DNA from: Nocardioides sp. BP30
GTDB taxonomy: Bacteria; Actinomycetota; Actinomycetes; Propionibacteriales; Nocardioidaceae
Assembly: GCF_029873215.1 (NCBI RefSeq)
Contig: NZ_CP123620.1
Span: forward strand, 2,976,001-3,040,000
DNA length: 64,000 bases
Direction: 5' to 3'
In this document: positions 1 to 64,000 of the stretch, piece by piece
How the letters are laid out: every line of letters begins with the position of its first letter
How positions within the stretch are numbered: position 1 is the stretch's first letter
Translations under genes and position numbers: made by a program
Notes under the pieces: generated by a model
Databases searched by the model: none
The model's input: only the letters and a program-made list of their open reading frames with translations
Told to the model about the DNA's origin: nothing

Positions 1-74
1 GCCTTTCCGCTCGACTTGCATGTGTTAAGCACGCCGCCAGCGTTCGTCCTGAGCCAGGATCAAACTCTCCGTAG
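1..74 (-). rRNA. rrs: 16S ribosomal RNA, 5' end only
   Basis: Read on the minus strand, this is the universal 16S start: GAGAGTTTGATCCTGGCTCA, then the conserved GACGAACGCTGGCGGCGTGC block and the ACACATGCAAGTCGAGCGG block. Only about the first 74 bases are inside the window and the rest lies to the left of base 1. The mature 5' end near base 74 is estimated by comparison with the usual TTTGATC start and is uncertain by a few bases. The gene is transcribed away from tyrS. Confidence 0.97.
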
Positions 75-220
75 AAAAACAAAACCCAACCAACCCCAAA
101 AGGACCAGCTGAGAAGAAGAGATGCCTGAACAAGAGAACCTGACATATTGCCAGAATTCATTGTCAAAACCATCACCCAAAAGGTGACAGGGCATAACAA
201 ACTAATTCGTCGACTATGAC

Positions 221-239
221 ACACTGTTGAGTTCTCAAG
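221..239 (-). promoter_or_regulatory. rRNA leader antitermination-type element
   Basis: On the minus strand the leader carries CTTGAGAACTCAACAGTGT, about 150 bases upstream of the 16S 5' end. The TTGAGAACTCAA core is a short palindrome of the kind seen in actinobacterial rRNA leaders and thought to be involved in antitermination or processing. The surrounding leader (75-240) is AT-richer than any other part of the window, as is usual for rRNA leaders. Assignment is by resemblance only. Confidence 0.5.
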
Positions 240-299
240 AATCACACGCGCACCGCGGATCAACACCCTGACGAGCATCTCCCCTACGGGGCTTGCACT

Positions 300-429
300 A
301 TCTTACCCGGCGTCTTACCGCCTGGCAGTACCTTACCGGAGACTTTCACTTCCCGCAATTTCGCGTTCCGCGCTTTTCGTTTCCGCCGCAGTGATAACCA
401 CTTTAGCCGAAACCAACCGCGTCCCGCAA
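300..429 (-). promoter_or_regulatory. three tandem rRNA promoter candidates
   Basis: On the minus strand three -35/-10 pairs are stacked upstream of 16S. P1: TTGCGG (424-429), 18-base spacer, TAAAGT (400-405). P2: TTGCGG (353-358), 17-base spacer, TAAGGT (330-335). P3: CTGCCA (323-328), 17-base spacer, TAAGAT (300-305). P1 and P2 share the block CCCGCAATTTCGCG around their -35 boxes, 72 bases apart, which suggests promoter duplication. Multiple promoters are typical of single or low-copy actinobacterial rRNA operons. The remaining bases of the 75-656 stretch hold no gene that I can see. Confidence 0.55.
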
Positions 430-656
430 TTTCGCGATAACCGCTCAGTCTCCACACCCGTATCCCGCACCCCAGCACCGGATCTCGGCTCCTGTCCGGA
501 GACACGAGCACCCACCCGGTGAGGGAGGTACGAAGCAGGCGGCCATCCCGGGGCCGGAAGCCCGACCCGGAACCGGATCTTGCTCCCCGCCGCTCCCTGG
601 CGACTCGGAGAACAGTACGCACTCCGGGTCGCCACCACAAATCGGCGTCGATGCCG

Positions 657-1943
657 TCAGTGCACCTCGACGCCCGCGAACCGCTTCTTGCCGCGACGCA
701 GCACGAGCCAGGTGCCCTCGACCAGCTCGCGCTCCTCGACGACCGCCTCGGGGTCCTCGACGCGCACGTTGTTGACGTAGGCGCCCCCCTCGCCGATGGT
801 TCGGCGCGCCTCTCCCCTGCTCGTGGCAAGACCCGCAGCCAGGAGCAGGTCGACGACGCCGAGACCGTCCGCCCGGTCGACGCGCACGGTGCCGGCCTCG
901 CGCAGTGCGGCGGCCAGGGTCGCACCGGAGAGCGCTGTCAGGTCGCCACCGCCGAAGAGGGCCGCCGCGGCAGCCTTGGCCTGCTCGGTCTCCTGGGCGC
1001 CGTGCACCAGCGTCGTCATGTGGTCGGCGAGCGCCTTCTGCCCGGCGCGCAGGAACGGCTTCTCGACCGTCTGCCGCTCCAGCTCCTCGATCTCCTCGCG
1101 GGAGAGGAAGGTGAAGATGCGCAGCAGCTCGCCGACCTTCTCGTCCTCGACGTTGAGCCAGAACTGGTGGAACGCGTACGGCGACATCATCTCCGGGTCG
1201 AGCCAGAGCGCCCCACCCTCGGACTTCCCGTACTTGGTGCCGTCGGACTTCGTCACCAGGGGCGTGGTGAACGCATGCACCGTCGCGCCCTCCGCGCGCC
1301 GGATGAGCTCGACGCCGCCGGTGATGTTGCCCCACTGGTCCGAGCCGCCGAACTGCAGCGTCACGCCGTGGTCGCGGAACAGGTTGAGGTAATCCATCGA
1401 CTGCAGCAGCACGTAGGAGAACTCGGTGTAGGAGATGCCGCTCTCCAGCCGCCGGCGCACGGTGTCGCGCGCGAGCATCCGGTTGACCGGGAAGTGCTTG
1501 CCGATGTCGCGCAGGAAGTCGATGACCGACAGCGACGCCGTCCAGTCGTAGTTGTTCACCATGGTCGCGCCGTTGGCACCCTCGAAGCCGGGGTCGCCCG
1601 CGAAGGAGAGGAACGGCTCGATCTGGCGGCGTACGCGCTCCACCCACTCCTTGACGGTGTCCAGGGAGTTCAGGACACGCTCGCCGGAGTCCTTCGGGTC
1701 ACCGATCATGCCCGTCGCGCCGCCGACCAGCGCGTACGGCGTGTGCCCGGCGCGCTGCAGGCGCATCGCCGTGACGATCTGGAGGAGGTTGCCCATGTGG
1801 AGGCTGGGCGCCGTCGGGTCGAAGCCGATGTAGAACCTCACGCTCCCGACGGTCAGCGCCTCGCGCAGCGCATCGCGGTCCGTCGAGTCGGCGACGAGGC
1901 CTCGCCACTCGAGGTCGTCGAGGAGGGTGGGATCGATGGACAC
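657..1943 (-). CDS. tyrS: tyrosyl-tRNA synthetase
   Basis: Charges tRNA-Tyr with tyrosine in the cytoplasm. The 428-residue length is normal for bacterial TyrRS. The class I signature appears as HMGN at residues 49-52, after FDPTAPSL. The second signature is KYGKS at 237-241. GSDQWGNITGG just before it is typical of the tyrosine pocket. The last 70 or so residues form an S4-like RNA-binding domain (around residues 370-428). The start is GTG at 1943 with AAAGG about 8 bases upstream. It sits between the divergent kinase gene and the rRNA operon, transcribed in the same direction as the rRNA, and the rRNA promoters lie just beyond its stop. Confidence 0.96.
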   Translation of the reverse strand: MSIDPTLLDDLEWRGLVADSTDRDALREALTVGSVRFYIGFDPTAPSLHMGNLLQIVTAMRLQRAGHTPYALVGGATGMIGDPKDSGERVLNSLDTVKEWVERVRRQIEPFLSFAGDPGFEGANGATMVNNYDWTASLSVIDFLRDIGKHFPVNRMLARDTVRRRLESGISYTEFSYVLLQSMDYLNLFRDHGVTLQFGGSDQWGNITGGVELIRRAEGATVHAFTTPLVTKSDGTKYGKSEGGALWLDPEMMSPYAFHQFWLNVEDEKVGELLRIFTFLSREEIEELERQTVEKPFLRAGQKALADHMTTLVHGAQETEQAKAAAAALFGGGDLTALSGATLAAALREAGTVRVDRADGLGVVDLLLAAGLATSRGEARRTIGEGGAYVNNVRVEDPEAVVEERELVEGTWLVLRRGKKRFAGVEVH

Positions 1944-2085
1944 GACAGGCCTTTCTCACGGGTGGACCGGGCGCACCCGGCCGGAGCTTCACCCCAAGCG
2001 TGCCGCATCGGAGGCGTCCGCGCCCATTCGGTTCCGCGGCTCGGGCATGCCTGTCGATCTGGCCCGGCGTCCTAGAGTCGGCAGG

Positions 2086-3576
2086 GTGATCGCAGGCAGA
2101 TACGCGCTCGGGCGCGAGCTCGGCCGGGGCGGGATGGGGGCCGTCTGGCTCGGCACCGACGAGGTGCTGGGCCGTCCCGTCGCGCTCAAGCGCCTCGCTC
2201 CCGCGCACAGCCCGTCCCGAGCCAGGGCCGAGCGCGAGGCGAGGCTCGCGGCCCGGCTCAGCCACCCCCACGTCGTCGCCGTCTACGACCTCGTCACCGA
2301 GGCCGAGGACCAGTGGCTGGTGATGGAGTACGTCGAGGGCAGCACGCTGGCTGCCCACGTGACCGCCGAGGGTCCGCTCTCCCCTGACGCCGCGGCGCCG
2401 CTGCTGCGCCAGATCGCCGATGCGCTGGCCGCCGCACATGCGGCCGGCATCGTGCACCGTGACGTGAAGCCGTCGAACATCCTGCTCGACGCCGTCGGCG
2501 AGGCGAAGCTGACCGACTTCGGCATCGCACGCAGCGACGACCTCGACGCCACCCTGACCCAGACGGGCTTCCTGACCGGCTCCCCCGCCTACCTGGCACC
2601 GGAGGTGGCGGCCGGTGCCCCCGCCGGACCGGCGAGCGACGTCTGGTCCCTCGGCGCGACAGCCTTCCACGCCTTGACCGGCCGGCCGCCGTACGAGGTC
2701 GGCGAGAACGTCATGGGCACGCTCTACCGGATCGTGCACGAGCAGCCGCCACGTACCGAGGCCGCGGGCTGGCTCGCTCCCCTCGTGGAGGGCACGATGA
2801 CACAGGACCCCGCTCGGCGCTGGTCGCTGGCGCAGGTGCAGGAGTTCCTCGCCGGTCGGCGCGTGCCGGCCGCGGCGACCCGCACGCTCCCGACCCTCGC
2901 CGCCGTCGCTCCCACCACCCCGCCTCCCGGTCCGCCACCCGGCGCCGCCCCGCCGGGATCGCCGGCTCCGGTCCCACCCACGCCAGCCGCCCCTGCGGCC
3001 GCCGCCACCGCTCGTCTCGCGGGTGCGCCGACCCGCGCTCGCGTCGCCCACGCCCGGGCACGCGCCGTTCCCGGACGACGCCACCCCGGCGCCCCTCGCC
3101 GGCCGAGCCGGCTCTGGGCCTCGATCGCCGGCGGCGCCGTCGCGATCGCGCTCCTGGTGGCACTCGTGGCGGTCCACCCGTGGAGCCGCAGCGGCCCCAC
3201 GGCGTCTCCTCGGACCGGCCCGAGTCCCTCGTCGGACCCCTCGACCAGCGCGTCGGTCGCCCCGGCGGGGCCGACGGCCGATGGGGTCCGCGCGTTCGTG
3301 TCCACCTACCTGGCCACGGCGAGCAGCGACCCGGCGAAGGGGTTCGCGATGCTGACTCCGGCGTACCAGCGGGCCAGCGGTGGCCTGAAGGGCTATGAGC
3401 GGTTCTGGGGCAACGTCCGCAAGGTGCAGAGCGTCGGGGAGGTGGTGCCCTCGCTCGACCCGCTCGGCGTCTCCTACCGCTACACCTACGTCCTGCGCGG
3501 TGCCGGCAAGCGCACCGAGGACGTCCATCTCCGGCTGGCCTACACCGACGGGCAGTACCTGATCTCCGCCGGTTGA
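2086..3576 (+). CDS. membrane Ser/Thr protein kinase (PknB/Hanks type)
   Basis: Transmembrane eukaryotic-like kinase that would phosphorylate cytoplasmic proteins in response to an external cue. Counting from GTG at 2086 (496 residues): Gly-rich loop GRGGMG at 14-19, ATP lysine at 35 (ALK), catalytic HRDVKPSN at 124-131, DFG at 144-146, APE at 171-173. A Pro/Ala-rich juxtamembrane linker (about 270-340) leads to one membrane segment (343-364), then about 130 extracellular residues that begin Ser/Thr/Pro-rich and end in a small NTF2-like-looking domain. There are no PASTA repeats. The start is uncertain: TAGAGT lies just before GTG 2086 and could be a -10 box for a leaderless transcript; ATG 2047 is the alternative. 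Divergent from tyrS. Confidence 0.9.
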   Translation: MIAGRYALGRELGRGGMGAVWLGTDEVLGRPVALKRLAPAHSPSRARAEREARLAARLSHPHVVAVYDLVTEAEDQWLVMEYVEGSTLAAHVTAEGPLSPDAAAPLLRQIADALAAAHAAGIVHRDVKPSNILLDAVGEAKLTDFGIARSDDLDATLTQTGFLTGSPAYLAPEVAAGAPAGPASDVWSLGATAFHALTGRPPYEVGENVMGTLYRIVHEQPPRTEAAGWLAPLVEGTMTQDPARRWSLAQVQEFLAGRRVPAAATRTLPTLAAVAPTTPPPGPPPGAAPPGSPAPVPPTPAAPAAAATARLAGAPTRARVAHARARAVPGRRHPGAPRRPSRLWASIAGGAVAIALLVALVAVHPWSRSGPTASPRTGPSPSSDPSTSASVAPAGPTADGVRAFVSTYLATASSDPAKGFAMLTPAYQRASGGLKGYERFWGNVRKVQSVGEVVPSLDPLGVSYRYTYVLRGAGKRTEDVHLRLAYTDGQYLISAG

Positions 3577-3669
3577 GCCGTGCGCCGACCGCGTCGGGGC
3601 TGCTGTCCCGACCCTGGTCGCGTTGGTGCTGTCTCGGCACGGCAGGTCCTCGCCCGGTAGGGTCCCGGC

Positions 3670-3743
3670 GGGCCGTTAGCTCAGTCGGTTAGAGCAGAGG
3701 ACTCATAATCCTTGGGTCGCGGGTTCGAGCCCCGCACGGCCTA
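3670..3743 (+). tRNA. tRNA with CAT anticodon, probably tRNA-Ile2 (lysidine type), else elongator Met
   Basis: A full cloverleaf can be folded: acceptor GGGCCGT/ACGGCCT (7 bp, first pair G-U), D arm GCTC/GAGC, anticodon stem GAGGA/TCCTT with loop CTCATAA, T arm GCGGG/CCCGC with loop TTCGAGC, discriminator A, no encoded CCA. The loop contains CAT. The body (TTAGCTCAGT, then TTAGAGCAGA) resembles bacterial Ile2 tRNAs, whose C34 is modified to lysidine, more than elongator Met, but I cannot separate the two with certainty. It is not initiator Met because its first pair can form. Confidence 0.9.
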
Positions 3744-3793
3744 CGCCTCTGACCTGCACCGGGATCGGTCCCGGTGCAGGTCGACGAGAGGCG
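3744..3793. terminator. very stable hairpin after the tRNA, bidirectional terminator candidate
   Basis: A perfect 14-bp stem (GACCTGCACCGGGA at 3751-3764 with its complement at 3769-3782) closes a TCGG tetraloop. It is extended by an outer 7-bp stem (CGCCTCT 3744-3750 with AGAGGCG 3787-3793) across a 4-base bulge. It starts one base after the tRNA discriminator and lies between the tRNA and the convergent uxuA gene, so it could stop transcription from both sides. There is no T tract. Confidence 0.7.
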
Positions 3794-3825
3794 CGGGAGC
3801 AACGCGGGAGCAACGGGGGAGCAAC
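3793..3825. repeat. three tandem copies of an 11-bp unit
   Basis: GCGGGAGCAAC is repeated at 3793-3803, 3804-3814 and 3815-3825; the last copy begins GGGGG instead of GCGGG. It directly abuts the hairpin that follows the CAT tRNA. It has no coding role that I can see. Short repeats next to a tRNA 3' end can be relics of integration events, but no integrase gene or second tRNA fragment is nearby. Confidence 0.75.
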
Positions 3826-3853
3826 GGCCCCTCGTCATGCTCGCCACCCGCCG

Positions 3854-4975
3854 TCAGCTCCGGCAGGCGTCCCAGACCCCGAGCAGATACTGGATGCCGA
3901 GCGCGCGGTCGTAGAGGCCGTAGCCGGGACGAAGACCCGCTCGCTTGGTGGTGTTCTCGTCCCACAGGTGGCGGCCGTGGTCGGGGCGGATGTAGCCGGC
4001 GAATCCGGCCTCGGCGTAGGCCCGCATGATGCCGACGGTGTCCACCGATCCTTCGCACGCCCGGTGCGCGACCTCCGAGAAGTCGCCGTTCGGCAGGTGC
4101 TTGATGTTGCGCACGTGCGAGAAGTGGATGCGGTCCATGAACGTGCGCACCGCATCCACCGCATCGGCCTCCGGATGGGAGGAGAACGATCCCACGCAGA
4201 GCGTCAGGCCGTGGTGGCGCGAGTCGTTGAGCGACAGCACCCGGGCGAGGTCCTGCTTGCGCGAGACCACCCGCGGCCACCCGAAGACGTCGAACGCCGG
4301 ATCGTCGGGATGCACGCCGAGGGCCACGTCGTACTCCTCGCAGGTGGGGATGACCGCGTCGAGAAAGTACCGGTAGTTGCGGTACATGTCCTCGTGGGTG
4401 ACGCCGACGTACGCCGCGCTCAGCTCCCGGAACGAGGCGAGCCGCTCGGGCTCCCAGCCGGGCAGGGTCAGGCCATGGGTGTTGGCCTGGACGTCGGCGA
4501 TCAGCCGCTCCGGATCCAGGGCGTCGACCACCGCCCGCTCGAAGTAGAGCGCGGTGGACCCGTCCGGCAGCGGGTGGAACATGTCGGTGCGCAGCCAGTC
4601 GAAGACCGGCATGAAGTTGTAGCAGACGACCTTCACGCCCGCCCGGCCCAGCCGCTCGATGGCGGTGATGTAGTGGTGGATGGCCTCGTCGCGGGACAGG
4701 CCCAGCACGTCGCGGCCGAGCTTGATGGACTCGTGCACGTTGAGCGACTCCACCACCTCCGCGTCCAACGTCTTGGTGACCCCCCGCGCGGCGTCCTCGG
4801 GTGTGATCGAGGTGATCCTCGCGACCTCGGCATCGATCTCGGCCTGGGTCCACTCCTCCCCGGCGGCCTTGTGGTGCAGCGACCACACGACCGTCTCGAC
4901 GCCGGGGATCTGCCGGATGTCGTTGAGTGAAACCTGGTCGTTGCCCTCGCCGTACCAGCGGAAGCTCATCTTCAT
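3854..4975 (-). CDS. uxuA: mannonate dehydratase
   Basis: Dehydrates D-mannonate to 2-keto-3-deoxygluconate, the third step of glucuronate breakdown. 373 residues, close to the family norm. The N-terminus MSFRWYGEGNDQVSL and the block VVCYNFMPVFDWLRTD are hallmarks of UxuA, as are GVHPDDP and the late metal-binding segment HFSHVRNI. The start ATG at 4975 overlaps the stop of the upstream reductase gene as ATGA, so the two are translationally coupled. It is the last gene of the glucuronate operon and faces the tRNA hairpin. Confidence 0.94.
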   Translation of the reverse strand: MKMSFRWYGEGNDQVSLNDIRQIPGVETVVWSLHHKAAGEEWTQAEIDAEVARITSITPEDAARGVTKTLDAEVVESLNVHESIKLGRDVLGLSRDEAIHHYITAIERLGRAGVKVVCYNFMPVFDWLRTDMFHPLPDGSTALYFERAVVDALDPERLIADVQANTHGLTLPGWEPERLASFRELSAAYVGVTHEDMYRNYRYFLDAVIPTCEEYDVALGVHPDDPAFDVFGWPRVVSRKQDLARVLSLNDSRHHGLTLCVGSFSSHPEADAVDAVRTFMDRIHFSHVRNIKHLPNGDFSEVAHRACEGSVDTVGIMRAYAEAGFAGYIRPDHGRHLWDENTTKRAGLRPGYGLYDRALGIQYLLGVWDACRS

Positions 4976-6420
4976 GAAGCGGATCCTCTCCTCACGGTCA
5001 GCAGCGCCCGGAGATGGGCGGTCAAGGCGTCGCGGAAGCGGCCCACCTCGCGCAGGTCGGCGCCGAAGACCTCCTCCACGCCGAGGAGGGCGTCGACGAT
5101 GCCGGCAGCGTCGTCCCGATCGCCCACGGCGGTGAGCAGCCGCTCCGCGAGCGGGTCCTCGAGCACGAAGGCGCCGCCGTCGCGGCAGCGGGCCACGTAG
5201 GCCATCCACGCCGCCACGATCAGTGCTCCACCCTCGGGAGTGGCGCCGGCGTCGAGCCGGGCGCGCACCGTCGGCAGTACCCGCAGCGGCAGCTTCTGCG
5301 AACCGTCCATCGCCACCTGCGCGGTCCGGTGCCGGAGGGCCGGATTCGCGAACCGGTCGAGCACCTGCCCGCCGTACGCGAGCACGTCGAGACCGTCGGC
5401 CGCCAGCGTCGGCGCCACATCCTCGCGGATGAAGCCCTCCGCCCAGCCGCGCAGTTCCTCGTCCGCGACGGCCTCGGCGATGGTGGCGTGGCCGCGCAGC
5501 GCACCCAGGTAGGCGAGCAGGGAGTGGGTGGCGTTCAGGGTGCGCAGCTTGAGCCGCTCGTACGGCGCGACGTCGTCGACCAGCTCCGCGCCCGCCAGCT
5601 CCCAGGCCGGTCGCCGTGCCGCGAAGTCGTCCTCGATCACCCACTGCCGGAACGGCTCGGCCACCACGACGCCGTGGTCCGTCACGCCCAGACGCTGCGC
5701 GACCAGCGCCCGGTCCGGCGCCGAGGTGGCCGGCACGATCCGGTCCACCATCGAGCTCGGGAACGCGACGTGCTCCTCGACCCAGCCGCCGATCGCCTCC
5801 CCCTCGCCGTCGGGGAGCGCGGCGCAGAACTCGCGCACGAGCCGCCTCAGCACCCCTCCGTTGCCGGCGAGGTTGTCGCAGGAGAGCACGCTCAGCGGGC
5901 CGGCGTCGCCGCGGGCCCGGGCCTGCAACCCGCGGACGAGCTGCCCGACGGCGGTGCTGCTCGCCCCCGAGAGGTCCGCCGCGACGGCGGGGTCCGCAAG
6001 GTCCAGGCCACCGTCGGCCCTCCGCCGATAGCCCTTCTCGGTGACCGTCAGCGTCACCACGCTGACGCCCGGGTCGGCGATCGCCGAGCGCGTCTGGGCG
6101 GGACTCTCGGCCGCGAACAGCACGTCGGCGACCTGGCCGACGACGCGGACCCGGTCGTCCCCGCCGCGCTCCAGCACCGAGTAGAGGAAGTCCTGCGGCA
6201 CGAGCTGGTCCAGCACGGTGGCCGAGCGCTGGGTGATCCCGCAGATCCCCCAGTCGTCCTCCCCCGCCGCGAGCGCGGCGTCCTCGGTGAACACGGCCTG
6301 GTGGGCGCGGTGGAAGGCGCCGATGCCCAGGTGTACGACGCCGACCCGGCGGGGGCGGTCGACAGGCACCCGCACTCCAGCACCGCCGCGCGGCAGGGTC
6401 CGCAGAGACAGCCGGCTCAT
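4972..6420 (-). CDS. uxuB: fructuronate reductase (mannitol dehydrogenase family)
   Basis: NAD-dependent reductase that would convert D-fructuronate to D-mannonate. 482 residues. The N-terminal Rossmann part contains VVHLGIGAFHRAHQA; the C-terminal domain carries the family signature KLRTLNATHS (conserved Lys, Asn and His of the mannitol/fructuronate/tagaturonate reductases). Homology alone cannot separate mannitol dehydrogenase from fructuronate reductase. The neighbours uxaC, kdgK and uxuA favour fructuronate reductase. It starts at ATG 6420, overlapping the kdgK stop by four bases. Confidence 0.88.
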   Translation of the reverse strand: MSRLSLRTLPRGGAGVRVPVDRPRRVGVVHLGIGAFHRAHQAVFTEDAALAAGEDDWGICGITQRSATVLDQLVPQDFLYSVLERGGDDRVRVVGQVADVLFAAESPAQTRSAIADPGVSVVTLTVTEKGYRRRADGGLDLADPAVAADLSGASSTAVGQLVRGLQARARGDAGPLSVLSCDNLAGNGGVLRRLVREFCAALPDGEGEAIGGWVEEHVAFPSSMVDRIVPATSAPDRALVAQRLGVTDHGVVVAEPFRQWVIEDDFAARRPAWELAGAELVDDVAPYERLKLRTLNATHSLLAYLGALRGHATIAEAVADEELRGWAEGFIREDVAPTLAADGLDVLAYGGQVLDRFANPALRHRTAQVAMDGSQKLPLRVLPTVRARLDAGATPEGGALIVAAWMAYVARCRDGGAFVLEDPLAERLLTAVGDRDDAAGIVDALLGVEEVFGADLREVGRFRDALTAHLRALLTVRRGSAS

Positions 6421-7409
6421 GAGACAGCCTCGGGGTGGTGCGTCTCGAGCGCCGCCCGGGTCTGCGCCAGGGTGGGGATGAAGCCGGTGCCGCCCTGTCC
6501 CTGCACCGACAGCGCAGCCGCCGCGCCGGCCAACCGGGCCGCCGTCTCCAGGTCGTCGCCGAGAGCGAGCCGGCCCGCGAGCGTGCCGCCGAAGCAATCC
6601 CCGGCCCCGGTCTGGTCGACCACCGCCGGTGCCGGCGTCGGTGGTACGTGTCGCGTGCCCCGCTCGGCGTCCCACAGCTGCGCCCCGTCGGCCCCGCAGG
6701 TCATCACGATGCTCCTCGCTCCGAGACGACCCAGCGCGGCGAGTGCCCCCACCATCGGTGTGTCAGCCGCCTCGGCACCCGCACCCGTCAGGTCCAGCAG
6801 CTGCTGCGTCTCCGTGGGCCACGACGGCACGATCACCTCGGCGAGCGGCGCCAGCTCCCGCAGCATCGCCGCGGCGGCGGTCCGATCCGTCAGGCGCGGC
6901 CGGAAGTTCGGGTCGTAGACGAAGCGCCGGGCCAGCCGTGCGGCGTGCCGGACGGCATCGGCGGCGCTGGTCGAGACGGCGCAGGTGATGCCGCTGGCCA
7001 GCACCACCCCTGCCTGCTGCAGCAGGGCGTCGTCGAGGTCGGCCACGGACAGCTGCGAGCCGAGGCTGCCCGTGCGCACATAGGTGAACTCGCGGCGGCC
7101 CTCGGGGTCCGCGTGGGAGAGGTACAGGCCGTGCTGACCCTCGCTCCGCACGATCCATCCGGTGTCGATGCCGAGCGCCCCGGCGCGCGCCACCAGCGCG
7201 TCTCCCAGCTCGTCGCTCGGGACCTTGGCGATCAAGGCGGTGCGAGCCCCCGCCGCCGCGGCTGCCGCGGCGGCGTTCAGGGCGTCACCGGAGAAACCGA
7301 GCCGTGTGGCCGCTCCATCGACGAGCGGTCCGGTCGAGGAGACCTCGACGAGCACCTCGCCGAGCACGACCACGTCGATGCTCAGCCGGTCGCGGTCGGG
7401 GTCAGGCAC
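6417..7409 (-). CDS. kdgK: 2-keto-3-deoxygluconate kinase (PfkB family)
   Basis: Phosphorylates 2-keto-3-deoxygluconate to KDPG, the fourth step of the pathway. 330 residues from GTG 7409. It has the PfkB layout: substrate-binding N-terminal part with GFSGDALNAA, and the C-terminal signature DQTGAGDCFGGTLAGRL holding the catalytic Asp and anion-hole glycines. The start overlaps the uxaC stop by 8 bases, consistent with coupling. The exact sugar is inferred from the operon. A KDPG aldolase gene, needed to finish the pathway, is not in this window. Confidence 0.88.
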   Translation of the reverse strand: MPDPDRDRLSIDVVVLGEVLVEVSSTGPLVDGAATRLGFSGDALNAAAAAAAAGARTALIAKVPSDELGDALVARAGALGIDTGWIVRSEGQHGLYLSHADPEGRREFTYVRTGSLGSQLSVADLDDALLQQAGVVLASGITCAVSTSAADAVRHAARLARRFVYDPNFRPRLTDRTAAAAMLRELAPLAEVIVPSWPTETQQLLDLTGAGAEAADTPMVGALAALGRLGARSIVMTCGADGAQLWDAERGTRHVPPTPAPAVVDQTGAGDCFGGTLAGRLALGDDLETAARLAGAAAALSVQGQGGTGFIPTLAQTRAALETHHPEAVS

Positions 7410-8853
7410 TGCTCGCTCCTCGGGGAAGGGTCGGGTAGACGGCTCGGGGCAGGTCGTGGGCGAGCGCCACAGCCGTCTCGACGGCCTCGTCGAGCTCGAG
7501 ACGGTGCTCGGCGACCAGCCGGGCCAGGTGGCCCGCGTCCATCCGGCGGGCGAGGTCGTGGCGCGCCGGGATCGATAGGAAGGCACGCGTGTCGTCGACG
7601 AACCCCGCGGTGTTGAAGAAGCCTGCGGTGTCCACCGCCGCCTCCCGGAACCGGCGCATCCCGTCCGGGCTGTCGAGGAACCACCACGGCGCGCCGAGCC
7701 GCACCGCCGGGTAGACACCCGCCAGCGGGGCGAGCTCGCGGCTGTAGGTCGTCTCGTCGACGGTGAAGAGCACCAGCGTGAAGTCCGGGTGGTGCCCGAA
7801 GGCGTTGAGCAGCGGTCGCAGGCTTCGGGTGAACTCGGTGCTGACCGGGATGTCGTAGCCGATGTCGCTCCCCCACGACTCCTGCGTCCGCGGGTCGTGG
7901 TCTCGCAGCACCCCTGGGTGCAGCTGCATGACCAGCCCGTCGTGGGTCGACATCCGGGCCATCTCGAACAGCATGTGGGCCGCGAACGCGTCCGCCTGGG
8001 GTGCGGTGACCTCCCCGCGCAGGGCCGCGGCGAAGATCCGCTCGGCCTCGGAGCCGTCCAGCGGCGTGGTGTCGGCGCTGGCGTGGCCGTGGTCGGTGGC
8101 GCGCGCGCCCGCCTCGACGAACGCCCACCGGCGCTGCTCCAGGGCGGCGACGAAGTCCGCGTATCCGCCGATCTCGCTGCCCGTCCGCTGGCCGAGGAGC
8201 GCCAGACTGTCAGCCCAGTCCGTGCGGTCCAGGCGCAGCACTGCGTCGGGCCTGAACGTCGGCACGATCCGGTCGGTGTACCCGCGCTCGGCGAGTCGGT
8301 GGTGGCTGGACAGGTCCGCGTCCGCGGCGTCGGTCGTCGCCAGGACCTCGATACCCCACCGGTCCAGCAGCGCCAGGGGCAGGAAGTCGGGCTCGGCCAG
8401 TCGCGCGCTGATGTCGTCGAAGACCCGATCCGCGTTGTCGGCCGACAGCCGCCACTCCACCCCGAGCGTCTCGGCGAACACGTGCTCGAGCCAGAACCTC
8501 GTCGGTGTCCCCCGGAACAGGTGCCAGCGGGAGGCGAAGGCGCGCCAGACCTCGCGCGGGTCGACGGCCGCCGTCGTGCCGTCGGGCCGGTGCAGTCCGA
8601 GGGACTCCGGCGCCACGCCCTGGGACAGGAGCATTCGGACCAGGTAGTGGTCGGGGACGACGAGCAGCGAGGCCGGGTCGCCGAACGGCTGATCGGCCTC
8701 CAGGAGGGCGACCGGCACGTGACCGTGCATGGAGACGATCGGCAGATCCCGCGTGTGACCCAGGATCTCACGGGCGATGCCGCGCTCCACCGTCCCGCTC
8801 GGCAGGGCTCGGTCGGGGTGCAGCCCGGTACGGGTCGGCTGCGCGAGTGCCAC
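7402..8853 (-). CDS. uxaC: glucuronate isomerase
   Basis: Isomerises D-glucuronate to D-fructuronate, or galacturonate to tagaturonate; a metal-dependent enzyme of the amidohydrolase superfamily. 483 residues, normal for the family. Visible family blocks include SMHGHVP near residue 41 (HxH metal-type motif) and, later, LVLFTVDETTYSRELAPLAG and WWFLDSPDGMRRF. GTG start at 8853 with GAGGAGG about 7 bases upstream. First gene of the four-gene operon and divergent from the LacI-type regulator. Confidence 0.94.
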   Translation of the reverse strand: MALAQPTRTGLHPDRALPSGTVERGIAREILGHTRDLPIVSMHGHVPVALLEADQPFGDPASLLVVPDHYLVRMLLSQGVAPESLGLHRPDGTTAAVDPREVWRAFASRWHLFRGTPTRFWLEHVFAETLGVEWRLSADNADRVFDDISARLAEPDFLPLALLDRWGIEVLATTDAADADLSSHHRLAERGYTDRIVPTFRPDAVLRLDRTDWADSLALLGQRTGSEIGGYADFVAALEQRRWAFVEAGARATDHGHASADTTPLDGSEAERIFAAALRGEVTAPQADAFAAHMLFEMARMSTHDGLVMQLHPGVLRDHDPRTQESWGSDIGYDIPVSTEFTRSLRPLLNAFGHHPDFTLVLFTVDETTYSRELAPLAGVYPAVRLGAPWWFLDSPDGMRRFREAAVDTAGFFNTAGFVDDTRAFLSIPARHDLARRMDAGHLARLVAEHRLELDEAVETAVALAHDLPRAVYPTLPRGASSA

Positions 8854-8884
8854 GAGGTCGCCTCCTCGGCGTACGAACGTCGAA

Positions 8885-8900
8885 ATGAATGCGGTTTCAT
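8885..8900. promoter_or_regulatory. LacI-family operator candidate
   Basis: ATGAATGCGGTTTCAT is an imperfect palindrome, with ATGAA and TTCAT arms around a central CG. Half-sites around a central CpG are the usual form of LacI-family operators. It lies between the divergent uxaC (start 8853) and regulator (start 8973), so it could control both directions. It is the only such palindrome I found in the gap. Confidence 0.55.
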
Positions 8901-8972
8901 CCGCCTTCAGGGCATACTACGACGACGCAGCGCGGTGGGGGAATCGCGCTCACGGTCGGCCGGAGGCCCACG

Positions 8973-9998
8973 ATGGTCACGTTGCGAGACGTCGCTCGCG
9001 CGGCAGGGGTCTCGCCCGCGACGGCGTCGCGAGCCCTCGGCAATCCCGATGTCGTCGCCGCCGGCACCCGCGAGCGAGTGCTCCGGACCGCGCGCGAGCT
9101 CGGCTACCGGGCCAACCAGGCCGCCCGCGCCCTGGCGACCGGTGACAGCGGCATGATCGGGCTCGTCGTCCCTGACATCGAGAGTCCTTTCTTCGCCTCG
9201 ATCGCGAAGGGGGTGGATGCGCGTGCCCGCGAGCTCGGGTCCTCGGTGCTGATCGCCGACACCCAGGAGGACGCGGAGCTCGAGGCAGAGGTGGCGGGCC
9301 GCGTCCAGGAGCGGGTCGAGGGGGTAATCCTCTGCTCGCCGCGGATGGGTACGGCGGACCTCGGCGGGCTCGCCGACCTCGGCCCGACCGTGCTGATCAA
9401 CCGCGAGTCCAGCGACCTGCCCTCGGTCAGCTTCGAGACGCCGACGGGCGTTCGCGCCGCACTCGCGCACCTGCGTTCGCTGGGCCACCGGGTGATCGCG
9501 TACGTCGGCGGTCCGCACTCGGCCTGGGCCGACGCCGAGCGCCGATCGGCGCTCCACGCGGTGCCGGGGCTCAGGATCGTCGACCTCGGCCACCACCGGC
9601 CGGTGCACGACAGCGGCGCCGCGGCCGTCGATACCGTCATGGCGTGCGGCGCGAGCGCCGTGCTCTGCTACAACGACCTGGTGGCCGTCGGCCTCGTCCG
9701 CAGCCTCCAGAGCAGGGGCATCCGCGTTCCCGAGGACATCTCCGTGGTGGGCTTCGACGACATCGCGCTCGCAACGCTGACGGCACCGGCGCTGACCACC
9801 GTCAGGCTGCCCTGGGCGGCCGCGGGGCGCGTCGCCGTGGATCTTCTGCTCGGCGCCGGGGAGGACGCCGGGGAGGACGCCGGGGAGCCGGCGGCCGGAC
9901 GGGCCCCCCGACGCGTGCGGCTGGGGGTCGAGCTGGTGGTCCGGGAGTCGACGGGCGTCGGCCCGGAACGCGCTGTCCCGCCCCTCCCCGAGGCCTGA
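8973..9998 (+). CDS. LacI-family transcriptional regulator of the glucuronate operon
   Basis: 341 residues from ATG 8973. The N-terminus VTLRDVARAAGVSPATASRAL is a textbook LacI helix-turn-helix, followed by a hinge (YRANQAARAL) and a periplasmic-binding-protein-like sensor domain. The C-terminal domain contains the family block DISVVGFDDIALA. A shadow in-frame start lies 28 codons upstream, but the helix-turn-helix should begin within a few residues of the true start. It probably represses uxaC-kdgK-uxuB-uxuA until a pathway sugar acid binds. Near the C-terminus a 12-base unit GCCGGGGAGGAC is tandemly repeated (9855-9878), encoding GEDA repeats that could vary by slippage. Confidence 0.93.
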   Translation: MVTLRDVARAAGVSPATASRALGNPDVVAAGTRERVLRTARELGYRANQAARALATGDSGMIGLVVPDIESPFFASIAKGVDARARELGSSVLIADTQEDAELEAEVAGRVQERVEGVILCSPRMGTADLGGLADLGPTVLINRESSDLPSVSFETPTGVRAALAHLRSLGHRVIAYVGGPHSAWADAERRSALHAVPGLRIVDLGHHRPVHDSGAAAVDTVMACGASAVLCYNDLVAVGLVRSLQSRGIRVPEDISVVGFDDIALATLTAPALTTVRLPWAAAGRVAVDLLLGAGEDAGEDAGEPAAGRAPRRVRLGVELVVRESTGVGPERAVPPLPEA

Positions 9999-10078
9999 CC
10001 GCGCACGTCACCCCATGAACGCCGCCCACCAACGCCGCCCACCAGCGCTGCGCTCCGGCGACGACGTACGGTCGTGCT

Positions 10079-10507
10079 GTGCGTCCTGTGCTGAGCACCC
10101 GCGTGGCCGTTCCCGCCTCCGTGGCGTGGGAGGAGTTGGTCGACCTCTCCGCGTGGCCGCAATGGGGTCCCACGCTCCGCTCCGCGGTGCTCGACGACGG
10201 AAGCGGTCGGCTCCACCCCGGAGCCACCGGGCGGATCACGACGACGGTGGGTCTGGGCCTCCGGTTCGAGATCGACGGGTGGCACGAGGACGAAGCGACC
10301 CGATCGTGGTCGTGGCGGGTGGCCGGCGTGCACGCCACCGAGCACTCGGTCCATGCGCTCACGTCCGGGACGTGCCGGGTCGCGATGAGCGTCCCCTGGT
10401 GGGCGCCCGCCTATCTCGCCGTGGTCGGGGCGGCGCTGCGACGGATCCGGCACCGTCTCGAGGACGCCGACCGGGCCGGGCTCGGTCACGGTCCTCGGTC
10501 GAGGTAG
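10079..10507 (+). CDS. SRPBCC/START-fold protein (polyketide cyclase-like)
   Basis: 142 residues from GTG 10079. The pattern is a small helix-grip fold: it opens LSTRVAVPASVAWEELVDLSAWPQWGP, where the D-x-x-x-W-P-x-W motif is typical of the polyketide cyclase/dehydrase branch, and ends in a long C-terminal helix (LAVVGAALRRIRHRLEDAD). Such proteins bind hydrophobic ligands; the substrate is unknown. It stands alone, codirectional with the LacI gene and convergent with the adhesin-sortase gene. The 167 bases after it (10508-10674) hold no gene I can support. Confidence 0.78.
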   Translation: MRPVLSTRVAVPASVAWEELVDLSAWPQWGPTLRSAVLDDGSGRLHPGATGRITTTVGLGLRFEIDGWHEDEATRSWSWRVAGVHATEHSVHALTSGTCRVAMSVPWWAPAYLAVVGAALRRIRHRLEDADRAGLGHGPRSR

Positions 10508-10674
10508 GTCAGCCCCCGCTCGGCCAACCGCTGACCCATGTCGTCGATGTCCAGGCGCTCCCCCGCGCGACCTGGACCACGGCTGGTCGGCGGCGCTCGA
10601 GGCCACCGGGCGCGCACGGGCCGAGGCCGTCGGCGCGCTCCCACGGGTGCGCGGCTCCGCCGTCGAGCGCGGGG

Positions 10675-13600
10675 TCAGGGGCCGGCCACGGCCACCGGTG
10701 CGGCGACCACCACCCGATAGCGGGTGTAGTGGAAGTGGCCGTTGGGATAGACCACCCGGTCGGTGCAGCTGACCAGCACGAGGCGGTGGCGTCCGGTGGT
10801 GTCGAAGAAGCGACGCGGCAGCGCCGCGCCCCGGGCGTAGGACGCGGTGTGAGTGACGTCGAACCGGTAGACACGGCCACCGTGGGAGATCGTCACGATC
10901 CGACCGCGACGGGCCCCGGAGAGCTGGTTCATGGCGCCGGGTCGGTCATGCCGGTCGGAGACGTGGCCGGCGATGACGGTCGTGCCGATCAGGTCGCCGA
11001 CCCCCGCGGAGCGACCCAGCCAGCCGACGTCGGCAACGTCTCGCGGGAGGGTCATATGGTCGCGGGAGATCCTCTCCCTGGTCACCGGCGCGTCGAGCCC
11101 GATGGAGCGCATCGCGACCACGAACGGCGTACGACGTGCGCTGACCGGCATGGTGAGGGTGCCGGAGAAGCCGCCGTCGATGATCGGAGCGGTATAGCTG
11201 CGCTTGGCGACCGTCGTGGTCTCGGCGCTCTGCCCGCAGGGGTGGGTGGCCGCTCGGTTGGCGGCGTCGGCGAGGGTGGTGACCTGCCAGGTGTACACGC
11301 CCGGCTTGCGGAGGTGGACCTTGGGTGAGTGGCTGGTACCGCTGACGGCGTGCCAGGTGATGGTGCGCGCCAGGTGCGCGGGGGTGCATGCGGCGCGGGC
11401 TCGTGAGGGGAACGGGCCGTAGAGCCGCGCCTGTGCGGTGAGGCCCGAGCTGGCAGCGCTGCCGCTGACGTCGCTGAGGTGCACGCGGTCGTAGAACCCG
11501 GTGCCGGGTGCGACGCGCCTCGCCGAGGTGTGCGTGGTGAGGTGGGGGGTTCCCGGCCCGAGCGGAGGAGCCGGTTCGGCTTGGGCGGTGTTGACGACTG
11601 TGCACACGATGTCCTGCCCCAGGGTGGCCGAGATGCTGTCGTCGCCGGTCTGCTCGGCGCCCACGCAGTCCCAGCCACCGGCCTCGTATCCGCTCGGGCC
11701 GGTGGACTCGCTGAGCGTGTAGTCGCCCAGCGCGATGGTCTGGTCGGTGATGGCGGTGCTGCCGCCCGGCCCGGTGACGGTGCTCGGGCCGGTGGCGGTG
11801 AGGTTCCAGTCGGAGGGGACGCCGGTACGGCCGGTGTCGGCGTTGTCCACGACCTTGACCAGGGTCAGGTGGGTGGTGCAGCGGACGGTGTTGGTGATCG
11901 TGTAGTGGTTGGCGCCCGGGTTGAGCGACGCGGTGTAGGGCACCGGCGCGTCGAAGGTGTCCCCGCGTACCTCGGTGACGGCCTGCGAGACCAGGGCGCA
12001 TCCGGGACGGTCCACCGTGGCCGTCTCGTCCAGGGTCGGGGTGTCGCCGGCCTCGTACCCGTTGGCGGTGACGCCCCAGCCGAGGTCCTCGGGTAGGCCG
12101 TCGACGGGACTGGTCACCGTGAGCTGCGACTGGAGGAAGCCGGGTTGGCTGCCGTCGGGGACGGTGGTGACGCTGGTGCCCGTGTCGATCGTCCAGAGCT
12201 TGTCGACCGAGAGGCTGGCTTCGGGTGGGACCGACGGTGGCCGGTTGTAGAGGGTGCAGGAGATCGCTGCCTGCGAGACGGCGGTGAGGGTGAATCCCGG
12301 ATGGGTGGCCGAGCCGGTGTTGGTGACCGGGACGGACGCGCCGGTGCTCAGGTTGGTGCACACGGCGTTCGCTCCGCCCTGGGTGACCAGCGTGTATCCG
12401 GTCTGCTGGGTCTCTTCGAAGGTGGCGGGTCCGGTCTCGGCGCCGCCGGAGAAGACCAGATCGAAGTTCACGCTCCCGGTGCCGTCATCGGTGGTGGTCG
12501 CGGTGGTGGGGGTCACCGCGAGGTTGGGGCTGCCCGCCGCTTGGAAGGCCCAGCCCTCCGGTGCTGGCACCGCTCCGGTGACGTCCTCGCCGGTGTTGGC
12601 GGAAGGGACGATCTGCTTGACGACGCTGATCGACCCTTCGCAGGAATCCAAGGCGATGGCGTGCAGGGCGGTGGCCGCGGCGGCGTAGCTCGGCTCCTGG
12701 AAGTAGTCGGCCGTGTCGGGGTTGCTTCCGTTGTACGCGGTCGCGCCGGAGATCGCGCGCAGGTTCAGGGCCGTGTTGCCGTCCGTCACACCCGCACCGA
12801 CGCCGAGGGCGACGACGCGGGTCCCTTGGGCCTTGAGTGCGTTGGCGGAGAAGACGGCCTCCTCGTCCTCACGAACACGGTCGTTGCTGCCCGAGCCCTG
12901 CGCGCCGTTGCCGCCCACCCGGGTGCCGTAGTTCGTCGGGTTGCCGTCGGTGATGACCACAGCGAGGTCGTAGTGGTCGGCGGCATTGGCCGCCGACGCG
13001 ATGCCGCGGTCCCAGTTGGTGCCGCCGCCGGCCGCCCAGCCGGCGTACCGACCCTTGACGGTGGCGGCTCCGGCAGCCGTCGAGACCGGCTGCAGGGAGG
13101 GATAGTTCGCGCTGGCACCGGTGGCCGGGGAGGTGTAGGAGAAGGAGAAGACCGACATCCGCGAAGGAGTGCCGACCAGGCTGTCGACGAAGCTGTCCGC
13201 TGCGCCCCTCAGGTTCGGCAGGTCGGAGCCGACCGACCCGGACAGGTCGAGGATCAGGGCGACGTCGAGGCCGCACTTGGCGGGAAAGGCGGGATTGTCC
13301 CGCGACTGCTGCCACACCCCGCCCGAGGACTGGCGCTGCGTCGTCGCGGTGCCGAGATCGGTCATGAAGTCGCTGCCGGAGCGGTAGGTGGTGCCCGCTC
13401 GCAGCTGTGCGCCGGTCCGGAACCGGTAGGTGGCCACCAGGGAGGTGCTCGCATCCGAGGAGCCGACCCGGAGACGGGGGTTGGTGTACCAGCCGGCCGG
13501 CGCGGAGACCTGGGAGACCCAGAAGCGGCGGTCGCGGTTGGCACCACGGGTCTGCGTGTCGGGCACGACGAAGCTGCAGTCGCCGGCCGCGTCGGAGGTA

Positions 13601-13881
13601 CAGGTCGACCACGGCTGGTCCACGGCGGCGCCCGCGGTGCCGGCGTCGTCGACCAACAGCTGCAGCACCACGCCCGCGAGCGGGCCGACAGCTCCGCTGA
13701 CCTGGCGATCGCCCCCGACCTCGACGGTGAGGACGGCATCGTTCCCGGTCGGCGTCGGCACGGCCCCGTCCGCCGAGCTGCCCGTCAGCGACGCGAGACC
13801 GGCCAAGCCCGGCAGACACAGCGCGAGGACCCAGCCGATCAGCGGGCGACACCTGGCGCCGGCGACATTGCGTACACCCAT
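10675..13881 (-). CDS. surface adhesin fused to a sortase: signal peptide, VWA, prealbumin-like repeats, C-terminal class E/F-like sortase
   Basis: 1068 residues in one uninterrupted frame from ATG 13881 (GGGAG 5 bases upstream). Order: signal peptide (about 1-40, hydrophobic run LIGWVLALCLPGLAGLA); an Ig-like region; a von Willebrand A domain (about 205-410) with an intact metal site DLSGS at 212-216 and VVITDGNP; then at least three repeated beta-rich modules resembling prealbumin-fold pilin domains (starting near SISVVKQIV, ASLSVDKLW and LTLVKVVD). A Cys-containing linker follows, and about the last 180 residues are a sortase domain with TVIAGH (His near 973), LVLVSC (Cys near 1039) and YTRYR (Arg near 1054-1056). 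It has no LPXTG tail. Sortases are normally separate 200-300 residue enzymes, so one chain carrying both adhesin and transpeptidase is odd. It may crosslink itself or anchor a partner; this is inference. Confidence 0.85.
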   Translation of the reverse strand: MGVRNVAGARCRPLIGWVLALCLPGLAGLASLTGSSADGAVPTPTGNDAVLTVEVGGDRQVSGAVGPLAGVVLQLLVDDAGTAGAAVDQPWSTCTSDAAGDCSFVVPDTQTRGANRDRRFWVSQVSAPAGWYTNPRLRVGSSDASTSLVATYRFRTGAQLRAGTTYRSGSDFMTDLGTATTQRQSSGGVWQQSRDNPAFPAKCGLDVALILDLSGSVGSDLPNLRGAADSFVDSLVGTPSRMSVFSFSYTSPATGASANYPSLQPVSTAAGAATVKGRYAGWAAGGGTNWDRGIASAANAADHYDLAVVITDGNPTNYGTRVGGNGAQGSGSNDRVREDEEAVFSANALKAQGTRVVALGVGAGVTDGNTALNLRAISGATAYNGSNPDTADYFQEPSYAAAATALHAIALDSCEGSISVVKQIVPSANTGEDVTGAVPAPEGWAFQAAGSPNLAVTPTTATTTDDGTGSVNFDLVFSGGAETGPATFEETQQTGYTLVTQGGANAVCTNLSTGASVPVTNTGSATHPGFTLTAVSQAAISCTLYNRPPSVPPEASLSVDKLWTIDTGTSVTTVPDGSQPGFLQSQLTVTSPVDGLPEDLGWGVTANGYEAGDTPTLDETATVDRPGCALVSQAVTEVRGDTFDAPVPYTASLNPGANHYTITNTVRCTTHLTLVKVVDNADTGRTGVPSDWNLTATGPSTVTGPGGSTAITDQTIALGDYTLSESTGPSGYEAGGWDCVGAEQTGDDSISATLGQDIVCTVVNTAQAEPAPPLGPGTPHLTTHTSARRVAPGTGFYDRVHLSDVSGSAASSGLTAQARLYGPFPSRARAACTPAHLARTITWHAVSGTSHSPKVHLRKPGVYTWQVTTLADAANRAATHPCGQSAETTTVAKRSYTAPIIDGGFSGTLTMPVSARRTPFVVAMRSIGLDAPVTRERISRDHMTLPRDVADVGWLGRSAGVGDLIGTTVIAGHVSDRHDRPGAMNQLSGARRGRIVTISHGGRVYRFDVTHTASYARGAALPRRFFDTTGRHRLVLVSCTDRVVYPNGHFHYTRYRVVVAAPVAVAGP

Positions 13882-14059
13882 CCCGAACTCCCGAGTCCAG
13901 ACCCGGCGAAGCGGCGTTGAATGACACTGCGCTCCGAGAGGCACTTCCGAGTCGCGGAACACCTTCGCCGAGCGGCTCCGCCTTCCGAGCACCCTAGGAC
14001 CGGACCCTGCGCCCGCATCCTCCCCGGAAACGGGTGATCGCCGATCCGCCGGGAGGCCG

Positions 14060-15880
14060 CTACTGCGTCAGCCGGCGGACGCTCAGGTGCTTGGTGTGCC
14101 CGTTGCGGTGCAGTGTCGCGATGTGCAGACGTCGGCCCACTGTCTCATCGCCGGTGTGCCCGCGCGTCCACGCGGCGTAAGCAAGCCGTAGCCGGCCACG
14201 CGTGTCGATGAAGGCGTCCGCGCCGCCCGGGCCGGAGATCGCGCCCCGGGAGGCCAGGAGCGGGCTCGAACGGGGCTTGGTGCACGGGCCGGCGAGGGAG
14301 CCGCAGACGGCGTACCCGGTGGCGTAGTGGCCGGTCTGGTAGCGATTGGCGGAGTAGAAGAGGTAGAGCGTGCCGCGGTAGCGGATCATCGACGGGTTTT
14401 CCATGATGACGCCCTCCCACGGCTGGGTGAAGGTGAGCAGGTCGTGCCGTCGGCTCCCCTTCGCCCATCCGGTGCCCGCATTGTTCAGGCGCCTGATAGC
14501 GAGCTGGGCGCGCCGTCGGTGAGGGATCCCCTCGGCGGCCCACACCAGGTAGGCGTGGTGGGTGTGCGGGTCGACGAACACGTCGGGGTCGATGACGCCG
14601 AACGGCGTGGACGGGTCGCACAACAACGGCCTGCTGCGTGCCCGGTACGGGCCGGCCGGGTCGGAGGAGACGGCCAGACCGATGCAGGAGTGCCGTCGAT
14701 CACCGGAGGTGGTCCGGGTGGCCGCGGAGAACGCGACGACGTACCGGTGCTTGTGCACGCGAGCCAGCGACGGCGCCCACTGCGAGATCCGCTCCACGTT
14801 CTCACGCCTGGCGAAGCTCGCGGCCCACTCGGGTGCCTTCGTCAGGGCCTCGTTGTAGCTGCGCCAGCTCGAGTAGTCGTAGTAGTTCGGCAGCGCGGCC
14901 CGGGGCTGCCAACGCTCGAGGTTCGCGCTGGTCATCACCGGCAGGTTGAGGTTCGACTGGGTCGTCGAGGCGGCGTAGTACGTCTTGCCGACCCGCATCA
15001 CCGTCGGGTCGGCGAAGCCGCCCCGGTAGTCGGTGATGGTCGGGGAGAACGAACGGCTCGTGCTGTAGCGGATCTGCTTCCGCGCCATCCAGGCGGGCAC
15101 TCGCACCGGTGCGGTCGTCGTGGGGGCGAGGACCCAGGTCACTCCGGCGTAGGAGACCGGACGGACCTGAGGGGTCGGCGCGCCGGCTGGAGTGAGGGTC
15201 AACGGCGAGGTGGCCGGGACGGTGACCACACCGGAGAAGACGCCGGCGGCGTTCGCGCGCAGGGTCACGGCCGGGCTGGCCGCGCCGCCCGCGCGCACCG
15301 TCACCTGTCCCTGCGGGAACGTCGCGTGGGTGCCGTCGTCATGCTCGGCGTACAGGGTGCCCGTGACGCGGACGTGGGCTCGGTGGTCTCCCGGGACGCC
15401 GTACGGCGCGGAGACGCTCACGCCTGAGACCCAGACCCTGCAGGCCCGGTAGGTGAGGTCGAACGAGTGCGAGTAGCCCTCGCCGCTGACCTCGATCGCG
15501 CCGACCGGGCGCGCCAGGGTGCGGGCGACGCGGCCGTCGTTCGCGGTGGCTGCGTCGATGTGGCCGGTCTTGACGCCGTGGGAGTACCAGTCGAGCGTGT
15601 AGGGGCTGTGGCTGAGTGCTTCGCCGGTGGCCCGGTTGCGGAACTGGACGTCGATGCTCGTCGGCTGCGGGCACACGCTGATCGTGCTCGTGCTCCCGTT
15701 CGCGGCTGCGGCGGTGGCGCCGTCGACCGAGACGGAGACCACCGTCGGGTTCGTCCCAGCGTCGGCAGGTCGGCTTTCGGCGCCGGCGAGGATGACGAAG
15801 GTGGTCACCAGGACGGTGAGGCAGATGAGGCTTGCGGTGCAGAGGCGGCGTAGACGGGCGAGCGAGTGGAAGCTGGTCAC
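14060..15880 (-). CDS. secreted glycoside hydrolase, GH43-like beta-propeller
   Basis: 606 residues from GTG 15880, which places a signal peptide (LARLRRLCTASLICLTVLV, then an ADA cleavage region) at the N-terminus; an in-frame upstream start (15985) would bury that signal. Residues about 40-290 are a beta-sandwich-rich part. The C-terminal 300 residues look like the five-bladed propeller of GH43/GH32-type enzymes: GFADPTVMRVGKTYY supplies a putative base Asp, VIDPDVFVDPHTHHAYLVW a modulating Asp, and MENPSMIRYRGTLYLFYSAN a possible acid Glu. The natural substrate, perhaps an arabinan or xylan side chain, cannot be read from the sequence. The stop is 178 bases from the adhesin-sortase start, same strand. 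Confidence 0.82.
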   Translation of the reverse strand: MTSFHSLARLRRLCTASLICLTVLVTTFVILAGAESRPADAGTNPTVVSVSVDGATAAAANGSTSTISVCPQPTSIDVQFRNRATGEALSHSPYTLDWYSHGVKTGHIDAATANDGRVARTLARPVGAIEVSGEGYSHSFDLTYRACRVWVSGVSVSAPYGVPGDHRAHVRVTGTLYAEHDDGTHATFPQGQVTVRAGGAASPAVTLRANAAGVFSGVVTVPATSPLTLTPAGAPTPQVRPVSYAGVTWVLAPTTTAPVRVPAWMARKQIRYSTSRSFSPTITDYRGGFADPTVMRVGKTYYAASTTQSNLNLPVMTSANLERWQPRAALPNYYDYSSWRSYNEALTKAPEWAASFARRENVERISQWAPSLARVHKHRYVVAFSAATRTTSGDRRHSCIGLAVSSDPAGPYRARSRPLLCDPSTPFGVIDPDVFVDPHTHHAYLVWAAEGIPHRRRAQLAIRRLNNAGTGWAKGSRRHDLLTFTQPWEGVIMENPSMIRYRGTLYLFYSANRYQTGHYATGYAVCGSLAGPCTKPRSSPLLASRGAISGPGGADAFIDTRGRLRLAYAAWTRGHTGDETVGRRLHIATLHRNGHTKHLSVRRLTQ

Positions 15881-16226
15881 GTATCTCGAGCTGTTGCGGG
15901 CTCGGGGCGAGCCGAGCTGGGTGGGCGGTCGGGTGCGCTGGCCCGGGTGGAGTGGCCCGCGCGAGCGACGCCGCCGCGCCGGCACCGGGTCGAAACGTCG
16001 GTGCGCCGCGGTGGGCTACGGCCGGTCGTGCACGCAGTGCCCGTGACCGCGGCCCGTCGGTGCCGCCACGGGACAGTATCAAGGACCAAGGTCCCCATCC
16101 CGGTTGCCGGCGTCGTGCGTGTCGGCCACCGAGCGGGAGCACGCAGCGACCGTGCGCGCCCGGCGCGCAGCACGACAGCAAAAGGGCCCCTGGTCTGCAT
16201 CTCAGCAGGTCAGAGAGCCTCTTTCC
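15881..16226. other. gene-free stretch upstream of the GH43 gene
   Basis: I see no convincing gene here in either direction. Its left end holds the untranslated or extended N-terminal codons of the GH43 gene. At 16077-16098 there is a promoter-like stretch on the minus strand (extended -10-like TGATACT) that could serve the GH43 gene. At 16178-16195 a run AAAAGGGCCCCT, when read on the minus strand, gives GGGGCCC followed by TTTT, resembling a terminator for transcription coming from the tRNA-Asn side. Confidence 0.4.
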
Positions 16227-16262
16227 GCTCCCCGAGTGGGACTCGAACCAACAACCGTCCGA
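16227..16262 (-). repeat. duplicated 3' end of tRNA-Asn (attachment-site-like direct repeat)
   Basis: 36 bases match 17447-17482 with a single mismatch (G for T at the twelfth position) and in the same orientation. The matched part is the 3' half of the tRNA-Asn gene 1.2 kb away: anticodon-stem 3' strand, variable loop, T arm and acceptor 3' strand plus discriminator. The 5' half of the tRNA is absent, so this is a fragment. A displaced copy of a tRNA 3' end is the classic footprint of site-specific integration. The bracketed segment is 16263-17446. Confidence 0.85.
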
Positions 16263-16403
16263 GTAGATCTACACGCGATCACGCACGACCACAGCGCTCG
16301 CTTTCACCGCTCAACAACTACCCGAATCAGCGTGCTGACCGGACGCCGAATCACACGAGATTGACGACTAACTCGTCAGTTCTTCGTCAATCCGTTCGGC
16401 CGA

Positions 16404-16982
16404 TCATTCGACGGTCACCCGCAGCGGCGAGCGGAAGGCGTCTCGGAGTCCCACCGGGACGTCCTCGGCGCGCTCGTAGACGATAAAGCCGTCGCTCCCC
16501 GAGCCGTCGCTCGACTCCGAGTAGGAACCTCTCGCCTCGATCTCCGCCCTGATCGACAGCGAGCGAGCGTCGTATGCCTCCATCGCCGCATCGAAGCCCT
16601 CCTGGGGCGCATCGGCCACGAGCAGCCACCATCCATCGGCATCCACTTCGACGGTCCAGGCTCCGCCGTACAGCTCGATCCGGACCCGCGCGCGTGGTTG
16701 TGCCCGCCCGTAGGCATACACCTGGTAGCCGCCGGACTCGCCGTAGGACGGCGAGCCGCCGTCGTACGGATAGTCGACGTCATCGTGGGAGCTCAGCTTC
16801 TCCCACCCTGTGGCACCGCGCTCGAAGAGGCCCAACTCGACCTCACGGAAGTCGCTGTTCAGGTCGTCGAACCGAGCCGCATAGTCGCCACAGAAGAGCA
16901 CCCGTCGGACGACTCCGTACCTCGGATTGTCAGATATCCACAGGACGTCGTTTTCCGACGCTGGAGACGTGGGCTTCGCCAT
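16404..16982 (-). CDS. hypothetical acidic protein in the tRNA-Asn island
   Basis: 192 residues from ATG 16982 (MAKPTSPASENDV). I do not recognise the family. The protein is rich in Asp, Glu, Ser, Gly and aromatic residues, lacks a signal peptide or membrane segment, and contains a Ser/Asp/Gly run (YSESSDGSGSDGF) before a C-terminal FIVYERAEDVP segment. It looks like a compact soluble beta-rich protein. It lies between the two tRNA-Asn-derived repeats, so it may be cargo of a former integrated element. Codon use is a little less GC-extreme than its neighbours, for example GAT, ATC and CGA usage. Longer in-frame starts (to 17195) exist but their translation looks like noise. Confidence 0.6.
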   Translation of the reverse strand: MAKPTSPASENDVLWISDNPRYGVVRRVLFCGDYAARFDDLNSDFREVELGLFERGATGWEKLSSHDDVDYPYDGGSPSYGESGGYQVYAYGRAQPRARVRIELYGGAWTVEVDADGWWLLVADAPQEGFDAAMEAYDARSLSIRAEIEARGSYSESSDGSGSDGFIVYERAEDVPVGLRDAFRSPLRVTVE

Positions 16983-17154
16983 GCGCACAGTCTGCCGCCT
17001 TGCGCGACACACCGCCTTCTGGTTGATGCCTTGCGCCGCAGTCACCGTGATCTCGCCTGCCCACGCTGCGGGACGAACCTTCTCGAAGAGTCCAACCGCC
17101 TCCGGAACGACCTCGACACGCGGCACAGAGCGCGCTCCAGCGTCTTGTCCGCAG

Positions 17155-17321
17155 TCAAGGAGCCTGCGGGTCATGGGTCGGCACGTCGTCGTCATCCATG
17201 ATCATCCGGTTGAGCCAGTCACCGTCGTACTCGATAAGGCCGGGTACGTGAAGAGGAAGACCGTGCCGACAGGAGCGGCTGCCGCGACGGTGCTGCCCAC
17301 CGCGAAGCCGAACCTGACCAT
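17155..17321 (-). pseudogene. possible frameshifted small membrane protein
   Basis: From ATG 17321 one frame reads a hydrophobic helix (FGFAVGSTVAAAAPVGTVFLF). Near the codons for TYP the sense-like text moves to another frame and continues GLIEYDGDWLNRMIMDDDD to a TGA at 17155. The two halves together would make a plausible protein of about 55 residues with one membrane segment and an acidic tail. A single indel around 17240-17250 would explain this. It lies inside the tRNA-Asn island. It could equally be chance; no homologue is known to me. Confidence 0.3.
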
Positions 17322-17367
17322 GCTTGAGGCAGTCTGAGCGAGGGTTCTTCGTCAATAACTTGTCAAC

Positions 17368-17411
17368 AACGCAAAGAACCCCGATCCTTCACGGATTGGG
17401 GTTCTTGCGTT
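17368..17411 (-). terminator. terminator of tRNA-Asn
   Basis: A long inverted repeat (AACGCAAAGAACCCCGATCC at 17368-17387 with its near-complement 17393-17411) closes a 5-base loop about 36 bases beyond the tRNA 3' end on the minus strand. Stem length is about 19 bp with one mismatch and one bulge. The right-hand part, as read on the minus strand, is T-rich (GGGGTTCTTTGCGTTG), consistent with intrinsic termination. The 16983-17447 gap otherwise holds only the possible pseudogene. Confidence 0.75.
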
Positions 17412-17447
17412 CCTGCAGGTCAGCAGCGTCTTCACGCCTCCATCTTG

Positions 17448-17520
17448 CTCCCCGAGTTGGACTCGAACCAACAACCGTCCGATTAACAGTCGGAAGCTCT
17501 GCCAATTGAGCTATCGGGGA
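17448..17520 (-). tRNA. tRNA-Asn (GTT)
   Basis: Complete cloverleaf on the minus strand: acceptor TCCCCGA/TCGGGGA, D arm GCTC/GAGC, anticodon stem TCCGA/TCGGA with loop CTGTTAA (anticodon GTT), T arm GTTGG/CCAAC with loop TTCGAGT, discriminator G, no complete CCA encoded. The 3' half is duplicated at 16227-16262, which marks this gene as the integration target of a small island to its left. Confidence 0.97.
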
Positions 17521-17611
17521 TCAGCCACCTCGTCGGCAGCAGGCGAAACCTTAGCAACGCCTTGGGTGAGACCTGCAAATCGGGGCCGTCCTCGGCTCGG
17601 GGAGCAGCTGC

Positions 17612-19552
17612 TCAGGGCATCCCGACGCGCTCGCGCAACGAACGGCGCTGCTGCTCCAGCGCATGCAGATCGGCGAAGAGCGCCCGGTAGGCCTCCGGGT
17701 CGTCGGTCGGGTTCGTGCGCTGCAGGCGGCTGTGCACGTCGGCGATGCGGCGCTGCAGCGATGCCTGCCGCAGTGCGACGACGTGCTCGGTGACGTAGCC
17801 CGCGTCGACCTCCCGCCGCGACGGCAGCGCTTCGACGGCGAGGGCACTCACCAGCGCGGCCAGGTGGGGTGTGCCGGCAGCCGCCGCGAGCCGCGCCGCC
17901 CAGCTCGCGTCGCCGGCTCCGGCCCCGGGTCCGCCGGCGGCGGCGATCAGCGCCCAGACCTGCTGGTAGGCGGGGTGCTGGAAGTCGGCGGCGCTGATCT
18001 CGCCGGTGAGCCGGCCGACGGCCATCGGGTGCTGCACCAGCACCTTGAGCGTCTCCCGCTCCAGGGCGAAGCGCGGGTCGCGCAGGTCCGGCGTCGCCGG
18101 CCGCGCCGGTGCCGCCTCCGCTGTGCCGGGCGGAACGGCACCGGCGGCACCCCCGACACCGGCGGCACCCCCGGCACCGACGCCGTCCCGGCGGACGCCG
18201 CCTGCTGCCGTCGCACTGGACCGGGCATCCCGGGCGCCGGCGCGTCGTACCTCGGCGCTGGCCTGCTCCGGATCGACGCCGACCATCGAGGCCAGCTCGC
18301 GGGCGAAGGCGTCCACCTTGGACCGGTCGCGCACGCTGGAGACCAGCCGGGCACCCTCGCGCAGCGCGTCGACCCGGCCGTCGGCGCGGTCGAGGTCGTG
18401 CTTGGCCAAGACGTTGCCCAGCACGAACCGGTACAGCGGCTGTCGGCCGGCGACGAGTGCGCGGACCGCCTCGTCACCCTGCTTGACCCGCAGGTCGCAG
18501 GGGTCGAGCCCCTCGGGCGCGACGGCGACATAGGTCTGCGAGACGAAGTCCTGATCGCCGCTGAAGACCTTCATCGCCGCCGCCTGACCGGCGGCGTCGC
18601 CGTCGAAGGTGAAGACGACTTCCCCGGAGGACTGGGTGAAGTCGGCCATGAACCGTCGTACGACCTTGCCGTGCTCGGAGGTGAAGGCGGTCCCGCAGGT
18701 GGCCACGGCCGTCGTGATCCCGGCCAGATGGCAGGCCATCACGTCGGTGTAGCCCTCCACCACCACCGCCTGCCCGGTCTTCCGCATGCCCTCGCGGGCC
18801 AGGTCGATGCCGTAGAGGACGGTGTTCTTCTTGTAGATCGGCGTCTCGGAGGTGTTGATGTACTTGCCCGAGATCCGGTCGTCGTCGAAGAGCTTGCGGG
18901 CGCCGAACCCGATCACGTCGCCGCTCGACTCGCGGATCGGCCAGATCAGCCGGCTCTGGAAGACGTCGTAGCCGTTGTGGCGGGTCAGGCCACCGACGAC
19001 CAGCTCCTCCTCGGAGAAGCCCCGACCGCGCAGGTGCTGGCGCAGCGCCTTGCCGTCGGTGGGCGCGAAGCCGATGCCGAAGCGCTCGGCGGCGGCCTGG
19101 TCGAAGCTCCGCTCGGCGAGGAACTGCCGGGCCGGTAGCGCAGCCGGGGTGAGCAGCTGTTCGGCGAAGAACTCGGCGGCGATCCGGTGGGCCTCGATCA
19201 GCTTGCCACGCTGCGGGCCCCGGGGGCGGTCCTCGCGGCCGTCGCCCTCCTCGTGCTCGAGCGGCACGCCGTACTTCTCCGCGAGCCGCTCCACTGTCTC
19301 GGTGAAGCCGAGGCCGTCGATCTTCATCACGAAGCTGATCACGTCGCCACCCGCCTGGCAGCCGAAGCAGTAGAACATCTGCCGTGCGGGCGTGACCTGG
19401 AAGCTGGGCGACTTCTCGTCGTGGAAGGGGCACAGACCCTTCATCGAGCCGCCGCCCGCGTTGCGCAGCGTGACGTACTGGCTCACGACGTCGTCGATCC
19501 GCGCTTTCTCGCGCACCTCCTGGATGCTCTTGTCGCGGATCCTCCCTGGCAC
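17612..19552 (-). CDS. dnaG: DNA primase
   Basis: Synthesises RNA primers at the replication fork. 646 residues. The N-terminal CHC2 zinc ribbon has Cys41, His44, Cys62 and Cys65 (CPFHDEKSPSF and FYCFGC). The RNA polymerase/TOPRIM core contains VVVEGYTDV (catalytic Glu) and TFDGDAAGQAA (DxD-type metal site). A Gly/Pro/Ala-rich linker (around 435-490) separates the helicase-binding C-terminal domain. GTG start at 19552, opening MPGRIRDKSIQEVREKARID as actinobacterial primases do. It is the last gene of the unit dgt, hydroxyacid dehydrogenase, nitrilase, dnaG, starting 9 bases after the nitrilase stop. Confidence 0.97.
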   Translation of the reverse strand: MPGRIRDKSIQEVREKARIDDVVSQYVTLRNAGGGSMKGLCPFHDEKSPSFQVTPARQMFYCFGCQAGGDVISFVMKIDGLGFTETVERLAEKYGVPLEHEEGDGREDRPRGPQRGKLIEAHRIAAEFFAEQLLTPAALPARQFLAERSFDQAAAERFGIGFAPTDGKALRQHLRGRGFSEEELVVGGLTRHNGYDVFQSRLIWPIRESSGDVIGFGARKLFDDDRISGKYINTSETPIYKKNTVLYGIDLAREGMRKTGQAVVVEGYTDVMACHLAGITTAVATCGTAFTSEHGKVVRRFMADFTQSSGEVVFTFDGDAAGQAAAMKVFSGDQDFVSQTYVAVAPEGLDPCDLRVKQGDEAVRALVAGRQPLYRFVLGNVLAKHDLDRADGRVDALREGARLVSSVRDRSKVDAFARELASMVGVDPEQASAEVRRAGARDARSSATAAGGVRRDGVGAGGAAGVGGAAGAVPPGTAEAAPARPATPDLRDPRFALERETLKVLVQHPMAVGRLTGEISAADFQHPAYQQVWALIAAAGGPGAGAGDASWAARLAAAAGTPHLAALVSALAVEALPSRREVDAGYVTEHVVALRQASLQRRIADVHSRLQRTNPTDDPEAYRALFADLHALEQQRRSLRERVGMP

Positions 19553-19561
19553 GAGCAGATC

Positions 19562-20368
19562 CTACGGTCCCACCGGAGCGAGCCGGTGCCGCTCGCCTAG
19601 ACCCGGCCGCCGGTCGGCCCACATCCGCTGCGTCCCGCGCACCTCGGCGATCCGCTCGGGGTCGATGTCGGCCACGGCCAGGCCCTCCGTCCCGGGAGGC
19701 ACCCGGTCGATGATGCGCCCCTCCGGATCGAAGACGGCGGACCCGCCGATGAAGCCGTACGGCGCCCCGAGCAGCCCGGCGAAGACCACGTAGACGCCGT
19801 TGTCGAGCGCTCGGGCCGCATAGTGCAGGTCGCGCCGGTGCTCGCCGCCGGGGAAGTAGGCGCCGCTGTTGAGGTAGACGTCGGCGCCCGCTGCCGCCGC
19901 GGCGTGCTCGGGGAAGTTCGCGTCGTAGCAGACCGAGAGCGCCAGCTCGCGCTCCCCCGTCATCAGGCTCGCCCCGCACTCGCCGGGCGTGAAGAACGCC
20001 CGCTCGGAGGCGTAGAGGTGCTGCTTCGCGTACGCCGCGACAGGCCGCTCGCCCGGACGCAGCACCACGCTGCTCAGCGTCCGGTGCGTGCCGTGGTCCA
20101 GCGGCGAGTTGAGCACCGCCGTGACTCCCCCGTCCTCGACCGCTGCCTGCACGGGAGCCGCCCAGGCCAGGTCGATGCCGGGCAGGTGCCCGGTGTGGAG
20201 CAGGTCGGCGAAGGCGGCCTCGTCGTACCCGGTGGTGAACGCCTCGGGGAAGACGACCACCCCCGCACCGCGTCGGGCCGCCCGGCGGACCCAGTCGGCG
20301 GCCGAGGCCAGGTTGCGGTCCACCTCACCCGGCAGTGCCTCGGCCTGCACCGCCGCCACGCGCAGCAT
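19562..20368 (-). CDS. carbon-nitrogen hydrolase (nitrilase superfamily)
   Basis: 268 residues, right for a stand-alone CN-hydrolase. The Glu-Lys-Cys triad is visible: Glu42 in FPEAF, Lys115 in YAKQHLY, Cys147 in SVCYDANFPE. The downstream block YLNSGAYFPGGEHRRDLHYAARALDN is typical of amidases and carbamoylases. The substrate cannot be inferred. Its ATG (20368-20366) overlaps the stop of the dehydrogenase by one base (TGATG), so it is co-translated with that gene and probably feeds into dnaG transcription. Confidence 0.9.
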   Translation of the reverse strand: MLRVAAVQAEALPGEVDRNLASAADWVRRAARRGAGVVVFPEAFTTGYDEAAFADLLHTGHLPGIDLAWAAPVQAAVEDGGVTAVLNSPLDHGTHRTLSSVVLRPGERPVAAYAKQHLYASERAFFTPGECGASLMTGERELALSVCYDANFPEHAAAAAGADVYLNSGAYFPGGEHRRDLHYAARALDNGVYVVFAGLLGAPYGFIGGSAVFDPEGRIIDRVPPGTEGLAVADIDPERIAEVRGTQRMWADRRPGLGERHRLAPVGP

Positions 20369-21282
20369 CAGTAGTCGCCTCGCATGATGTTGGCCAGCGG
20401 CTCGCCGGCGGCGAAGCGCTCGAGCTGCTGGCGGACCAGACGGTGGGCGCGCGGCCACATCGCGCTGCTCGCCCCACCGACGTGCGGACTGATCAAGAGA
20501 CCCGGCGCTGCCCACAGTGGGTGATCGGCGGGCAGCGGCTCGGGGTCGGTGACGTCGAGCGCCGCCCGGATCCGTCCGGCCCGGAGCGCAGCGTCGAGTG
20601 CCTCGGTGTCGACGACCGGGCCGCGGGCGACGTTGACCAGCAGGGCCCCCGGCCGCATCCGGGCGAGGAACGCCGCGTCCACCAGGCCGCGGGTCTGGTC
20701 GGTCAAGGGCACGATCAGCACCACCACGTCCGCGTCCGGCAGCAGCTCCGGCAGCTCCGCGATCGCGTGCACCCCCTCCCGGGCCGAGCGCGCCACCCGC
20801 ACCACGTCGCACTCGAACGGCAGCAGCCGGGACTCGATCGCCTCGCCGATCGCGCCGTACCCGACGATCAGGACGCGCTTGTCCGCCAGCGCCTCGGTGA
20901 AGCCGTCGCGCCGCCATCGCGCCTGATCCTGCTGGCGCACGAAGGTCGGGATCTCCCGCAGCGAGGCCAGGATCAGGGTCAGGGCGAGCTCGGCGGTGGA
21001 CGTGTCATGGATGCCACGCCCGTTGCAGAGCGTGACCCCGTCGGGGACGCGCGACCGGATGTTGTCGACGCCGGCCGAGAGCGTCTGCACCACCCTGAGC
21101 GAGGTCATCTGCGCGAGCACGTCGGCGACGCCCGGCCCCATGTTGTACGGCGTGACGTAGAACTCCACCTCCCGCACCGAGGCCGGCACGTCCCGGGTGG
21201 GATCGACCACCTCGTAGCGCAGTCCGGACGGCACTTCGCCCAGCTCGCTGGGGTCGAACGGCAGCCACACCAGCGGGTTCAT
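20368..21282 (-). CDS. D-2-hydroxyacid dehydrogenase
   Basis: 304 residues. NAD-binding motif VGYGAIGEAI sits in the middle domain. The catalytic Arg is in LLVNVARGPVVDTEAL, the Glu in DVTDPEPLPADHPLW and the His in LISPHVGGAS. These three residues define the family (phosphoglycerate, glyoxylate or lactate dehydrogenases). The short N-terminal catalytic domain and the absence of an ACT domain argue against biosynthetic SerA. Its ATG overlaps the dgt stop (ATGA). Co-transcription with dgt and dnaG is probably a matter of position, not of pathway. Confidence 0.9.
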   Translation of the reverse strand: MNPLVWLPFDPSELGEVPSGLRYEVVDPTRDVPASVREVEFYVTPYNMGPGVADVLAQMTSLRVVQTLSAGVDNIRSRVPDGVTLCNGRGIHDTSTAELALTLILASLREIPTFVRQQDQARWRRDGFTEALADKRVLIVGYGAIGEAIESRLLPFECDVVRVARSAREGVHAIAELPELLPDADVVVLIVPLTDQTRGLVDAAFLARMRPGALLVNVARGPVVDTEALDAALRAGRIRAALDVTDPEPLPADHPLWAAPGLLISPHVGGASSAMWPRAHRLVRQQLERFAAGEPLANIMRGDY

Positions 21283-22520
21283 CGCTCTCCGATCAGTCGT
21301 GCGTGCCAGGCCACGGCGCTGGCGTCGGTCAGGGAGGCCACCTGGTCGACCACCACCCGCAACCGCGCGGCGTCGTCGGGCGCCTGCGCCCAGTCCTCGG
21401 CGTACTGCCGGTCCAGCGCCGCGCCGTCCCGGTCGAGCAGCGCCGCGACCAGCTCTGCCAGCAGCTCGCGCTGGCGAGCCATCAGCGCGCGCCGGTCGTC
21501 GGTCTGCATGACGTAGTGGGCCGCGACGCCCTTGAGCACCGCCATCTCGCGCAGCGTCTCCTCCGGCACGACGAGGTCGGCGCGGTAGCGGGTGAACGGC
21601 CCCTCGGCCGCCTCGAAGGTGGCCTGCTGGACCGCCCCGCAGAAGCGCCCGATCACGTCGCTGGTCAGGTTCTTCAAGGCGGCCAGGCTGCGACGGGTGC
21701 CGTCGTAGCCGCGCAGCGGCCACGACCCGATCGCCGTCAGCTCCTTGAGCGTCGCAGCGACCTGCGCGTCGTCCAGATCGGGGCGGTAGGTGGCCCGTAC
21801 GGCGGCGCCGACCGCCGCCACGTCCAGCGCTGTCAGGTCGATCCGACCGGCGACCACGCCGTCCTCGACGTCGTGCACCGAGTAGGCGACGTCGTCGGCG
21901 AGATCCATGATCTGGGCCTCCACGCACCGCTGCTGGGCGTGAGCGCCGGCGCGCAGCCAGGTGAACACCGGCAGGTCGTCGCCGTAGACGCCGAACTTCG
22001 GCCCAGGCCGCTCGCTGCGGGCCCACGGATACTTCGTGCAGGCGTCGAGGGTCGCGCGAGTCAGGTTGAGCCCGACCGACTCGCCGGCGGCATCGAACGT
22101 CTTCGCCTCGAGCCGGGTCAGGATCCGCAGCGTCTGGGCGTTGCCCTCGAACCCACCCGCGTCCTGCGCGAGGACGGCGAGCACCTCCTCGCCGTTGTGC
22201 CCGAACGGCGGGTGGCCGAGATCGTGGGCGAGCGCGGCGGTCTCGGCCAGGTCGGCCAGCTCGGGCTGGCCGCCGTTGAGCGCCCGCGAGAGGTCGCGGG
22301 CCACCTGCGCGACCTCCAGGCTGTGGGTGAGCCGGTTGCGGACGAAGTCATCCGACTGCGGCCCGACCACCTGGGTCTTCGCCGCCAAGCGACGTGAGGA
22401 GGCGGCGTGCACCACCCGCGCCCGGTCACGCTCGAACGGCGTGCGCTCGGGCGCGAGGACCCGCTTGGGCGGCTCGGGAACGAGCCGCTCACGAGCGTGA
22501 GCGTCGTAGAGGTCATCCAT
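21279..22520 (-). CDS. dgt: deoxyguanosinetriphosphate triphosphohydrolase-like protein
   Basis: HD-domain enzyme that hydrolyses dNTPs to deoxynucleoside and triphosphate. 413 residues, the usual size of actinobacterial dGTPase-like proteins. The first part, DRARVVHAASSRRLAAKTQV, is followed by the metal site RLTHSLEVAQVAR and AHDLGHPPFGHNGE (H...HD), and later LADDVAYSVHDVEDG supplies the last Asp. ATG 22520 is chosen; GTG two codons earlier is possible. It heads the unit that ends in dnaG, an arrangement also known in mycobacteria, where dgt sits next to dnaG without the two extra genes seen here. Confidence 0.93.
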   Translation of the reverse strand: MDDLYDAHARERLVPEPPKRVLAPERTPFERDRARVVHAASSRRLAAKTQVVGPQSDDFVRNRLTHSLEVAQVARDLSRALNGGQPELADLAETAALAHDLGHPPFGHNGEEVLAVLAQDAGGFEGNAQTLRILTRLEAKTFDAAGESVGLNLTRATLDACTKYPWARSERPGPKFGVYGDDLPVFTWLRAGAHAQQRCVEAQIMDLADDVAYSVHDVEDGVVAGRIDLTALDVAAVGAAVRATYRPDLDDAQVAATLKELTAIGSWPLRGYDGTRRSLAALKNLTSDVIGRFCGAVQQATFEAAEGPFTRYRADLVVPEETLREMAVLKGVAAHYVMQTDDRRALMARQRELLAELVAALLDRDGAALDRQYAEDWAQAPDDAARLRVVVDQVASLTDASAVAWHARLIGER

Positions 22521-22578
22521 CGACACCGACCCTAGGGCCAGGCACCGACAGCGGGTCGGGCGGGTGCGGCCCGCCGGC

Positions 22579-23448
22579 TCAGTTCGTTCCCAGGTGGACG
22601 TGGTCCATGTGGTTCGCCGTCGCGGAGCCCCGATCGGCGAACGTCCGCCAGCCCTCGGAGGCCCGGACGGGGGTCCAGATGCGGTGATACCACAAGATGT
22701 CGTACAGATCGAGCTCGGCGGCGTGGGCCTGCGCCCAGGCTGCGATCCGGTCACCGAGGGCCTTGTCGCCGTAGACCATGACGTCGATGGCGTTGCCGGT
22801 GTCGTGTTCGGAGCGCGCACCCCAGCCGAGGTAGCTGGTGACCTCGGGGAACGCGTGGCACACCGCCCGGTAGACCCGCACGGTCTGCGGCTTGAGTCCC
22901 CGCTCCACGCTGCCGTCGGGGCACGGTGCGTCCGAGAGCGCACCGGCGGCCGGGTCCGGCTTGTCACCCGAGAGATGACCGGAGGTGACCCACCGGGTCT
23001 CGCCGTCGACGACCACCTGCTGGCGGCCGCTGCGCCGGATGCCGGTGTAGACCGCCTGGTCCCCGGCGGACAGCTGGCCGTCGAGCGTGGCGGCGTCGCC
23101 GGCGGCGGACCACAGGTTGAGGTCGACCTCGGCGTACATCCGGGTGCGCGAGAGCGATCGGGAGGCGACCGGCCGCCGCGTCGGCGCAGGGGTCGCCGAC
23201 GTCGACGGCGCCACCGGCACGGCAGAGGCACTCGTCGAGGCGCTCGCGGACGGGCTCGACGCCACCCGCGACAGGCTGTCGGAGGCGTCACTGGCGACCA
23301 GGCTGGTCGCTCCCTGGGTGGCGACCCCGAGGGCGACGGCGCCGCCGGTCACCGCGAGTGCGATGGGTGCGGCGAGGAGGGGAAGACGGGTCCGTCGCAG
23401 ACGCGACGGGCGGGCATCGGTGTCCCGCTTGTGGCGGCCAGTGGCCAC
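22579..23448 (-). CDS. secreted protein with ARB_07466-like (peptidase-fold) C-terminal domain
   Basis: 289 residues from GTG 23448 (AAAGGA about 8 bases upstream). A short basic N-terminus (RHKRDTDARPSRLRRTR) precedes one hydrophobic segment (LPLLAAPIALAVTGGAVALGV), so it is exported or membrane-anchored. A Ser/Ala/Pro/Thr-rich spacer follows, then an SH3-like stretch, then a C-terminal domain with SEHDTGNAIDVMV and NHMDHVHLGTN. The spaced His/Asp pattern (H-x-x-G-x-A-x-D and H-x-D-H-V-H) matches the VanY/LAS-like fold used for peptidoglycan stem peptides. Activity is inferred. Close upstream neighbour of dgt on the same strand. Confidence 0.8.
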   Translation of the reverse strand: MATGRHKRDTDARPSRLRRTRLPLLAAPIALAVTGGAVALGVATQGATSLVASDASDSLSRVASSPSASASTSASAVPVAPSTSATPAPTRRPVASRSLSRTRMYAEVDLNLWSAAGDAATLDGQLSAGDQAVYTGIRRSGRQQVVVDGETRWVTSGHLSGDKPDPAAGALSDAPCPDGSVERGLKPQTVRVYRAVCHAFPEVTSYLGWGARSEHDTGNAIDVMVYGDKALGDRIAAWAQAHAAELDLYDILWYHRIWTPVRASEGWRTFADRGSATANHMDHVHLGTN

Positions 23449-23584
23449 AGCGCTGATCCTTTGCTGTTGCTGACGGGGGGCTGCCGACCGGTCCCGAGTC
23501 GGTTCGGCTTTCAACGAGTACAACACAGGCACTCCGGCGGCGGAAAATCCCCCAGCCGGGTCCTGAGACGCGTACGCCGGTGGC

Positions 23585-24709
23585 TCAGCCCCCGGAGACG
23601 GTGTCCTCGGGGATGGCGCAGCCGACGCCGTCGGTGTCGTCGAGCCAGCCCTCGGGCATGACGATCTTGTCGCGCGGCGCACCCTGGCGACCGCGCGGCG
23701 CACCGAGCTCGGAGACCGGGAACGGCTCGCTCGGGTCGAGCTGCGCGAGCAGGGCGTCGAGGTCGGCGAGGGTCTTGACCAGGCCGAGGTCGCGGCGCAG
23801 GTCGCCGCCGGCGCCGAAGCCCTTGAGGTACCAGGCGACGTGCTTGCGGATCTCCTTGCAGCCGCGCTCCTCGCCCATGTGCTCGCACAGGAGCTCGGCG
23901 TGGCGGCGCATCATCGCGGCCACCTCGCCGAGGTTCGGCAGGGTCGCGACCTGCTCACCGCCGAAGGCGGCAGCAAGGTCGCGGAAGAGCCACGGCCGTC
24001 CCAGGCAACCACGTCCGATGACCACGCCGTCCACACCCGTGTGCGCCATCATCCGCAGCGCGTCTGAGGCCTCCCAGATGTCCCCGTTGCCGAGGACCGG
24101 GATGTCGGACACGCTCGCCTTGAGCTCGGCGATGGCGTCCCAGTCGGCGGTCCCGGAGTAGGCCTGCGAGACGGTCCGGCCGTGCAGCGCGATCGCGGCG
24201 GCGCCGCTCTCGGCAGCGATCCGCCCCGCATCGAGGAACGTCAGGTGCGCATCGTCGATGCCCTTGCGGGTCTTCATCGTCACCGGTACGCCGAAGGGCT
24301 CGGCGGCCTTGACCGCATGACGCAGGATCTCGCCCAGCAGGTTGCGCTTCCACGGCAACACCCCGCCGCCGCCCTTGCGGGTGACCTTGGGCACCGGGCA
24401 ACCGAAGTTGAGGTCGACGTGCGCCACGCCGTACTCGGCGCACAGGATCTCGGTGGCCTTGCCGACGTAGACCGGGTCGGTCCCGTAGAGCTGGACGCTG
24501 CGCACCGTCTCCAGCTCGTCGAAGACGAGCATGTCCTTGGTGTGCTGGTCACCCTCCACCAGGCCGCGCGAGGTGATCATCTCGCAGACGTAGAGCCCGG
24601 CTCCCTGCTCGGCGCACAGCCGTCGGAACGCGGCGTTGGTGACCCCGGCCATCGGCGCGAGCACGACGGGGGTCGCGATCTCGAGGCTGCCGAGGCGCAA
24701 GGACGTCAT
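23585..24709 (-). CDS. dusB: tRNA-dihydrouridine synthase
   Basis: FMN-dependent reduction of uridines to dihydrouridine in tRNA D loops. 374 residues from ATG 24709. TIM-barrel start VVLAPMAGVTNAAFRRLC is the family signature. Catalytic Cys is in HVDLNFGCPVPKVTRKGGG. FMN phosphate-binding residues are in DIPVLGNGDIW and GVVIGRGCLGRPWLF. The C-terminal helical RNA-binding domain is present. Same strand as the lipoprotein and glyS genes upstream of it. Confidence 0.95.
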   Translation of the reverse strand: MTSLRLGSLEIATPVVLAPMAGVTNAAFRRLCAEQGAGLYVCEMITSRGLVEGDQHTKDMLVFDELETVRSVQLYGTDPVYVGKATEILCAEYGVAHVDLNFGCPVPKVTRKGGGGVLPWKRNLLGEILRHAVKAAEPFGVPVTMKTRKGIDDAHLTFLDAGRIAAESGAAAIALHGRTVSQAYSGTADWDAIAELKASVSDIPVLGNGDIWEASDALRMMAHTGVDGVVIGRGCLGRPWLFRDLAAAFGGEQVATLPNLGEVAAMMRRHAELLCEHMGEERGCKEIRKHVAWYLKGFGAGGDLRRDLGLVKTLADLDALLAQLDPSEPFPVSELGAPRGRQGAPRDKIVMPEGWLDDTDGVGCAIPEDTVSGG

Positions 24710-24764
24710 GGGATCATTCTCGCCATCGGGCCGCTGCCCGCCCAAACCGCGGCGGCCGAGATGC

Positions 24765-25601
24765 TCAGCGCAGGGGCGAGCCGGACATGTGCACGTCAGG
24801 GCTCCCGGCCGGGGCGGGCGACGCCGTCGTCGACCCGCTGGGCAGCCCGCTCGGCACCCCGCTGGGCGCCACGCTCGGCGAGCCGGTCGCTCCGGACGAG
24901 CCGCCCTTGCCCAGCGGGGTGACCGCGCCGGTCCAGGCGATCGGCGCGAACGCCTCGGTCGGCCGGAAGCTCACACCCTTCAGGGTGCCGGCGGCCGGAA
25001 CCAGGTAGACCAGGCAGACCTGGGCGCTGGCACCGGCCGGGAACGGCGTCGGCAGGATGCCGGGACTGCACGGCTTGAAGTCGGTCGCGAAGGTGGACGC
25101 CTCCACCAGCGCACCGGAGGCCGCCGAGCCGTAGAGCGGGACGGCGGCGCCCGCCAGGTCGCTGCGACCGGCGTTGCGGACCGTCGCGGTGACGAAGTAG
25201 GGCGCCGTCTGCTTCGTGGCCTCGTCGAGCTCCCAGCCCTTGAACGACTTGCGCAGCGTGGTGCTGTGCACCGCCGTCACCGTCACGTCCAGCACACCGA
25301 CGAGCTTCTGGGTGGGCTGCCAGGCCACCGTCGCGGCCTGTCCGAGCTGCAGCGCCGTGCCCGGCGAGGTCAGCGTGATCCCGGTAGGCACTCCCGTCGG
25401 ATAGCCGCCGGCCGACGTGGCCGTGCCGCTCGCGGAGACGGCGGCCGACCCGCTCGCCGCGTCACCGTTGCCGTCCGAGGACGAGCCGCCGCAGCCGCTG
25501 AGCGCCGTACCGGCGACCAGGAGTGCTCCCGCCGCGAGCGCGTGCAGCCGACGCGAGGAGCGGCGCGACGAGGATCCGTGGCGAGCCATGGCGCTCATCA
25601 T
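24765..25601 (-). CDS. lipoprotein with DUF4352-like beta-sandwich
   Basis: 278 residues. The lipobox LSGC follows a hydrophobic stretch (LHALAAGALLVAGTA), so the protein is likely lipid-anchored on the outer face of the membrane. After a Ser/Gly/Asp-rich linker comes a beta-rich domain resembling telokin-like DUF4352 modules (VTVTAVHSTTLRKS and YFVTATVRNAGRSDL); the last 50 residues are a Ser/Pro/Gly-rich tail. ATG 25601 has GGGGCGGGGG just upstream; ATG 25589 is an alternative. It begins 19 bases after glyS ends and is likely cotranscribed with it. Function unknown. Confidence 0.75.
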   Translation of the reverse strand: MMSAMARHGSSSRRSSRRLHALAAGALLVAGTALSGCGGSSSDGNGDAASGSAAVSASGTATSAGGYPTGVPTGITLTSPGTALQLGQAATVAWQPTQKLVGVLDVTVTAVHSTTLRKSFKGWELDEATKQTAPYFVTATVRNAGRSDLAGAAVPLYGSAASGALVEASTFATDFKPCSPGILPTPFPAGASAQVCLVYLVPAAGTLKGVSFRPTEAFAPIAWTGAVTPLGKGGSSGATGSPSVAPSGVPSGLPSGSTTASPAPAGSPDVHMSGSPLR

Positions 25602-25619
25602 GCACCCCCGCCCCGGGTC

Positions 25620-27014
25620 TCAGGCCAGGAACTTCTCGGCGAAGTACGCGCCGATCCGGTCCAGCGAGACGCGCTCCTGGGCCATCGTGTCGCGCTCACG
25701 CACGGTGACGGCCTGATCCTCGAGGGTGTCGAAGTCGACCGTCACGCAGTACGGCGTGCCGATCTCGTCCTGACGGCGGTAGCGGCGCCCGATGGCGCCG
25801 GAGTCGTCGAAGTCGACCATCCAGTTGCGGCGCAGCTCCGCGGCCAGGTCCTTCGCCTTCGGCGAGAGGTCGGCATTGCGGCTCAGCGGCAGCACCGCGA
25901 CCTTCACCGGCGCGAGCCGCTTGTCCAGACGCAGCACGACGCGCTTGTCCACGCCGCCCTTGGTGTTCGGCGCCTCGTCCTCGGTGTAGGCGTCGACCAG
26001 GAACGTCATCAGGCTGCGCGAGAGCCCCGCCGCCGGCTCGATCACGTAGGGCACGTAGCGCTCGTTGTTGGCCTGGTCGAAGTAGGACAGGTCGGCGCCG
26101 GAGTGCTGGGCGTGGGTGGAGAGGTCGTAGTCGGTGCGGTTGGCGATGCCCTCGAGCTCGCCCCACTCCGAGCCCGCGAAGTTGAACCGGTACTCGATGT
26201 CGACCGTGCGCTTGGAGTAGTGGGACAGCTTCTCCTTGGCATGCTCGTAGTGCCGCAGGTTCTCCGGGCGGATGCCGAGGTCGTGGTACCAGGCGGTACG
26301 GGTGTCGATCCAGTACTGGTGCCACTCCTCGTCCTCACCCGGCTTGACGAAGAACTCCATCTCCATCTGCTCGAACTCGCGGGTGCGGAAGATGAAGTTG
26401 CCCGGCGTGATCTCGTTGCGGAAGGATTTGCCGATCTGCGCGATGCCGAACGGCGGCTTCATCCGCTGCGAGGTCACCACGTTGGCGAAGTTCAGGAAGA
26501 TGCCCTGCGCGGTCTCGGGACGCAGGTAGTGCAGCCCCGACTCGTCCTCGATCACGCCGAGGTAGGTCTTGAGCAGGCCGGAGAACTGACGCGGCTCGGT
26601 CCACGCGCCGCGGGTGCCGCAGTTCGGGCAGACGATGTCAGCGGGGCTGACCGCATCCGGGTCGTCGAGCCCCTTCTTCTCGGCGTAGGCCTCCTGCAGG
26701 TGGTCGAAGCGGAAGCGCTTGTGGCAGCTCTGGCACTCGGTGAGGGGGTCGGTGAACGTCGCGACGTGGCCGGAGGCCTCCCACGTCTGGCGGGGCAGGA
26801 TCACGCTGGAGTCGAGGCCGACCACGTCGTCGCGCAGCTGCACCATGGACTTCCACCACTGGCGCTTGATGTTCTCCTTGAGCTCCACGCCCAGCGGGCC
26901 GTAGTCCCAGGCACTCTTGGTACCGCCGTAGATCTCACCGCACGGGTAGACGAAGCCTCGACGCTTGGCGAGCGAGACGACGTGGTCGACGGTGGAGGCG
27001 GGCGGCTTGGCCAC
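25620..27014 (-). CDS. glyS: glycyl-tRNA synthetase, dimeric type
   Basis: Charges tRNA-Gly. 464 residues from GTG 27014 (AGGA about 7 bases upstream). Class II motifs are visible: [29 protein letters not shown] and [11 protein letters not shown] (motif 2), EMEFFV, and [14 protein letters not shown] (motif 3). A zinc-type insert CQSCHKRF with CPNCGTRG is present. The C-terminal anticodon-binding domain covers about the last 110 residues. The alpha2 type is usual in Actinobacteria. Divergent from zur across a 139-base gap. Confidence 0.97.
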
Positions 27015-27124
27015 GGGGAGTCCTATCGGTAGTGGAGCGTGCGCCACCGGCTGTGACGCGCTCCTACCCTATCGAGGCTCCTTGGGGACCGCTCACCGCG
27101 TACGCCGGCGCCTCCATCGGGTGG

Positions 27125-27139
27125 CGATAACGATTACCA
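27125..27139. promoter_or_regulatory. candidate Zur box upstream of zur
   Basis: CGATAACGATTACCA, 14 bases before the zur ATG, matches 10 of 15 positions of the clear Zur-type palindrome at 30166-30180 and shares its GATT core. Autoregulation of zur is common. The match is imperfect and could be chance. Confidence 0.4.
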
Positions 27140-27153
27140 GTTACGCTGGAACC

Positions 27154-27591
27154 ATGGCCCGATCTCAGCGCGTGACCAAGCAGGGCGGAGCCGTCCGCGA
27201 CGCCCTGCGCTCCCTGGACGGCTTCCACAGCGCCCAGGACGTCTACGCCACCCTGCGCACCGGCGGCGACGCTGTCGGCCTGGCCACCGTCTACCGCCAT
27301 CTGCAGGGCCTGGTCGAGACCGGCGAGGCCGACGTCATCCGCACCGCGAGCGGCGAGACCACCTACCGGTTGTGCGGTGAGTCGGCCGCCGAGGGGCCGG
27401 CCCACCACCATCACCACCTGGTCTGCCGCAGCTGTGGCAGGGCCGAGGACGTCGAGGGCAGGGCCGTGGAGGCGTGGGCAGCGCAGGTGGCCACCGACGC
27501 CGGGTTCGTCGACGTGGACCACACCGTGGAGATCTTCGGGACCTGCGCCGAGTGCGCCGCGACCGCTGCTGCGGCCGCGACGAAGGCCTGA
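27154..27591 (+). CDS. zur: Fur-family regulator, zinc uptake type
   Basis: 145 residues from ATG 27154. The N-terminal winged helix contains VRDALRSLDGFHSAQDVYATLR and GLATVYRHLQGLVETGEADVI, the recognition-helix block of the Fur family. The C-terminal half has a run of five His (HHHHHLVCRSCG) and two Cys-x2-Cys pairs (CRSC, CAEC), the structural zinc site. Zinc specificity is inferred from the adjacent znuABC genes, which it meets tail to tail with a one-base gap, and from the Zur box in front of znuA. Confidence 0.92.
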   Translation: MARSQRVTKQGGAVRDALRSLDGFHSAQDVYATLRTGGDAVGLATVYRHLQGLVETGEADVIRTASGETTYRLCGESAAEGPAHHHHHLVCRSCGRAEDVEGRAVEAWAAQVATDAGFVDVDHTVEIFGTCAECAATAAAAATKA

Positions 27592-27592
27592 G

Positions 27593-28414
27593 TCAGACCT
27601 TCCGCACCAGCGCCGCCGCCCGGGCCACGACGTACAGGCCGAAGCTGATGAAGGTGATGAACACGCTCGCCTTCACCCCGGAGTCGACGAAGGCCAGCGA
27701 GAGCAGGAACCCGCCGTCGGCGGCGACCAGCGCGAACACCACCGAGAGCGCCGAGACCAGCAGCGGCGCCGCCGTCCAGCGCCGGGCGGCGGCCGCGGGC
27801 GTGATCGCCAGGCTCAGCACCAGCAGCGTCCCGACGACCTGGGCCACCTCGGTGACGGTGACGGTGAGCATCAGCACGAAGAGCAGACCCAGGGCACGCA
27901 CCGGCACCCCGCGCGCCTCGGCGACCTCGGGATCGACCGAGGAGAAGAACAGCGGCCGGTAGATCACCAGCACCAGCAGGCCGACGACCCCCGCCACCGC
28001 CCCCAGCACCGCCAGGTCGCGGCCGGTGACGGCGACGATCGAGCCGAACAGGATGTTCGTCGCCTGGCTGGCGTAGCCGTGGTAGAAGCTCAGCAGGAAG
28101 ACACCGAGGCCCAGACCGAAGGCCAGGATCACGCCGATCGCCGTGTTGCCGTCGCCGCGCCGGCTGCCGAGCACGGCGATCGCCACCGCCACCAGCACCG
28201 AGCCCAGCAGGGCACCGGTCAGCGCGTCGTCGAAGATCAGCAGGCCGGCGACGGCCGTCGGGAAGGCGAGCTCGGCGCTGCCGTGCACGGCGAACGCCAT
28301 GTCCCGGGCCGCGACGAAGGGCGCGATCAGGCCGCTGACCAGTGCCACCAGGGTGGCAGCGATCAGGGCATGCTGGGCGAAGGGGTAGTGCAGGTAGGTC
28401 CAGATGTCGTTCAC
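27593..28414 (-). CDS. znuB: zinc ABC transporter permease
   Basis: 273 residues from GTG 28414, whose GTGA overlaps the znuC stop. Eight or nine hydrophobic segments typical of the ABC-3 family are visible, beginning ALIAATLVALVSGLIAPFV. AMAF-type and GDGNTAIGVILAFGLGLG blocks fit metal permeases, and TVTEVAQVVGTLLVLSLAITPAAAA is the conserved cytoplasmic/ATPase-contact region. It forms the membrane channel for zinc delivered by ZnuA. Last gene of the operon. Confidence 0.93.
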   Translation of the reverse strand: MNDIWTYLHYPFAQHALIAATLVALVSGLIAPFVAARDMAFAVHGSAELAFPTAVAGLLIFDDALTGALLGSVLVAVAIAVLGSRRGDGNTAIGVILAFGLGLGVFLLSFYHGYASQATNILFGSIVAVTGRDLAVLGAVAGVVGLLVLVIYRPLFFSSVDPEVAEARGVPVRALGLLFVLMLTVTVTEVAQVVGTLLVLSLAITPAAAARRWTAAPLLVSALSVVFALVAADGGFLLSLAFVDSGVKASVFITFISFGLYVVARAAALVRKV

Positions 28415-29253
28415 CGGGCGTGCCACTCCCCTGCGTCGCCGTCGTGACGGCGGCTTTCGACGAAGTGATCGTGGTCGTGGTGCGGCTCGGTCTCGGCCCC
28501 CAGGACGACGATCCGGTCGCGCACCCGCAAGACGTCGATCCGGGTGCCGTAGAGATCGGAGAGCCGGTCGCTGGTGAGCACCTCGTCGGGTCGACCGACG
28601 GCCACCCGGCCCTCGACGATGTAGACGACCCGGTCGACGAAGGGCAGCACCGGATTGATCTCGTGGGTGACCATCAGCACCGCCGTCCCGGCCGTACGGC
28701 GGCGCCGGTCGAGGAGCTCGACCACGCCGCGCTGGTGGTTGAGGTCGAGGGAGAGCAGCGGCTCGTCGCACAGCAGCACCGACGGATCCCCGACAAGCGC
28801 CTGGGCGATGCGCAGGCGCTGCTGCTCGCCACCCGAGAGCCGGCCGATGGGTCGGTCGGCGTAGGCGGTGGCGCCGACAGCGGTGATGGCCGCCTCGACC
28901 CGGGCCGCTCGGCCGTGCGCCCGCAGCGGCCCGAACCGGTGGCCGTCGACCCCCAGCGTCACCAGATCGCGACCGCGAGCGCCGAGATCGGTGTCGAAGC
29001 CCTTCTGCTGCGGCACGTAGCCGACCTCCGCACTGCCGCGCCGCGGCGGCCTGCCGGCGACCCGGGCGGTGCCCTCGCTGAGCGGGAGCAGCCCGAGGAG
29101 CACCTTGAGCAGGGTGGACTTGCCGGCACCGTTCGGCCCGAGGATCGCGACGAACTCCCCCGCCGCGATCTCGAGCGTCAGATCGCGCCACAGCAGCCGG
29201 TCACCGCGGCGCAGAGCGGCTCCGTCGAGCTGGACCGCCGGTCCTCGACTCAT
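28411..29253 (-). CDS. znuC: zinc ABC transporter ATP-binding protein
   Basis: 280 residues. Walker A GPNGAGKSTLLK, signature RLSGGEQQRLRIAQAL, Walker B VLLCDEPLLSLD, and switch His in MVTHEINPVLP. The C-terminus is histidine-rich (EPHHDHDHF then RRHDGD), a feature often found in zinc transport subunits and possibly a metal sensor. The Walker B region has DEPLLSLD instead of the more common DEPTxGLD. Overlaps znuA by four bases and znuB by four bases. Confidence 0.94.
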   Translation of the reverse strand: MSRGPAVQLDGAALRRGDRLLWRDLTLEIAAGEFVAILGPNGAGKSTLLKVLLGLLPLSEGTARVAGRPPRRGSAEVGYVPQQKGFDTDLGARGRDLVTLGVDGHRFGPLRAHGRAARVEAAITAVGATAYADRPIGRLSGGEQQRLRIAQALVGDPSVLLCDEPLLSLDLNHQRGVVELLDRRRRTAGTAVLMVTHEINPVLPFVDRVVYIVEGRVAVGRPDEVLTSDRLSDLYGTRIDVLRVRDRIVVLGAETEPHHDHDHFVESRRHDGDAGEWHAR

Positions 29254-30155
29254 CGGCTCGCCTTCTGAAGTGCCGCGAGCAGGTCCCTCGCCTGGGCGAG
29301 CTGCCAGTCCTGCAGGTGCGGGTAGGTCGGCGGCATCGTCTCGGTCACTCCGACGATGGGTACGCCGGAGTCCGTGGCCAACCGTTTGATCTCGGTGGTC
29401 TGCGCATCGGTCACCTGCGCGTTGTACAGCAGCACCTTGACCGTACCGTCCTTGACGGCGTCGTTGAACGCCACGGTGTCCTGTGGGCTCGGATCGCTGC
29501 CGTCCTCCACCGCCTGCGCGAAGCCGGCGGGGATGCCGAGCCGCAGTCCGGCGGCCTGGAGGAGGTAGCCGGGGACGCGCTCGGTGTAGGCGACGGGGGT
29601 GCCGGCGTACTGGCTCTTGATCTGGCCGATCACGGCCAGCAGCGGGTCGAGGCTGCGGATGAACGTCCGGGCGTTGGCCTCGAACTCGGACCTGTTCGCC
29701 GGATCGAGCTCAGCGAGCTCGGAGGCGATCGCGTCGGCGACCCGGGGAAGATCGGGTGCGTCGTACCACAGGTGCGGGTTGGCGTCGGTCCCGCTGATCC
29801 CCACGACGTCGGCCACCGTGAGCACCTTCGGGTGCGCGCCGGAGGCGGAGACCAGCTTGGTGAGGAAGTCGTCGTACCCGAGGCCGTTGCGCACCACGAG
29901 CCGCGCGGTGGCGACGGCGATCGCATTGCGATCCGAGGACTCGTACTCGTGCGGGTCCTCGTCGGGATCGGTGATGATCGAGGTGACCTGCACGTGGGAG
30001 CCGCCGATCTGGTGGACCACGTCGCCCCAGAAGTTCTCCCCCGCGACGACCTCGACCACGTCGGTGCTGCTCCGGGGCGAGGAGCCGCACGCGGCCAGCG
30101 CCGGGGCCAGGAGCAGGACGGCGGAGACGAGGGCGACGAGCCGTGGTGACTTCAC
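29250..30155 (-). CDS. znuA: zinc-binding lipoprotein of the ABC transporter
   Basis: 301 residues from GTG 30155. Lipoprotein signal with lipobox LAAC (LLLAPALAACGSS). Cluster A-I binding protein fold: metal ligands are probably His in DPHEYESSDRN and NPHLWYD, plus a later His/Asp/Glu such as in TPVAYTERVPGY. The His-rich loop of many ZnuA proteins is missing, so manganese cannot be excluded, but the Zur box and zur neighbour favour zinc. The GGAGG lies directly against the GTG with no spacing, and no other start fits the signal peptide. Confidence 0.9.
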   Translation of the reverse strand: MKSPRLVALVSAVLLLAPALAACGSSPRSSTDVVEVVAGENFWGDVVHQIGGSHVQVTSIITDPDEDPHEYESSDRNAIAVATARLVVRNGLGYDDFLTKLVSASGAHPKVLTVADVVGISGTDANPHLWYDAPDLPRVADAIASELAELDPANRSEFEANARTFIRSLDPLLAVIGQIKSQYAGTPVAYTERVPGYLLQAAGLRLGIPAGFAQAVEDGSDPSPQDTVAFNDAVKDGTVKVLLYNAQVTDAQTTEIKRLATDSGVPIVGVTETMPPTYPHLQDWQLAQARDLLAALQKASR

Positions 30156-30165
30156 CCTCCAATAA

Positions 30166-30180
30166 TGAGAATGATTCTCA
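30166..30180. promoter_or_regulatory. Zur box in front of znuA
   Basis: TGAGAATGATTCTCA is a 7-1-7 inverted repeat, the standard form of actinobacterial Zur/Fur-type operators. It lies 11 bases upstream of the znuA start codon and 7 bases from the uppS stop. The znuA promoter must therefore overlap the end of uppS, and Zur bound here would block it when zinc is plentiful. Confidence 0.85.
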
Positions 30181-30186
30181 CTTCTG

Positions 30187-30969
30187 TCAAACGGGTTCGT
30201 TGGGCAGCGCCCCGCCGTAGCGTCGATCCCGGCGAGCGTAGGTCTCGCAGGCCGCCCACAGATGCCGCCTGTCGACATCGGGCCACAGCACGTCGGTGAA
30301 GACAAACTCGCTGTACGCCGCCTGCCAGAGCATGAAGTTGGAGAGCCGCTGCTCGCCGCTGGTGCGCCAGACCAGGTCGGCCTCGGCCAGCTCAGGCACG
30401 TAGAGGTAGCGGGCGAAGACCTTCTCGTCGACCTTGTCGGCTCGCAGCCGGCCGGCGGCGACGTCGGCGGCGATGCGACGGGTGGCGTCGATCAGCTCCG
30501 AGCGACCGCCGTAGTTCACGCACATCGTCAGCGTGCAGACATCGTTGTCCTTGGTCAGCTCCTCGGCGACCTGGAGCTCCTTGATCACCGACCTCCACAG
30601 CCGGGGCGCCCGGCCCGCCCACCGCACGCGGACGCCGAGCTCGTTCATCTCGTCGCGACGCCGCCGGATCACGTCACGGTTGAAGCCCATCAGGAACCGG
30701 ACCTCGTCGGGGCTGCGCGCCCAGTTCTCCGTGGAGAAGGCGTAGGCGCTGATCGCCTTGACGCCGAGCTCGATCGCGCCCTCGACGACGTCGAAGAGGC
30801 TCGACTCCCCCTCCTCGTGACCGCGGGTGCGGGGCAGTCCGCGCTCCTTGGCCCAGCGGCCGTTGCCGTCCATGATCACGGCGACGTGACGCGGGACCAG
30901 GTCCCGCGGGATCGGCGGCGGCGTAGCGCCGGAGGGATGCGGGGTCGGCTGGCGGAACTGCTTCGGCAC
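30187..30969 (-). CDS. uppS: isoprenyl transferase (undecaprenyl/decaprenyl diphosphate synthase)
   Basis: Makes the Z-polyprenyl diphosphate carrier for cell-wall synthesis. 260 residues from GTG 30969. HVAVIMDGNGRWAKERG contains the catalytic Asp; further conserved blocks are SAYAFSTENWARS, VNYGGRSELIDATRR, and DLVWRTSGEQRLSNFMLWQ with the substrate Arg/Ser residues. The N-terminus carries a Pro-rich extension of about 25 residues common in actinobacteria. Same strand as recO, as in mycobacteria. Confidence 0.96.
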   Translation of the reverse strand: MPKQFRQPTPHPSGATPPPIPRDLVPRHVAVIMDGNGRWAKERGLPRTRGHEEGESSLFDVVEGAIELGVKAISAYAFSTENWARSPDEVRFLMGFNRDVIRRRRDEMNELGVRVRWAGRAPRLWRSVIKELQVAEELTKDNDVCTLTMCVNYGGRSELIDATRRIAADVAAGRLRADKVDEKVFARYLYVPELAEADLVWRTSGEQRLSNFMLWQAAYSEFVFTDVLWPDVDRRHLWAACETYARRDRRYGGALPNEPV

Positions 30970-31113
30970 GTCGGGCAGCCTAATCGCCCACCGGGCCCGA
31001 CCCGTCCGGGTGGCCCCGCGCGCCGCTCCCGAACGCTCGCGCCCTGGACGAGCCGGCGTACCGGAGGCTCCCACCTGCGGGGGCAGTGCGGACGGCTCAG
31101 CGAGCGCGCCGGC

Positions 31114-31845
31114 TCAGCGCTCGACGTACTCCAGTGACCGCAGGCCCCGATCCAGGTGCCACGCGAGGTAGGCGGCGACCAGACCGCTGGCCTCGCGGCG
31201 GTGGCGCTCGTCGCTGGCGGCGACCGCCTCCCAGTCCCCCGAGAGCAGCGCGCCGAGCAGGCTGAGCGTCTCCGACGCGGGCGACGCAGAGCCGGGCACC
31301 CGGCAGGTGGTGCAGACCGCGCCGCCCATCGACGGGCTGAACCAGCGGTGCGGGCCCTCGAGTCCGCACCGGGCGCAGTGCTCGAAGCTCGGCGCGTAGC
31401 CCGCGACAGCGAGCGAGCGCAGCAGATAGGAGTCCAGCACCTGACCGGGCAGCCGGCCGTCGCCGGCGGCCAGGGCGCGCAGGGCACCGACCAGCAGCAG
31501 GTACTGCTGCACCGACGGCTCCCGCTCCTCCACCACCAGCCGCTCGGCGGTCTCCAGCATCACCGTGCCGGCGGTGTAGCGGTCGTAGTCCAGACCGATG
31601 CCGGCGTGGAAGAGGTCGACCGTCTCGGCCTGGGTGATCGTGTCGAGGTTGCGGCCCTCGGCGATCTGCAGGTCGACATGGGTGAAGGGCTCCAGACGCG
31701 AGCCGAACTTCGACGTCGTACGTCGCACGCCCTTGGCGACCGCGCGGACCCGCCCGTGCTGACGCGTCAGCAGGGTGATGATGCGGTCGGCCTCGCCCAG
31801 CTTGTGGGTGCGCAACACGATCGCATCGTCGCGGTAGAGGGGCAC
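31114..31845 (-). CDS. recO: DNA repair protein RecO
   Basis: Recombination mediator that helps load RecA. 243 residues from GTG 31845. N-terminal OB fold (YRDDAIVLRTHKLGEADRIITLLT) and a C-terminal helical domain with a CARCG/CTTC zinc site. The next gene on the plus strand starts 18 bases away, so the two divergent promoters overlap. Between its stop and uppS lies a 144-base gap without a gene. Confidence 0.94.
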   Translation of the reverse strand: MPLYRDDAIVLRTHKLGEADRIITLLTRQHGRVRAVAKGVRRTTSKFGSRLEPFTHVDLQIAEGRNLDTITQAETVDLFHAGIGLDYDRYTAGTVMLETAERLVVEEREPSVQQYLLLVGALRALAAGDGRLPGQVLDSYLLRSLAVAGYAPSFEHCARCGLEGPHRWFSPSMGGAVCTTCRVPGSASPASETLSLLGALLSGDWEAVAASDERHRREASGLVAAYLAWHLDRGLRSLEYVER

Positions 31846-31863
31846 GTCTCCTATTGTGCGGCC

Positions 31864-32628
31864 ATGACTGCCCCACGGCCGACCGCCACCCCGGTCTCCC
31901 CCCATCGACCGGTCGCGGGGGCCGGCTACCGCCGGACGGCGAGCCCGCTGGACTGGGCGCTGGTGATCCTCTCGTGGGTCTCCCTCGCCGCAGGCATCGT
32001 GCTGCTCCTGTCGAGCCCGTCCTGGCTCCAGTACGCCGACGCGATCGGCTGCGCGCTGTTCCTCCTGGCGATCTGCTGGCGGTGGCTGCGCTTCCGGATC
32101 GGCTGGCGCTACCTGCGCCGACACTGGTGGGAGGTGATCGCGTTGGTACCGCTGCTGCCGCTGGTGCCCGACGGCCCGCTGTGGCTCGGCGTCCTGGTGG
32201 CGGTCGCGCGCTTCGCCCGGGCCGCCGACCGCACCGACAACGTCTTCGGGGACCGGATCACCGCCCAGACGATCAACCACTTCTCCAACCCGATCATCGA
32301 GACGATCAAGCGGCCGATCACGGTCGCCGTGCTCGACGAGGTCATCGACGTCATCCAGGCCGGCACGTACGCCGCGAACGTGAAGGCCGCGCTCGACGAG
32401 AACCGCACCGAGCTCGAGGCGATGGTGCTCGACCTGGTCCGCAACGACCCCACCACCGGCAAGCTGCGCTACGTCCCCTTCCACGACGAGATCGTCCAGA
32501 TGACCGCCGACACGGTGTTGCGCATCGTCGACGGCGCCCTGGAGGATCCGCGCACCACCGAGCTGATCGGCGACATCATCCGCAACTCGGCCACCCAGTT
32601 GCGGCAAGCGGTTCGCTCGAAGGACTGA
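31864..32628 (+). CDS. two-helix membrane protein, ion-channel-like N-terminal part
   Basis: 254 residues. The first third has hydrophobic segments (LDWALVILSWVSLAAGIVLLL, AIGCALFLLAICWRWLRF, VIALVPLLPLVPDGPLWLGVLVAV). The arrangement RWLRFRIGWRYLRRHWWEVIALVPLLPLVP followed by LVAVARFARAADR recalls the S3-S4 region of voltage-gated-like channel proteins, but I see no pore loop. The rest is a soluble helical domain rich in Asp, Glu and Arg. Function is not established. Divergent from recO with only 18 bases between starts. Confidence 0.7.
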   Translation: MTAPRPTATPVSPHRPVAGAGYRRTASPLDWALVILSWVSLAAGIVLLLSSPSWLQYADAIGCALFLLAICWRWLRFRIGWRYLRRHWWEVIALVPLLPLVPDGPLWLGVLVAVARFARAADRTDNVFGDRITAQTINHFSNPIIETIKRPITVAVLDEVIDVIQAGTYAANVKAALDENRTELEAMVLDLVRNDPTTGKLRYVPFHDEIVQMTADTVLRIVDGALEDPRTTELIGDIIRNSATQLRQAVRSKD

Positions 32629-32675
32629 GAGGCGCCACCCCGAGGTCACCCGGCCGGTGTTCGATCGGGAGCACC

Positions 32676-33533
32676 ATGGACCTCCGGCGTACGACGACGC
32701 GCTCCGCCGTGCTCACGGCACTCCTCGCCGTCCTCCCCCTCACCGCTGCCGCCGAGCCGGCGCCCACCGACGACGGCACCGCTCCCGCGCCCCCACCGGT
32801 CGTCGTCCCGGCCCAGCCTGCGGCGGCCCAGCCAGCAACGACTCCGCGCCGGACGCGGGTCTTCTTCTGGATGAACGCACTGCGCTCCAACCACGACCGG
32901 CACGCCCGGGCCACCGCAGGCTCGCGGATGCGCACCGACATCGCCCACCTGCGCCGCGCCGATGTCGACTTCGGCGTCCTCGCCGAGACCGCGCCCGACC
33001 AGCGGCGCGACTTCCGCCGTCTCGGCGGCAGTACCTGGGCGCTGGTCGACGGCGGCAACGCCATCGACAACGTGGTCTTCTACCGGCGCACGGCGTTCAC
33101 CCTCCTCGAGCGCGGGTCCCTCACCATCCGCTACGTCCACGGTCAGCGGATCAGGTTGCCGATCCCGGTGCTGGCCGACCGGGTCACCGGTGCGAAGGTC
33201 GCCGTGATGCCGGTGCACAACCCGCGCATCTCTGCCGGGCCCTGGCGGCGGATCTCGTTGGATCGGGAGGTCACCCGGTTGCGGCAGCTGCGCCGCCGAC
33301 ACCCGGACTGGCAGATCGTCGTGGCGGGCGACTTCAACGCCGAGTGGACACCCGCGTGCGCGTTCACCCGTGCGGGGATGTCCAGCCTGGTCGCGACCAG
33401 GCAGCGCTGCCACCGCATCCTGCCGATCGACCAGATGTACGCCACCCCGGGCCTGCGGCCGCACGGCTACCGCGCCGTTCACACGACCGCCACCGACCAC
33501 CATCGGGAGTACCACGCCAAGCTGCTCCTCTGA
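32676..33533 (+). CDS. secreted endonuclease/exonuclease/phosphatase-fold protein
   Basis: 285 residues. Signal peptide RRTTTRSAVLTALLAVLPLTAAAE, then a Pro/Ala-rich spacer, then the EEP fold. QIVVAGDFNAEWTP is the GDFN active-site block, MPVHNPR holds the typical strand His/Asn, and ATDHHREYHAKLLL near the end supplies the final Asp-His pair. The usual catalytic Glu would be in VLAETAPDQR. Could be an extracellular nuclease or phosphodiesterase. It follows the membrane protein gene by 47 bases and faces leuA tail to tail. Confidence 0.83.
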   Translation: MDLRRTTTRSAVLTALLAVLPLTAAAEPAPTDDGTAPAPPPVVVPAQPAAAQPATTPRRTRVFFWMNALRSNHDRHARATAGSRMRTDIAHLRRADVDFGVLAETAPDQRRDFRRLGGSTWALVDGGNAIDNVVFYRRTAFTLLERGSLTIRYVHGQRIRLPIPVLADRVTGAKVAVMPVHNPRISAGPWRRISLDREVTRLRQLRRRHPDWQIVVAGDFNAEWTPACAFTRAGMSSLVATRQRCHRILPIDQMYATPGLRPHGYRAVHTTATDHHREYHAKLLL

Positions 33534-33569
33534 GCAGCACACCATGACGCCGCACACCATGACGCAGCA

Positions 33570-35431
<1,862 letters not shown>

Positions 35432-35460
35432 GACGAGGCTACGTTACCCCAAAGGTCGCG

Positions 35461-36576
35461 GTGGTTGCGGCCGATGCCCGCATCGTGAAGTTCTTCGCGC
35501 GTGCGTCGAGCCGGCTCCGTGCCCGCAGCGACGCCCCCGTCACCCCTTCTCAGCCTGCCGTCGCGAACGGCGTGCCGGACACCCCTGTCGCGACCGGCGA
35601 GCCCGGCCAGGAGCCCAGCCAGGAGCCCGGCCAGGAGCTCGTCCCGCAGCCCGACGAGGAGCTTGCCGAGGAGCCTGCCGAGGAACCGTACGAGATCGTC
35701 GCCGTCGATCCCGACGCCGTCACCCTCGACCTCGCGAACCGGCTGGCCAGGCTCGACCGCGCCGAGCTGATCGGGGCCGGGCGCGACGTGGCGTCGATCT
35801 CGGGCCCCGCGCTGCTCGCCGCGCTGCGTCGCCATGGCATCGGGATATGGGTGGCGGGCCCGGGCGCCCGGGCGCTCGTCCACCCCGTGGGCTGGAGTGT
35901 GGTGAGCCGCCGCGCCGAGGACGCTGCCACCGATCCGGACGGGGCGGTGGAGCGGATCGCCGTCCTGCACGGCTCGGTCGCGGCCGAGCACCGGGCGAGC
36001 GGCCTGGGCCGGGAGCTGCTGTCGCGTGCGCTGGCCCGGGCCGCCGACGAAGGTTGCACCGTCGTCGCCGCCACGGTCTGGGAGGCCTCGGAGGCCGAGG
36101 AGTTCCTCTGGCGGCGAGGGTTCGGCGAGCGCGGGACGCCCGGAACCGTACGCCGCCTCGACCTGGCAGCGACCGCCGAGCGCAGGCGCCGGATCACCGA
36201 CGACGCGTCCTCCTACGGCGCCTCCTACCAGGTGCTGCGGGAGAGCGAGGACGTCGACGGGGCCCGGATCTACCGGGTCCGTGCCCGCCACCTCATCAAC
36301 GGCGCCGCCGCGGGCAGCGCCGAGCTCACCGTCGCCGAGGCGACGCCGGAACACGCCGCGGACGGCGACGTACGGGTGGAACCGGAGCACCGGGGCAACC
36401 GGCTGGGCATCCTGATGCTCGGCGACCTGCTCAGCTGGATCCAGATGGACCGCCCGCGAGTGCGGGTGGCGCAGTCCTCGGTGCCGGCCAGCGCGACGCA
36501 CGTGGTGGCCGTCCTGGACCGGCTCGGCAGCCGGATCGCCGGCGTCCAGGTCGAGCTGCGGCGACGCCTGCACTGA
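35461..36576 (+). CDS. GNAT-family acetyltransferase with acidic N-terminal extension
   Basis: 371 residues. After about 20 residues comes a Pro/Glu/Gln-rich low-complexity segment with repeats PGQEPSQEPGQE and EELAEEPAEEP, then an Asp-rich region, a GNAT core (HGSVAAEHRASGLGRELLSRALARAADEG is the acetyl-CoA-binding loop and helix), and a second GNAT-like half with VRVEPEHRGNRLGILMLGDLL. So it is a tandem-GNAT protein. The GTG at 35461 is only 29 bases from the divergent leuL ATG; a GTG at 35485 is possible. Substrate unknown. Confidence 0.78.
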   Translation: MVAADARIVKFFARASSRLRARSDAPVTPSQPAVANGVPDTPVATGEPGQEPSQEPGQELVPQPDEELAEEPAEEPYEIVAVDPDAVTLDLANRLARLDRAELIGAGRDVASISGPALLAALRRHGIGIWVAGPGARALVHPVGWSVVSRRAEDAATDPDGAVERIAVLHGSVAAEHRASGLGRELLSRALARAADEGCTVVAATVWEASEAEEFLWRRGFGERGTPGTVRRLDLAATAERRRRITDDASSYGASYQVLRESEDVDGARIYRVRARHLINGAAAGSAELTVAEATPEHAADGDVRVEPEHRGNRLGILMLGDLLSWIQMDRPRVRVAQSSVPASATHVVAVLDRLGSRIAGVQVELRRRLH

Positions 36577-36647
36577 AGGTCGGCGCGCGCCGGCACCGCC
36601 GGCGCGACGCCCTGGGATCGGGTGCGCCGCTCTGCCAGACTGGCGGC

Positions 36648-37046
36648 ATGGGACGACACCTCGTGGACCTCACCGAAGCCGAGTGCTGGGAGCGGCTCGA
36701 GACGCGCGACCTGGCCAGGATCGCCTGGAACACCAGCGCGGGGCCGGAGATCCTGCCGGTCAACTACGTCACGCACGACGGTGCGCTGTGGATGCGCACG
36801 ACAGCGCACTCCTCGATCGCCGAGCAGACCGACGAGAGCCCTGTCGCCGTCGAGATCGACGACCTCGACCCGGGGACGCACGTGGGCTGGAGCGTCGTGC
36901 TGCGCGGCCGGGCCGAGGCGTTCTACCACGACGAGGACGTACCGGCCGAGGTGAAGGAGCTGCGCTCCTGGGCCGCCGGCGTACGCCCGCTGTGGTTGCA
37001 GGTGAAGGCTGACGTCATCACCGGCAAGAGCCTGTCCGAGGACTGA
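36648..37046 (+). CDS. pyridoxamine 5'-phosphate oxidase-fold flavin/F420-type protein
   Basis: 132 residues. LTEAECWERLETRDLARIAWNTSAGPEILPVNYVTHDGALWMRT is the standard start of the PPOX-like split-barrel family, with the NY and T residues that line the cofactor phosphate. The last part, VRPLWLQVKADVITGKSL, is also typical. Members bind FMN, F420 or heme; which one applies here cannot be told. First of three small redox genes in a row (36648-38424). Confidence 0.83.
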   Translation: MGRHLVDLTEAECWERLETRDLARIAWNTSAGPEILPVNYVTHDGALWMRTTAHSSIAEQTDESPVAVEIDDLDPGTHVGWSVVLRGRAEAFYHDEDVPAEVKELRSWAAGVRPLWLQVKADVITGKSLSED

Positions 37047-37059
37047 GGCGACCGCGGCG

Positions 37060-37542
37060 GTGGCACGCCTGCTGGTGGTCCACCACTCCCCCACGCCCAC
37101 CACTCGGGCGCTGACCGAGAGCGTCCTGGCGGGGGCCCGGGACGACGCCGTCGCCGGCGTCGAGGTGGTGGTCCGCCCCGCCCTGGAGGCGAGCGCGCAG
37201 GACGTGCTCGCCGCCGACGGCTTCCTGCTCGGCACGTCGGCCAACTTCGGCTACATGTCGGGCGCGCTCAAGCACTTCTTCGACACCGTCTTCCTGCAGA
37301 TCGGCGGCGCATTGAGCGACGACGGCAGTGCCCGCTCGGCGGGTGGTCGTCAGCCCTACGGATTGTGGGTACACGGGCGCTACGACACCACCGGGGCCGT
37401 CCGATCGGTGCAGAGCATCGTCTCGGCGCTGGCATGGAAACAGGCCGCGCCGGTGTTGGAGATCATCGGTGACCTCGAGGACGAGCATCGCGAGGCCGCC
37501 CACGAGCTCGGCGGCACCCTTGCCGCCCTGCTCGCCGACTGA
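37060..37542 (+). CDS. flavodoxin-fold NAD(P)H-dependent oxidoreductase
   Basis: 160 residues from GTG 37060. The protein opens MARLLVVHHSPTPTTRALTE, with the FMN phosphate loop S-P-T-x-T-T, and has the second flavin loop GTSANFGYMSGALKHFFDT. It fits the flavodoxin/NADPH-dependent FMN reductase fold. It begins 14 bases after the PPOX-type gene and is followed by the aldo/keto reductase gene after 24 bases, suggesting one transcript. Confidence 0.8.
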   Translation: MARLLVVHHSPTPTTRALTESVLAGARDDAVAGVEVVVRPALEASAQDVLAADGFLLGTSANFGYMSGALKHFFDTVFLQIGGALSDDGSARSAGGRQPYGLWVHGRYDTTGAVRSVQSIVSALAWKQAAPVLEIIGDLEDEHREAAHELGGTLAALLAD

Positions 37543-37566
37543 CCATCTCTTCGAAGGAGCAGCGTC

Positions 37567-38424
37567 ATGACCACCACTCCCGTTGCCGCCAGTGGCACCT
37601 TCACCATCGGCGATCTGACCGTCAACCGCCTCGGCTTCGGCTCGATGCAGCTCACCGGACCGGGCGTGTGGGGCGACCCCAAGGACCCGGACGAGGCGGT
37701 GCGGGTGCTGCGCCGAGCGGTCGAGCTCGGCGTGAACTTCATCGACACCGCCGATTCCTACGGCCCTGTCGTCGCCGAGCAGCTGATCAAGAAGGCGCTG
37801 GCGCCGTACGCCGACGACATCGTGATCGCGACCAAGGCGGGCCTGACCCGCCAGGGTCCGAACGTCTGGACGCCCGTCGGTCGTCCGGCCTACCTGCGTC
37901 AGCAGGCGGAGCTCTCGCTGCGCAACCTGGGCGTCGAGCAGATCGGTCTCTTCCAGCTGCACCGCATCGACCCCGAGGTGCCGCTCGAGGACCAGGTCGG
38001 CGAGCTGGCCAAGCTGCAGCAGGAGGGCAAGATCCGCCACATCGGCCTCTCCGAGGTCTCGGTGGAGGACGTCGAGGCGGCCTCCAAGGTAGCCACGATC
38101 GCGACCGTGCAGAACCTCTACAACCTGGCGAACCGCTCCGCCGAGAAGCTGCTCGACCACGCCGAGGCCCACGGCATCGGATTCATCCCGTGGTTCCCGC
38201 TGGCCACCGGCGAGCTGTCCAAGGAGGGCAGCCCGCTCGCCTCGATCGCCGCGGACAAGGGCGCCTCGCCCTCGCAGCTCGCGCTGGCCTGGCTGCTGCG
38301 CCGCTCGCCGGTGATGCTGCCGATCCCCGGCACCTCGAGCGTCGCCCACCTGGAGGACAACCTCGCCGCGGCGGCGCTGCAGCTCACCGACGAGGAGTAC
38401 GCCGCCCTCGAGGCAGCGGTCTGA
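37567..38424 (+). CDS. aldo/keto reductase
   Basis: 285 residues, AAGGAG about 7 bases before ATG. NADPH-dependent TIM-barrel reductase: [37 protein letters not shown] with catalytic Asp and Tyr, and IATKAG (Lys). [17 protein letters not shown] carries the His, and [20 protein letters not shown] the cofactor-binding residues. Resembles the subfamily of actinobacterial aldo/keto reductases related to YajO/PdxI. Physiological substrate unknown. Confidence 0.92.
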
Positions 38425-38559
38425 TCCCTGCCCGTCCGACCCGTCCGACCCGCCCGGCGCGACACTCCCGCGGCTCCCGCAGGGGTTGCGCCGGGCCGGG
38501 TATGGGCTAGGTTCGAAGGGAACTGCACGACCACCGCCTACTCGGGATGGAGGCTGGAC

Positions 38560-39405
38560 ATGGCAGCATCGACCACGCGTTCCCGCCGATCGGCTGAGCG
38601 CACCGGGCCCCGGCTCGACGGCGACCGCGGTGTCAGCCGCGCCGCCCGGGCCAGCACCACCGAGGCCCTGCTGCGCGACGCGCATGCGACCGATGACGAG
38701 GACGAGCGACGCGCCCTGCTCGACGGTGTCGTGCTGGTGAACCGGGGCGTGGCCGAGGCCGTCGCCTCGCGCTACCGCCGCCGCGGTGTCCCGATGGAGG
38801 ATCTGCACCAGGCCGCCTACGAGGGGCTGGTGAAGGCCGTCTACCGATTCGACCCGACGCTCGGCAAGGACCTGCTGACCTACGCGGTCCCGACCATCCG
38901 CGGCGAGTTGCAGCGCCACTTCCGCGATCACAGCTGGACCGTACGGCCGCCGCGCCGCGTCCAAGAGCTGCAGTGGCGGGTCAACCGCTGCATCGAGGAC
39001 CTCACCCAGGAGCTCGGCCACGAGCCTACCGACGGGCAGATCCAGGACACGATGCACATCACCCCCGCCGAGTACGACGAGGCCATCGTCGCCTTCGGCT
39101 GCTTCACCCCCACCTCGCTCGACCAGCCGGTCTCCCACGACGGCGCGGCGACCGTGGGCGAGCTGCTCCCCGACGATGCCGGCGACGTACGCGCCCTGGA
39201 CGCCGCCGAGGCGCGCACCGCGCTGGCGCCGGTGATCAAGGAGCTGCCCGAGCGCGACCGGCGGATCATCTACCTGCGGTTCTTCGAGGACCAGACCCAG
39301 GAGGAGATCGGCGCCGAGCTCGGCGTGACCCAGATGCAGGTCTCCCGGCTGCTGACCCGCATCCTGCGCGACCTGCGCAGCGCCCTGGGCACCGAGGCCG
39401 CCTGA
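38560..39405 (+). CDS. RNA polymerase sigma factor, SigB/SigF/SigG type
   Basis: 281 residues. Good Shine-Dalgarno GGAGG before ATG 38560. Region 2 is MEDLHQAAYEGLVKAVYRFDPTLGKDLLTYAVPTIRGELQRHFRD with WTVRPPRRVQEL, region 3 is LTQELGHEPTDGQIQD, and region 4 LPERDRRIIYLRFFEDQTQEEIGAELGVTQMQVSRLL. This pattern is that of stress or sporulation-type group 3 sigma factors. Such factors are usually held by an anti-sigma factor, but none is adjacent here. A GGGTAT sequence in the 135-base upstream gap might belong to a self-type promoter, although the spacing to a GTTT box is not right. Confidence 0.92.
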   Translation: MAASTTRSRRSAERTGPRLDGDRGVSRAARASTTEALLRDAHATDDEDERRALLDGVVLVNRGVAEAVASRYRRRGVPMEDLHQAAYEGLVKAVYRFDPTLGKDLLTYAVPTIRGELQRHFRDHSWTVRPPRRVQELQWRVNRCIEDLTQELGHEPTDGQIQDTMHITPAEYDEAIVAFGCFTPTSLDQPVSHDGAATVGELLPDDAGDVRALDAAEARTALAPVIKELPERDRRIIYLRFFEDQTQEEIGAELGVTQMQVSRLLTRILRDLRSALGTEAA

Positions 39406-39472
39406 GCCGACGGGCGCGCCCGGTCCGGCGCCCGTTTCGAGGCGCTTCGCCCGACCACTAGCCTTGGGCCCC

Positions 39473-40255
39473 GTGATCCGCCTGCTCGCCCTCGTCGCCG
39501 CCGTCGTGCTGACGGCCACCGCGTGCGACAGCGCGAGCGGAGCGCACGGTGCCTCGGCGTCCACCACCCCGCCTGCGACAGGCGTGTGCCGGATGCTGAC
39601 CAGCGCGCAGGTCGCCGACAAGAGCAACAGCACCGCCCCGGTCGCGTGCAGCGAGACCCACGACGCCGAGACGTTCGCCGTGGGTGCGTTGCCGACCCGG
39701 TTCGCGAAGGCGGCCTGGGACGACCCCGCCCTCGACACCTGGGCCTATGCCACCTGCGCGACGGCGTTCCCGATCCATCTCGGCACCGACGAGAGCACGG
39801 CGATGCGGTCGCTGCTCACCTGGGTGTGGTTCAGGCCGAGCCAGGACGCCTGGTCGGCCGGCGCCCGGTGGTACCGCTGCGACGTGCTCGGCGGATCCGC
39901 CACCCAGCACGAGTACGTCGACCTGCCGACCAGCACCAAGGGCCTGCTCGGTGGCCGCGGCGACGACCACTGGATGGCCTGCGCCCGGGGCAGGTCGGTG
40001 GACACCGGGACGAAGGTGCCGTGCTCGATGTCGCACGACTGGCGCGCCGCGACCACGATCAAGCTCGGCGAGGCCGACGCGTCCTATCCGGGCGACGCCG
40101 CCGCGAAGGCCAAGACCAAGTCCTACTGCGCCGAGTCGATCGACGCCTGGCTCGGCTACCCGGCGAGCTACGACTTCGGCTACACCTGGTTCGGCGCCCA
40201 GGAGTGGCAGGCCGGCAACCGGCGGTCGGTGTGCTGGGCGAGGACCACGACATGA
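39473..40255 (+). CDS. septum-formation-domain lipoprotein, first of a tandem pair
   Basis: 260 residues from GTG 39473 (a TTG three codons earlier is possible). Signal peptide with lipobox LTATAC. Two copies of a Cys-rich repeat are visible: CSETHDAETFAVGALP and CSMSHDWRAATTIKLG, each a C-x3-H motif, the pattern of the actinobacterial septum-formation family. DNA identity with the next gene is evident in layout and motifs (WYRCDV, SLKGLL, WxACx). The ATGA overlap with the next gene implies coupled translation. Confidence 0.75.
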   Translation: MIRLLALVAAVVLTATACDSASGAHGASASTTPPATGVCRMLTSAQVADKSNSTAPVACSETHDAETFAVGALPTRFAKAAWDDPALDTWAYATCATAFPIHLGTDESTAMRSLLTWVWFRPSQDAWSAGARWYRCDVLGGSATQHEYVDLPTSTKGLLGGRGDDHWMACARGRSVDTGTKVPCSMSHDWRAATTIKLGEADASYPGDAAAKAKTKSYCAESIDAWLGYPASYDFGYTWFGAQEWQAGNRRSVCWARTTT

Positions 40256-41109
40256 CCCGGATGCCTACCCGCGTCGGTGCGGCGCCGGGCGCTGCCGCCC
40301 TCGCGGCCGTCCTCACCGTGATGCTGGCGGTCGTGCTCAGCGGCTGCGGCGGCAGCAGCAGCGCCCGACCGAAGGCGCCGGCTTCCTCGGCGCCACCGCC
40401 GGTGGCCTCCGCCGTGCCGCGCCCGGCAGCCTCGGGCTGCAGCACCCTGACCTACCAGCAGGCCGTCGCACCGACCCTGCCGGCGGGTGAGACAGCCGTG
40501 CCGTGCAGCGGTACGCACACCGCCCAGACCTACGCCGTCGGCACGCTGTCGACCGCCATCGACGGCCACCTCACCGCCGTCGACTCCGCCCGCGTGCAGG
40601 CGCAGGTTGCGAAGAGGTGCCCCGCGGCGCTTCCGGCGTACCTTGGTGGGGATCGGGAGAGGCTGCGGCTGAGCATGCTGCGTGGCGTCTGGTTCACCCC
40701 GACCGTCGCCCAGGCCTCGACCGGCGCGGACTGGTACCGCTGCGACGTGATAGCCCTCGACGGCGACCAGCAGCTGGCGTCGATGAGGGGCTCGCTCAAG
40801 GGCGTGCTCGGCTCCGCCCGTGCCGGCGACTGGGCGATGTGCGGCACCGCGCAGCCGGGCACCGCCGGCTTCCATCGGGTCCCCTGCCGCGCCAAGCACT
40901 CCTGGAAGGCGCTCAAGACGATCGACCTCCCGGCCGGGGACTACCCGGGCGAGGCGGCGGTCAAGGAGGCCGGCCAGAAGCCCTGCCAGCAGGCCGGGCA
41001 GGCGGTCGCCTCCGACGCCCTCAACTACCGCTGGGGCTACGAGTGGCCGACCGCGGAGCAGTGGAAGGCCGGTCAGACCTACGGCATCTGCTGGGCACCC
41101 TCCGCCTAG
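40252..41109 (+). CDS. septum-formation-domain lipoprotein, second of a tandem pair
   Basis: 285 residues. Lipobox LSGC after a hydrophobic run (ALAAVLTVMLAVVLSGC). Matches its upstream neighbour along the whole mature part: CSGTHTAQTYAVGTLS, LRGVWFTPTVAQASTGADWYRCDV, GSLKGVLG, WAMCG, CRAKHSWKALKTIDLP and YxWGYEWPTAEQWKAGQ. So the pair arose by tandem duplication and then diverged. Likely exposed on the cell surface; role in division is only inferred from the family name. Followed by a strong hairpin. Confidence 0.75.
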   Translation: MTRMPTRVGAAPGAAALAAVLTVMLAVVLSGCGGSSSARPKAPASSAPPPVASAVPRPAASGCSTLTYQQAVAPTLPAGETAVPCSGTHTAQTYAVGTLSTAIDGHLTAVDSARVQAQVAKRCPAALPAYLGGDRERLRLSMLRGVWFTPTVAQASTGADWYRCDVIALDGDQQLASMRGSLKGVLGSARAGDWAMCGTAQPGTAGFHRVPCRAKHSWKALKTIDLPAGDYPGEAAVKEAGQKPCQQAGQAVASDALNYRWGYEWPTAEQWKAGQTYGICWAPSA

Positions 41110-41111
41110 GT

Positions 41112-41181
41112 CGAGACGTCACATTTGGGAGGTCGAGTGTCCAGGAGGCTGGACACTCGACCCGCGATACCTGACGTCTCG
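41112..41181. terminator. long nested hairpin between convergent genes
   Basis: Inner perfect 13-bp stem GGTCGAGTGTCCA (41131-41143) with its complement 41150-41162 around a 6-base loop. Outer 10-bp stem CGAGACGTCA (41112-41121) with TGACGTCTCG (41172-41181). It fills the gap between the plus-strand lipoprotein stop and the minus-strand era stop, so it probably terminates both. Its left arm matches a second copy at 54020-54055. Confidence 0.8.
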
Positions 41182-41184
41182 GCG

Positions 41185-42105
41185 CTAGAAGCCGAGCTTG
41201 CGCAGCTGCCGGGGATCGCGCTGCCAGTCCTTGGCGATCTTCACGTGGAGGTCGAGGTAGACCGGTACGCCGAGGAGCTCGGCGATCTGCAGCCGCGCGC
41301 GCTTGCCGACGTCCTTGAGCCGGCTGCCCTTGTGCCCGATCACGATGCCCTTCTGGGAGTCGCGCTCGACGTAGAGGTTGGCGTGGACGTCGAGCAGCGG
41401 CTTGTCATCGGGCCGGCCCTCGCGCATGCCCATCTCCTCGACCACCACCGCGATCGAGTGCGGCAACTCGTCCCGGACGCCGTCGAGCGCCGCCTCGCGG
41501 ATCAGCTCGGCGACCAGGATCTCGTCCGGGCTGTCGGTGAGCTCACCCTCGGGATAGAGCGGCGGCCCCTCCGGCAACCGAGCCAGCAGCAGGTCGGCGA
41601 GCAGGGCGACCTGGTCACCGTTGACGCTGGAGACCGGCACGATCTCGGCCCACTCGATGCCGATCTCCACGCCCAGCGCCGCGATGTCGAGGAGGTGCTC
41701 GGCGATCCGGTCCGGCCCGGCCAGGTCGGTCTTGGTCACCACCGCCACCTTGACGATGCTCTTCTTCAGCTTCGCCAGGTTGGCGGCGATGTGCTTGTCA
41801 CCGGGGCCCACCTTCTCGTTCGCGGGGAAGCACATCGCGACCACGTCGACCTCGGTCCAGGTCGCCTCGACCAGGTCGTTGAGCCGCTCGCCCAGCAGGG
41901 TGCGTGGCCGGTGCAGCCCGGGTGTGTCGACCAGGATGAGCTGGCCGTCCTCGCGATGCACGATGCCGCGCACCACCGTCCGGGTGGTCTGCGGCTTGTC
42001 CGAGGTGATCGCCACCTTGCGGCCGACCAGCGCGTTGGTCAGCGTCGACTTGCCGGCGTTGGGGCGCCCCACGAAGGAGGCGAATCCACTGCGATACGTG
42101 CTCAC
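41185..42105 (-). CDS. era: GTPase Era
   Basis: Ribosome-maturation GTPase acting on 16S rRNA. 306 residues from GTG 42105. G1 GRPNAGKST, G3 DTPGLHRPR, G4 TKTD, plus the C-terminal KH domain with GIVIGHKGSRLKDVGKRARLQIAELLG. Its GTGA start overlaps the stop of the siderophore-interacting protein gene. In mycobacteria era directly follows the corC/Rv2365c-type genes; here four other genes stand between them. Confidence 0.96.
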   Translation of the reverse strand: MSTYRSGFASFVGRPNAGKSTLTNALVGRKVAITSDKPQTTRTVVRGIVHREDGQLILVDTPGLHRPRTLLGERLNDLVEATWTEVDVVAMCFPANEKVGPGDKHIAANLAKLKKSIVKVAVVTKTDLAGPDRIAEHLLDIAALGVEIGIEWAEIVPVSSVNGDQVALLADLLLARLPEGPPLYPEGELTDSPDEILVAELIREAALDGVRDELPHSIAVVVEEMGMREGRPDDKPLLDVHANLYVERDSQKGIVIGHKGSRLKDVGKRARLQIAELLGVPVYLDLHVKIAKDWQRDPRQLRKLGF

Positions 42106-42899
42106 TGCTGCTCCTCAGCCTGGTGGCCTGCTGCCTGGTCGTAGTCCGCCCAGATCTCCTCGTCCGACTTGCCCGCCGCCTTGCCGGCCCGGTAGATCGG
42201 GCCCGGGTCCACCGCACGCGGCTGCCTGAGCGCACCACCGCGCCAGTAGCCCATCACGTCGTACGCCGTCGAGGGCAGCTTCACCTCGCGCATCAGGTGC
42301 TTGCGGATCGCGCGCATCTGGGAGGACTCGCCGGCCATCCAGAAGTAGCCGTCGCCGGCGGGCCAGTCGATGCCCTCCACCACCGCTGCCAGCGAGGAGG
42401 CGCCGTCGCCCGGCGGCCTCGACCACCGTACGTCGGTGCCCGCGGGCAGGTACTCCTCGACGCGGTCGGGCGCCTCCACCCACAACCGGGTCGGCAGCGT
42501 CGTCGACTCGGCGATCCGGGCGATCGCCGGCAGCGCCGTGAGGTCGCCGACCAGCAACAGCCACCCAGCTTCCGCCGGCAGCGCGAAGGAGCCCTTGGGC
42601 TCGGTCACCGTCACCGTCTGGCCGACGATGCTCTCGCCCTCCAGACGCGCCCACTCGGTCACCAGCCCGACCTCGTGCACGACGATGTCGAGCGTCAGCT
42701 CGGCGCCGTCCCAGCCACGCACCGTGTAGTAGCGACTCTGGAACTGTCCGGGGACCACCAGACCCACCCACTCGTCGGGGATGCCGGTGGAGACGAAGCC
42801 GCCGAGCCCCTCCCCGCCCAGGACCACCCGGACGAAGTGGTCGCTCAGCTGCTCACGGCGCAGCACCTGCGCCTCGTAGGTTCGGGCCCGCGTGCTCAT
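42102..42899 (-). CDS. siderophore-interacting protein (FAD-dependent ferric reductase type)
   Basis: 265 residues. N-terminal FAD-binding barrel: VRVVLGGEGLGGF, then QSRYYTVRGWDGAELTLDIVVHE, which holds the R-x-Y-T-x-R flavin motif. VTEPKGSFALP and LLVGDLTALPAIARI belong to the nucleotide-binding half. The end FWMAGESSQMRAIRKHLMREV and YDVMGYWRGG is the SIP signature. Releases iron from imported ferri-siderophores. I find no clear iron box in the 109-base gap before it, unlike the gene at 53327. Confidence 0.9.
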   Translation of the reverse strand: MSTRARTYEAQVLRREQLSDHFVRVVLGGEGLGGFVSTGIPDEWVGLVVPGQFQSRYYTVRGWDGAELTLDIVVHEVGLVTEWARLEGESIVGQTVTVTEPKGSFALPAEAGWLLLVGDLTALPAIARIAESTTLPTRLWVEAPDRVEEYLPAGTDVRWSRPPGDGASSLAAVVEGIDWPAGDGYFWMAGESSQMRAIRKHLMREVKLPSTAYDVMGYWRGGALRQPRAVDPGPIYRAGKAAGKSDEEIWADYDQAAGHQAEEQQ

Positions 42900-43008
42900 C
42901 GGGGCAAGCCTAGGGCCTGGGTGCCCCCGCGCCGCGGTCGCCGAAGCTCGGGCCGTCCACCGGGCCCGTCGAGTCGCCTCGACGGACCCGGCCGACGCGC
43001 CGGATGGC

Positions 43009-44319
43009 TCAGAGCTCGACCGGGCGGAAGTCGTGCCGCATCGGGTAGCTCGTGCGGCCGTCCACCGTCTTGGTGAATAGGGTGTGGTGCAGCTGGATCT
43101 CGTTGTGCTCGAAGCCCACCCGCGAGCCGGCCATGTACAGGCCCCAGACCTTGGCGGTGCCGAGGTCTGTCTCGGCGACGCACGCGTCCCAGTTGTCCAC
43201 CAGGTTCTTGTTCCAGCCCGTCAGCGTCCGCGCGTAGTGACGGCGGAAGTTCTCGTGGTGCTGCAGCTCGAACCCGGCGTCCTCGGCCGCGGCGACGATC
43301 GTGCCCGAGCCGGCCAGCTCGCCGTCGGGGAAGACGTAGCGGTCGATGAAGGCACCGGCAGGACCGTTGTTGGTGTTGTCGTTGCGCGTGATCGTGTGGT
43401 TGAGCAGGCGGCCGTCGTCCTTGAGCAGCCCGCGCAGGAAGCCGAAGTACGACGGGTAGTTCGCCACGCCGATGTGCTCGGTCATGCCGATCGAGCTGAT
43501 CGCATCGAAGTCCTTCTCCACCACGTCGCGGTAGTCGGAGAAGCGGACCTCGGCGATGTCGTCGAGACCGTCGCGCTTGATCGCCTCACCCGCCCAGTCG
43601 GCCTGCTCGCGGGAGAGCGTGACGCCGAGGGCCTTGACGCCGTAGTGCTTCGCGGCGTGGCGGACCATCGAGCCCCAACCGCAGCCGACGTCGAGCAGCC
43701 GGTCGCCGGCCTTGAGCCCCAGCTTGCGGCAGATCAGGTCGAACTTCTCCGCCTGCGCCTCCTCGAGGGTGGCCTCGTCGGAGGGGAAGACGGCGCAGGT
43801 GTAGGCCATCGAGGGCCCCAGCACGTACTCGTAGAACGTGTTGGACACGTCGTAGTGGTGGTGGATGGCCTCCGCGTCGCGCTCATGCGTGTGCCGCTTG
43901 AGCGCCTTGAGACCGGCCGAACGGATGCCCTCCACCGCGGTGCGCCAGGCCGGCAGGTGCTCGTGAGCGGGCGGCTTGGGCGGCACGAAGCTGCCGATGC
44001 CGAGCGTCTGGACGATCGAGGCGAGCTCGGTCACGCTCGGCCGGGCGAAGTCGGTACTGCCGACGATCAGCTTCAGGAGCGGGTAGGGGTCACCCGGGTG
44101 CGTCCCCTCGATCTCGAGGTCGCCGCTGACGTAGGCGCGCGCCAGGCCCAGGTCCCCGGAGGCGGTCAGGATGTAGGCGAGCCCGCGCTTGTTGAGGATC
44201 CGCATGCCGTAGCTCGACGTCGTGTCGCCGGCCACCGAGCCGTCGTACGCCGAGAGCTTGATCGGAAGACCGCCGTCGAAGAATCCGTCGATGATCTCCG
44301 CGATACCCCGCTTGCTCAT
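43009..44319 (-). CDS. tmsB: SAM-dependent fatty-acyl methyltransferase, tuberculostearic acid type
   Basis: 436 residues, class of cyclopropane fatty acid synthases. SAM motif LLDVGCGWGSMVRHAAKHYGV, HHYDVSNTFYEYVLGPSMAYTCA, and EHIGVANYPSYFGFL are the CFA signatures. Adjacent to and overlapping (ATGA) a flavoprotein reductase. The pair matches the known 10-methylstearate system (TmsB/BfaB methylates the double bond to a methylene, TmsA/BfaA reduces it; M. tuberculosis Rv0447c and Rv0449c). It would act on oleoyl phospholipids at the membrane. The specific assignment rests on the gene pairing. Confidence 0.85.
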   Translation of the reverse strand: MSKRGIAEIIDGFFDGGLPIKLSAYDGSVAGDTTSSYGMRILNKRGLAYILTASGDLGLARAYVSGDLEIEGTHPGDPYPLLKLIVGSTDFARPSVTELASIVQTLGIGSFVPPKPPAHEHLPAWRTAVEGIRSAGLKALKRHTHERDAEAIHHHYDVSNTFYEYVLGPSMAYTCAVFPSDEATLEEAQAEKFDLICRKLGLKAGDRLLDVGCGWGSMVRHAAKHYGVKALGVTLSREQADWAGEAIKRDGLDDIAEVRFSDYRDVVEKDFDAISSIGMTEHIGVANYPSYFGFLRGLLKDDGRLLNHTITRNDNTNNGPAGAFIDRYVFPDGELAGSGTIVAAAEDAGFELQHHENFRRHYARTLTGWNKNLVDNWDACVAETDLGTAKVWGLYMAGSRVGFEHNEIQLHHTLFTKTVDGRTSYPMRHDFRPVEL

Positions 44320-45686
44320 CGTCGCCTCACCACCTTGTCGTAGAGATTGGTCATTCGGTTGCCCGGGTCGAAGATCGCCTTCACCCGGGCGAGGTTCTCG
44401 CCGTCGTACAGGGCGTTGAACGTCGCCTCGTCGTAGAAGGCCTCCGAGTAGAGGCTCTTGTGACCGTCGAGCTCGTGCACCTTCGCCTCGATGGCGCGGT
44501 TCTTCGGCGCGTCGACCGCCTCGGGGCCGACGTGGACGGTGCCCCAGAACCCGGCATTGACGTAGACACGGCCCGGCGCCAACGGGTACGACGGCCACGC
44601 CCTGCTCGCGACCAGCGGACACAGCCACACCGGCCGCATCCCGATCTCGGCGTCGAACCACGACAGGAAGGCGCCGATGTTCTCCAGCGGCACCTCGATG
44701 TCCTGCACGACCCGCTCGCGCAGTGGCCGGCCCGCGCGGCGGTCCAACCGGTCGGCGATGTCGAAGCGCCGGTCGAGGCCGAGCAGCTTCATGTAGACGT
44801 CGCTGCGGCGGAAGCGCTCCGGCCAGAACCGGCGGATGCGAGGGTTCTGCGCCCCGAAGGCGCCGGAGCACCAGAACCAGTCGGTGTCCCAGCGCCAGAG
44901 GTAGTCGTACATCGTCAGCATGTCGGTCCCCGAGCCCGACGCGGCCCGGTGCTGGATCGACTTGTAGAAGACCGCCTGACCGGAGTGGTAGTCGCTGGTC
45001 GGCCCGGCCTGGTCGGTGAAGCGGGCCAGGGTCAGGTAGTACTCCCCCGGCGCGAAGGCGACGCCGTCGAGGCCGTCGACCTGCTGGCCGTCGTACTCGC
45101 GGGACTCGGCGATGGCGCCGATGGTCTTGGCCATCACCTCGGCATCGTCGAAGCGCAGGTGGCGCAGGGCGACGTAGCCCGGCACCTTCTCCAGCTTGAT
45201 CCGGAGCCTGGTGGCGTACCCGAGCGAGCCGTAGGAGTTCGGGAAGGTGTCGAACAGCTCCTCGCCCGGCCGCGTCGTGACGACCTCGCCCGCGCCGGTG
45301 AAGACGTCCATCTCCAGCACCGACTCGTGCGGCAGCCCGTTGCGGAAGCTGGTCGACTCGATGCCCAGGCCGGTCACGGCGCCGCCGAGGGTGATGGTGC
45401 GCAGCTGCGGCACGACGTAGGGGATCAGGCCGTGCGGCAGGGTCGCGTCGACCAGGTCCTCGTAGGTGCACATGCCTTGGACATCGGCCGTCTGCGCCTG
45501 GGGGTCGACGGCGATGACGCCGGTCAGGCCGCTGACGTCCAGACCCGGGGCGTTGCTGGCCGAGCGCGCGCGGAACAGGTTCGTGGTGCGCTTGGCCAAC
45601 CGCACCGGCGCGCCCGCCGGGATGGCGGCGTACGACGCCTTGAGCCGATCGACAGCCGCTTCGTGCTGCGCCCAGGGAATGGTCAC
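44316..45686 (-). CDS. tmsA: FAD-dependent oxidoreductase, 10-methylene fatty acid reductase type
   Basis: 456 residues from GTG 45686. N-terminal FAD-binding PCMH domain: LTGVIAVDPQAQTADVQGMCTYEDLVDATLP and RTITLGGAVTGLGIESTSFRNGLPHESV. The rest resembles DHCR24-type sterol reductases (WFWCSGAFG, YVNAGFWGTVH). With the adjoining methyltransferase it would form 10-methyl branched chains. 4-base overlap with the downstream gene. The 112-base gap to the divergent small gene at 45799 holds the likely promoter. Confidence 0.83.
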   Translation of the reverse strand: MTIPWAQHEAAVDRLKASYAAIPAGAPVRLAKRTTNLFRARSASNAPGLDVSGLTGVIAVDPQAQTADVQGMCTYEDLVDATLPHGLIPYVVPQLRTITLGGAVTGLGIESTSFRNGLPHESVLEMDVFTGAGEVVTTRPGEELFDTFPNSYGSLGYATRLRIKLEKVPGYVALRHLRFDDAEVMAKTIGAIAESREYDGQQVDGLDGVAFAPGEYYLTLARFTDQAGPTSDYHSGQAVFYKSIQHRAASGSGTDMLTMYDYLWRWDTDWFWCSGAFGAQNPRIRRFWPERFRRSDVYMKLLGLDRRFDIADRLDRRAGRPLRERVVQDIEVPLENIGAFLSWFDAEIGMRPVWLCPLVASRAWPSYPLAPGRVYVNAGFWGTVHVGPEAVDAPKNRAIEAKVHELDGHKSLYSEAFYDEATFNALYDGENLARVKAIFDPGNRMTNLYDKVVRRR

Positions 45687-45798
45687 GAGCGTAAACCTAC
45701 TCCTGCGTCCGGTCGCTGCCGATCGGGGTCGGATCGAGCGGCTGTCCCGGATAAACTTCGGCCGAGCCCCACCCACCCCCATTCATCGAAGGACCCCC

Positions 45799-46050
45799 AT
45801 GTCCACTGCCGCCGAGCGCGACGCCATCGCCAATCTCGCCGAGAAGGCAGCCCCGTACTTCGAGGCCAACCAGGTCAAGTGGCGCAGCAAGCCCGTGACC
45901 CAGGCCCGCCTCGCCCTGGGGCTCGCCCAGCTGCTGGAGCACATGCGGGAGAAGAAGGTCGACATGGCCACCATGACCGGTCTGACCGCCTACCGCGACG
46001 ACGACGGCATCCACCTGACGATCGAGCTGGGCACGCTGCCGCTGGAGTAG
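45799..46050 (+). CDS. small conserved-looking protein, function unknown
   Basis: 83 residues, AAGGA about 7 bases before ATG 45799. Soluble, mixed charge, mostly helical at first (ERDAIANLAEKAAPYFEANQVKWRSK) and ending in a short beta pattern (GIHLTIELGTLPLE). No membrane segment or signal. Divergent from tmsA, with three 26-bp hairpins beginning 12 bases after its stop. I do not recognise the family. Confidence 0.6.
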   Translation: MSTAAERDAIANLAEKAAPYFEANQVKWRSKPVTQARLALGLAQLLEHMREKKVDMATMTGLTAYRDDDGIHLTIELGTLPLE

Positions 46051-46062
46051 GTGTCGGGCGTC

Positions 46063-46187
46063 GGTTTTGACCCCTGGGGGTCAGAACCTGCCCGGCGTCG
46101 GTTTTGACCCCTGGGGGTCAGAACCGAACGTTGTTGGCCAAAGCTTCGCCCGACAACCTGCGGTTTCGACCCCTGGGGGTCAAAACC
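46063..46187. repeat. three copies of a 26-bp hairpin
   Basis: The unit GGTTTTGACCCC-TG-GGGGTCAGAACC, which folds into a 12-bp stem, occurs at 46063-46088, 46100-46125 and (as GGTTTC...AAAACC) 46162-46187. Spacers are 11 and 36 bases. The block sits between a plus-strand stop (46050) and a minus-strand stop (46189), so the hairpins could act as terminators in both directions. Copies differ by a few compensated positions, so the fold is kept. Confidence 0.85.
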
Positions 46188-46188
46188 G

Positions 46189-46563
46189 TCACGAGGCGGT
46201 TGACCCGCCTACGGCGCCCCGCGGATCCCCCACCAGCACCGGCACGTCGGCACCGGCGAACTCGCGCACCGCCGCCAGGTCACCGTCGCTGACCGAACCG
46301 GCGTCGGTGAGCAGCACGACGGCCTCCAGGCCCCTCGAGCCCGAGGCGACAGCCATCGCCACGCAGACGCCGACAGCGGAGACCTGCAACGAGGGCAGCG
46401 CCACGGTCGCGGCGGCGTACGTGCGGCCGTCGGTGTCGCGCACCGCGGCGCCTTCGGCGGCACCGGTGCGGGCCCGGGTGGCGCGCGCCAGGGTCACCAG
46501 CTTGCGGTCCTCGGCGCTGAGCTCGGTCGGCGTGGCGGCGCTCTCAGGCGTCGGCTCGGTCAT
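46189..46563 (-). CDS. cytidine deaminase-fold-like protein (Rv2365c-like)
   Basis: 124 residues. The core (VRDTDGRTYAAATVALPSLQVSAVGVCVAMAVASG, then LEAVVLLTDAG) follows the deaminase fold, but the HAE/CxxC zinc residues are absent, so catalysis is unlikely. Its start lies 20 bases inside the end of the corC-like gene. The place just after that gene matches a conserved actinobacterial neighbourhood (corC, this gene, era) in which era has been moved away here. Function unknown. Confidence 0.65.
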   Translation of the reverse strand: MTEPTPESAATPTELSAEDRKLVTLARATRARTGAAEGAAVRDTDGRTYAAATVALPSLQVSAVGVCVAMAVASGSRGLEAVVLLTDAGSVSDGDLAAVREFAGADVPVLVGDPRGAVGGSTAS

Positions 46564-47833
46564 CGGACTCCTCCTCCACGGGGGTGATCCGCACGGTGCC
46601 GAGCTTGTTGCGGCGACCGGCGGTCTGTTCGGCGGTGAATCGCAGGCCGTGGGCCTCCACCTGCGATCCGGGGATGGGCACCACGCCCAGGTGCTTGGCG
46701 AGCAGTCCGCCGACGGAGTCGACGTCCTCCTCCTCGACGTCGAAGCCGATCAGCTCCTCCAGGTCGTCGACGAGGAACCGCGCCGGCACCCTCCACGAGC
46801 CGTCCTCCAGCTGGACCGGCTCGTGGACGTCCACGTCGTACTCGTCGGTGATCTCGCCGACGATCTCCTCCAGGATGTCCTCGATGGTGATCACGCCGGC
46901 GGTGCCGCCGTACTCGTCGACGACGACTGCCACGTGCTGGCGACGCTGCTGCATCTCGGCCAACAGGTCATCGACCGGCTTGGACTCGGGCACCCACATC
47001 ACCGGCCGCATCAGCTCGTCGACCCGCTGGGTGAACTCCACCTCGGGCTCCTCGAAGTCGCGCCGGACGACGTCCTTGAGGTAGGCCATGCCCACGATGT
47101 TGTCCAGGCTCTCGTCGATGACCGGCATCCGGGAGAAGCCGCTGCGCAGGAAGAGCGAGAGGGTCTGGCGGATGTTCTTGTGCCGCTCCACGAAGACCAC
47201 GTCGCCGCGCGGCACCATCACCTCGCGCGCCACCGTGTCCCCGAGCTCGAGCACCGAGTGGATCATGGTGCGCTCGTCGCCCTCGATCACGTTGGACGCC
47301 TCGGCCAGGTCGACGAGCTCGCGCAGCTCGGTCTCGGTCGAGAACGGACCCTCCCGGAAGCCGCGCCCCGGCGTCAGCGCGTTGCCGACGAGGATCAACA
47401 GCTGCGGGATCGGCCCCAGCACGCTGGTCAACGCCACGAGGGGCGCGGCGGCGAGCAGCGCGACACGCTCGTTGTGCTGGCGGCCGACGGTGCGCGGCGC
47501 GACGCCGATCGCCACGAAGGAGATCACCAGCATCGCCGCGATGGCGGTGACGTACGTCGCCGGGCCGGTGTCGCCGTACCAGTGCCGCACCAGCAGCGCG
47601 ACGATCACCGTCGCCGAGATCTCGCACAGCAGCCGCAGCAGCAGCACCGTGTTGAGGTAGCGCGGCGGGTCGGCGACCAGCGCCTCCAGCCGCTTGGCGC
47701 CGGCGCGACGCTCCTCCAGCAGTTCCTCGGCACGGGCGTGCGAGAAGGAGGCGAGCGCCGCATCGGCGGCCGAGAACAGCCCGGCCAGCACGACCAGGAC
47801 GATGGCCGCGACGACCAGCCAGACCTCACCCAT
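46544..47833 (-). CDS. CNNM/HlyC/CorC-family transporter-like protein
   Basis: 429 residues. N-terminal DUF21 membrane part begins WLVVAAIVLVVLAGLFSAADAALASF, with two or three further hydrophobic spans (LRLLCEISATVIVALLVRHW, TYVTAIAAMLVISFVAIGV). A CBS pair follows, recognisable by MVPRGDVVFVERHKNIR and FSRMPVIDESLDNIVGMAYLKDVV. The C-terminal CorC/HlyC domain ends it. Magnesium or cobalt efflux is the usual proposal for the family. Between ybeY (15 bases upstream of its start) and the deaminase-fold gene. Confidence 0.9.
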   Translation of the reverse strand: MGEVWLVVAAIVLVVLAGLFSAADAALASFSHARAEELLEERRAGAKRLEALVADPPRYLNTVLLLRLLCEISATVIVALLVRHWYGDTGPATYVTAIAAMLVISFVAIGVAPRTVGRQHNERVALLAAAPLVALTSVLGPIPQLLILVGNALTPGRGFREGPFSTETELRELVDLAEASNVIEGDERTMIHSVLELGDTVAREVMVPRGDVVFVERHKNIRQTLSLFLRSGFSRMPVIDESLDNIVGMAYLKDVVRRDFEEPEVEFTQRVDELMRPVMWVPESKPVDDLLAEMQQRRQHVAVVVDEYGGTAGVITIEDILEEIVGEITDEYDVDVHEPVQLEDGSWRVPARFLVDDLEELIGFDVEEEDVDSVGGLLAKHLGVVPIPGSQVEAHGLRFTAEQTAGRRNKLGTVRITPVEEESDDRADA

Positions 47834-47848
47834 GGATGCCGGAGCGCG

Positions 47849-48343
47849 TCAGTGGCCGGGGTTGCCGACGGCGAAGTCCGCCGACGGCGGCTGCGCCTGC
47901 GAGCCGAACTCCCGCAGCAGCTCGGCCTGGAGGGTGAACATCTCGCGGTGCTCGTCGGGCTCCGCGTGGTCGTAACCCAGCAGGTGCAGGATGCCGTGCG
48001 TGGTGAGCAGCTCCAGCTCGGCCACCAGGCCGTGCCCCGAGGACTCGCCCTGCCGCTCGGCGACGCTGGGGGCGATCATCAGGTCGCCCAGGACACCCTC
48101 CTCGGGCTCCTCGTCGATCAGCCCGGGCCGCAGCTCGTCCATCGGGAACGCCAGGACGTCGGTCGGGCCCTCCTTCTCCATCCACTGCTCGTTGAGCTCG
48201 GTGATGGTCGCCTCGTCGACGGCCTTGATGCACAGCTCGGCCTGCGGGTGCACGCGCATGCTGTCCATCACGAAGCGGGCCAGCCTGGCGAGGTGGTCGA
48301 CGTCCAGGTCGTAGCCGGACTCGTCGAGGACCTCGATGCTCAC
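47849..48343 (-). CDS. ybeY: endoribonuclease YbeY
   Basis: 164 residues. 16S rRNA maturation and ribosome quality-control metalloendoribonuclease. Zinc motif HGILHLLGYDH (H-x3-H-x5-H) is intact, and EKEGPTDVLAFPMDE is the second conserved block. The start overlaps the phoH stop (ATGA-like, 4 bases). Standard phoH-ybeY-corC order. Confidence 0.96.
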   Translation of the reverse strand: MSIEVLDESGYDLDVDHLARLARFVMDSMRVHPQAELCIKAVDEATITELNEQWMEKEGPTDVLAFPMDELRPGLIDEEPEEGVLGDLMIAPSVAERQGESSGHGLVAELELLTTHGILHLLGYDHAEPDEHREMFTLQAELLREFGSQAQPPSADFAVGNPGH

Positions 48344-49395
48344 TTCTCGCCCCTCTTGGTGTGCGCGGCCCTCGCCGTACGAGCGCTGTCGGCGGCCTGC
48401 TGCTCGCCGCGGGCATCGTAGTCGTCGTAGGCGGCGACGATCTTGCCGACCAGGCGGTGCCGGACGACGTCGTGGCTGGTGAGCCGGTTGAAGCTGAGAT
48501 CCTCGACCTCGGCCAGGATCTCCTCGACCACCCGCAGTCCCGATCGCTGCCCCGTGGGCAGGTCGACCTGGGACACGTCGCCCGTCACGACGATCTTGGA
48601 GCCGAACCCGAGGCGGGTCAGGAACATCTTCATCTGCTCGGGGGTGGTGTTCTGCGCCTCGTCGAGGATGATGAACGCGTCGTTGAGCGTGCGGCCCCGC
48701 ATGTAGGCCAGCGGCGCGATCTCGATCGTCCCGGCAGCCATCAGCTTGGGCACCAGCTCCGGGTCCAGCATGTCGTGCAAGGCGTCGTAGAGCGGGCGCA
48801 TGTAGGGATCGATCTTCTCGGTCAGCGTGCCGGGCAGGAAGCCCAGGCGCTCACCGGACTCGACCGCCGGCCGGGTCAGGATGATGCGGTTGACCTGCTT
48901 GGCCTGCAGCGCCTGCACCGCCTTGGCCATCGCGAGGTAGGTCTTGCCCGTGCCGGCCGGACCGATGCCGAACGTGACGGTGTGCTTGTCGATGGCGTCG
49001 ACGTAGCGCTTCTGGTTCAGCGTCTTGGGGCGGATCGACCGCCCGCGGTTGCTGAGGATGTTGAGCGAGAGTACGTCGGCAGGCTTCTCGGTGGTCTCCA
49101 TCCGCAGCATGCTGATGACCCGCTCGACCGTCTCGCCGCTGACGCCCTGGCCGGTGCGGATGATCTGCACCAGCTCCTCCAGGACGCGCTCGATCAGCGC
49201 GATCTCGTGGGGCTCACCGTGCAGGGTGATCCGGTTGCCGCGGACGTGGACGTCGGCGTCGAAGTGGCTCTCGATGATCCCGAGGTGCTCGTCGGCAGGG
49301 CCGAGCACGCTGACCATGTCGACGCTGTTGGGCACCACGACGGTGTGCTTGGTGGTGGGCCGGCGCTCGGCCTGGACGTGTTGCTGGTCAGTCAT
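48340..49395 (-). CDS. phoH: PhoH-family ATPase
   Basis: 351 residues from ATG 49395. A KH-like N-terminal region precedes the ATPase core. Walker A GPAGTGKTYLAMAKAV, Walker B AFIILDEAQNTTPEQMKMFLTRLGFGSKIVVTGD, and RPAVESGERLGFLPGTL are the PhoH hallmarks. Probably acts with YbeY in RNA metabolism. The 159-base gap to the divergent lipoprotein gene contains both promoters. Confidence 0.94.
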   Translation of the reverse strand: MTDQQHVQAERRPTTKHTVVVPNSVDMVSVLGPADEHLGIIESHFDADVHVRGNRITLHGEPHEIALIERVLEELVQIIRTGQGVSGETVERVISMLRMETTEKPADVLSLNILSNRGRSIRPKTLNQKRYVDAIDKHTVTFGIGPAGTGKTYLAMAKAVQALQAKQVNRIILTRPAVESGERLGFLPGTLTEKIDPYMRPLYDALHDMLDPELVPKLMAAGTIEIAPLAYMRGRTLNDAFIILDEAQNTTPEQMKMFLTRLGFGSKIVVTGDVSQVDLPTGQRSGLRVVEEILAEVEDLSFNRLTSHDVVRHRLVGKIVAAYDDYDARGEQQAADSARTARAAHTKRGEK

Positions 49396-49554
49396 GGATG
49401 CCCTTGCTCGGGCCCTCTCCTTCGCGGTTGGCGCACGATCGGCGCTGCTCATGCTACGCAGTTCAACCGCGCGACACACCTGCAATGTTCCCCGATCCGG
49501 CGCCGGGCCGCGATCTTCCTCCTCCCAGCGGCCGCGCATGCGTAGTCTCGTCCC

Positions 49555-50088
49555 ATGACAGTGCTGCCGTTCCGTCGCCGTACCGCCGTCGCGCTCGCCG
49601 TGGGCGGCCTCCTGCTCACCGGCGTGGTCGCCTGCGGCTCCGACTCGAACGCGACCGCCGACGATCCCGCTCCGTCGGCCGCCTCGGGCACCGCGACCGG
49701 CTCCGCCACCGAGATGGCCTCCGACACCGCCGACCCCTCGTCCGCCGCGACCGCGTCGCAGGCGAGCGACGGCGCGGCGCCGTCCTCGGTCAGCATCAGC
49801 TCGCCCTCCAACGGCACGACCGTGGGCGACACGTTGAGCGTCCAGGGCACCGCCAACTCCCCCGAGGCGAACGTGCCGTGGGAGGTCGACTCGCCCATCG
49901 ACGGGGTGGTCGTCTCCGGGAGCGCGACAGCTGACGGCTGGCTCGACAAGGCCTACCCGTGGAAGACCGAGGTGAACGTCTCGGCGCTGCAGCCGGGCAC
50001 CTACACCTTCACCGCCCGTGTCGACGACGACTCCGACAAGGAGGGCACGAAGCCGCCCGAGGCGACGATCACGTTCACCAAGAAGTGA
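49555..50088 (+). CDS. lipoprotein with Gmad2 immunoglobulin-like domain
   Basis: 177 residues. Signal and lipobox RRTAVALAVGGLLLTGVVACGS, then an Asp/Ser/Ala-rich linker, then a single Ig-like domain: VSISSPSNGTTVGDTLSVQGTANSPEANVPWEVDS through TYTFTARVDDDSDKEGTKPPEATITF. Matches the Gmad2 family seen in spore-germination and other surface proteins. Divergent from phoH and convergent with rsmE. Confidence 0.83.
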   Translation: MTVLPFRRRTAVALAVGGLLLTGVVACGSDSNATADDPAPSAASGTATGSATEMASDTADPSSAATASQASDGAAPSSVSISSPSNGTTVGDTLSVQGTANSPEANVPWEVDSPIDGVVVSGSATADGWLDKAYPWKTEVNVSALQPGTYTFTARVDDDSDKEGTKPPEATITFTKK

Positions 50089-50145
50089 GGTTCCGCGGCC
50101 GGCGGTCGCGGCCGCCGGTTCGGCACGGGATGCAGTCGAGCCGAC

Positions 50146-50175
50146 GGTTCCCGTGCGGCAGGCACCGCGGGAACC
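50146..50175. terminator. hairpin between convergent lipoprotein gene and rsmE
   Basis: GGTTCCCG (50146-50153) pairs with CGGGAACC (50168-50175), and after a two-base bulge CGG (50156-50158) pairs with CCG (50165-50167), with a short loop. It lies between a plus-strand stop at 50088 and a minus-strand stop at 50206. Likely a shared terminator. Confidence 0.55.
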
Positions 50176-50205
50176 GCGGGTCCGGCTGCCCACCTCGGCG
50201 AGCCG

Positions 50206-50946
50206 TCAGGCCCAGCGCGGCGTCCGCGCCAGCAGGGCACTGACCGCCGCCAGGCCCGCTGTCGAGGTGCGCAGCACCTCGGCACCCAGCCGCACGGTCG
50301 TCGCGCCGGCGGCCTCGAACGCCGCGAGCTCGGCCGCGTCGAGGCCGCCCTCGGGGCCGACCACGATCAGCAGCTCACCGGTCTCGGGCAGCTCCACCTC
50401 GGCCAGCCGACCGGCTCCGTCCTCGTGCAGCACGACGGCGGTGGTGGCGGCGCCGACCGACGCCACCACCTCGGCGGTACTGGCCAGCGGCGCGATCTCG
50501 GGGAACCAGGAGCGACGCGCCTGCTTGGCCGCCTCGCGGGCGGTGGACCGCCACTTCGCCAGCGACCTCTCCGCTCGCTCACCCTTCCAGACCGCGACCG
50601 AGCGAGCGGCCGCCCACGGCACGATCCGGGCGGCGCCGATCTCGGTGAGGACCTCGACGGCCAGCTCGCCGCGCTCCCCCTTCGGCAGCGCCTGCACCAC
50701 CGTCACCGTCGGCGACGGCGGCTGGGTGCGCGCCACGTCCTCGACCCCGACGGCGAAGACACGCTTGCCGGTCGAGATCACCGCACCGGTCGCCGAGACC
50801 CCGCGGCCGTCGGTGAGGACCACCCGCTCGCCGACCCGCAGGCGGCGTACGGCGACGGCGTGGTGCGCCTCGTCACCGTCCACGCCGACCTCGTCGCCGA
50901 CGGCGACGCCGGCCAGGTCCGGCACGAGGTGGACGGGCAGGCTCAT
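50206..50946 (-). CDS. rsmE: 16S rRNA (uracil(1498)-N3)-methyltransferase
   Basis: 246 residues, SPOUT fold. N-terminal PUA-like barrel, then ERGELAVEVLTEIGAARIVPW and RWxxxAREAAKQARRSWFPEIAPL, and the knot segment LIVVGPEGGLDAAELAAFEAAG with LGAEVLRTSTAGLAAVSALL. Starts 6 bases after the dnaJ stop, the usual dnaJ-rsmE arrangement of actinobacteria. Confidence 0.94.
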   Translation of the reverse strand: MSLPVHLVPDLAGVAVGDEVGVDGDEAHHAVAVRRLRVGERVVLTDGRGVSATGAVISTGKRVFAVGVEDVARTQPPSPTVTVVQALPKGERGELAVEVLTEIGAARIVPWAAARSVAVWKGERAERSLAKWRSTAREAAKQARRSWFPEIAPLASTAEVVASVGAATTAVVLHEDGAGRLAEVELPETGELLIVVGPEGGLDAAELAAFEAAGATTVRLGAEVLRTSTAGLAAVSALLARTPRWA

Positions 50947-50952
50947 CGGGAC

Positions 50953-52110
50953 TCAGCGACCGTTGAACGCGTCGCGGAAGCGACCGAAGACACCCTTGCC
51001 GGAGGCACGCAGCTGGCCCTCCGGCTGCTCCTCGCCGCGCGCCACGGCGAGCTGCCGCAGCAGCTCCTCCTGAGCACCGTCGAGTCGGGTGGGGGTCTCG
51101 ACGTGGATGGTCACGACCAGACTGCCGCGGCCGCCGCGCAGACCGGGGACCCCACGCTCGCGCAGCACCTGCTCGGTGCCCGACTGGGTGCCGGCCTTGA
51201 TCTCCAGGTCGAAGGTGGAGTCCTCGGGCGAGGCGTCGGGCAGGTCTGCCTCGAGGGTCGGCAGCGACATGGTGGTGCCGAGCGCTGCGGCCGTCATCGG
51301 AATGGTGACGGTGCAGTGCAGGTCGTTGCCGTGCCTGGTGAAGGTCTCGTGCCGGGCGACGTTGATCTCGACGTAGAGATCGCCGGCCGGGCCGCCGCCG
51401 GGGCCGACCTCGCCCTGCTCGGCGAGCTGGACGCGGGTGCCGGTGTCGACGCCGGCAGGGATCTTGACGGTGAGCGTACGGCGGGAGCGCACCCGGCCGT
51501 CGCCGCCGCAGTCGCGGCACGGGTCGACGATGATCGTTCCGAAGCCACGGCATGCGGCGCAGGGGCGCAGGGTGCGGATCTCACCGAGGAACGAGCGCTG
51601 CACATGCGCGACCTCGCCCGCACCGCGACACGTCTCGCAGACCTTCGGCTGGGTCCCGGCCGCCGAGCCGGCGCCGTGGCAGGTGTCGCAGACCACGGCC
51701 GTGTCGACCTTGAGCTCGCGGGTGACGCCGAACGCCGCCTCGGCCAGCTCGACGTCGAGACGGATCAGCGCGTCCTGGCCGCGGCGTACGCGGGGTCGGG
51801 GACCACGACCGCTGGCCGCCCCGCCCTGCCCGGCTCCGCCGAAGAAGGCATCCATGATGTCGGTGAAGGAGAAGCCCTGGCCGGCGGCGCCGAAGCCGCC
51901 GCCGAACGGGTCGCCGCCACGGTCGAACGCGGCCCGCTTCTGCGGGTCGGAGAGGATCTCGTAGGCGTGCGAGACCTCCTTGAACCGCTCCTGCGCCGCC
52001 GGATCGGGGTTGACGTCCGGGTGGTACTGCCGCGCGAGCTTGCGGTAGGCCTTCTTGATGGTCGCGTCGTCCGCATCGCGGTCGACGCCGAGGAGCTCGT
52101 AGGGATCCAC
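50953..52110 (-). CDS. dnaJ: chaperone DnaJ (DnaJ2 type)
   Basis: 385 residues from GTG 52110. J domain with HPD near residue 31 ([11 protein letters not shown]), Gly/Phe-rich region around 75-100 ([19 protein letters not shown]), four C-x2-C-x-G-x-G zinc repeats ([32 protein letters not shown]), then the substrate-binding beta domains. Cooperates with DnaK. Downstream of hrcA by 34 bases, so under the CIRCE element. Confidence 0.96.
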
Positions 52111-52144
52111 GTGTTCTCTTCCCGATTTCAGGTGCCGACGGGGC

Positions 52145-53188
52145 TCAGGCCTCGTCGAGGATGCGGCTGAGGTAGCGGGCGACGGCGCGCACGGCGGCCA
52201 TCGTCCCGGGGTAGTCCATGCGAGTGGGGCCGACGATGCCCAGCGAGGCGAGCGCGTCGTCCCGGGGCCCGTAACCGGTCGTCACGACGCTGGTGCGGGA
52301 GAGCTCCTCGTAGGGTCCCTCGGCGCCGATGCGGACGGTCACGAGGCCGCCGGCGGTGGCCTCGCCCATCAGCTTGAGCAGCACGACGTGCTCCTCCAGC
52401 GCCTCCAGCAGCGGGCGTACGGCGGTGTCGAAGCTGTCGCCGAAGCGGGCCAGGTTGCGCGTTCCCCCGACCGCCACCCGCTGATCCGAGCGGTGGTCGC
52501 TCATCGCCTCCAGCAGGGTGTTGACCACAGCCGAGGTGGCGCCGTCGCCGGTGCCGGCACCGTCGCCGTCGGGCTGGTCGTCGCACTCGGCGATCTCGCG
52601 CAACCGGGTCGCCGCCTCCGCGATGACCTCGCCACCGGCGGCTGCGTTGATCGAGCCGCGCAGCCGAGCCAGCATCTCGTCGTCGATGGCGACGCTCAGC
52701 TCCACCACGCGCTGCTCGACCCGTCCGGTCGAGAGGATCAGCACGACCAGCAGCCGGGTGGGCGCCAGCGCGACGAGCTCGACGTGACGCACCGTGCTGC
52801 GGCTCAGCGTCGGGTACTGCACGACGGCGACCTGGCGGGTCAGCTGGCTGAGCAGCCGCACCGAGCGCTGCACGACGTCGTCCAGGTCGACGGCCCCCTC
52901 CATGAAGCTGGAGATGGCGCGCTTCTCCGCGGCGCTCATCGGCTTGACCGTCGTGAGCCTGTCGACGAAGAGCCGGTAGCCCTTGTCCGTCGGCACCCGG
53001 CCGGCGCTGGTGTGGGGCTGGGCGATGTAGCCCTCCTCCTCCAGCGCCGCCATGTCGTTGCGGACCGTGGCCGGGCTGACGCCCAGCCCGTGCCGCTCGA
53101 CCAGGGCCTTGGACCCGACCGGCTCCTCGGTGGCGACGTAGTCCTCGACGATCGCGCGGAGCACGTCGAGGCGTCGCTCGTTCTGCAT
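52145..53188 (-). CDS. hrcA: heat-inducible transcription repressor HrcA
   Basis: 347 residues from ATG 53188. Winged-helix N-terminus: [54 protein letters not shown]-like middle and the conserved inserted dimerising domain with [13 protein letters not shown] follow. Binds CIRCE sites of heat-shock operons, including the one immediately upstream of its own gene. Expressed with dnaJ and rsmE. Confidence 0.96.
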
Positions 53189-53204
53189 CGTCTCCCCTTC
53201 GCGC

Positions 53205-53229
53205 TGGCACTCGACTTCGGTGAGTGCCA
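53205..53229. promoter_or_regulatory. CIRCE element
   Basis: TGGCACTC-N9-GAGTGCCA, a perfect 8-bp inverted repeat with the canonical 9-base spacer; flanks extend it to GCTGGCACTC and GAGTGCCAATGC. It sits 16 bases upstream of the hrcA start. This is the HrcA operator, so hrcA-dnaJ-rsmE are expected to be heat-induced through loss of HrcA activity. Confidence 0.96.
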
Positions 53230-53294
53230 ATGCTAGCGCGTGGCGGAAGCAGGACCACTGCCGCGGACCCTTGTGTCGCCCTCGTCGCTTGTGG

Positions 53295-53313
53295 TTAGGT
53301 GAGCCTTACCTAA
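53295..53313. promoter_or_regulatory. iron box (DtxR/IdeR-type)
   Basis: TTAGGTGAGCCTTACCTAA is a 19-base inverted repeat matching the DtxR/IdeR consensus TTAGGTTAGSCTAACCTAA at 16 or 17 of 19 positions. It ends 13 bases before the ATG of the HugZ/DUF2470-like gene, where a bound repressor would block transcription under iron sufficiency. Confidence 0.92.
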
Positions 53314-53326
53314 ATGAGGAGGAGCC

Positions 53327-54022
53327 ATGGCAGCCACCCGCTCGGTCAGCGTCGCCGAGACCGCCCGCAGCATCCTGTCGTGCCCGGCCGGCATCGACCT
53401 GGTCGTGGAGCGGGTGGACGATCCCACCGCCGACGACCCGCGGCTCGCACTGAGCGACGCGGACGGCGTGCCGACGCTCTCGTGCCGCGTCGGTGCGACG
53501 CTCTCGCGGGCCGCGGTCCAGGGCCGAGGATGCGTGCTCACCCTGGCGAGCGGTCTCGGGCCCGAACGATCGCGGGAGCGTGCCGCGAGCCTGGCCCTGG
53601 CAGGACGGCTACGGCGTACGGGCGCGGAGCGATGCAACTGCTGCGGCGAGGTGCGCGACGTGGTCGTGGTGGACGTCGACGCGGTGAGGCTCACCTTCGA
53701 CGGCGAGCGGGTCACGGTGCCGACGGCGGCCTTCGCGGCCCCCGACCTGGAGCTCAACCGCGGCCTCCTGCAGCGCTGGTGCGAGCACGCCACCGGCGCG
53801 CACCAGGAGGAGCTGCGCCAGGCCGTCGCCGGCCGCCGGGGCAGGCACCTGGCCGAGATCGTCGCGGTCTCGCTCGCCTCGCTCAGCGCCGCTGACGCCG
53901 AGCTCGACTGGGTCGAGGCCGACGGCGGCCACCGGATGACACTGGCATTCCCCCAGCCCGCGCGCTCCAGCGCCGAGCTGGGCGCGCTGCTCCGGCAGCA
54001 GCTGCACCCGCGGCTGTGCTAG
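53327..54022 (+). CDS. HugZ/DUF2470-like protein, iron-regulated
   Basis: 231 residues, GAGGAGG 6 bases before ATG 53327. The C-terminal part (RRWCEHATGAHQEELRQAVAG, ASLSAADAELDWVEADGGHRMTLAFPQPA) follows the DUF2470 domain that caps heme-oxygenase-like HugZ proteins. The first half resembles a reduced split-barrel and holds a Cys cluster (CNCCGEV). The iron box in front says the gene is switched on in iron limitation, so heme-iron or siderophore-linked use is likely. A heme-binding role is inferred. A single-gene unit. Confidence 0.75.
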   Translation: MAATRSVSVAETARSILSCPAGIDLVVERVDDPTADDPRLALSDADGVPTLSCRVGATLSRAAVQGRGCVLTLASGLGPERSRERAASLALAGRLRRTGAERCNCCGEVRDVVVVDVDAVRLTFDGERVTVPTAAFAAPDLELNRGLLQRWCEHATGAHQEELRQAVAGRRGRHLAEIVAVSLASLSAADAELDWVEADGGHRMTLAFPQPARSSAELGALLRQQLHPRLC

Positions 54023-54055
54023 GCCGAGACGTCACCTTCCGCAGGTCGAGTGGTC
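54020..54055 (+). repeat. second copy of an extragenic element that starts at a stop codon
   Basis: TAGGCCGAGACGTCACCTT, then TCCGCAGGTCGAGTGG, matches the left arm of the 41112-41181 hairpin (there TAGGTCGAGACGTCACATT, then TGGGAGGTCGAGTG) at about 26 of 33 positions. Both copies begin in the TAG stop of a plus-strand gene. Here the second arm is absent, so only part of the hairpin structure could form. Confidence 0.6.
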
Positions 54056-54064
54056 GCGGCCACG

Positions 54065-54910
54065 TCACCCCACCGTGACGAAGTCGATCAGCTCCTCCAC
54101 CCGACCGAGCAGCGCGGGCTCCAGGTCGTCGTAGGTCGTGACCTTGCCCAGGATGTGCTTCCAGGCGCGCGCGATGTCGGCCTGGTCGCGGTGCGGCCAG
54201 CCGAGGTGCTGGCAGGTCCCCTTCTTCCACTCGATCGAGCGCGGGATCTGCGGCCATGCCCGCAGACCGAGACGATCCGGCTTGACCGCCTGCCAGATGT
54301 CGATGAACGGGTGGCCGACGATCTTCACGCTGGCACCATGGGGCCCGCGCATGATCGCCTCGGCGATCCGGGACTCCTTGGAACCGCGCACGAGGTGGTC
54401 GACCAGGACCCCGACGCGCCGCTCGGGGCCGGGACGGAAGTCCTTGAGGTGGTCGGCGAGGTCGTCCACGCCGCCCAGGTACTCCACCACCACGCCCTCG
54501 ATGCGCAGGTCGTCGCCCCAGACCTTCTCCACGAGCTCGGCATCGTGCCGGCCCTCGACGAAGATCCGACTCTGCCGAGCCACCCGCGCCTTCGCGCCCT
54601 CCACGGCGATGGATCCCGATGCGGTGCGCTTGGGTCCGCTGCTCTGGGCGGCGGCGATCGGTGCGGTGAGGATGACCGGCCGGCCCTCGAGCAGGAAGCC
54701 GGGGCCGAGCTCGAAGACCCGGCGCTTGTTGCGGCGGTCCTCCAGCGTGACGGTGTTCAGCTGGCGGTCCACGGCGACGATCTCGCCGACGAAGTCGCTC
54801 TGCACGTCCTCGACCACTGCGCCCAGCTGCGCCGGAGCGGGAACGGCGCGGCCGTTCTTCGGCGCGCGCCAGTCGGTGGAGAGTACGTCGGTGGAGTAGC
54901 GGTCAACCAT
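54065..54910 (-). CDS. DUF3097-family protein
   Basis: 281 residues. Recognisable family pattern: LSTDWRAPKNGRAVPAP, RIFVEGRHDAELVEKVWGDDLRIEGVVVEYLGGVDDL (a TOPRIM-like E-G-x-H-D-A-E motif), RVGVLVDHLVRGSKESRIA (D-x-L-x-x-x-S-K), VGHPFIDIWQAVKPD. The E-G, D-x-D-like spacing suggests a TOPRIM nuclease/primase-like fold. Conserved in actinobacteria, often near hemW and hrcA, as here. Function not established. Confidence 0.88.
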   Translation of the reverse strand: MVDRYSTDVLSTDWRAPKNGRAVPAPAQLGAVVEDVQSDFVGEIVAVDRQLNTVTLEDRRNKRRVFELGPGFLLEGRPVILTAPIAAAQSSGPKRTASGSIAVEGAKARVARQSRIFVEGRHDAELVEKVWGDDLRIEGVVVEYLGGVDDLADHLKDFRPGPERRVGVLVDHLVRGSKESRIAEAIMRGPHGASVKIVGHPFIDIWQAVKPDRLGLRAWPQIPRSIEWKKGTCQHLGWPHRDQADIARAWKHILGKVTTYDDLEPALLGRVEELIDFVTVG

Positions 54911-54929
54911 GTCGGGATTGTCCCAACAG

Positions 54930-56168
54930 TCACAGCAGCAACTCGCGCACCACGCCGTCGGCCAGCAACCTGCCCGGATCGGTGAGCGTCAGCCGCCCGC
55001 CACCCGGACCCTGCTCGAGCGTGACCAGCCCGCGCGCGACCTGGTCGGGCACCGCTGCTCGGCCCGCGTCGTCGAGGACGTCGAGCGGCACCCCCTCGCG
55101 CAGCCGCAGCTCGAGCATCAGCCGCTCGACCCGGCGGTCCTCCGCGCCGAGGACCTCACGGCCGTGGGCCGGGCTGAGACCGGCGCGGATGCGGTCGGCG
55201 TACGCGGCGGGGTGCTTGACGTTCCACCACCGCACCCCACCGACGTGGCTGTGCGCGCCCGGACCGACGCCCCACCAGTCGCCGCCGCGCCAGTAGAGCA
55301 GGTTGTGCCGGCAGCGGTGCTCCGGCGAGGTCGCCCAGTTGGAGACCTCGTACCAGCCCAGTCCGTGCGCCCGCAGCCGCTCGTCGGCCACGACGTACTT
55401 GTCGGCGAAGTCGTCCTCGTCCGGCATCGGCAGCTCGCCCCGGCGGACCCGGCGGGCCAGGGCGGTGCCGTCCTCGACGATGAGGCTGTACGCCGAGACG
55501 TGATCGGGTGCGCAGGCGAGGGCATCCTCGAGCGAGCGCTCCCAGTCGGCCATCGTCTCGCCGGGTGTGCCGTAGATCAGATCGAGGCTGACGCCCCCGC
55601 TCTCGGCCGCGGTGAAGCCGGCCGCTCGCGCCCACGCCACCACGTCGGGGACGCGCAGCGGGTCGTGCGTGCGGTCGAGTACGGCGAGCACGTGCGGCAC
55701 CGAGCTCTGCATCCCGAAGCTGAGCCGGGTGAAACCGCCGGCTCGCAGCTCGTCGAGGTCCTGGAGCGTCACGCTGTCGGGGTTGGCCTCGGTGGTGACC
55801 TCGACATAGGCAGCCAGCGTGAACTCCTCCCGGATCGCCGCCACGATCCGGGTCAGGTCGCGCGCCGGGAGCAGCGTCGGCGTGCCGCCGCCGAAGAAGA
55901 TGGTGTCGACGCTACGGTCGACGTCGCCCAGCACCGCCCGGGCCTGGCGGATCTCCGCGATCGCCTGGTCGGCGTAGGTCTGCCGGGAGACACCGGGCCC
56001 CAGCTCGGTGGCGGTGTAGGTGTTGAAGTCGCAGTAGCCACATCGCACGGTGCAGAACGGCACGTGCACGTAGAAGCCGAACCCCTTCTCCCCGAGGGTG
56101 GCGAGGGCCGAGTCCGGAAGGTTGCCGTCGGCGGGGGCCGGGTCGCCGGGCGGCAGGGTGGAGGGCAT
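54930..56168 (-). CDS. hemW: heme chaperone HemW (radical SAM)
   Basis: 412 residues from ATG 56168. Radical SAM cluster CTVRCGYCDFNTY with C-x3-C-x2-C, GGGTPTLLP, and FGMQSSVPHVLAVLDRTHDP. The extra Cys found four residues after the cluster in true HemN is absent (CGYCDFN), supporting HemW over coproporphyrinogen oxidase. The HemW C-terminal domain RHNLLYWRGGDWWGVGPGAHSH is intact. Same strand as DUF3097, 19 bases apart. Confidence 0.92.
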   Translation of the reverse strand: MPSTLPPGDPAPADGNLPDSALATLGEKGFGFYVHVPFCTVRCGYCDFNTYTATELGPGVSRQTYADQAIAEIRQARAVLGDVDRSVDTIFFGGGTPTLLPARDLTRIVAAIREEFTLAAYVEVTTEANPDSVTLQDLDELRAGGFTRLSFGMQSSVPHVLAVLDRTHDPLRVPDVVAWARAAGFTAAESGGVSLDLIYGTPGETMADWERSLEDALACAPDHVSAYSLIVEDGTALARRVRRGELPMPDEDDFADKYVVADERLRAHGLGWYEVSNWATSPEHRCRHNLLYWRGGDWWGVGPGAHSHVGGVRWWNVKHPAAYADRIRAGLSPAHGREVLGAEDRRVERLMLELRLREGVPLDVLDDAGRAAVPDQVARGLVTLEQGPGGGRLTLTDPGRLLADGVVRELLL

Positions 56169-56257
56169 GGGTCCATTCTCGCCCGGTGCATGCCGAGTCC
56201 GGGCTTTCCCGGGCTCGAGACCGGACCTCGGCCAGCGGCGAGACTGCGTCGCAGGCG

Positions 56258-59200
56258 TCAGCGGAAGTCGCGGGAGCGATGCCGCTGGGCGAGCGCCCGA
56301 GCCGCCTCGGGGTAGACCTGGGCGAGCGATCCGAGTCGGGTGGCGACCAGGTTGGTGACGCCGTCCATCCGCTCCAACCGCCCCTCGATCAGCATCGTGG
56401 AGACCGAGGTCGCCACCTTGCGGTGGCGCTTCCACACGTCGGGGGTGCAGACCACGTTGAGCATCCCGGTCTCGTCCTCGAGGTTGAGGAAGGTCACCCC
56501 ACCGGCGGTGCCCGGCCGCTGCCGGTGGGTGATCAGGCCCGCCACGGTGAGCGTGCGACCTGGCCGATGCCGCGCCAGGTCGGCGATCGAGGGGATGCCG
56601 TACTCGCGCAACCGCTCCCGAACGTGCTCGAAGGGATGCGCGTCCGGGGAGATCCCGGTCGCCCACAGGTCGGCCAGGGTGAGCTCCACCGGGACCATCG
56701 CGGGCAGCTCCGGCGCGGGTACGGCGAGGTCCATGCCCTCGAGCTGGTCGGCTCGCTCGGTCCAGCCGGCGGCCCACAGCGCCTGCCGCCTGTCCTGGCC
56801 CCCGAACGCCTCCTCGAAGACGCCCGCGGTCGCCAGCGCCTCCAGCTGCGGACGCTCCAGCCCGGCACGGCGGGAGAGATCCAGCTGGTCGCGGAACGGC
56901 CGCTCGGCCCGAGCCGCCACGATCCGCTCCGCCACCTCCTTGCCGATGCCGCGGATCGTGTCGAGACCGAGCCTGACGGCGTAGTCGCCGTCGCGGCGGT
57001 GCTCAGGGGTCGGGTCAGGGGTGCCGGGGAGCCACGAGGTGGGCTCCGCGGAGCAGTCGTGGAGGCAGGAGTCCTTCGGCGACGTGTGCCGAGCCGGCGC
57101 CGCGAGCCTCTCCAGATCGGCGACCGCTGCCGAGTGCAGCAGTGACGGCCGCAGCACCTCCACGCCGTGCCGGCGGGCGTCCTGGGTCAGCGACTGTGCG
57201 GAGTAGAAGCCCATCGGCTGGGCGCGCAACAGACCGGCCAGGAACGCGGCCGGATAGTGCAGCTTGAACCACGAGGAGGCGTAGACGAGCTTGGCGAAGG
57301 AGAGCGCGTGGGACTCGGCGAAGCCGAAGCTGGCGAAGGAGAGGATCTGGACGTAGATGGCATCGGCGACCTCGCCGACCAGGCCCTTGGCCCGCATCCC
57401 TCGGTAGAGCCGCTCCTTGAGCGATTCGATCCGCTCCACTCCTCGCTTGGAGCCCATCGCCCGGCGCAGCAGATCGGCGTCGTCCACGCTGAAGTCGCCC
57501 AGGATCCGACCCATCTCCATCAGCTGCTCCTGGAAGAGGGGGACCCCGCGGGTGCGGCCGAGCACCTCGTGCGGCTCCAGCAGCGGGTGGGCGAAGGTGA
57601 CCGGGTCCTTGCCGGTCGCTCGGCGTACGTAGGGATGCACCGCACCGCCCTGGATCGGGCCGGGCCGGATCAGGGCGATCTCGATCGCCAGGTCGTAGAA
57701 GCGGCGCGGCTGCAGCCGCGGCAGGGTGCCGATCTGGGCACGCGACTCCACCTGGAAGACGCCGATCGAGTCGGCCCGGCAGAGCATGTCGTAGACCGCC
57801 GGCTCCTCCTTGGGGATGCTCGCCAGGGTCCAGTGCTCCTCGCAGTGCTCGGCCGCCATCCGCATCATGTGGTCCAGCGCGGCCAGCATGCCCAAGCCGA
57901 GCAGGTCGAACTTCACCAGCCCCATGTACTCGCAGCCCTCCTTGTCCCACTGCAGCACGGTGCGCCTGTCCATCCGGGCCCGCTCGATCGGCACCACCTC
58001 ACCGACCGGCTCCTCGGTCAGCACCATCCCGCCGGAGTGGATGCCCAGGTGGCGCGGCGCTCCCAGGAACTCCTCGGCCAGGGCCTTGACCGGGCCGGGC
58101 AGGCTCTCGCCGTCGACCTCGGTCCAGGACTGCACCTCCTTGGACCAGGCATCCTGCTGCCCGGGCGAGTAGCCCAGTGCCTTGGCGGCGTCGCGGACCG
58201 CCATCTTGGGCCGGTAGCCGACGACGTTGGCGACCTGCGCGGCGTTGCGCCGGCCGTAGGTGTCGTAGACCCACTGGATCACCTCCTCGCGCCGGTCGGA
58301 GTCGAAGTCGACGTCGATGTCCGGCTCCTCCTCGCGATGCTCGGAGATGAACCGGGCGAACGGCAGGCCGTAGAAGACCGGGTCGATCGCGGTGATGCCC
58401 AGGGCGTAGCACACAGCGCTGGCCGCCGCGCTCCCCCGCCCCTGGCACAGGATCCGCCGGCTGTGGGCGAAGGCGACGATGTCGTGCACGATGACGAAGT
58501 AGCCCGGGAAGTCCTTGCGCTCGATGGTGTCCAGCTCGCTCTCCACCCGCTCGCGCGCCCTCGCGACGAACGCTGGGTCATGGGCGAAGGGCTCTGCGTA
58601 GCGCTCGGCGAAGCCGCGCTCGGTCAGCTCCCGCAGCCAGGTGGCAGCGGTGTGCCCCTCGGGGATGCCACGCTTGGGCAGCGCGGGCTTGGCCTTGCGC
58701 AGGTCGAAGGCGCAGGCGTCGGCGATCTCCACGCTGCGTGCCACCGCACCCGGGTAGCGGCGGAAGCGCTGGGCCATCTCCGCCCCGCTGCGCAGGTACG
58801 CCGAGGGGCCCGGCAGCCAGCCGTCCATCTCGGTCAGGCTGCGCCGGGCCCGGACCGCTGCCATGGCATCGGCGAGGCGGTGTCGCAGCGGGACGGCGTA
58901 GTGGACGTTGCCGGTCGCCACCACGGGCAGGCCGAGCTCGGCGGCCAGCCCGGCCAGGAGGTCGTTCTCGGCGGAGGCGCCCGGATGACCCCGGTCGGTC
59001 AGCTCCACGACGACACCGTCCGCACCGAACCAGTCCACCAGCCGCTCGATCCGCTCGCGGCTGCGGAAGCCCTTGCGGCAGCCGGTCAGCGCCACCCAGC
59101 TGCCCCGGCCACGGTCGACCAGCTCGTCGAGGTCGTAGACCGGCCGGCCCTTCTCGTCACCGCGCAGGTGTGCCTCGGTCATCGCTCCGGCGAGGCGACG

Positions 59201-59644
59201 GTAGCCGTCCACGTCACGGGCCAGGAGCAGCAGGTGGTCACCCTCGGGGTCGGGCACGCCGTTCTGCGGCCCGGTCAGGTTGAGGGAGAGCTCCGCGCCG
59301 TACACCGTCTTGATCCTGCTGTCGGCCGCCCTGGCCGTCTCAGCGAACAGCGGCGCGCCGTAGAAGCCGTCGTGGTCGGTCAGGGCGAGCCCGTGCAGGC
59401 CCAGCCGCAGCGCCTCCACGACCAGGGCGTCGGGGCCGCTGGCTCCGTCGAGGAAGCTGAAGTTGGAGTGGCAGTGCAGCTCGGCGTACGGCGTCACCTC
59501 GCCCTGCGGCTCGGGCACCTCGATGCGACCGGGGCGCCGGCGACGACGGGAGATCGGGGCATCGCCGTGCGGATCCAGCGGCGGCTTGCCGGAGAGCCGG
59601 CGCTCCAGCTCCCTCCAGGGCATCGCGGGGTTGTTCCAGCCCAT
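56258..59644 (-). CDS. dnaE2: error-prone DNA polymerase DnaE2
   Basis: 1128 residues. PHP domain at the N-terminus (ELHCHSNFSFLDGAS and LTDHDGFYGAPLF), palm catalytic Asp cluster PDIDVDFDSDRREEVIQW, QGRGSAAASAVCYALGIT, fingers and thumb, HhH region (GLDTIRGIGKEVAERIVAAR), OB domain near the end (LTVAGLITHRQRPGTAGGVTFLNLEDETG). The short length and the imuA'-imuB neighbours mark it as DnaE2, not the replicative DnaE1. It acts in SOS-induced translesion synthesis. Confidence 0.95.
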   Translation of the reverse strand: MGWNNPAMPWRELERRLSGKPPLDPHGDAPISRRRRRPGRIEVPEPQGEVTPYAELHCHSNFSFLDGASGPDALVVEALRLGLHGLALTDHDGFYGAPLFAETARAADSRIKTVYGAELSLNLTGPQNGVPDPEGDHLLLLARDVDGYRRLAGAMTEAHLRGDEKGRPVYDLDELVDRGRGSWVALTGCRKGFRSRERIERLVDWFGADGVVVELTDRGHPGASAENDLLAGLAAELGLPVVATGNVHYAVPLRHRLADAMAAVRARRSLTEMDGWLPGPSAYLRSGAEMAQRFRRYPGAVARSVEIADACAFDLRKAKPALPKRGIPEGHTAATWLRELTERGFAERYAEPFAHDPAFVARARERVESELDTIERKDFPGYFVIVHDIVAFAHSRRILCQGRGSAAASAVCYALGITAIDPVFYGLPFARFISEHREEEPDIDVDFDSDRREEVIQWVYDTYGRRNAAQVANVVGYRPKMAVRDAAKALGYSPGQQDAWSKEVQSWTEVDGESLPGPVKALAEEFLGAPRHLGIHSGGMVLTEEPVGEVVPIERARMDRRTVLQWDKEGCEYMGLVKFDLLGLGMLAALDHMMRMAAEHCEEHWTLASIPKEEPAVYDMLCRADSIGVFQVESRAQIGTLPRLQPRRFYDLAIEIALIRPGPIQGGAVHPYVRRATGKDPVTFAHPLLEPHEVLGRTRGVPLFQEQLMEMGRILGDFSVDDADLLRRAMGSKRGVERIESLKERLYRGMRAKGLVGEVADAIYVQILSFASFGFAESHALSFAKLVYASSWFKLHYPAAFLAGLLRAQPMGFYSAQSLTQDARRHGVEVLRPSLLHSAAVADLERLAAPARHTSPKDSCLHDCSAEPTSWLPGTPDPTPEHRRDGDYAVRLGLDTIRGIGKEVAERIVAARAERPFRDQLDLSRRAGLERPQLEALATAGVFEEAFGGQDRRQALWAAGWTERADQLEGMDLAVPAPELPAMVPVELTLADLWATGISPDAHPFEHVRERLREYGIPSIADLARHRPGRTLTVAGLITHRQRPGTAGGVTFLNLEDETGMLNVVCTPDVWKRHRKVATSVSTMLIEGRLERMDGVTNLVATRLGSLAQVYPEAARALAQRHRSRDFR

Positions 59645-59657
59645 CAGCGGACCTGCT

Positions 59658-59745
59658 GGTTCGTCGAGGCAGGCAGCCGAACCGCCGCTTCCCTCGCGGA
59701 GTCCGCCACGGGAGGCCTCGGCCGGCCTGCATACCTCGACGAACC
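59658..59745. repeat. large extragenic inverted repeat between imuB and dnaE2
   Basis: GGTTCGTCGAGG (59658-59669) is exactly complementary to CCTCGACGAACC (59734-59745). Further pairing inside continues with CAGGC/GCCTG and GCCGA/TCGGC, so about 100 bases fold into one long stem. It occupies nearly the whole 108-base gap of the SOS operon. It resembles REP-like elements in related actinobacteria, as far as I recall them. Confidence 0.75.
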
Positions 59746-59752
59746 GACCTGC

Positions 59753-61276
59753 TCAGTCATAAGCCGCCTCCGTCATCCAGCCGCTGCCGTCGAAGGCGAC
59801 CAGCCAGGCCCGGCCGTCGACGCCGACCATCTGAAACCGCACCAGGGTCCGGCCGCCCTCCCACCACTGCTCGTCGACCGGCCAGGGGCCCGCCCAGGAC
59901 GCGACCGGCTGCCAGGCCTCGGCGTCACCGGGCTTGATCCGGGCCGGGTCACCGGTCATCCGGCCACGCGGCAGCACCGCGAGCGGACGCCCGGTCGCAT
60001 CGAGCACGTCGGCGCTCCACGGCGCGAGGAAGACCCGGGCCGGTGCCGGCGGCGGAATCGATCCTGGCCACGGCAGCCCACGCGGCCGCAGCGCCCTGGC
60101 CCGCTCGCCCCAGGGCACCAGCGCCTGTCGGTCGGCGGGACCGCGGCCGCCCTGGAGCACCGGTGCCACCACCGCCTCCTGACCGAGCATGCCCTGCACC
60201 CGGGCGATGCCACGCTCGACCCTGGCATCGGTCCCGCCCCACAGGCCGTCGGCATGGTCGGCCTCGGGGACCATCGTCTCGGGGACCAGCCGCACCCGGG
60301 TGATGGCCGAGCGGATGTCGCCCACCCGCAGCGAGCCGACCAGCTGCCAGTGCAACCGATCGATCAGGTCGGTGGCGGCGAACCAGCGCGGGTGCAGCCA
60401 GCGCCGCTCCGAGGCGAGGGCACCGTCGGCCTCGACGGCGAGCAGGACCTCGGTGCAGACCAGTTGACGGGTGGCGAGCTGGGCGACGAACCGCTCCGCC
60501 GTCCGACGGGCGGAGAAGCAGACCGCCTCGGCGGAGTCCAGGGCGGGCTCGAAGTCGACCTCGCAGACCAGCTCCGGCGGCGGCGTGCGGGTCGTCAGCG
60601 GTCGTGCGCCGCCGCCGTGCAGAACCCGGTGCACCCATGCCACCCGGGTGCCGAAGCGCGCCTCGACGTCGGCGGCGGACAGCCCCGCCAGATCGCCCAG
60701 CCCCGGCAACCCGAGCCGCTTGAGCAGGCTCACCGCCTCGGGCTCGTCGAGCACGTCGACCGGCAGGGTGCGCAGGAACACCCCCGACTCCCCCGGTGGC
60801 ACCACGAAGCTCTCCTGTACGCCGGCGCAGCGGGCCGCCTGCTCGGCGGTGAAGAGCTCGTCGGCGATACCGATGCGCACGTCGCGCACTCCGAGCCGGA
60901 CCAGGCACTCCGCGATCACCGCCCCCGCCTCGGGCTCGCCCCCGTAGAACCGGCCCGGTGACCTCAACGCCGCCAGGCCCGGGCGCAGCGGGGCGACCCC
61001 TGGACGCAGCTCCTCCAGCGCCGCCAGCACCTGCTCGAAGCGCCGAACGTCGCGCTCCGGGACCTCGTCGAGCACCACCAGCTCGGGACAGCGGGCCTGC
61101 GCATCACGGCGCCGCATGCCTCGCCGCACGCCGAAGTCGCGGGCGGCGCCGTTGCAGGCCTGCACGATGTTGGCGGCGAAGACCGCTGCGGGCAGGTGCC
61201 CGGGCAGGTCGCGGTCGGCCAACGCGGCGACGACAGGCCAGTCGGCGCACCACACCACGAGCGTGCGTTGGGTCAT
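59753..61276 (-). CDS. imuB: ImuB, inactive Y-family polymerase-like protein
   Basis: 507 residues. Opens RTLVVWCADWPVVAAL where active Y-family enzymes have DMDAFFA, so the catalytic acidic residues are lacking; this is a known feature of ImuB, which bridges DnaE2 to the beta clamp. The rest keeps the Y-family layout (GVRRGMRRRDAQARCPELVV, VRIGIADELFTAEQAA, LGDLAGLSAADVEARFG). Overlaps the imuA' stop by one base (TGATG). Confidence 0.92.
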   Translation of the reverse strand: MTQRTLVVWCADWPVVAALADRDLPGHLPAAVFAANIVQACNGAARDFGVRRGMRRRDAQARCPELVVLDEVPERDVRRFEQVLAALEELRPGVAPLRPGLAALRSPGRFYGGEPEAGAVIAECLVRLGVRDVRIGIADELFTAEQAARCAGVQESFVVPPGESGVFLRTLPVDVLDEPEAVSLLKRLGLPGLGDLAGLSAADVEARFGTRVAWVHRVLHGGGARPLTTRTPPPELVCEVDFEPALDSAEAVCFSARRTAERFVAQLATRQLVCTEVLLAVEADGALASERRWLHPRWFAATDLIDRLHWQLVGSLRVGDIRSAITRVRLVPETMVPEADHADGLWGGTDARVERGIARVQGMLGQEAVVAPVLQGGRGPADRQALVPWGERARALRPRGLPWPGSIPPPAPARVFLAPWSADVLDATGRPLAVLPRGRMTGDPARIKPGDAEAWQPVASWAGPWPVDEQWWEGGRTLVRFQMVGVDGRAWLVAFDGSGWMTEAAYD

Positions 61277-61998
61277 CAGCCGACCTCACGGCTCTCGACC
61301 GCACGGCTCGCGACCTCGCGGCCGGCCCAGCGGGCAGGCCCGGGAGCGACGACACCCTCGGGCCCAGGGAACAGCAGTGCCGTGCGACGTGGCGGAGCGG
61401 AACCCCTGCGGACCTCCAGCACGACCCGGCGCGAGCGCAGATGGCCCTCACCCCGGCCGGTGCCCACCCACTGGGGCTCGACGAGGCTCACCGATGCCTC
61501 GGCCCGCGGCCAGGCCCCGAGCGAGACCAGGGCGGCACCACGCTTGCGCAACCGGGCGGAGAGCTTGGCCGCGGCGGCCTCCGACACCCGCCCGGTCGGC
61601 CTGACCAGCACCAGCGAGGTCACGTCGACCAGCGCCGCCGTCGCCTCCAACCACGCCTCTCCCGGGTCGGGGACCAGGATGGTGCGCTCGAGCACCACCC
61701 CCAGCTCCGCGGCGGCCTCGGCACCGAAGTCGCTCAGCCCCACCGCCGCACACCAGGCGCCGCCACGCGAGGGGCCGGCCATCAGCGCCAGCGCGAGACT
61801 GGCGCTGTCGACCTGGTAGCTGCCGCCCACCCGCAGCCGGATCACCTGGGAGAGCCCCGGAAGCGCATCGAGCTCGGGCCGGGCGAGCCCGTCCTCCATC
61901 CCGCGCATGCGCTCGCGCAGCCGGGCGATCGCGGCCGTAGGGTCGGCCTGCGGATCGGGGGTGAGGAGTGCGGCTGTCACTCCTCTATGTTCGAACAT
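61276..61998 (-). CDS. imuA': ImuA' SOS mutasome protein (RecA-like fold)
   Basis: 240 residues if ATG 61998 is used. The fold is a stripped RecA-like domain: GLSQVIRLRVGGSYQVDSASLALALMA, LVLVRPTGRVSEAAAAKLSARLRKRG, VVLEVRRGSAPPRRTALLFPGPEG. It helps recruit ImuB and DnaE2. ATG 61998 is inside the SOS box. A GTG at 61980 is the next possible start, with GAGGA directly against it. First gene of imuA'-imuB-dnaE2. Confidence 0.88.
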   Translation of the reverse strand: MFEHRGVTAALLTPDPQADPTAAIARLRERMRGMEDGLARPELDALPGLSQVIRLRVGGSYQVDSASLALALMAGPSRGGAWCAAVGLSDFGAEAAAELGVVLERTILVPDPGEAWLEATAALVDVTSLVLVRPTGRVSEAAAAKLSARLRKRGAALVSLGAWPRAEASVSLVEPQWVGTGRGEGHLRSRRVVLEVRRGSAPPRRTALLFPGPEGVVAPGPARWAGREVASRAVESREVG

Positions 61999-62006
61999 TT
62001 GTTCGA
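61991..62006. promoter_or_regulatory. SOS box (LexA operator)
   Basis: TCGAACATTTGTTCGA is a perfect TCGAAC-N4-GTTCGA palindrome, the actinobacterial LexA consensus; flanking T/A extend it to 18 bases. It lies directly at the 5' end of imuA'. LexA bound here would cover the start of transcription, so the mutasome operon should be damage-inducible. Confidence 0.96.
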
Positions 62007-62055
62007 ACGGATCAAGTGGGGATCCCCAGCAATCGCAGCGCCAGCGGCTCGCGCC

Positions 62056-62712
62056 TCAAACCGTCGCGGCGACGTACTCCTCGATCTTCGCACGACCCTC
62101 CGCGCCGAGCGCCGCCAGGATCTCCGGGACGTCGAACAGGGGTCGCAGCGAGTGGTCGAGGTTGAGCGCCCTGAAGAGCGTGGAGACGGTCAGCCCGTGA
62201 CCGGGCCGGTGCACCACCTCGATCTCGTCCCCGGCCCGCACCACCCCCTCCTGGAGCACGCGCAGGTAGGGTCCGGGCCGCGCTTCGAGAGCGAAGCGCT
62301 TCACCCAGGCCTTGTTGTCGTGCCCGGTGACGCCCATCCAGTTCTTGAAGTCGTTGCACGGCGTGCGCACGTGACACACCTCGACCTCCGCCGTACCGAT
62401 CCGCCAGCGCTCGCCCACCTCCGCGCCGTTGACATCGATGCCCTCGGTGGTGAGGTTCTCGGAGAAGTGACCGTTGCGCAACCTCGCACCGAGCCGCTCA
62501 CCCCAGAGGTCGAGGTCCTCGCGGGCGAAGACGTAGACCGCCTGGTCGGGACCGCCGTGGTGCTTGGTGTCCGAGACCACGTCACCGACCAGGCCGTTGC
62601 GATGCACCCGGACAGGGCCGTCGACCCCGCGCTTGTCCATCGAGGTGTAGCCCAGTCCGGCCCAGGCCGCGTCCTGCGGCCGGCCGACGTTGACGGAGAG
62701 CACCGATGCCAT
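62056..62712 (-). CDS. MOSC-domain protein
   Basis: 218 residues from ATG 62712, with GGGAGG 9 bases upstream; the earlier in-frame ATG 62721 abuts that GGGAGG and is less likely. The MOSC fold shows in VRVHRNGLVGDVVSDTKHHGGPDQAVYVF, NGHFSENLTTEGIDV, and the conserved Cys in CHVRTPCNDF, as in YiiM-type proteins that reduce N-hydroxylated compounds with a molybdenum cofactor. Codirectional with and 43 bases after the aminoglycoside kinase-like gene's end. Confidence 0.9.
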   Translation of the reverse strand: MASVLSVNVGRPQDAAWAGLGYTSMDKRGVDGPVRVHRNGLVGDVVSDTKHHGGPDQAVYVFAREDLDLWGERLGARLRNGHFSENLTTEGIDVNGAEVGERWRIGTAEVEVCHVRTPCNDFKNWMGVTGHDNKAWVKRFALEARPGPYLRVLQEGVVRAGDEIEVVHRPGHGLTVSTLFRALNLDHSLRPLFDVPEILAALGAEGRAKIEEYVAATV

Positions 62713-62764
62713 GGCCGGCATCCTCCCATCCCGATGTTACGGATTCACTCTCTGCGCGATCGGG

Positions 62765-63661
62765 CTACTGCACAGCCTTCGCCAGCGTGATCCATCGAGT
62801 GATCGCCGACCGGTCCGGCACGGGGACGGCCACCTCGTCCTTCAGGTTCACCAGCATCCGCACGATCACCCAGTCCCGAGCGCGATCCTCGTCCAGCCCG
62901 GCCGCGTCGACCAGCGCGAAGAACCTGTCCCGGACGCCGTCACGGACGCGGCCCTCGAGCTCCTCCCAGCGGTTCCACAGCATCGGTGCGACCTCGTAGT
63001 GCGGGTCCCCCGAGAGCGGCTTGGGGTCGATCGCCAACCACTTCTCGCCGCGCTCCTCCCGGGGAGCCAGGACGTTCGCGTAGTGCAGGTCGGTGTGGAT
63101 CAGCCGGCCGTCGGTCGCCTCGTCCGCGGCGAAGTCGCGCGCGAGCGCCCGGGCGTGCTCGATCATCCGGCGCGGGATCGGCGCGGCGCGGTCGATCGCG
63201 GCAAGCTCCTCCACCCAGCGCGACGCATGTTCGGAGAGCCGCCGCAGCTGGGCCGGCGCGGGCACGTGCAGCCTGGCGTAGAGCCCGCCGACGATCTCGC
63301 AGGCCTGCAGGTCCCAGTGCTCGCCGAGGTCCTCGGAGCGGAGCCGCTCCAGCAGCAGCGCCCAGCGGTGCGGGTCGGCGCGCAGCAGCAGTACGGCGCC
63401 GCGCCCGTGCCAGTGCTGCAGCGCCAGGGCCTCGTGCTCGGCCTCGGGGTGCGGCCACCCGACCTTCAGCACCGCCCGCCGGCCGGCATCGGTGCGGACC
63501 GGCAGCACCAGCGCGGCATTGCCGTGCGTCGCCTCGCCGTCCGGCTGCAGCGACCACTCCTCGAGCAGCTCGGTCAGCAGCCGTGGGAGCCGGTCGAGCC
63601 AGGCGGCCCAGTCCGGCCCGCGGGCGGCGTACTCCCGCAGTGCGGGCGGGATCATCGACAC
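62765..63661 (-). CDS. APH(6)/hydroxyurea-type phosphotransferase
   Basis: 298 residues from GTG 63661 (ATG 63655 also possible). Kinase-like fold of the aminoglycoside/hydroxyurea family: VLKVGWPHPEAEHEALALQHWHG (ATP lysine), LIHTDLHYANVLAPR (catalytic loop Asp), and LAIDPKPLSGDP (metal Asp), the wording of streptomycin 6-kinases. It could give resistance or act on a metabolite; chromosomal actinobacterial copies are common and often cryptic. A 17-base palindrome starts 4 bases from the GTG. Confidence 0.85.
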   Translation of the reverse strand: MSMIPPALREYAARGPDWAAWLDRLPRLLTELLEEWSLQPDGEATHGNAALVLPVRTDAGRRAVLKVGWPHPEAEHEALALQHWHGRGAVLLLRADPHRWALLLERLRSEDLGEHWDLQACEIVGGLYARLHVPAPAQLRRLSEHASRWVEELAAIDRAAPIPRRMIEHARALARDFAADEATDGRLIHTDLHYANVLAPREERGEKWLAIDPKPLSGDPHYEVAPMLWNRWEELEGRVRDGVRDRFFALVDAAGLDEDRARDWVIVRMLVNLKDEVAVPVPDRSAITRWITLAKAVQ

Positions 63662-63664
63662 CGG

Positions 63665-63681
63665 ACTGTCACCGTGACAGT
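63665..63681. promoter_or_regulatory. 17-bp palindrome at the start of the phosphotransferase gene
   Basis: ACTGTCACCGTGACAGT is a perfect 8-1-8 inverted repeat. It lies in the 34-base gap between the small membrane protein stop (63696) and the phosphotransferase start (63661), the right place for a repressor operator (TetR- or MarR-like form). No regulator gene is adjacent. A very short terminator for the upstream gene is the alternative. Confidence 0.5.
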
Positions 63682-63695
63682 GTGCGGCGCCGCGC

Positions 63696-63941
63696 TCAGA
63701 ACGCGGCGACCAGCGCGATCAGTGCGACGACCGCCGGGACCGCCACCGCCGCCCGGGCACGGCCGGAGCGCAGCTCGCCCAGCGAGCCTGCGGAGACGAC
63801 GCCGCCGCCGACGGTGGCGACAGCGCTGAGGATGCCCCAGCCGATGTGACCGGAGATCAGCAGGACCAGCGTCGCGACGGCGCAGGCGCCGAGGATCGCC
63901 GAGCGCCGGGTGACGGTGGAGATATCAGCACTGCGTGACAT
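63696..63941 (-). CDS. small two-helix membrane protein
   Basis: 81 residues. After a short polar N-terminus there are two or three hydrophobic stretches (AILGACAVATLVLLISGHIGWGILSAVATVGGGVV and ARAAVAVPAVVALIALVAAF). No recognisable domain. It lies between the lepA end and the phosphotransferase gene, all on the minus strand. Function unknown. Confidence 0.6.
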   Translation of the reverse strand: MSRSADISTVTRRSAILGACAVATLVLLISGHIGWGILSAVATVGGGVVSAGSLGELRSGRARAAVAVPAVVALIALVAAF

Positions 63942-63951
63942 GGTGACGACC

Positions 63952-64000
63952 CTACTTCTTGGACTTCTCGGCGGGCTGTGTGGTCGAGAGGGCGGCGACG
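63952..64000 (-). CDS. lepA: C-terminal end of elongation factor 4 (LepA), probable
   Basis: Only the last 15 codons are in the window. They read VAALSTTQPAEKSKK and stop at TAG 63952. VAALS fits the end of the ...PQEAFVAAL... tail of LepA proteins, and LepA is the expected neighbour of hemW/hrcA in actinobacteria. With so few residues the call depends on context. The rest of the gene lies beyond base 64000. Confidence 0.5.
   Translation of the reverse strand, partial: VAALSTTQPAEKSKK

Follow-up and report, generated by a model that had tools for sequence, protein, structure and literature searches.

Sortases are regarded as enzymes of housekeeping or pilus assembly that work in trans on substrates with a tail, and ordinary class F sortases are short chains with an N-terminal membrane segment of their own. 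In one report the physiological role of the class F enzymes is called unknown, and a quadruple class F mutant is described as having no phenotypic change (PMC13251363). The gene analysed here lies in a 64,000-nucleotide stretch of the genome of Nocardioides sp. BP30 (contig NZ_CP123620.1, positions 2,976,001 to 3,040,000; hereafter the window) and encodes a protein in which a sortase forms the C-terminal end of a secreted adhesin. We consider it fairly probable that this protein is a self-sorting VWA/SpaA pilus-tip-like adhesin fused to a dedicated class-F-related sortase, which would cleave in cis at a motif in the linker between the two parts.

Domain organization of the fusion protein

The whole gene (10675..13881, minus strand, 1068 aa) was delimited from its open reading frame and its homologues; a plus-strand reading of the same interval contains stop codons and was rejected. 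All features of the gene accordingly lie on the minus strand. The chain begins with an N-terminal signal peptide (aa 1–39, end approximate; 13765..13881), which is its only hydrophobic segment, followed by a VWA domain (aa 206–382; 12736..13266), assigned from a match below the cut-off together with further comparisons, with an intact MIDAS (D212/S214/S216, T288, and D312). A SpaA_2 prealbumin-like module (aa 670–762; 11596..11874; 86.8 bits) leads into a β-domain for which we coin the label LYGPF (aa 778–893; 11203..11550) and which adjoins the sortase in the fused frames described below. Between this domain and the sortase lie the segment PIIDGG (aa 899–904; 11170..11187), conserved in alignments of relatives and proposed here as a sorting motif, and a linker (aa 905–914; 11140..11169), of which residues 906–914 (model residues 138–146) have a pLDDT below 50. 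The sortase domain (aa 915–1068; 10678..11139), recognized from a sequence match, an AlphaFold model, and structure matches, ends the chain, and no LPXTG tail is present. The original prediction of one chain joining an adhesin to a C-terminal sortase, with an intact VWA metal site and without an LPXTG tail, is thus borne out on each point, and homologues share the layout.

The protein has the combination by which we recognize pilus-tip adhesins, namely a VWA domain with a MIDAS and CnaB/SpaA-type modules, and by Foldseek its front half is structurally similar to the LPXTG-anchored VWA pilus-tip adhesins SpaC, PitA, and RrgA (E = 4e-18, 8.5e-13, and 1.6e-10, respectively); here, however, a sortase replaces the LPXTG tail. 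A homologue search scored 7992 candidates and yielded 375 homologues. Among the 120 listed, seven share the whole layout including the sortase and 113 share the front only. Similarity stops at aa 760–779 in 98 of these 113, and 90 of them carry, by a simple rule, an LPXTG-like motif followed by a hydrophobic run and a basic tail; three further proteins read by eye (P0011, P0012, and P0023) have the same type of tail with LPGAG, LPSAG, and LPDAG, whereas several of the remaining proteins seem to be truncated. The tails of the front-only homologues and the position of the similarity break indicate that in the fusion a sorting tail has been replaced by the LYGPF domain and the sortase.

That two adjacent genes had been joined by an assembly or annotation artefact, the outcome named as refuting the original prediction, would fit the adjacent-gene forms that exist in relatives and two metagenome records (P0031 and P0131; longest contig 21441 bases in both) in which the parts are in separate calls. 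This explanation is rejected, and we regard it as practically out of the question, because the host genome is a single 4.28 Mb contig and other assemblies, including those of the whole-layout homologues (7 of the 120 listed), hold the same fusion. Six records (P0126, P0127, P0128, P0129, P0131, and P0133) start within the LYGPF domain or shortly ahead of it, have no visible signal peptide, and therefore look like gene fragments.

Among the five neighbouring ORFs scanned with Pfam, four match GH43, mannitol dehydrogenase, UxaC, and a LacI-type regulator, respectively, and one has no match. The secreted-looking GH43 protein (14060-15985, minus strand) lies directly upstream of the fusion gene. 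None of the other fetched loci contained it, although few of these hold a close relative of the adhesin front (L065 and a shorter copy, L031), and the suggestion that it shares a surface function with the adhesin is left unsupported by a second locus. Uronate-type sugar genes are present beside the fusion at positions 4972-9998 (mannitol-dehydrogenase-like, UxaC glucuronate isomerase, and LacI-type regulator; Pfam), and the frame at 6417-8900 has a stretch that reads by eye as sugar-kinase-like. Elsewhere in the host genome an LPFTG protein adjoins two sortases; Gram_pos_anchor (PF00746) has no match in this genome, the LPFTG protein included, and so misses cases here.

A class-F-related sortase module and its distribution

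The AlphaFold model of the module has a sortase fold (pLDDT 91), and matches to many sortases were found with both Foldseek and VIA, so the structure prediction agrees with the fold that had been read from the sequence. The curated sequence match of the sortase part is to class F, with a score of 47.3 bits against the class F sortase model NF033748, below its cut-off of 166. The closest sortase structures are those of class C, which, together with the resemblance of the front half to the sortase-built tip adhesins SpaC, PitA, and RrgA, would suit an enzyme that joins adhesin chains to one another in a class-C-like polymerization, building a pilus or fibre instead of attaching the adhesin to the wall. 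We hold such a role to be quite improbable, since the curated match is to class F and neither a pilin nor a sortase, and hence no pilus operon, was found among the five neighbouring ORFs scanned.

The same fusion was sought in Nocardioidaceae and found. When 196 genomes of the genus were surveyed with the final 300 aa as the query, 142 gave a match, a count that includes ordinary class-F-like sortases, and at least 34 of the 196, among them the host and the carrier of the paralogue L092 discussed below, contain almost the complete module within a frame longer than 500 aa, some in several copies. The host genome itself contains a second fusion (L012, G000:C1:130520-131383) with the motif PHIDTG and 33% identity in the module. 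Among the named species with a fusion are Nocardioides soli, N. daejeonensis, N. carbamazepini, and Pimelobacter simplex. Across the phylum, eight of 396 sampled genomes match at 1e-30: the host, five other fusions, and two in which only the sortase part matches. The five fusions come from outside the class of the host and group as a separate branch (SH-aLRT 98) next to class-F-like sortases of the ordinary kind. The layout, for which the original prediction knew of no described system, is not unique: Nocardioidaceae contain a family of such fusions, and a less common version occurs in other parts of the phylum. Some fused relatives are named “class F sortase” in databases. In the titles and abstract openings of the open-access literature (subscription journals lying outside this search), we found no description of a natural adhesin–sortase fusion or of its motif. 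Each half on its own is known.

Over the fetched loci, 155 distinct sortase-bearing frames were collected (distinct by sortase end, near-copies kept), of which 93 are fused and 62 are not; the latter comprise eight split partners, described in the next section, and 54 others. These frames run from stop to stop and are not annotated genes, some reach the edge of a locus, and the counts are not independent, because the rows are related and near-copies remain. A hydrophobic 19-mer (mean Kyte–Doolittle over 1.8) is present in the last 400 aa of none of the 93 fused frames, the window protein included, and in all 93 the C-terminus falls 0–10 aa beyond the last aligned sortase residue. Ordinary class-F-like frames, inspected by eye, are short with their own N-terminal membrane segment, whereas no membrane anchor adjoins the catalytic domain of the window protein, whose distant N-terminal signal is the sole hydrophobic segment. 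In a quick tree of 153 of the 155 rows (two were left out for too few columns), its sortase belongs to a group made up of 88 fused rows, eight split rows, and one other row with an SH-aLRT of 92, below the mark of 95.

The fronts of 15 fused relatives contain, by Pfam, DUF11/DUF7507, SdrD_B, NHL, and cadherin-like repeats, and several show only the sortase. A thioester domain (TED) was found in two of nine fused relatives in one Pfam scan, one of them also with a TQ ester-bond domain, in none of six in another, and not in the window protein. Proteins with a TED are described as almost always LPXTG-anchored (PMC4450167); the two fused relatives share this domain but end in a sortase and not in LPXTG.

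In terms of catalytic residues, the original prediction had placed His, Cys, and Arg motifs all in the module, and this stands for the first two: by profile alignment, His (His973 in GHVSD; 10963..10965) and Cys (Cys1039 in LVSCT; 10765..10767) are each kept in 92 of the 93 fused frames, including those from other classes of the phylum, which we count as a sign that the enzyme has been kept active. The canonical Arg is not conserved. The column at the start of β8, which we take to be the place of the catalytic Arg in sortases, holds Thr in the window protein and T45, R28, A11, V6, N1, K1, and L1 over the fused frames, and it is likewise variable in the 54 other sortase rows. A conserved basic residue is found elsewhere, at Arg1017 (10831..10833; Arg in 88 and Lys in 5 of the 93). 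With the β8 column variable and the conserved residue at another position, the claim for Arg is unproven, and the lack of conservation of the canonical Arg counts against the self-sorting reading.

In the paralogue L092 (G029:C21, sortase part of frame 2594-7795), both His (GQV) and Cys (TK) are lost and the frame remains open. From its sequence, L092 is a natural dead copy and the sole such case among the 93 fused frames. This copy, together with the missing canonical Arg, could be taken to mean that the C-terminal sortase has generally ceased to be a transpeptidase and acts solely in binding to the wall, which we judge very unlikely: the retention of Cys and His in 92 of 93 frames leads us to reject a dead sortase for the family, and the description is true only of L092. 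Our best reading of the sequences is that the module is a class-F-related sortase, predicted to be a transpeptidase.

Split adhesin–sortase pairs and the segment between the two parts

Eight loci carry the adhesin and the sortase as neighbouring genes, seven of them from the sister genus Marmoricola (a name taken from P0164, which is assigned to Marmoricola and to which the L131 protein shows 100% identity) and one from the Pimelobacter plasmid pB-N39. In all eight, a motif stands near the C-terminal end of the adhesin (PEIPSG in six, PDIPTG, and PYVPAG). The start codon of the sortase overlaps the stop codon of the adhesin by 4 bases in seven pairs and follows an 11-base gap in the eighth; these start codons are candidates, annotated on the plasmid only. 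The split sortases, read by eye, all have a membrane segment or lipobox of their own, those of L130, L133, and L134 seemingly being lipoproteins (lipobox e.g. LVTAC and LLAGC) and not membrane-segment proteins. One sister-genus genome contains both a split pair and a fusion (L134 and L135, both on G273:C4). Separate genes in relatives had been named as a finding that would speak against the original prediction; they do exist, in Marmoricola and on the Pimelobacter plasmid, but they account for the fusion and do not refute it.

A search with one split Marmoricola adhesin found 126 homologues, of which the 120 listed comprise 65 fused and 55 unfused proteins. The motif is present in 50 of the 55 unfused (PEIPSG 29, PEVPTG 17, PEVPSG 2, and PEIPTG 2), and the five without it (P0207, P0229, P0231, P0266, and P0271) look truncated or frame-shifted; among the fused, 62 of 65 match the motif pattern and three have variants. 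The position of the motif near the adhesin C-terminus in the split pairs and in these 50 homologues indicates that it belongs to the substrate. In the 50 unfused adhesins the motif is followed by 3–51 residues. Three of them (P0185, P0200, and P0208) continue into a hydrophobic segment and basic tail of the classical type, the tail of P0252 is marginal, and that of P0273 has 28 residues. In 45 of the 50, only 3–20 aa follow, which counts against the proposed sorting as regards retention for a separate sortase. A subgroup (P0230, P0233, P0236, P0237, P0241–P0244, P0248, and P0253) ends in PEVPTG (PEIPTG in P0242) and a tail of 19 residues that contains WW and has a hydrophobic, aromatic terminus (e.g. 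LARLWVA), perhaps a short membrane-holding tail.

In the fused frames the corresponding segment, between the LYGPF domain and the sortase, has the consensus P-x-[VI]-x-[TSGA]-G, in which the leading Pro is variable, as are the exact residues. The final Gly is conserved in 59 of the 60 rows of a first alignment of 60 frames (from which L092 and L106 were lost through the phmmer threshold), and in the sixtieth, L087, the motif lies further upstream. A script matched the motif in 92 of the 93 fused frames, missing L075, and by eye each of the 93 linkers contains [VIF]-x-[TSGA]-G. The script picks were misplaced in several rows (e.g. L039, L043, L047, L058, L067, L087, L088, L136, L137, and L226), so that the His column read from them is H90/Q3 against H92/Q1 by profile alignment; for similar causes, another regular expression found the motif in 89 of the 93.

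The motif precedes the catalytic His by 61–77 residues in 77 of the 92 script picks. For the class C lid of GBS SrtC1, Asp49 and His122 are given in a source that names DP(W/F/Y) as the lid anchor (PMC3166054), and by sequence the two spacings appear to be about the same. In VIA, class C rows align to the model from residues 88–125, several already from residues 88–92 inside the LYGPF domain, and most class A rows align from residues 144–149; as VIA reports the first and last aligned residues, the overlay of motif and lid is suggestive only. We count this geometry in favour of the self-sorting reading. Alternatively, the motif might be a class C-like lid, or pseudosubstrate, with the sortase acting in trans on other surface proteins and the adhesin merely positioning the enzyme. 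That arrangement seems improbable to us, as a lid belongs to the enzyme, as in the class C pilus sortases (e.g. Actinomyces oris SrtC1, 2xwg), but here the motif is the substrate's own in the split relatives, near the adhesin end, and a classical sorting tail follows it in three unfused homologues. The window segment reads APIIDGGFSG and contains no DP(W/F/Y).

The AlphaFold model predicts disorder after the motif. The P-x-[VI]-x-T part resembles the opening strand of internal LYGPF repeats, and the motif may for this reason be partly structural. We considered that it might be no more than the strand with which a further LYGPF repeat begins, which is partly true, yet under a strict pattern Gly follows the start of an internal repeat in none of 58 distinct cases. 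A looser strand pattern gave Gly in 21 of 206 cases, a number that mixes in terminal motifs; among 40 examples inspected, those with Gly proved to be terminal motifs, apart from a single stretch close to the start of a protein. In the subclade of the window protein, Gly in place of Thr mostly precedes the conserved Gly, which is unusual for a sortase site and counts against cleavage there. We propose from the alignments that this motif between adhesin and sortase, which the original prediction had not seen, is a probable sorting site.

A proposed route of anchoring in cis

The motif in the substrate, the dedicated pairs, and the retained Cys and His now make self-processing or cis-anchoring, which had been offered as a suggestion, the best reading. 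The protein would be exported through Sec and its signal peptide cut, and the sortase, emerging last, would fold beside the motif. Tethering would take the place of the membrane segment and basic tail, absent from the fused chains, as the hold on the substrate, so that both may be dispensable when the sortase is attached to what it cleaves. Cys1039, with His973, would then attack the bond before Gly904 in cis to give an adhesin–acyl enzyme, which could be resolved by an amino group in the cell wall or on a different surface protein, leaving the adhesin covalently anchored and the sortase left behind or released. The layout common to many relatives suggests such a self-attaching protein.

We give about an even chance to the broader notion of a widespread, undescribed anchoring route in which a fused substrate and its dedicated class-F-related sortase use a new motif (P-E-[IV]-P-[ST]-G / P-x-[IV]-x-T-G) in cis, each adhesin being sorted once by its own enzyme with no membrane-retention tail, and in which the split Marmoricola pairs, with enzyme, substrate, and motif in common with the fusions, represent a state either before or after fusion. 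If correct, enzyme and substrate would be held in one molecule with the cutting site kept between them, a new logic of surface anchoring. Class-F-type sortases would gain a concrete candidate substrate motif, and the fusion would offer a self-contained tethered transpeptidase.

In comparison with class F sortases as described by NF033748 and by SrtF of Corynebacterium diphtheriae (5uus), the enzyme here forms the C-terminal end of a secreted adhesin of 1068 aa instead. The proposed arrangement is reminiscent of the C-terminal modules of Hedgehog proteins and inteins, which carry out autoprocessing; there, too, a C-terminal enzyme cuts before itself and hands the N-terminal part to a new partner, although the enzyme is a different one and autoprocessing of the adhesin–sortase fusion is as yet a proposal.
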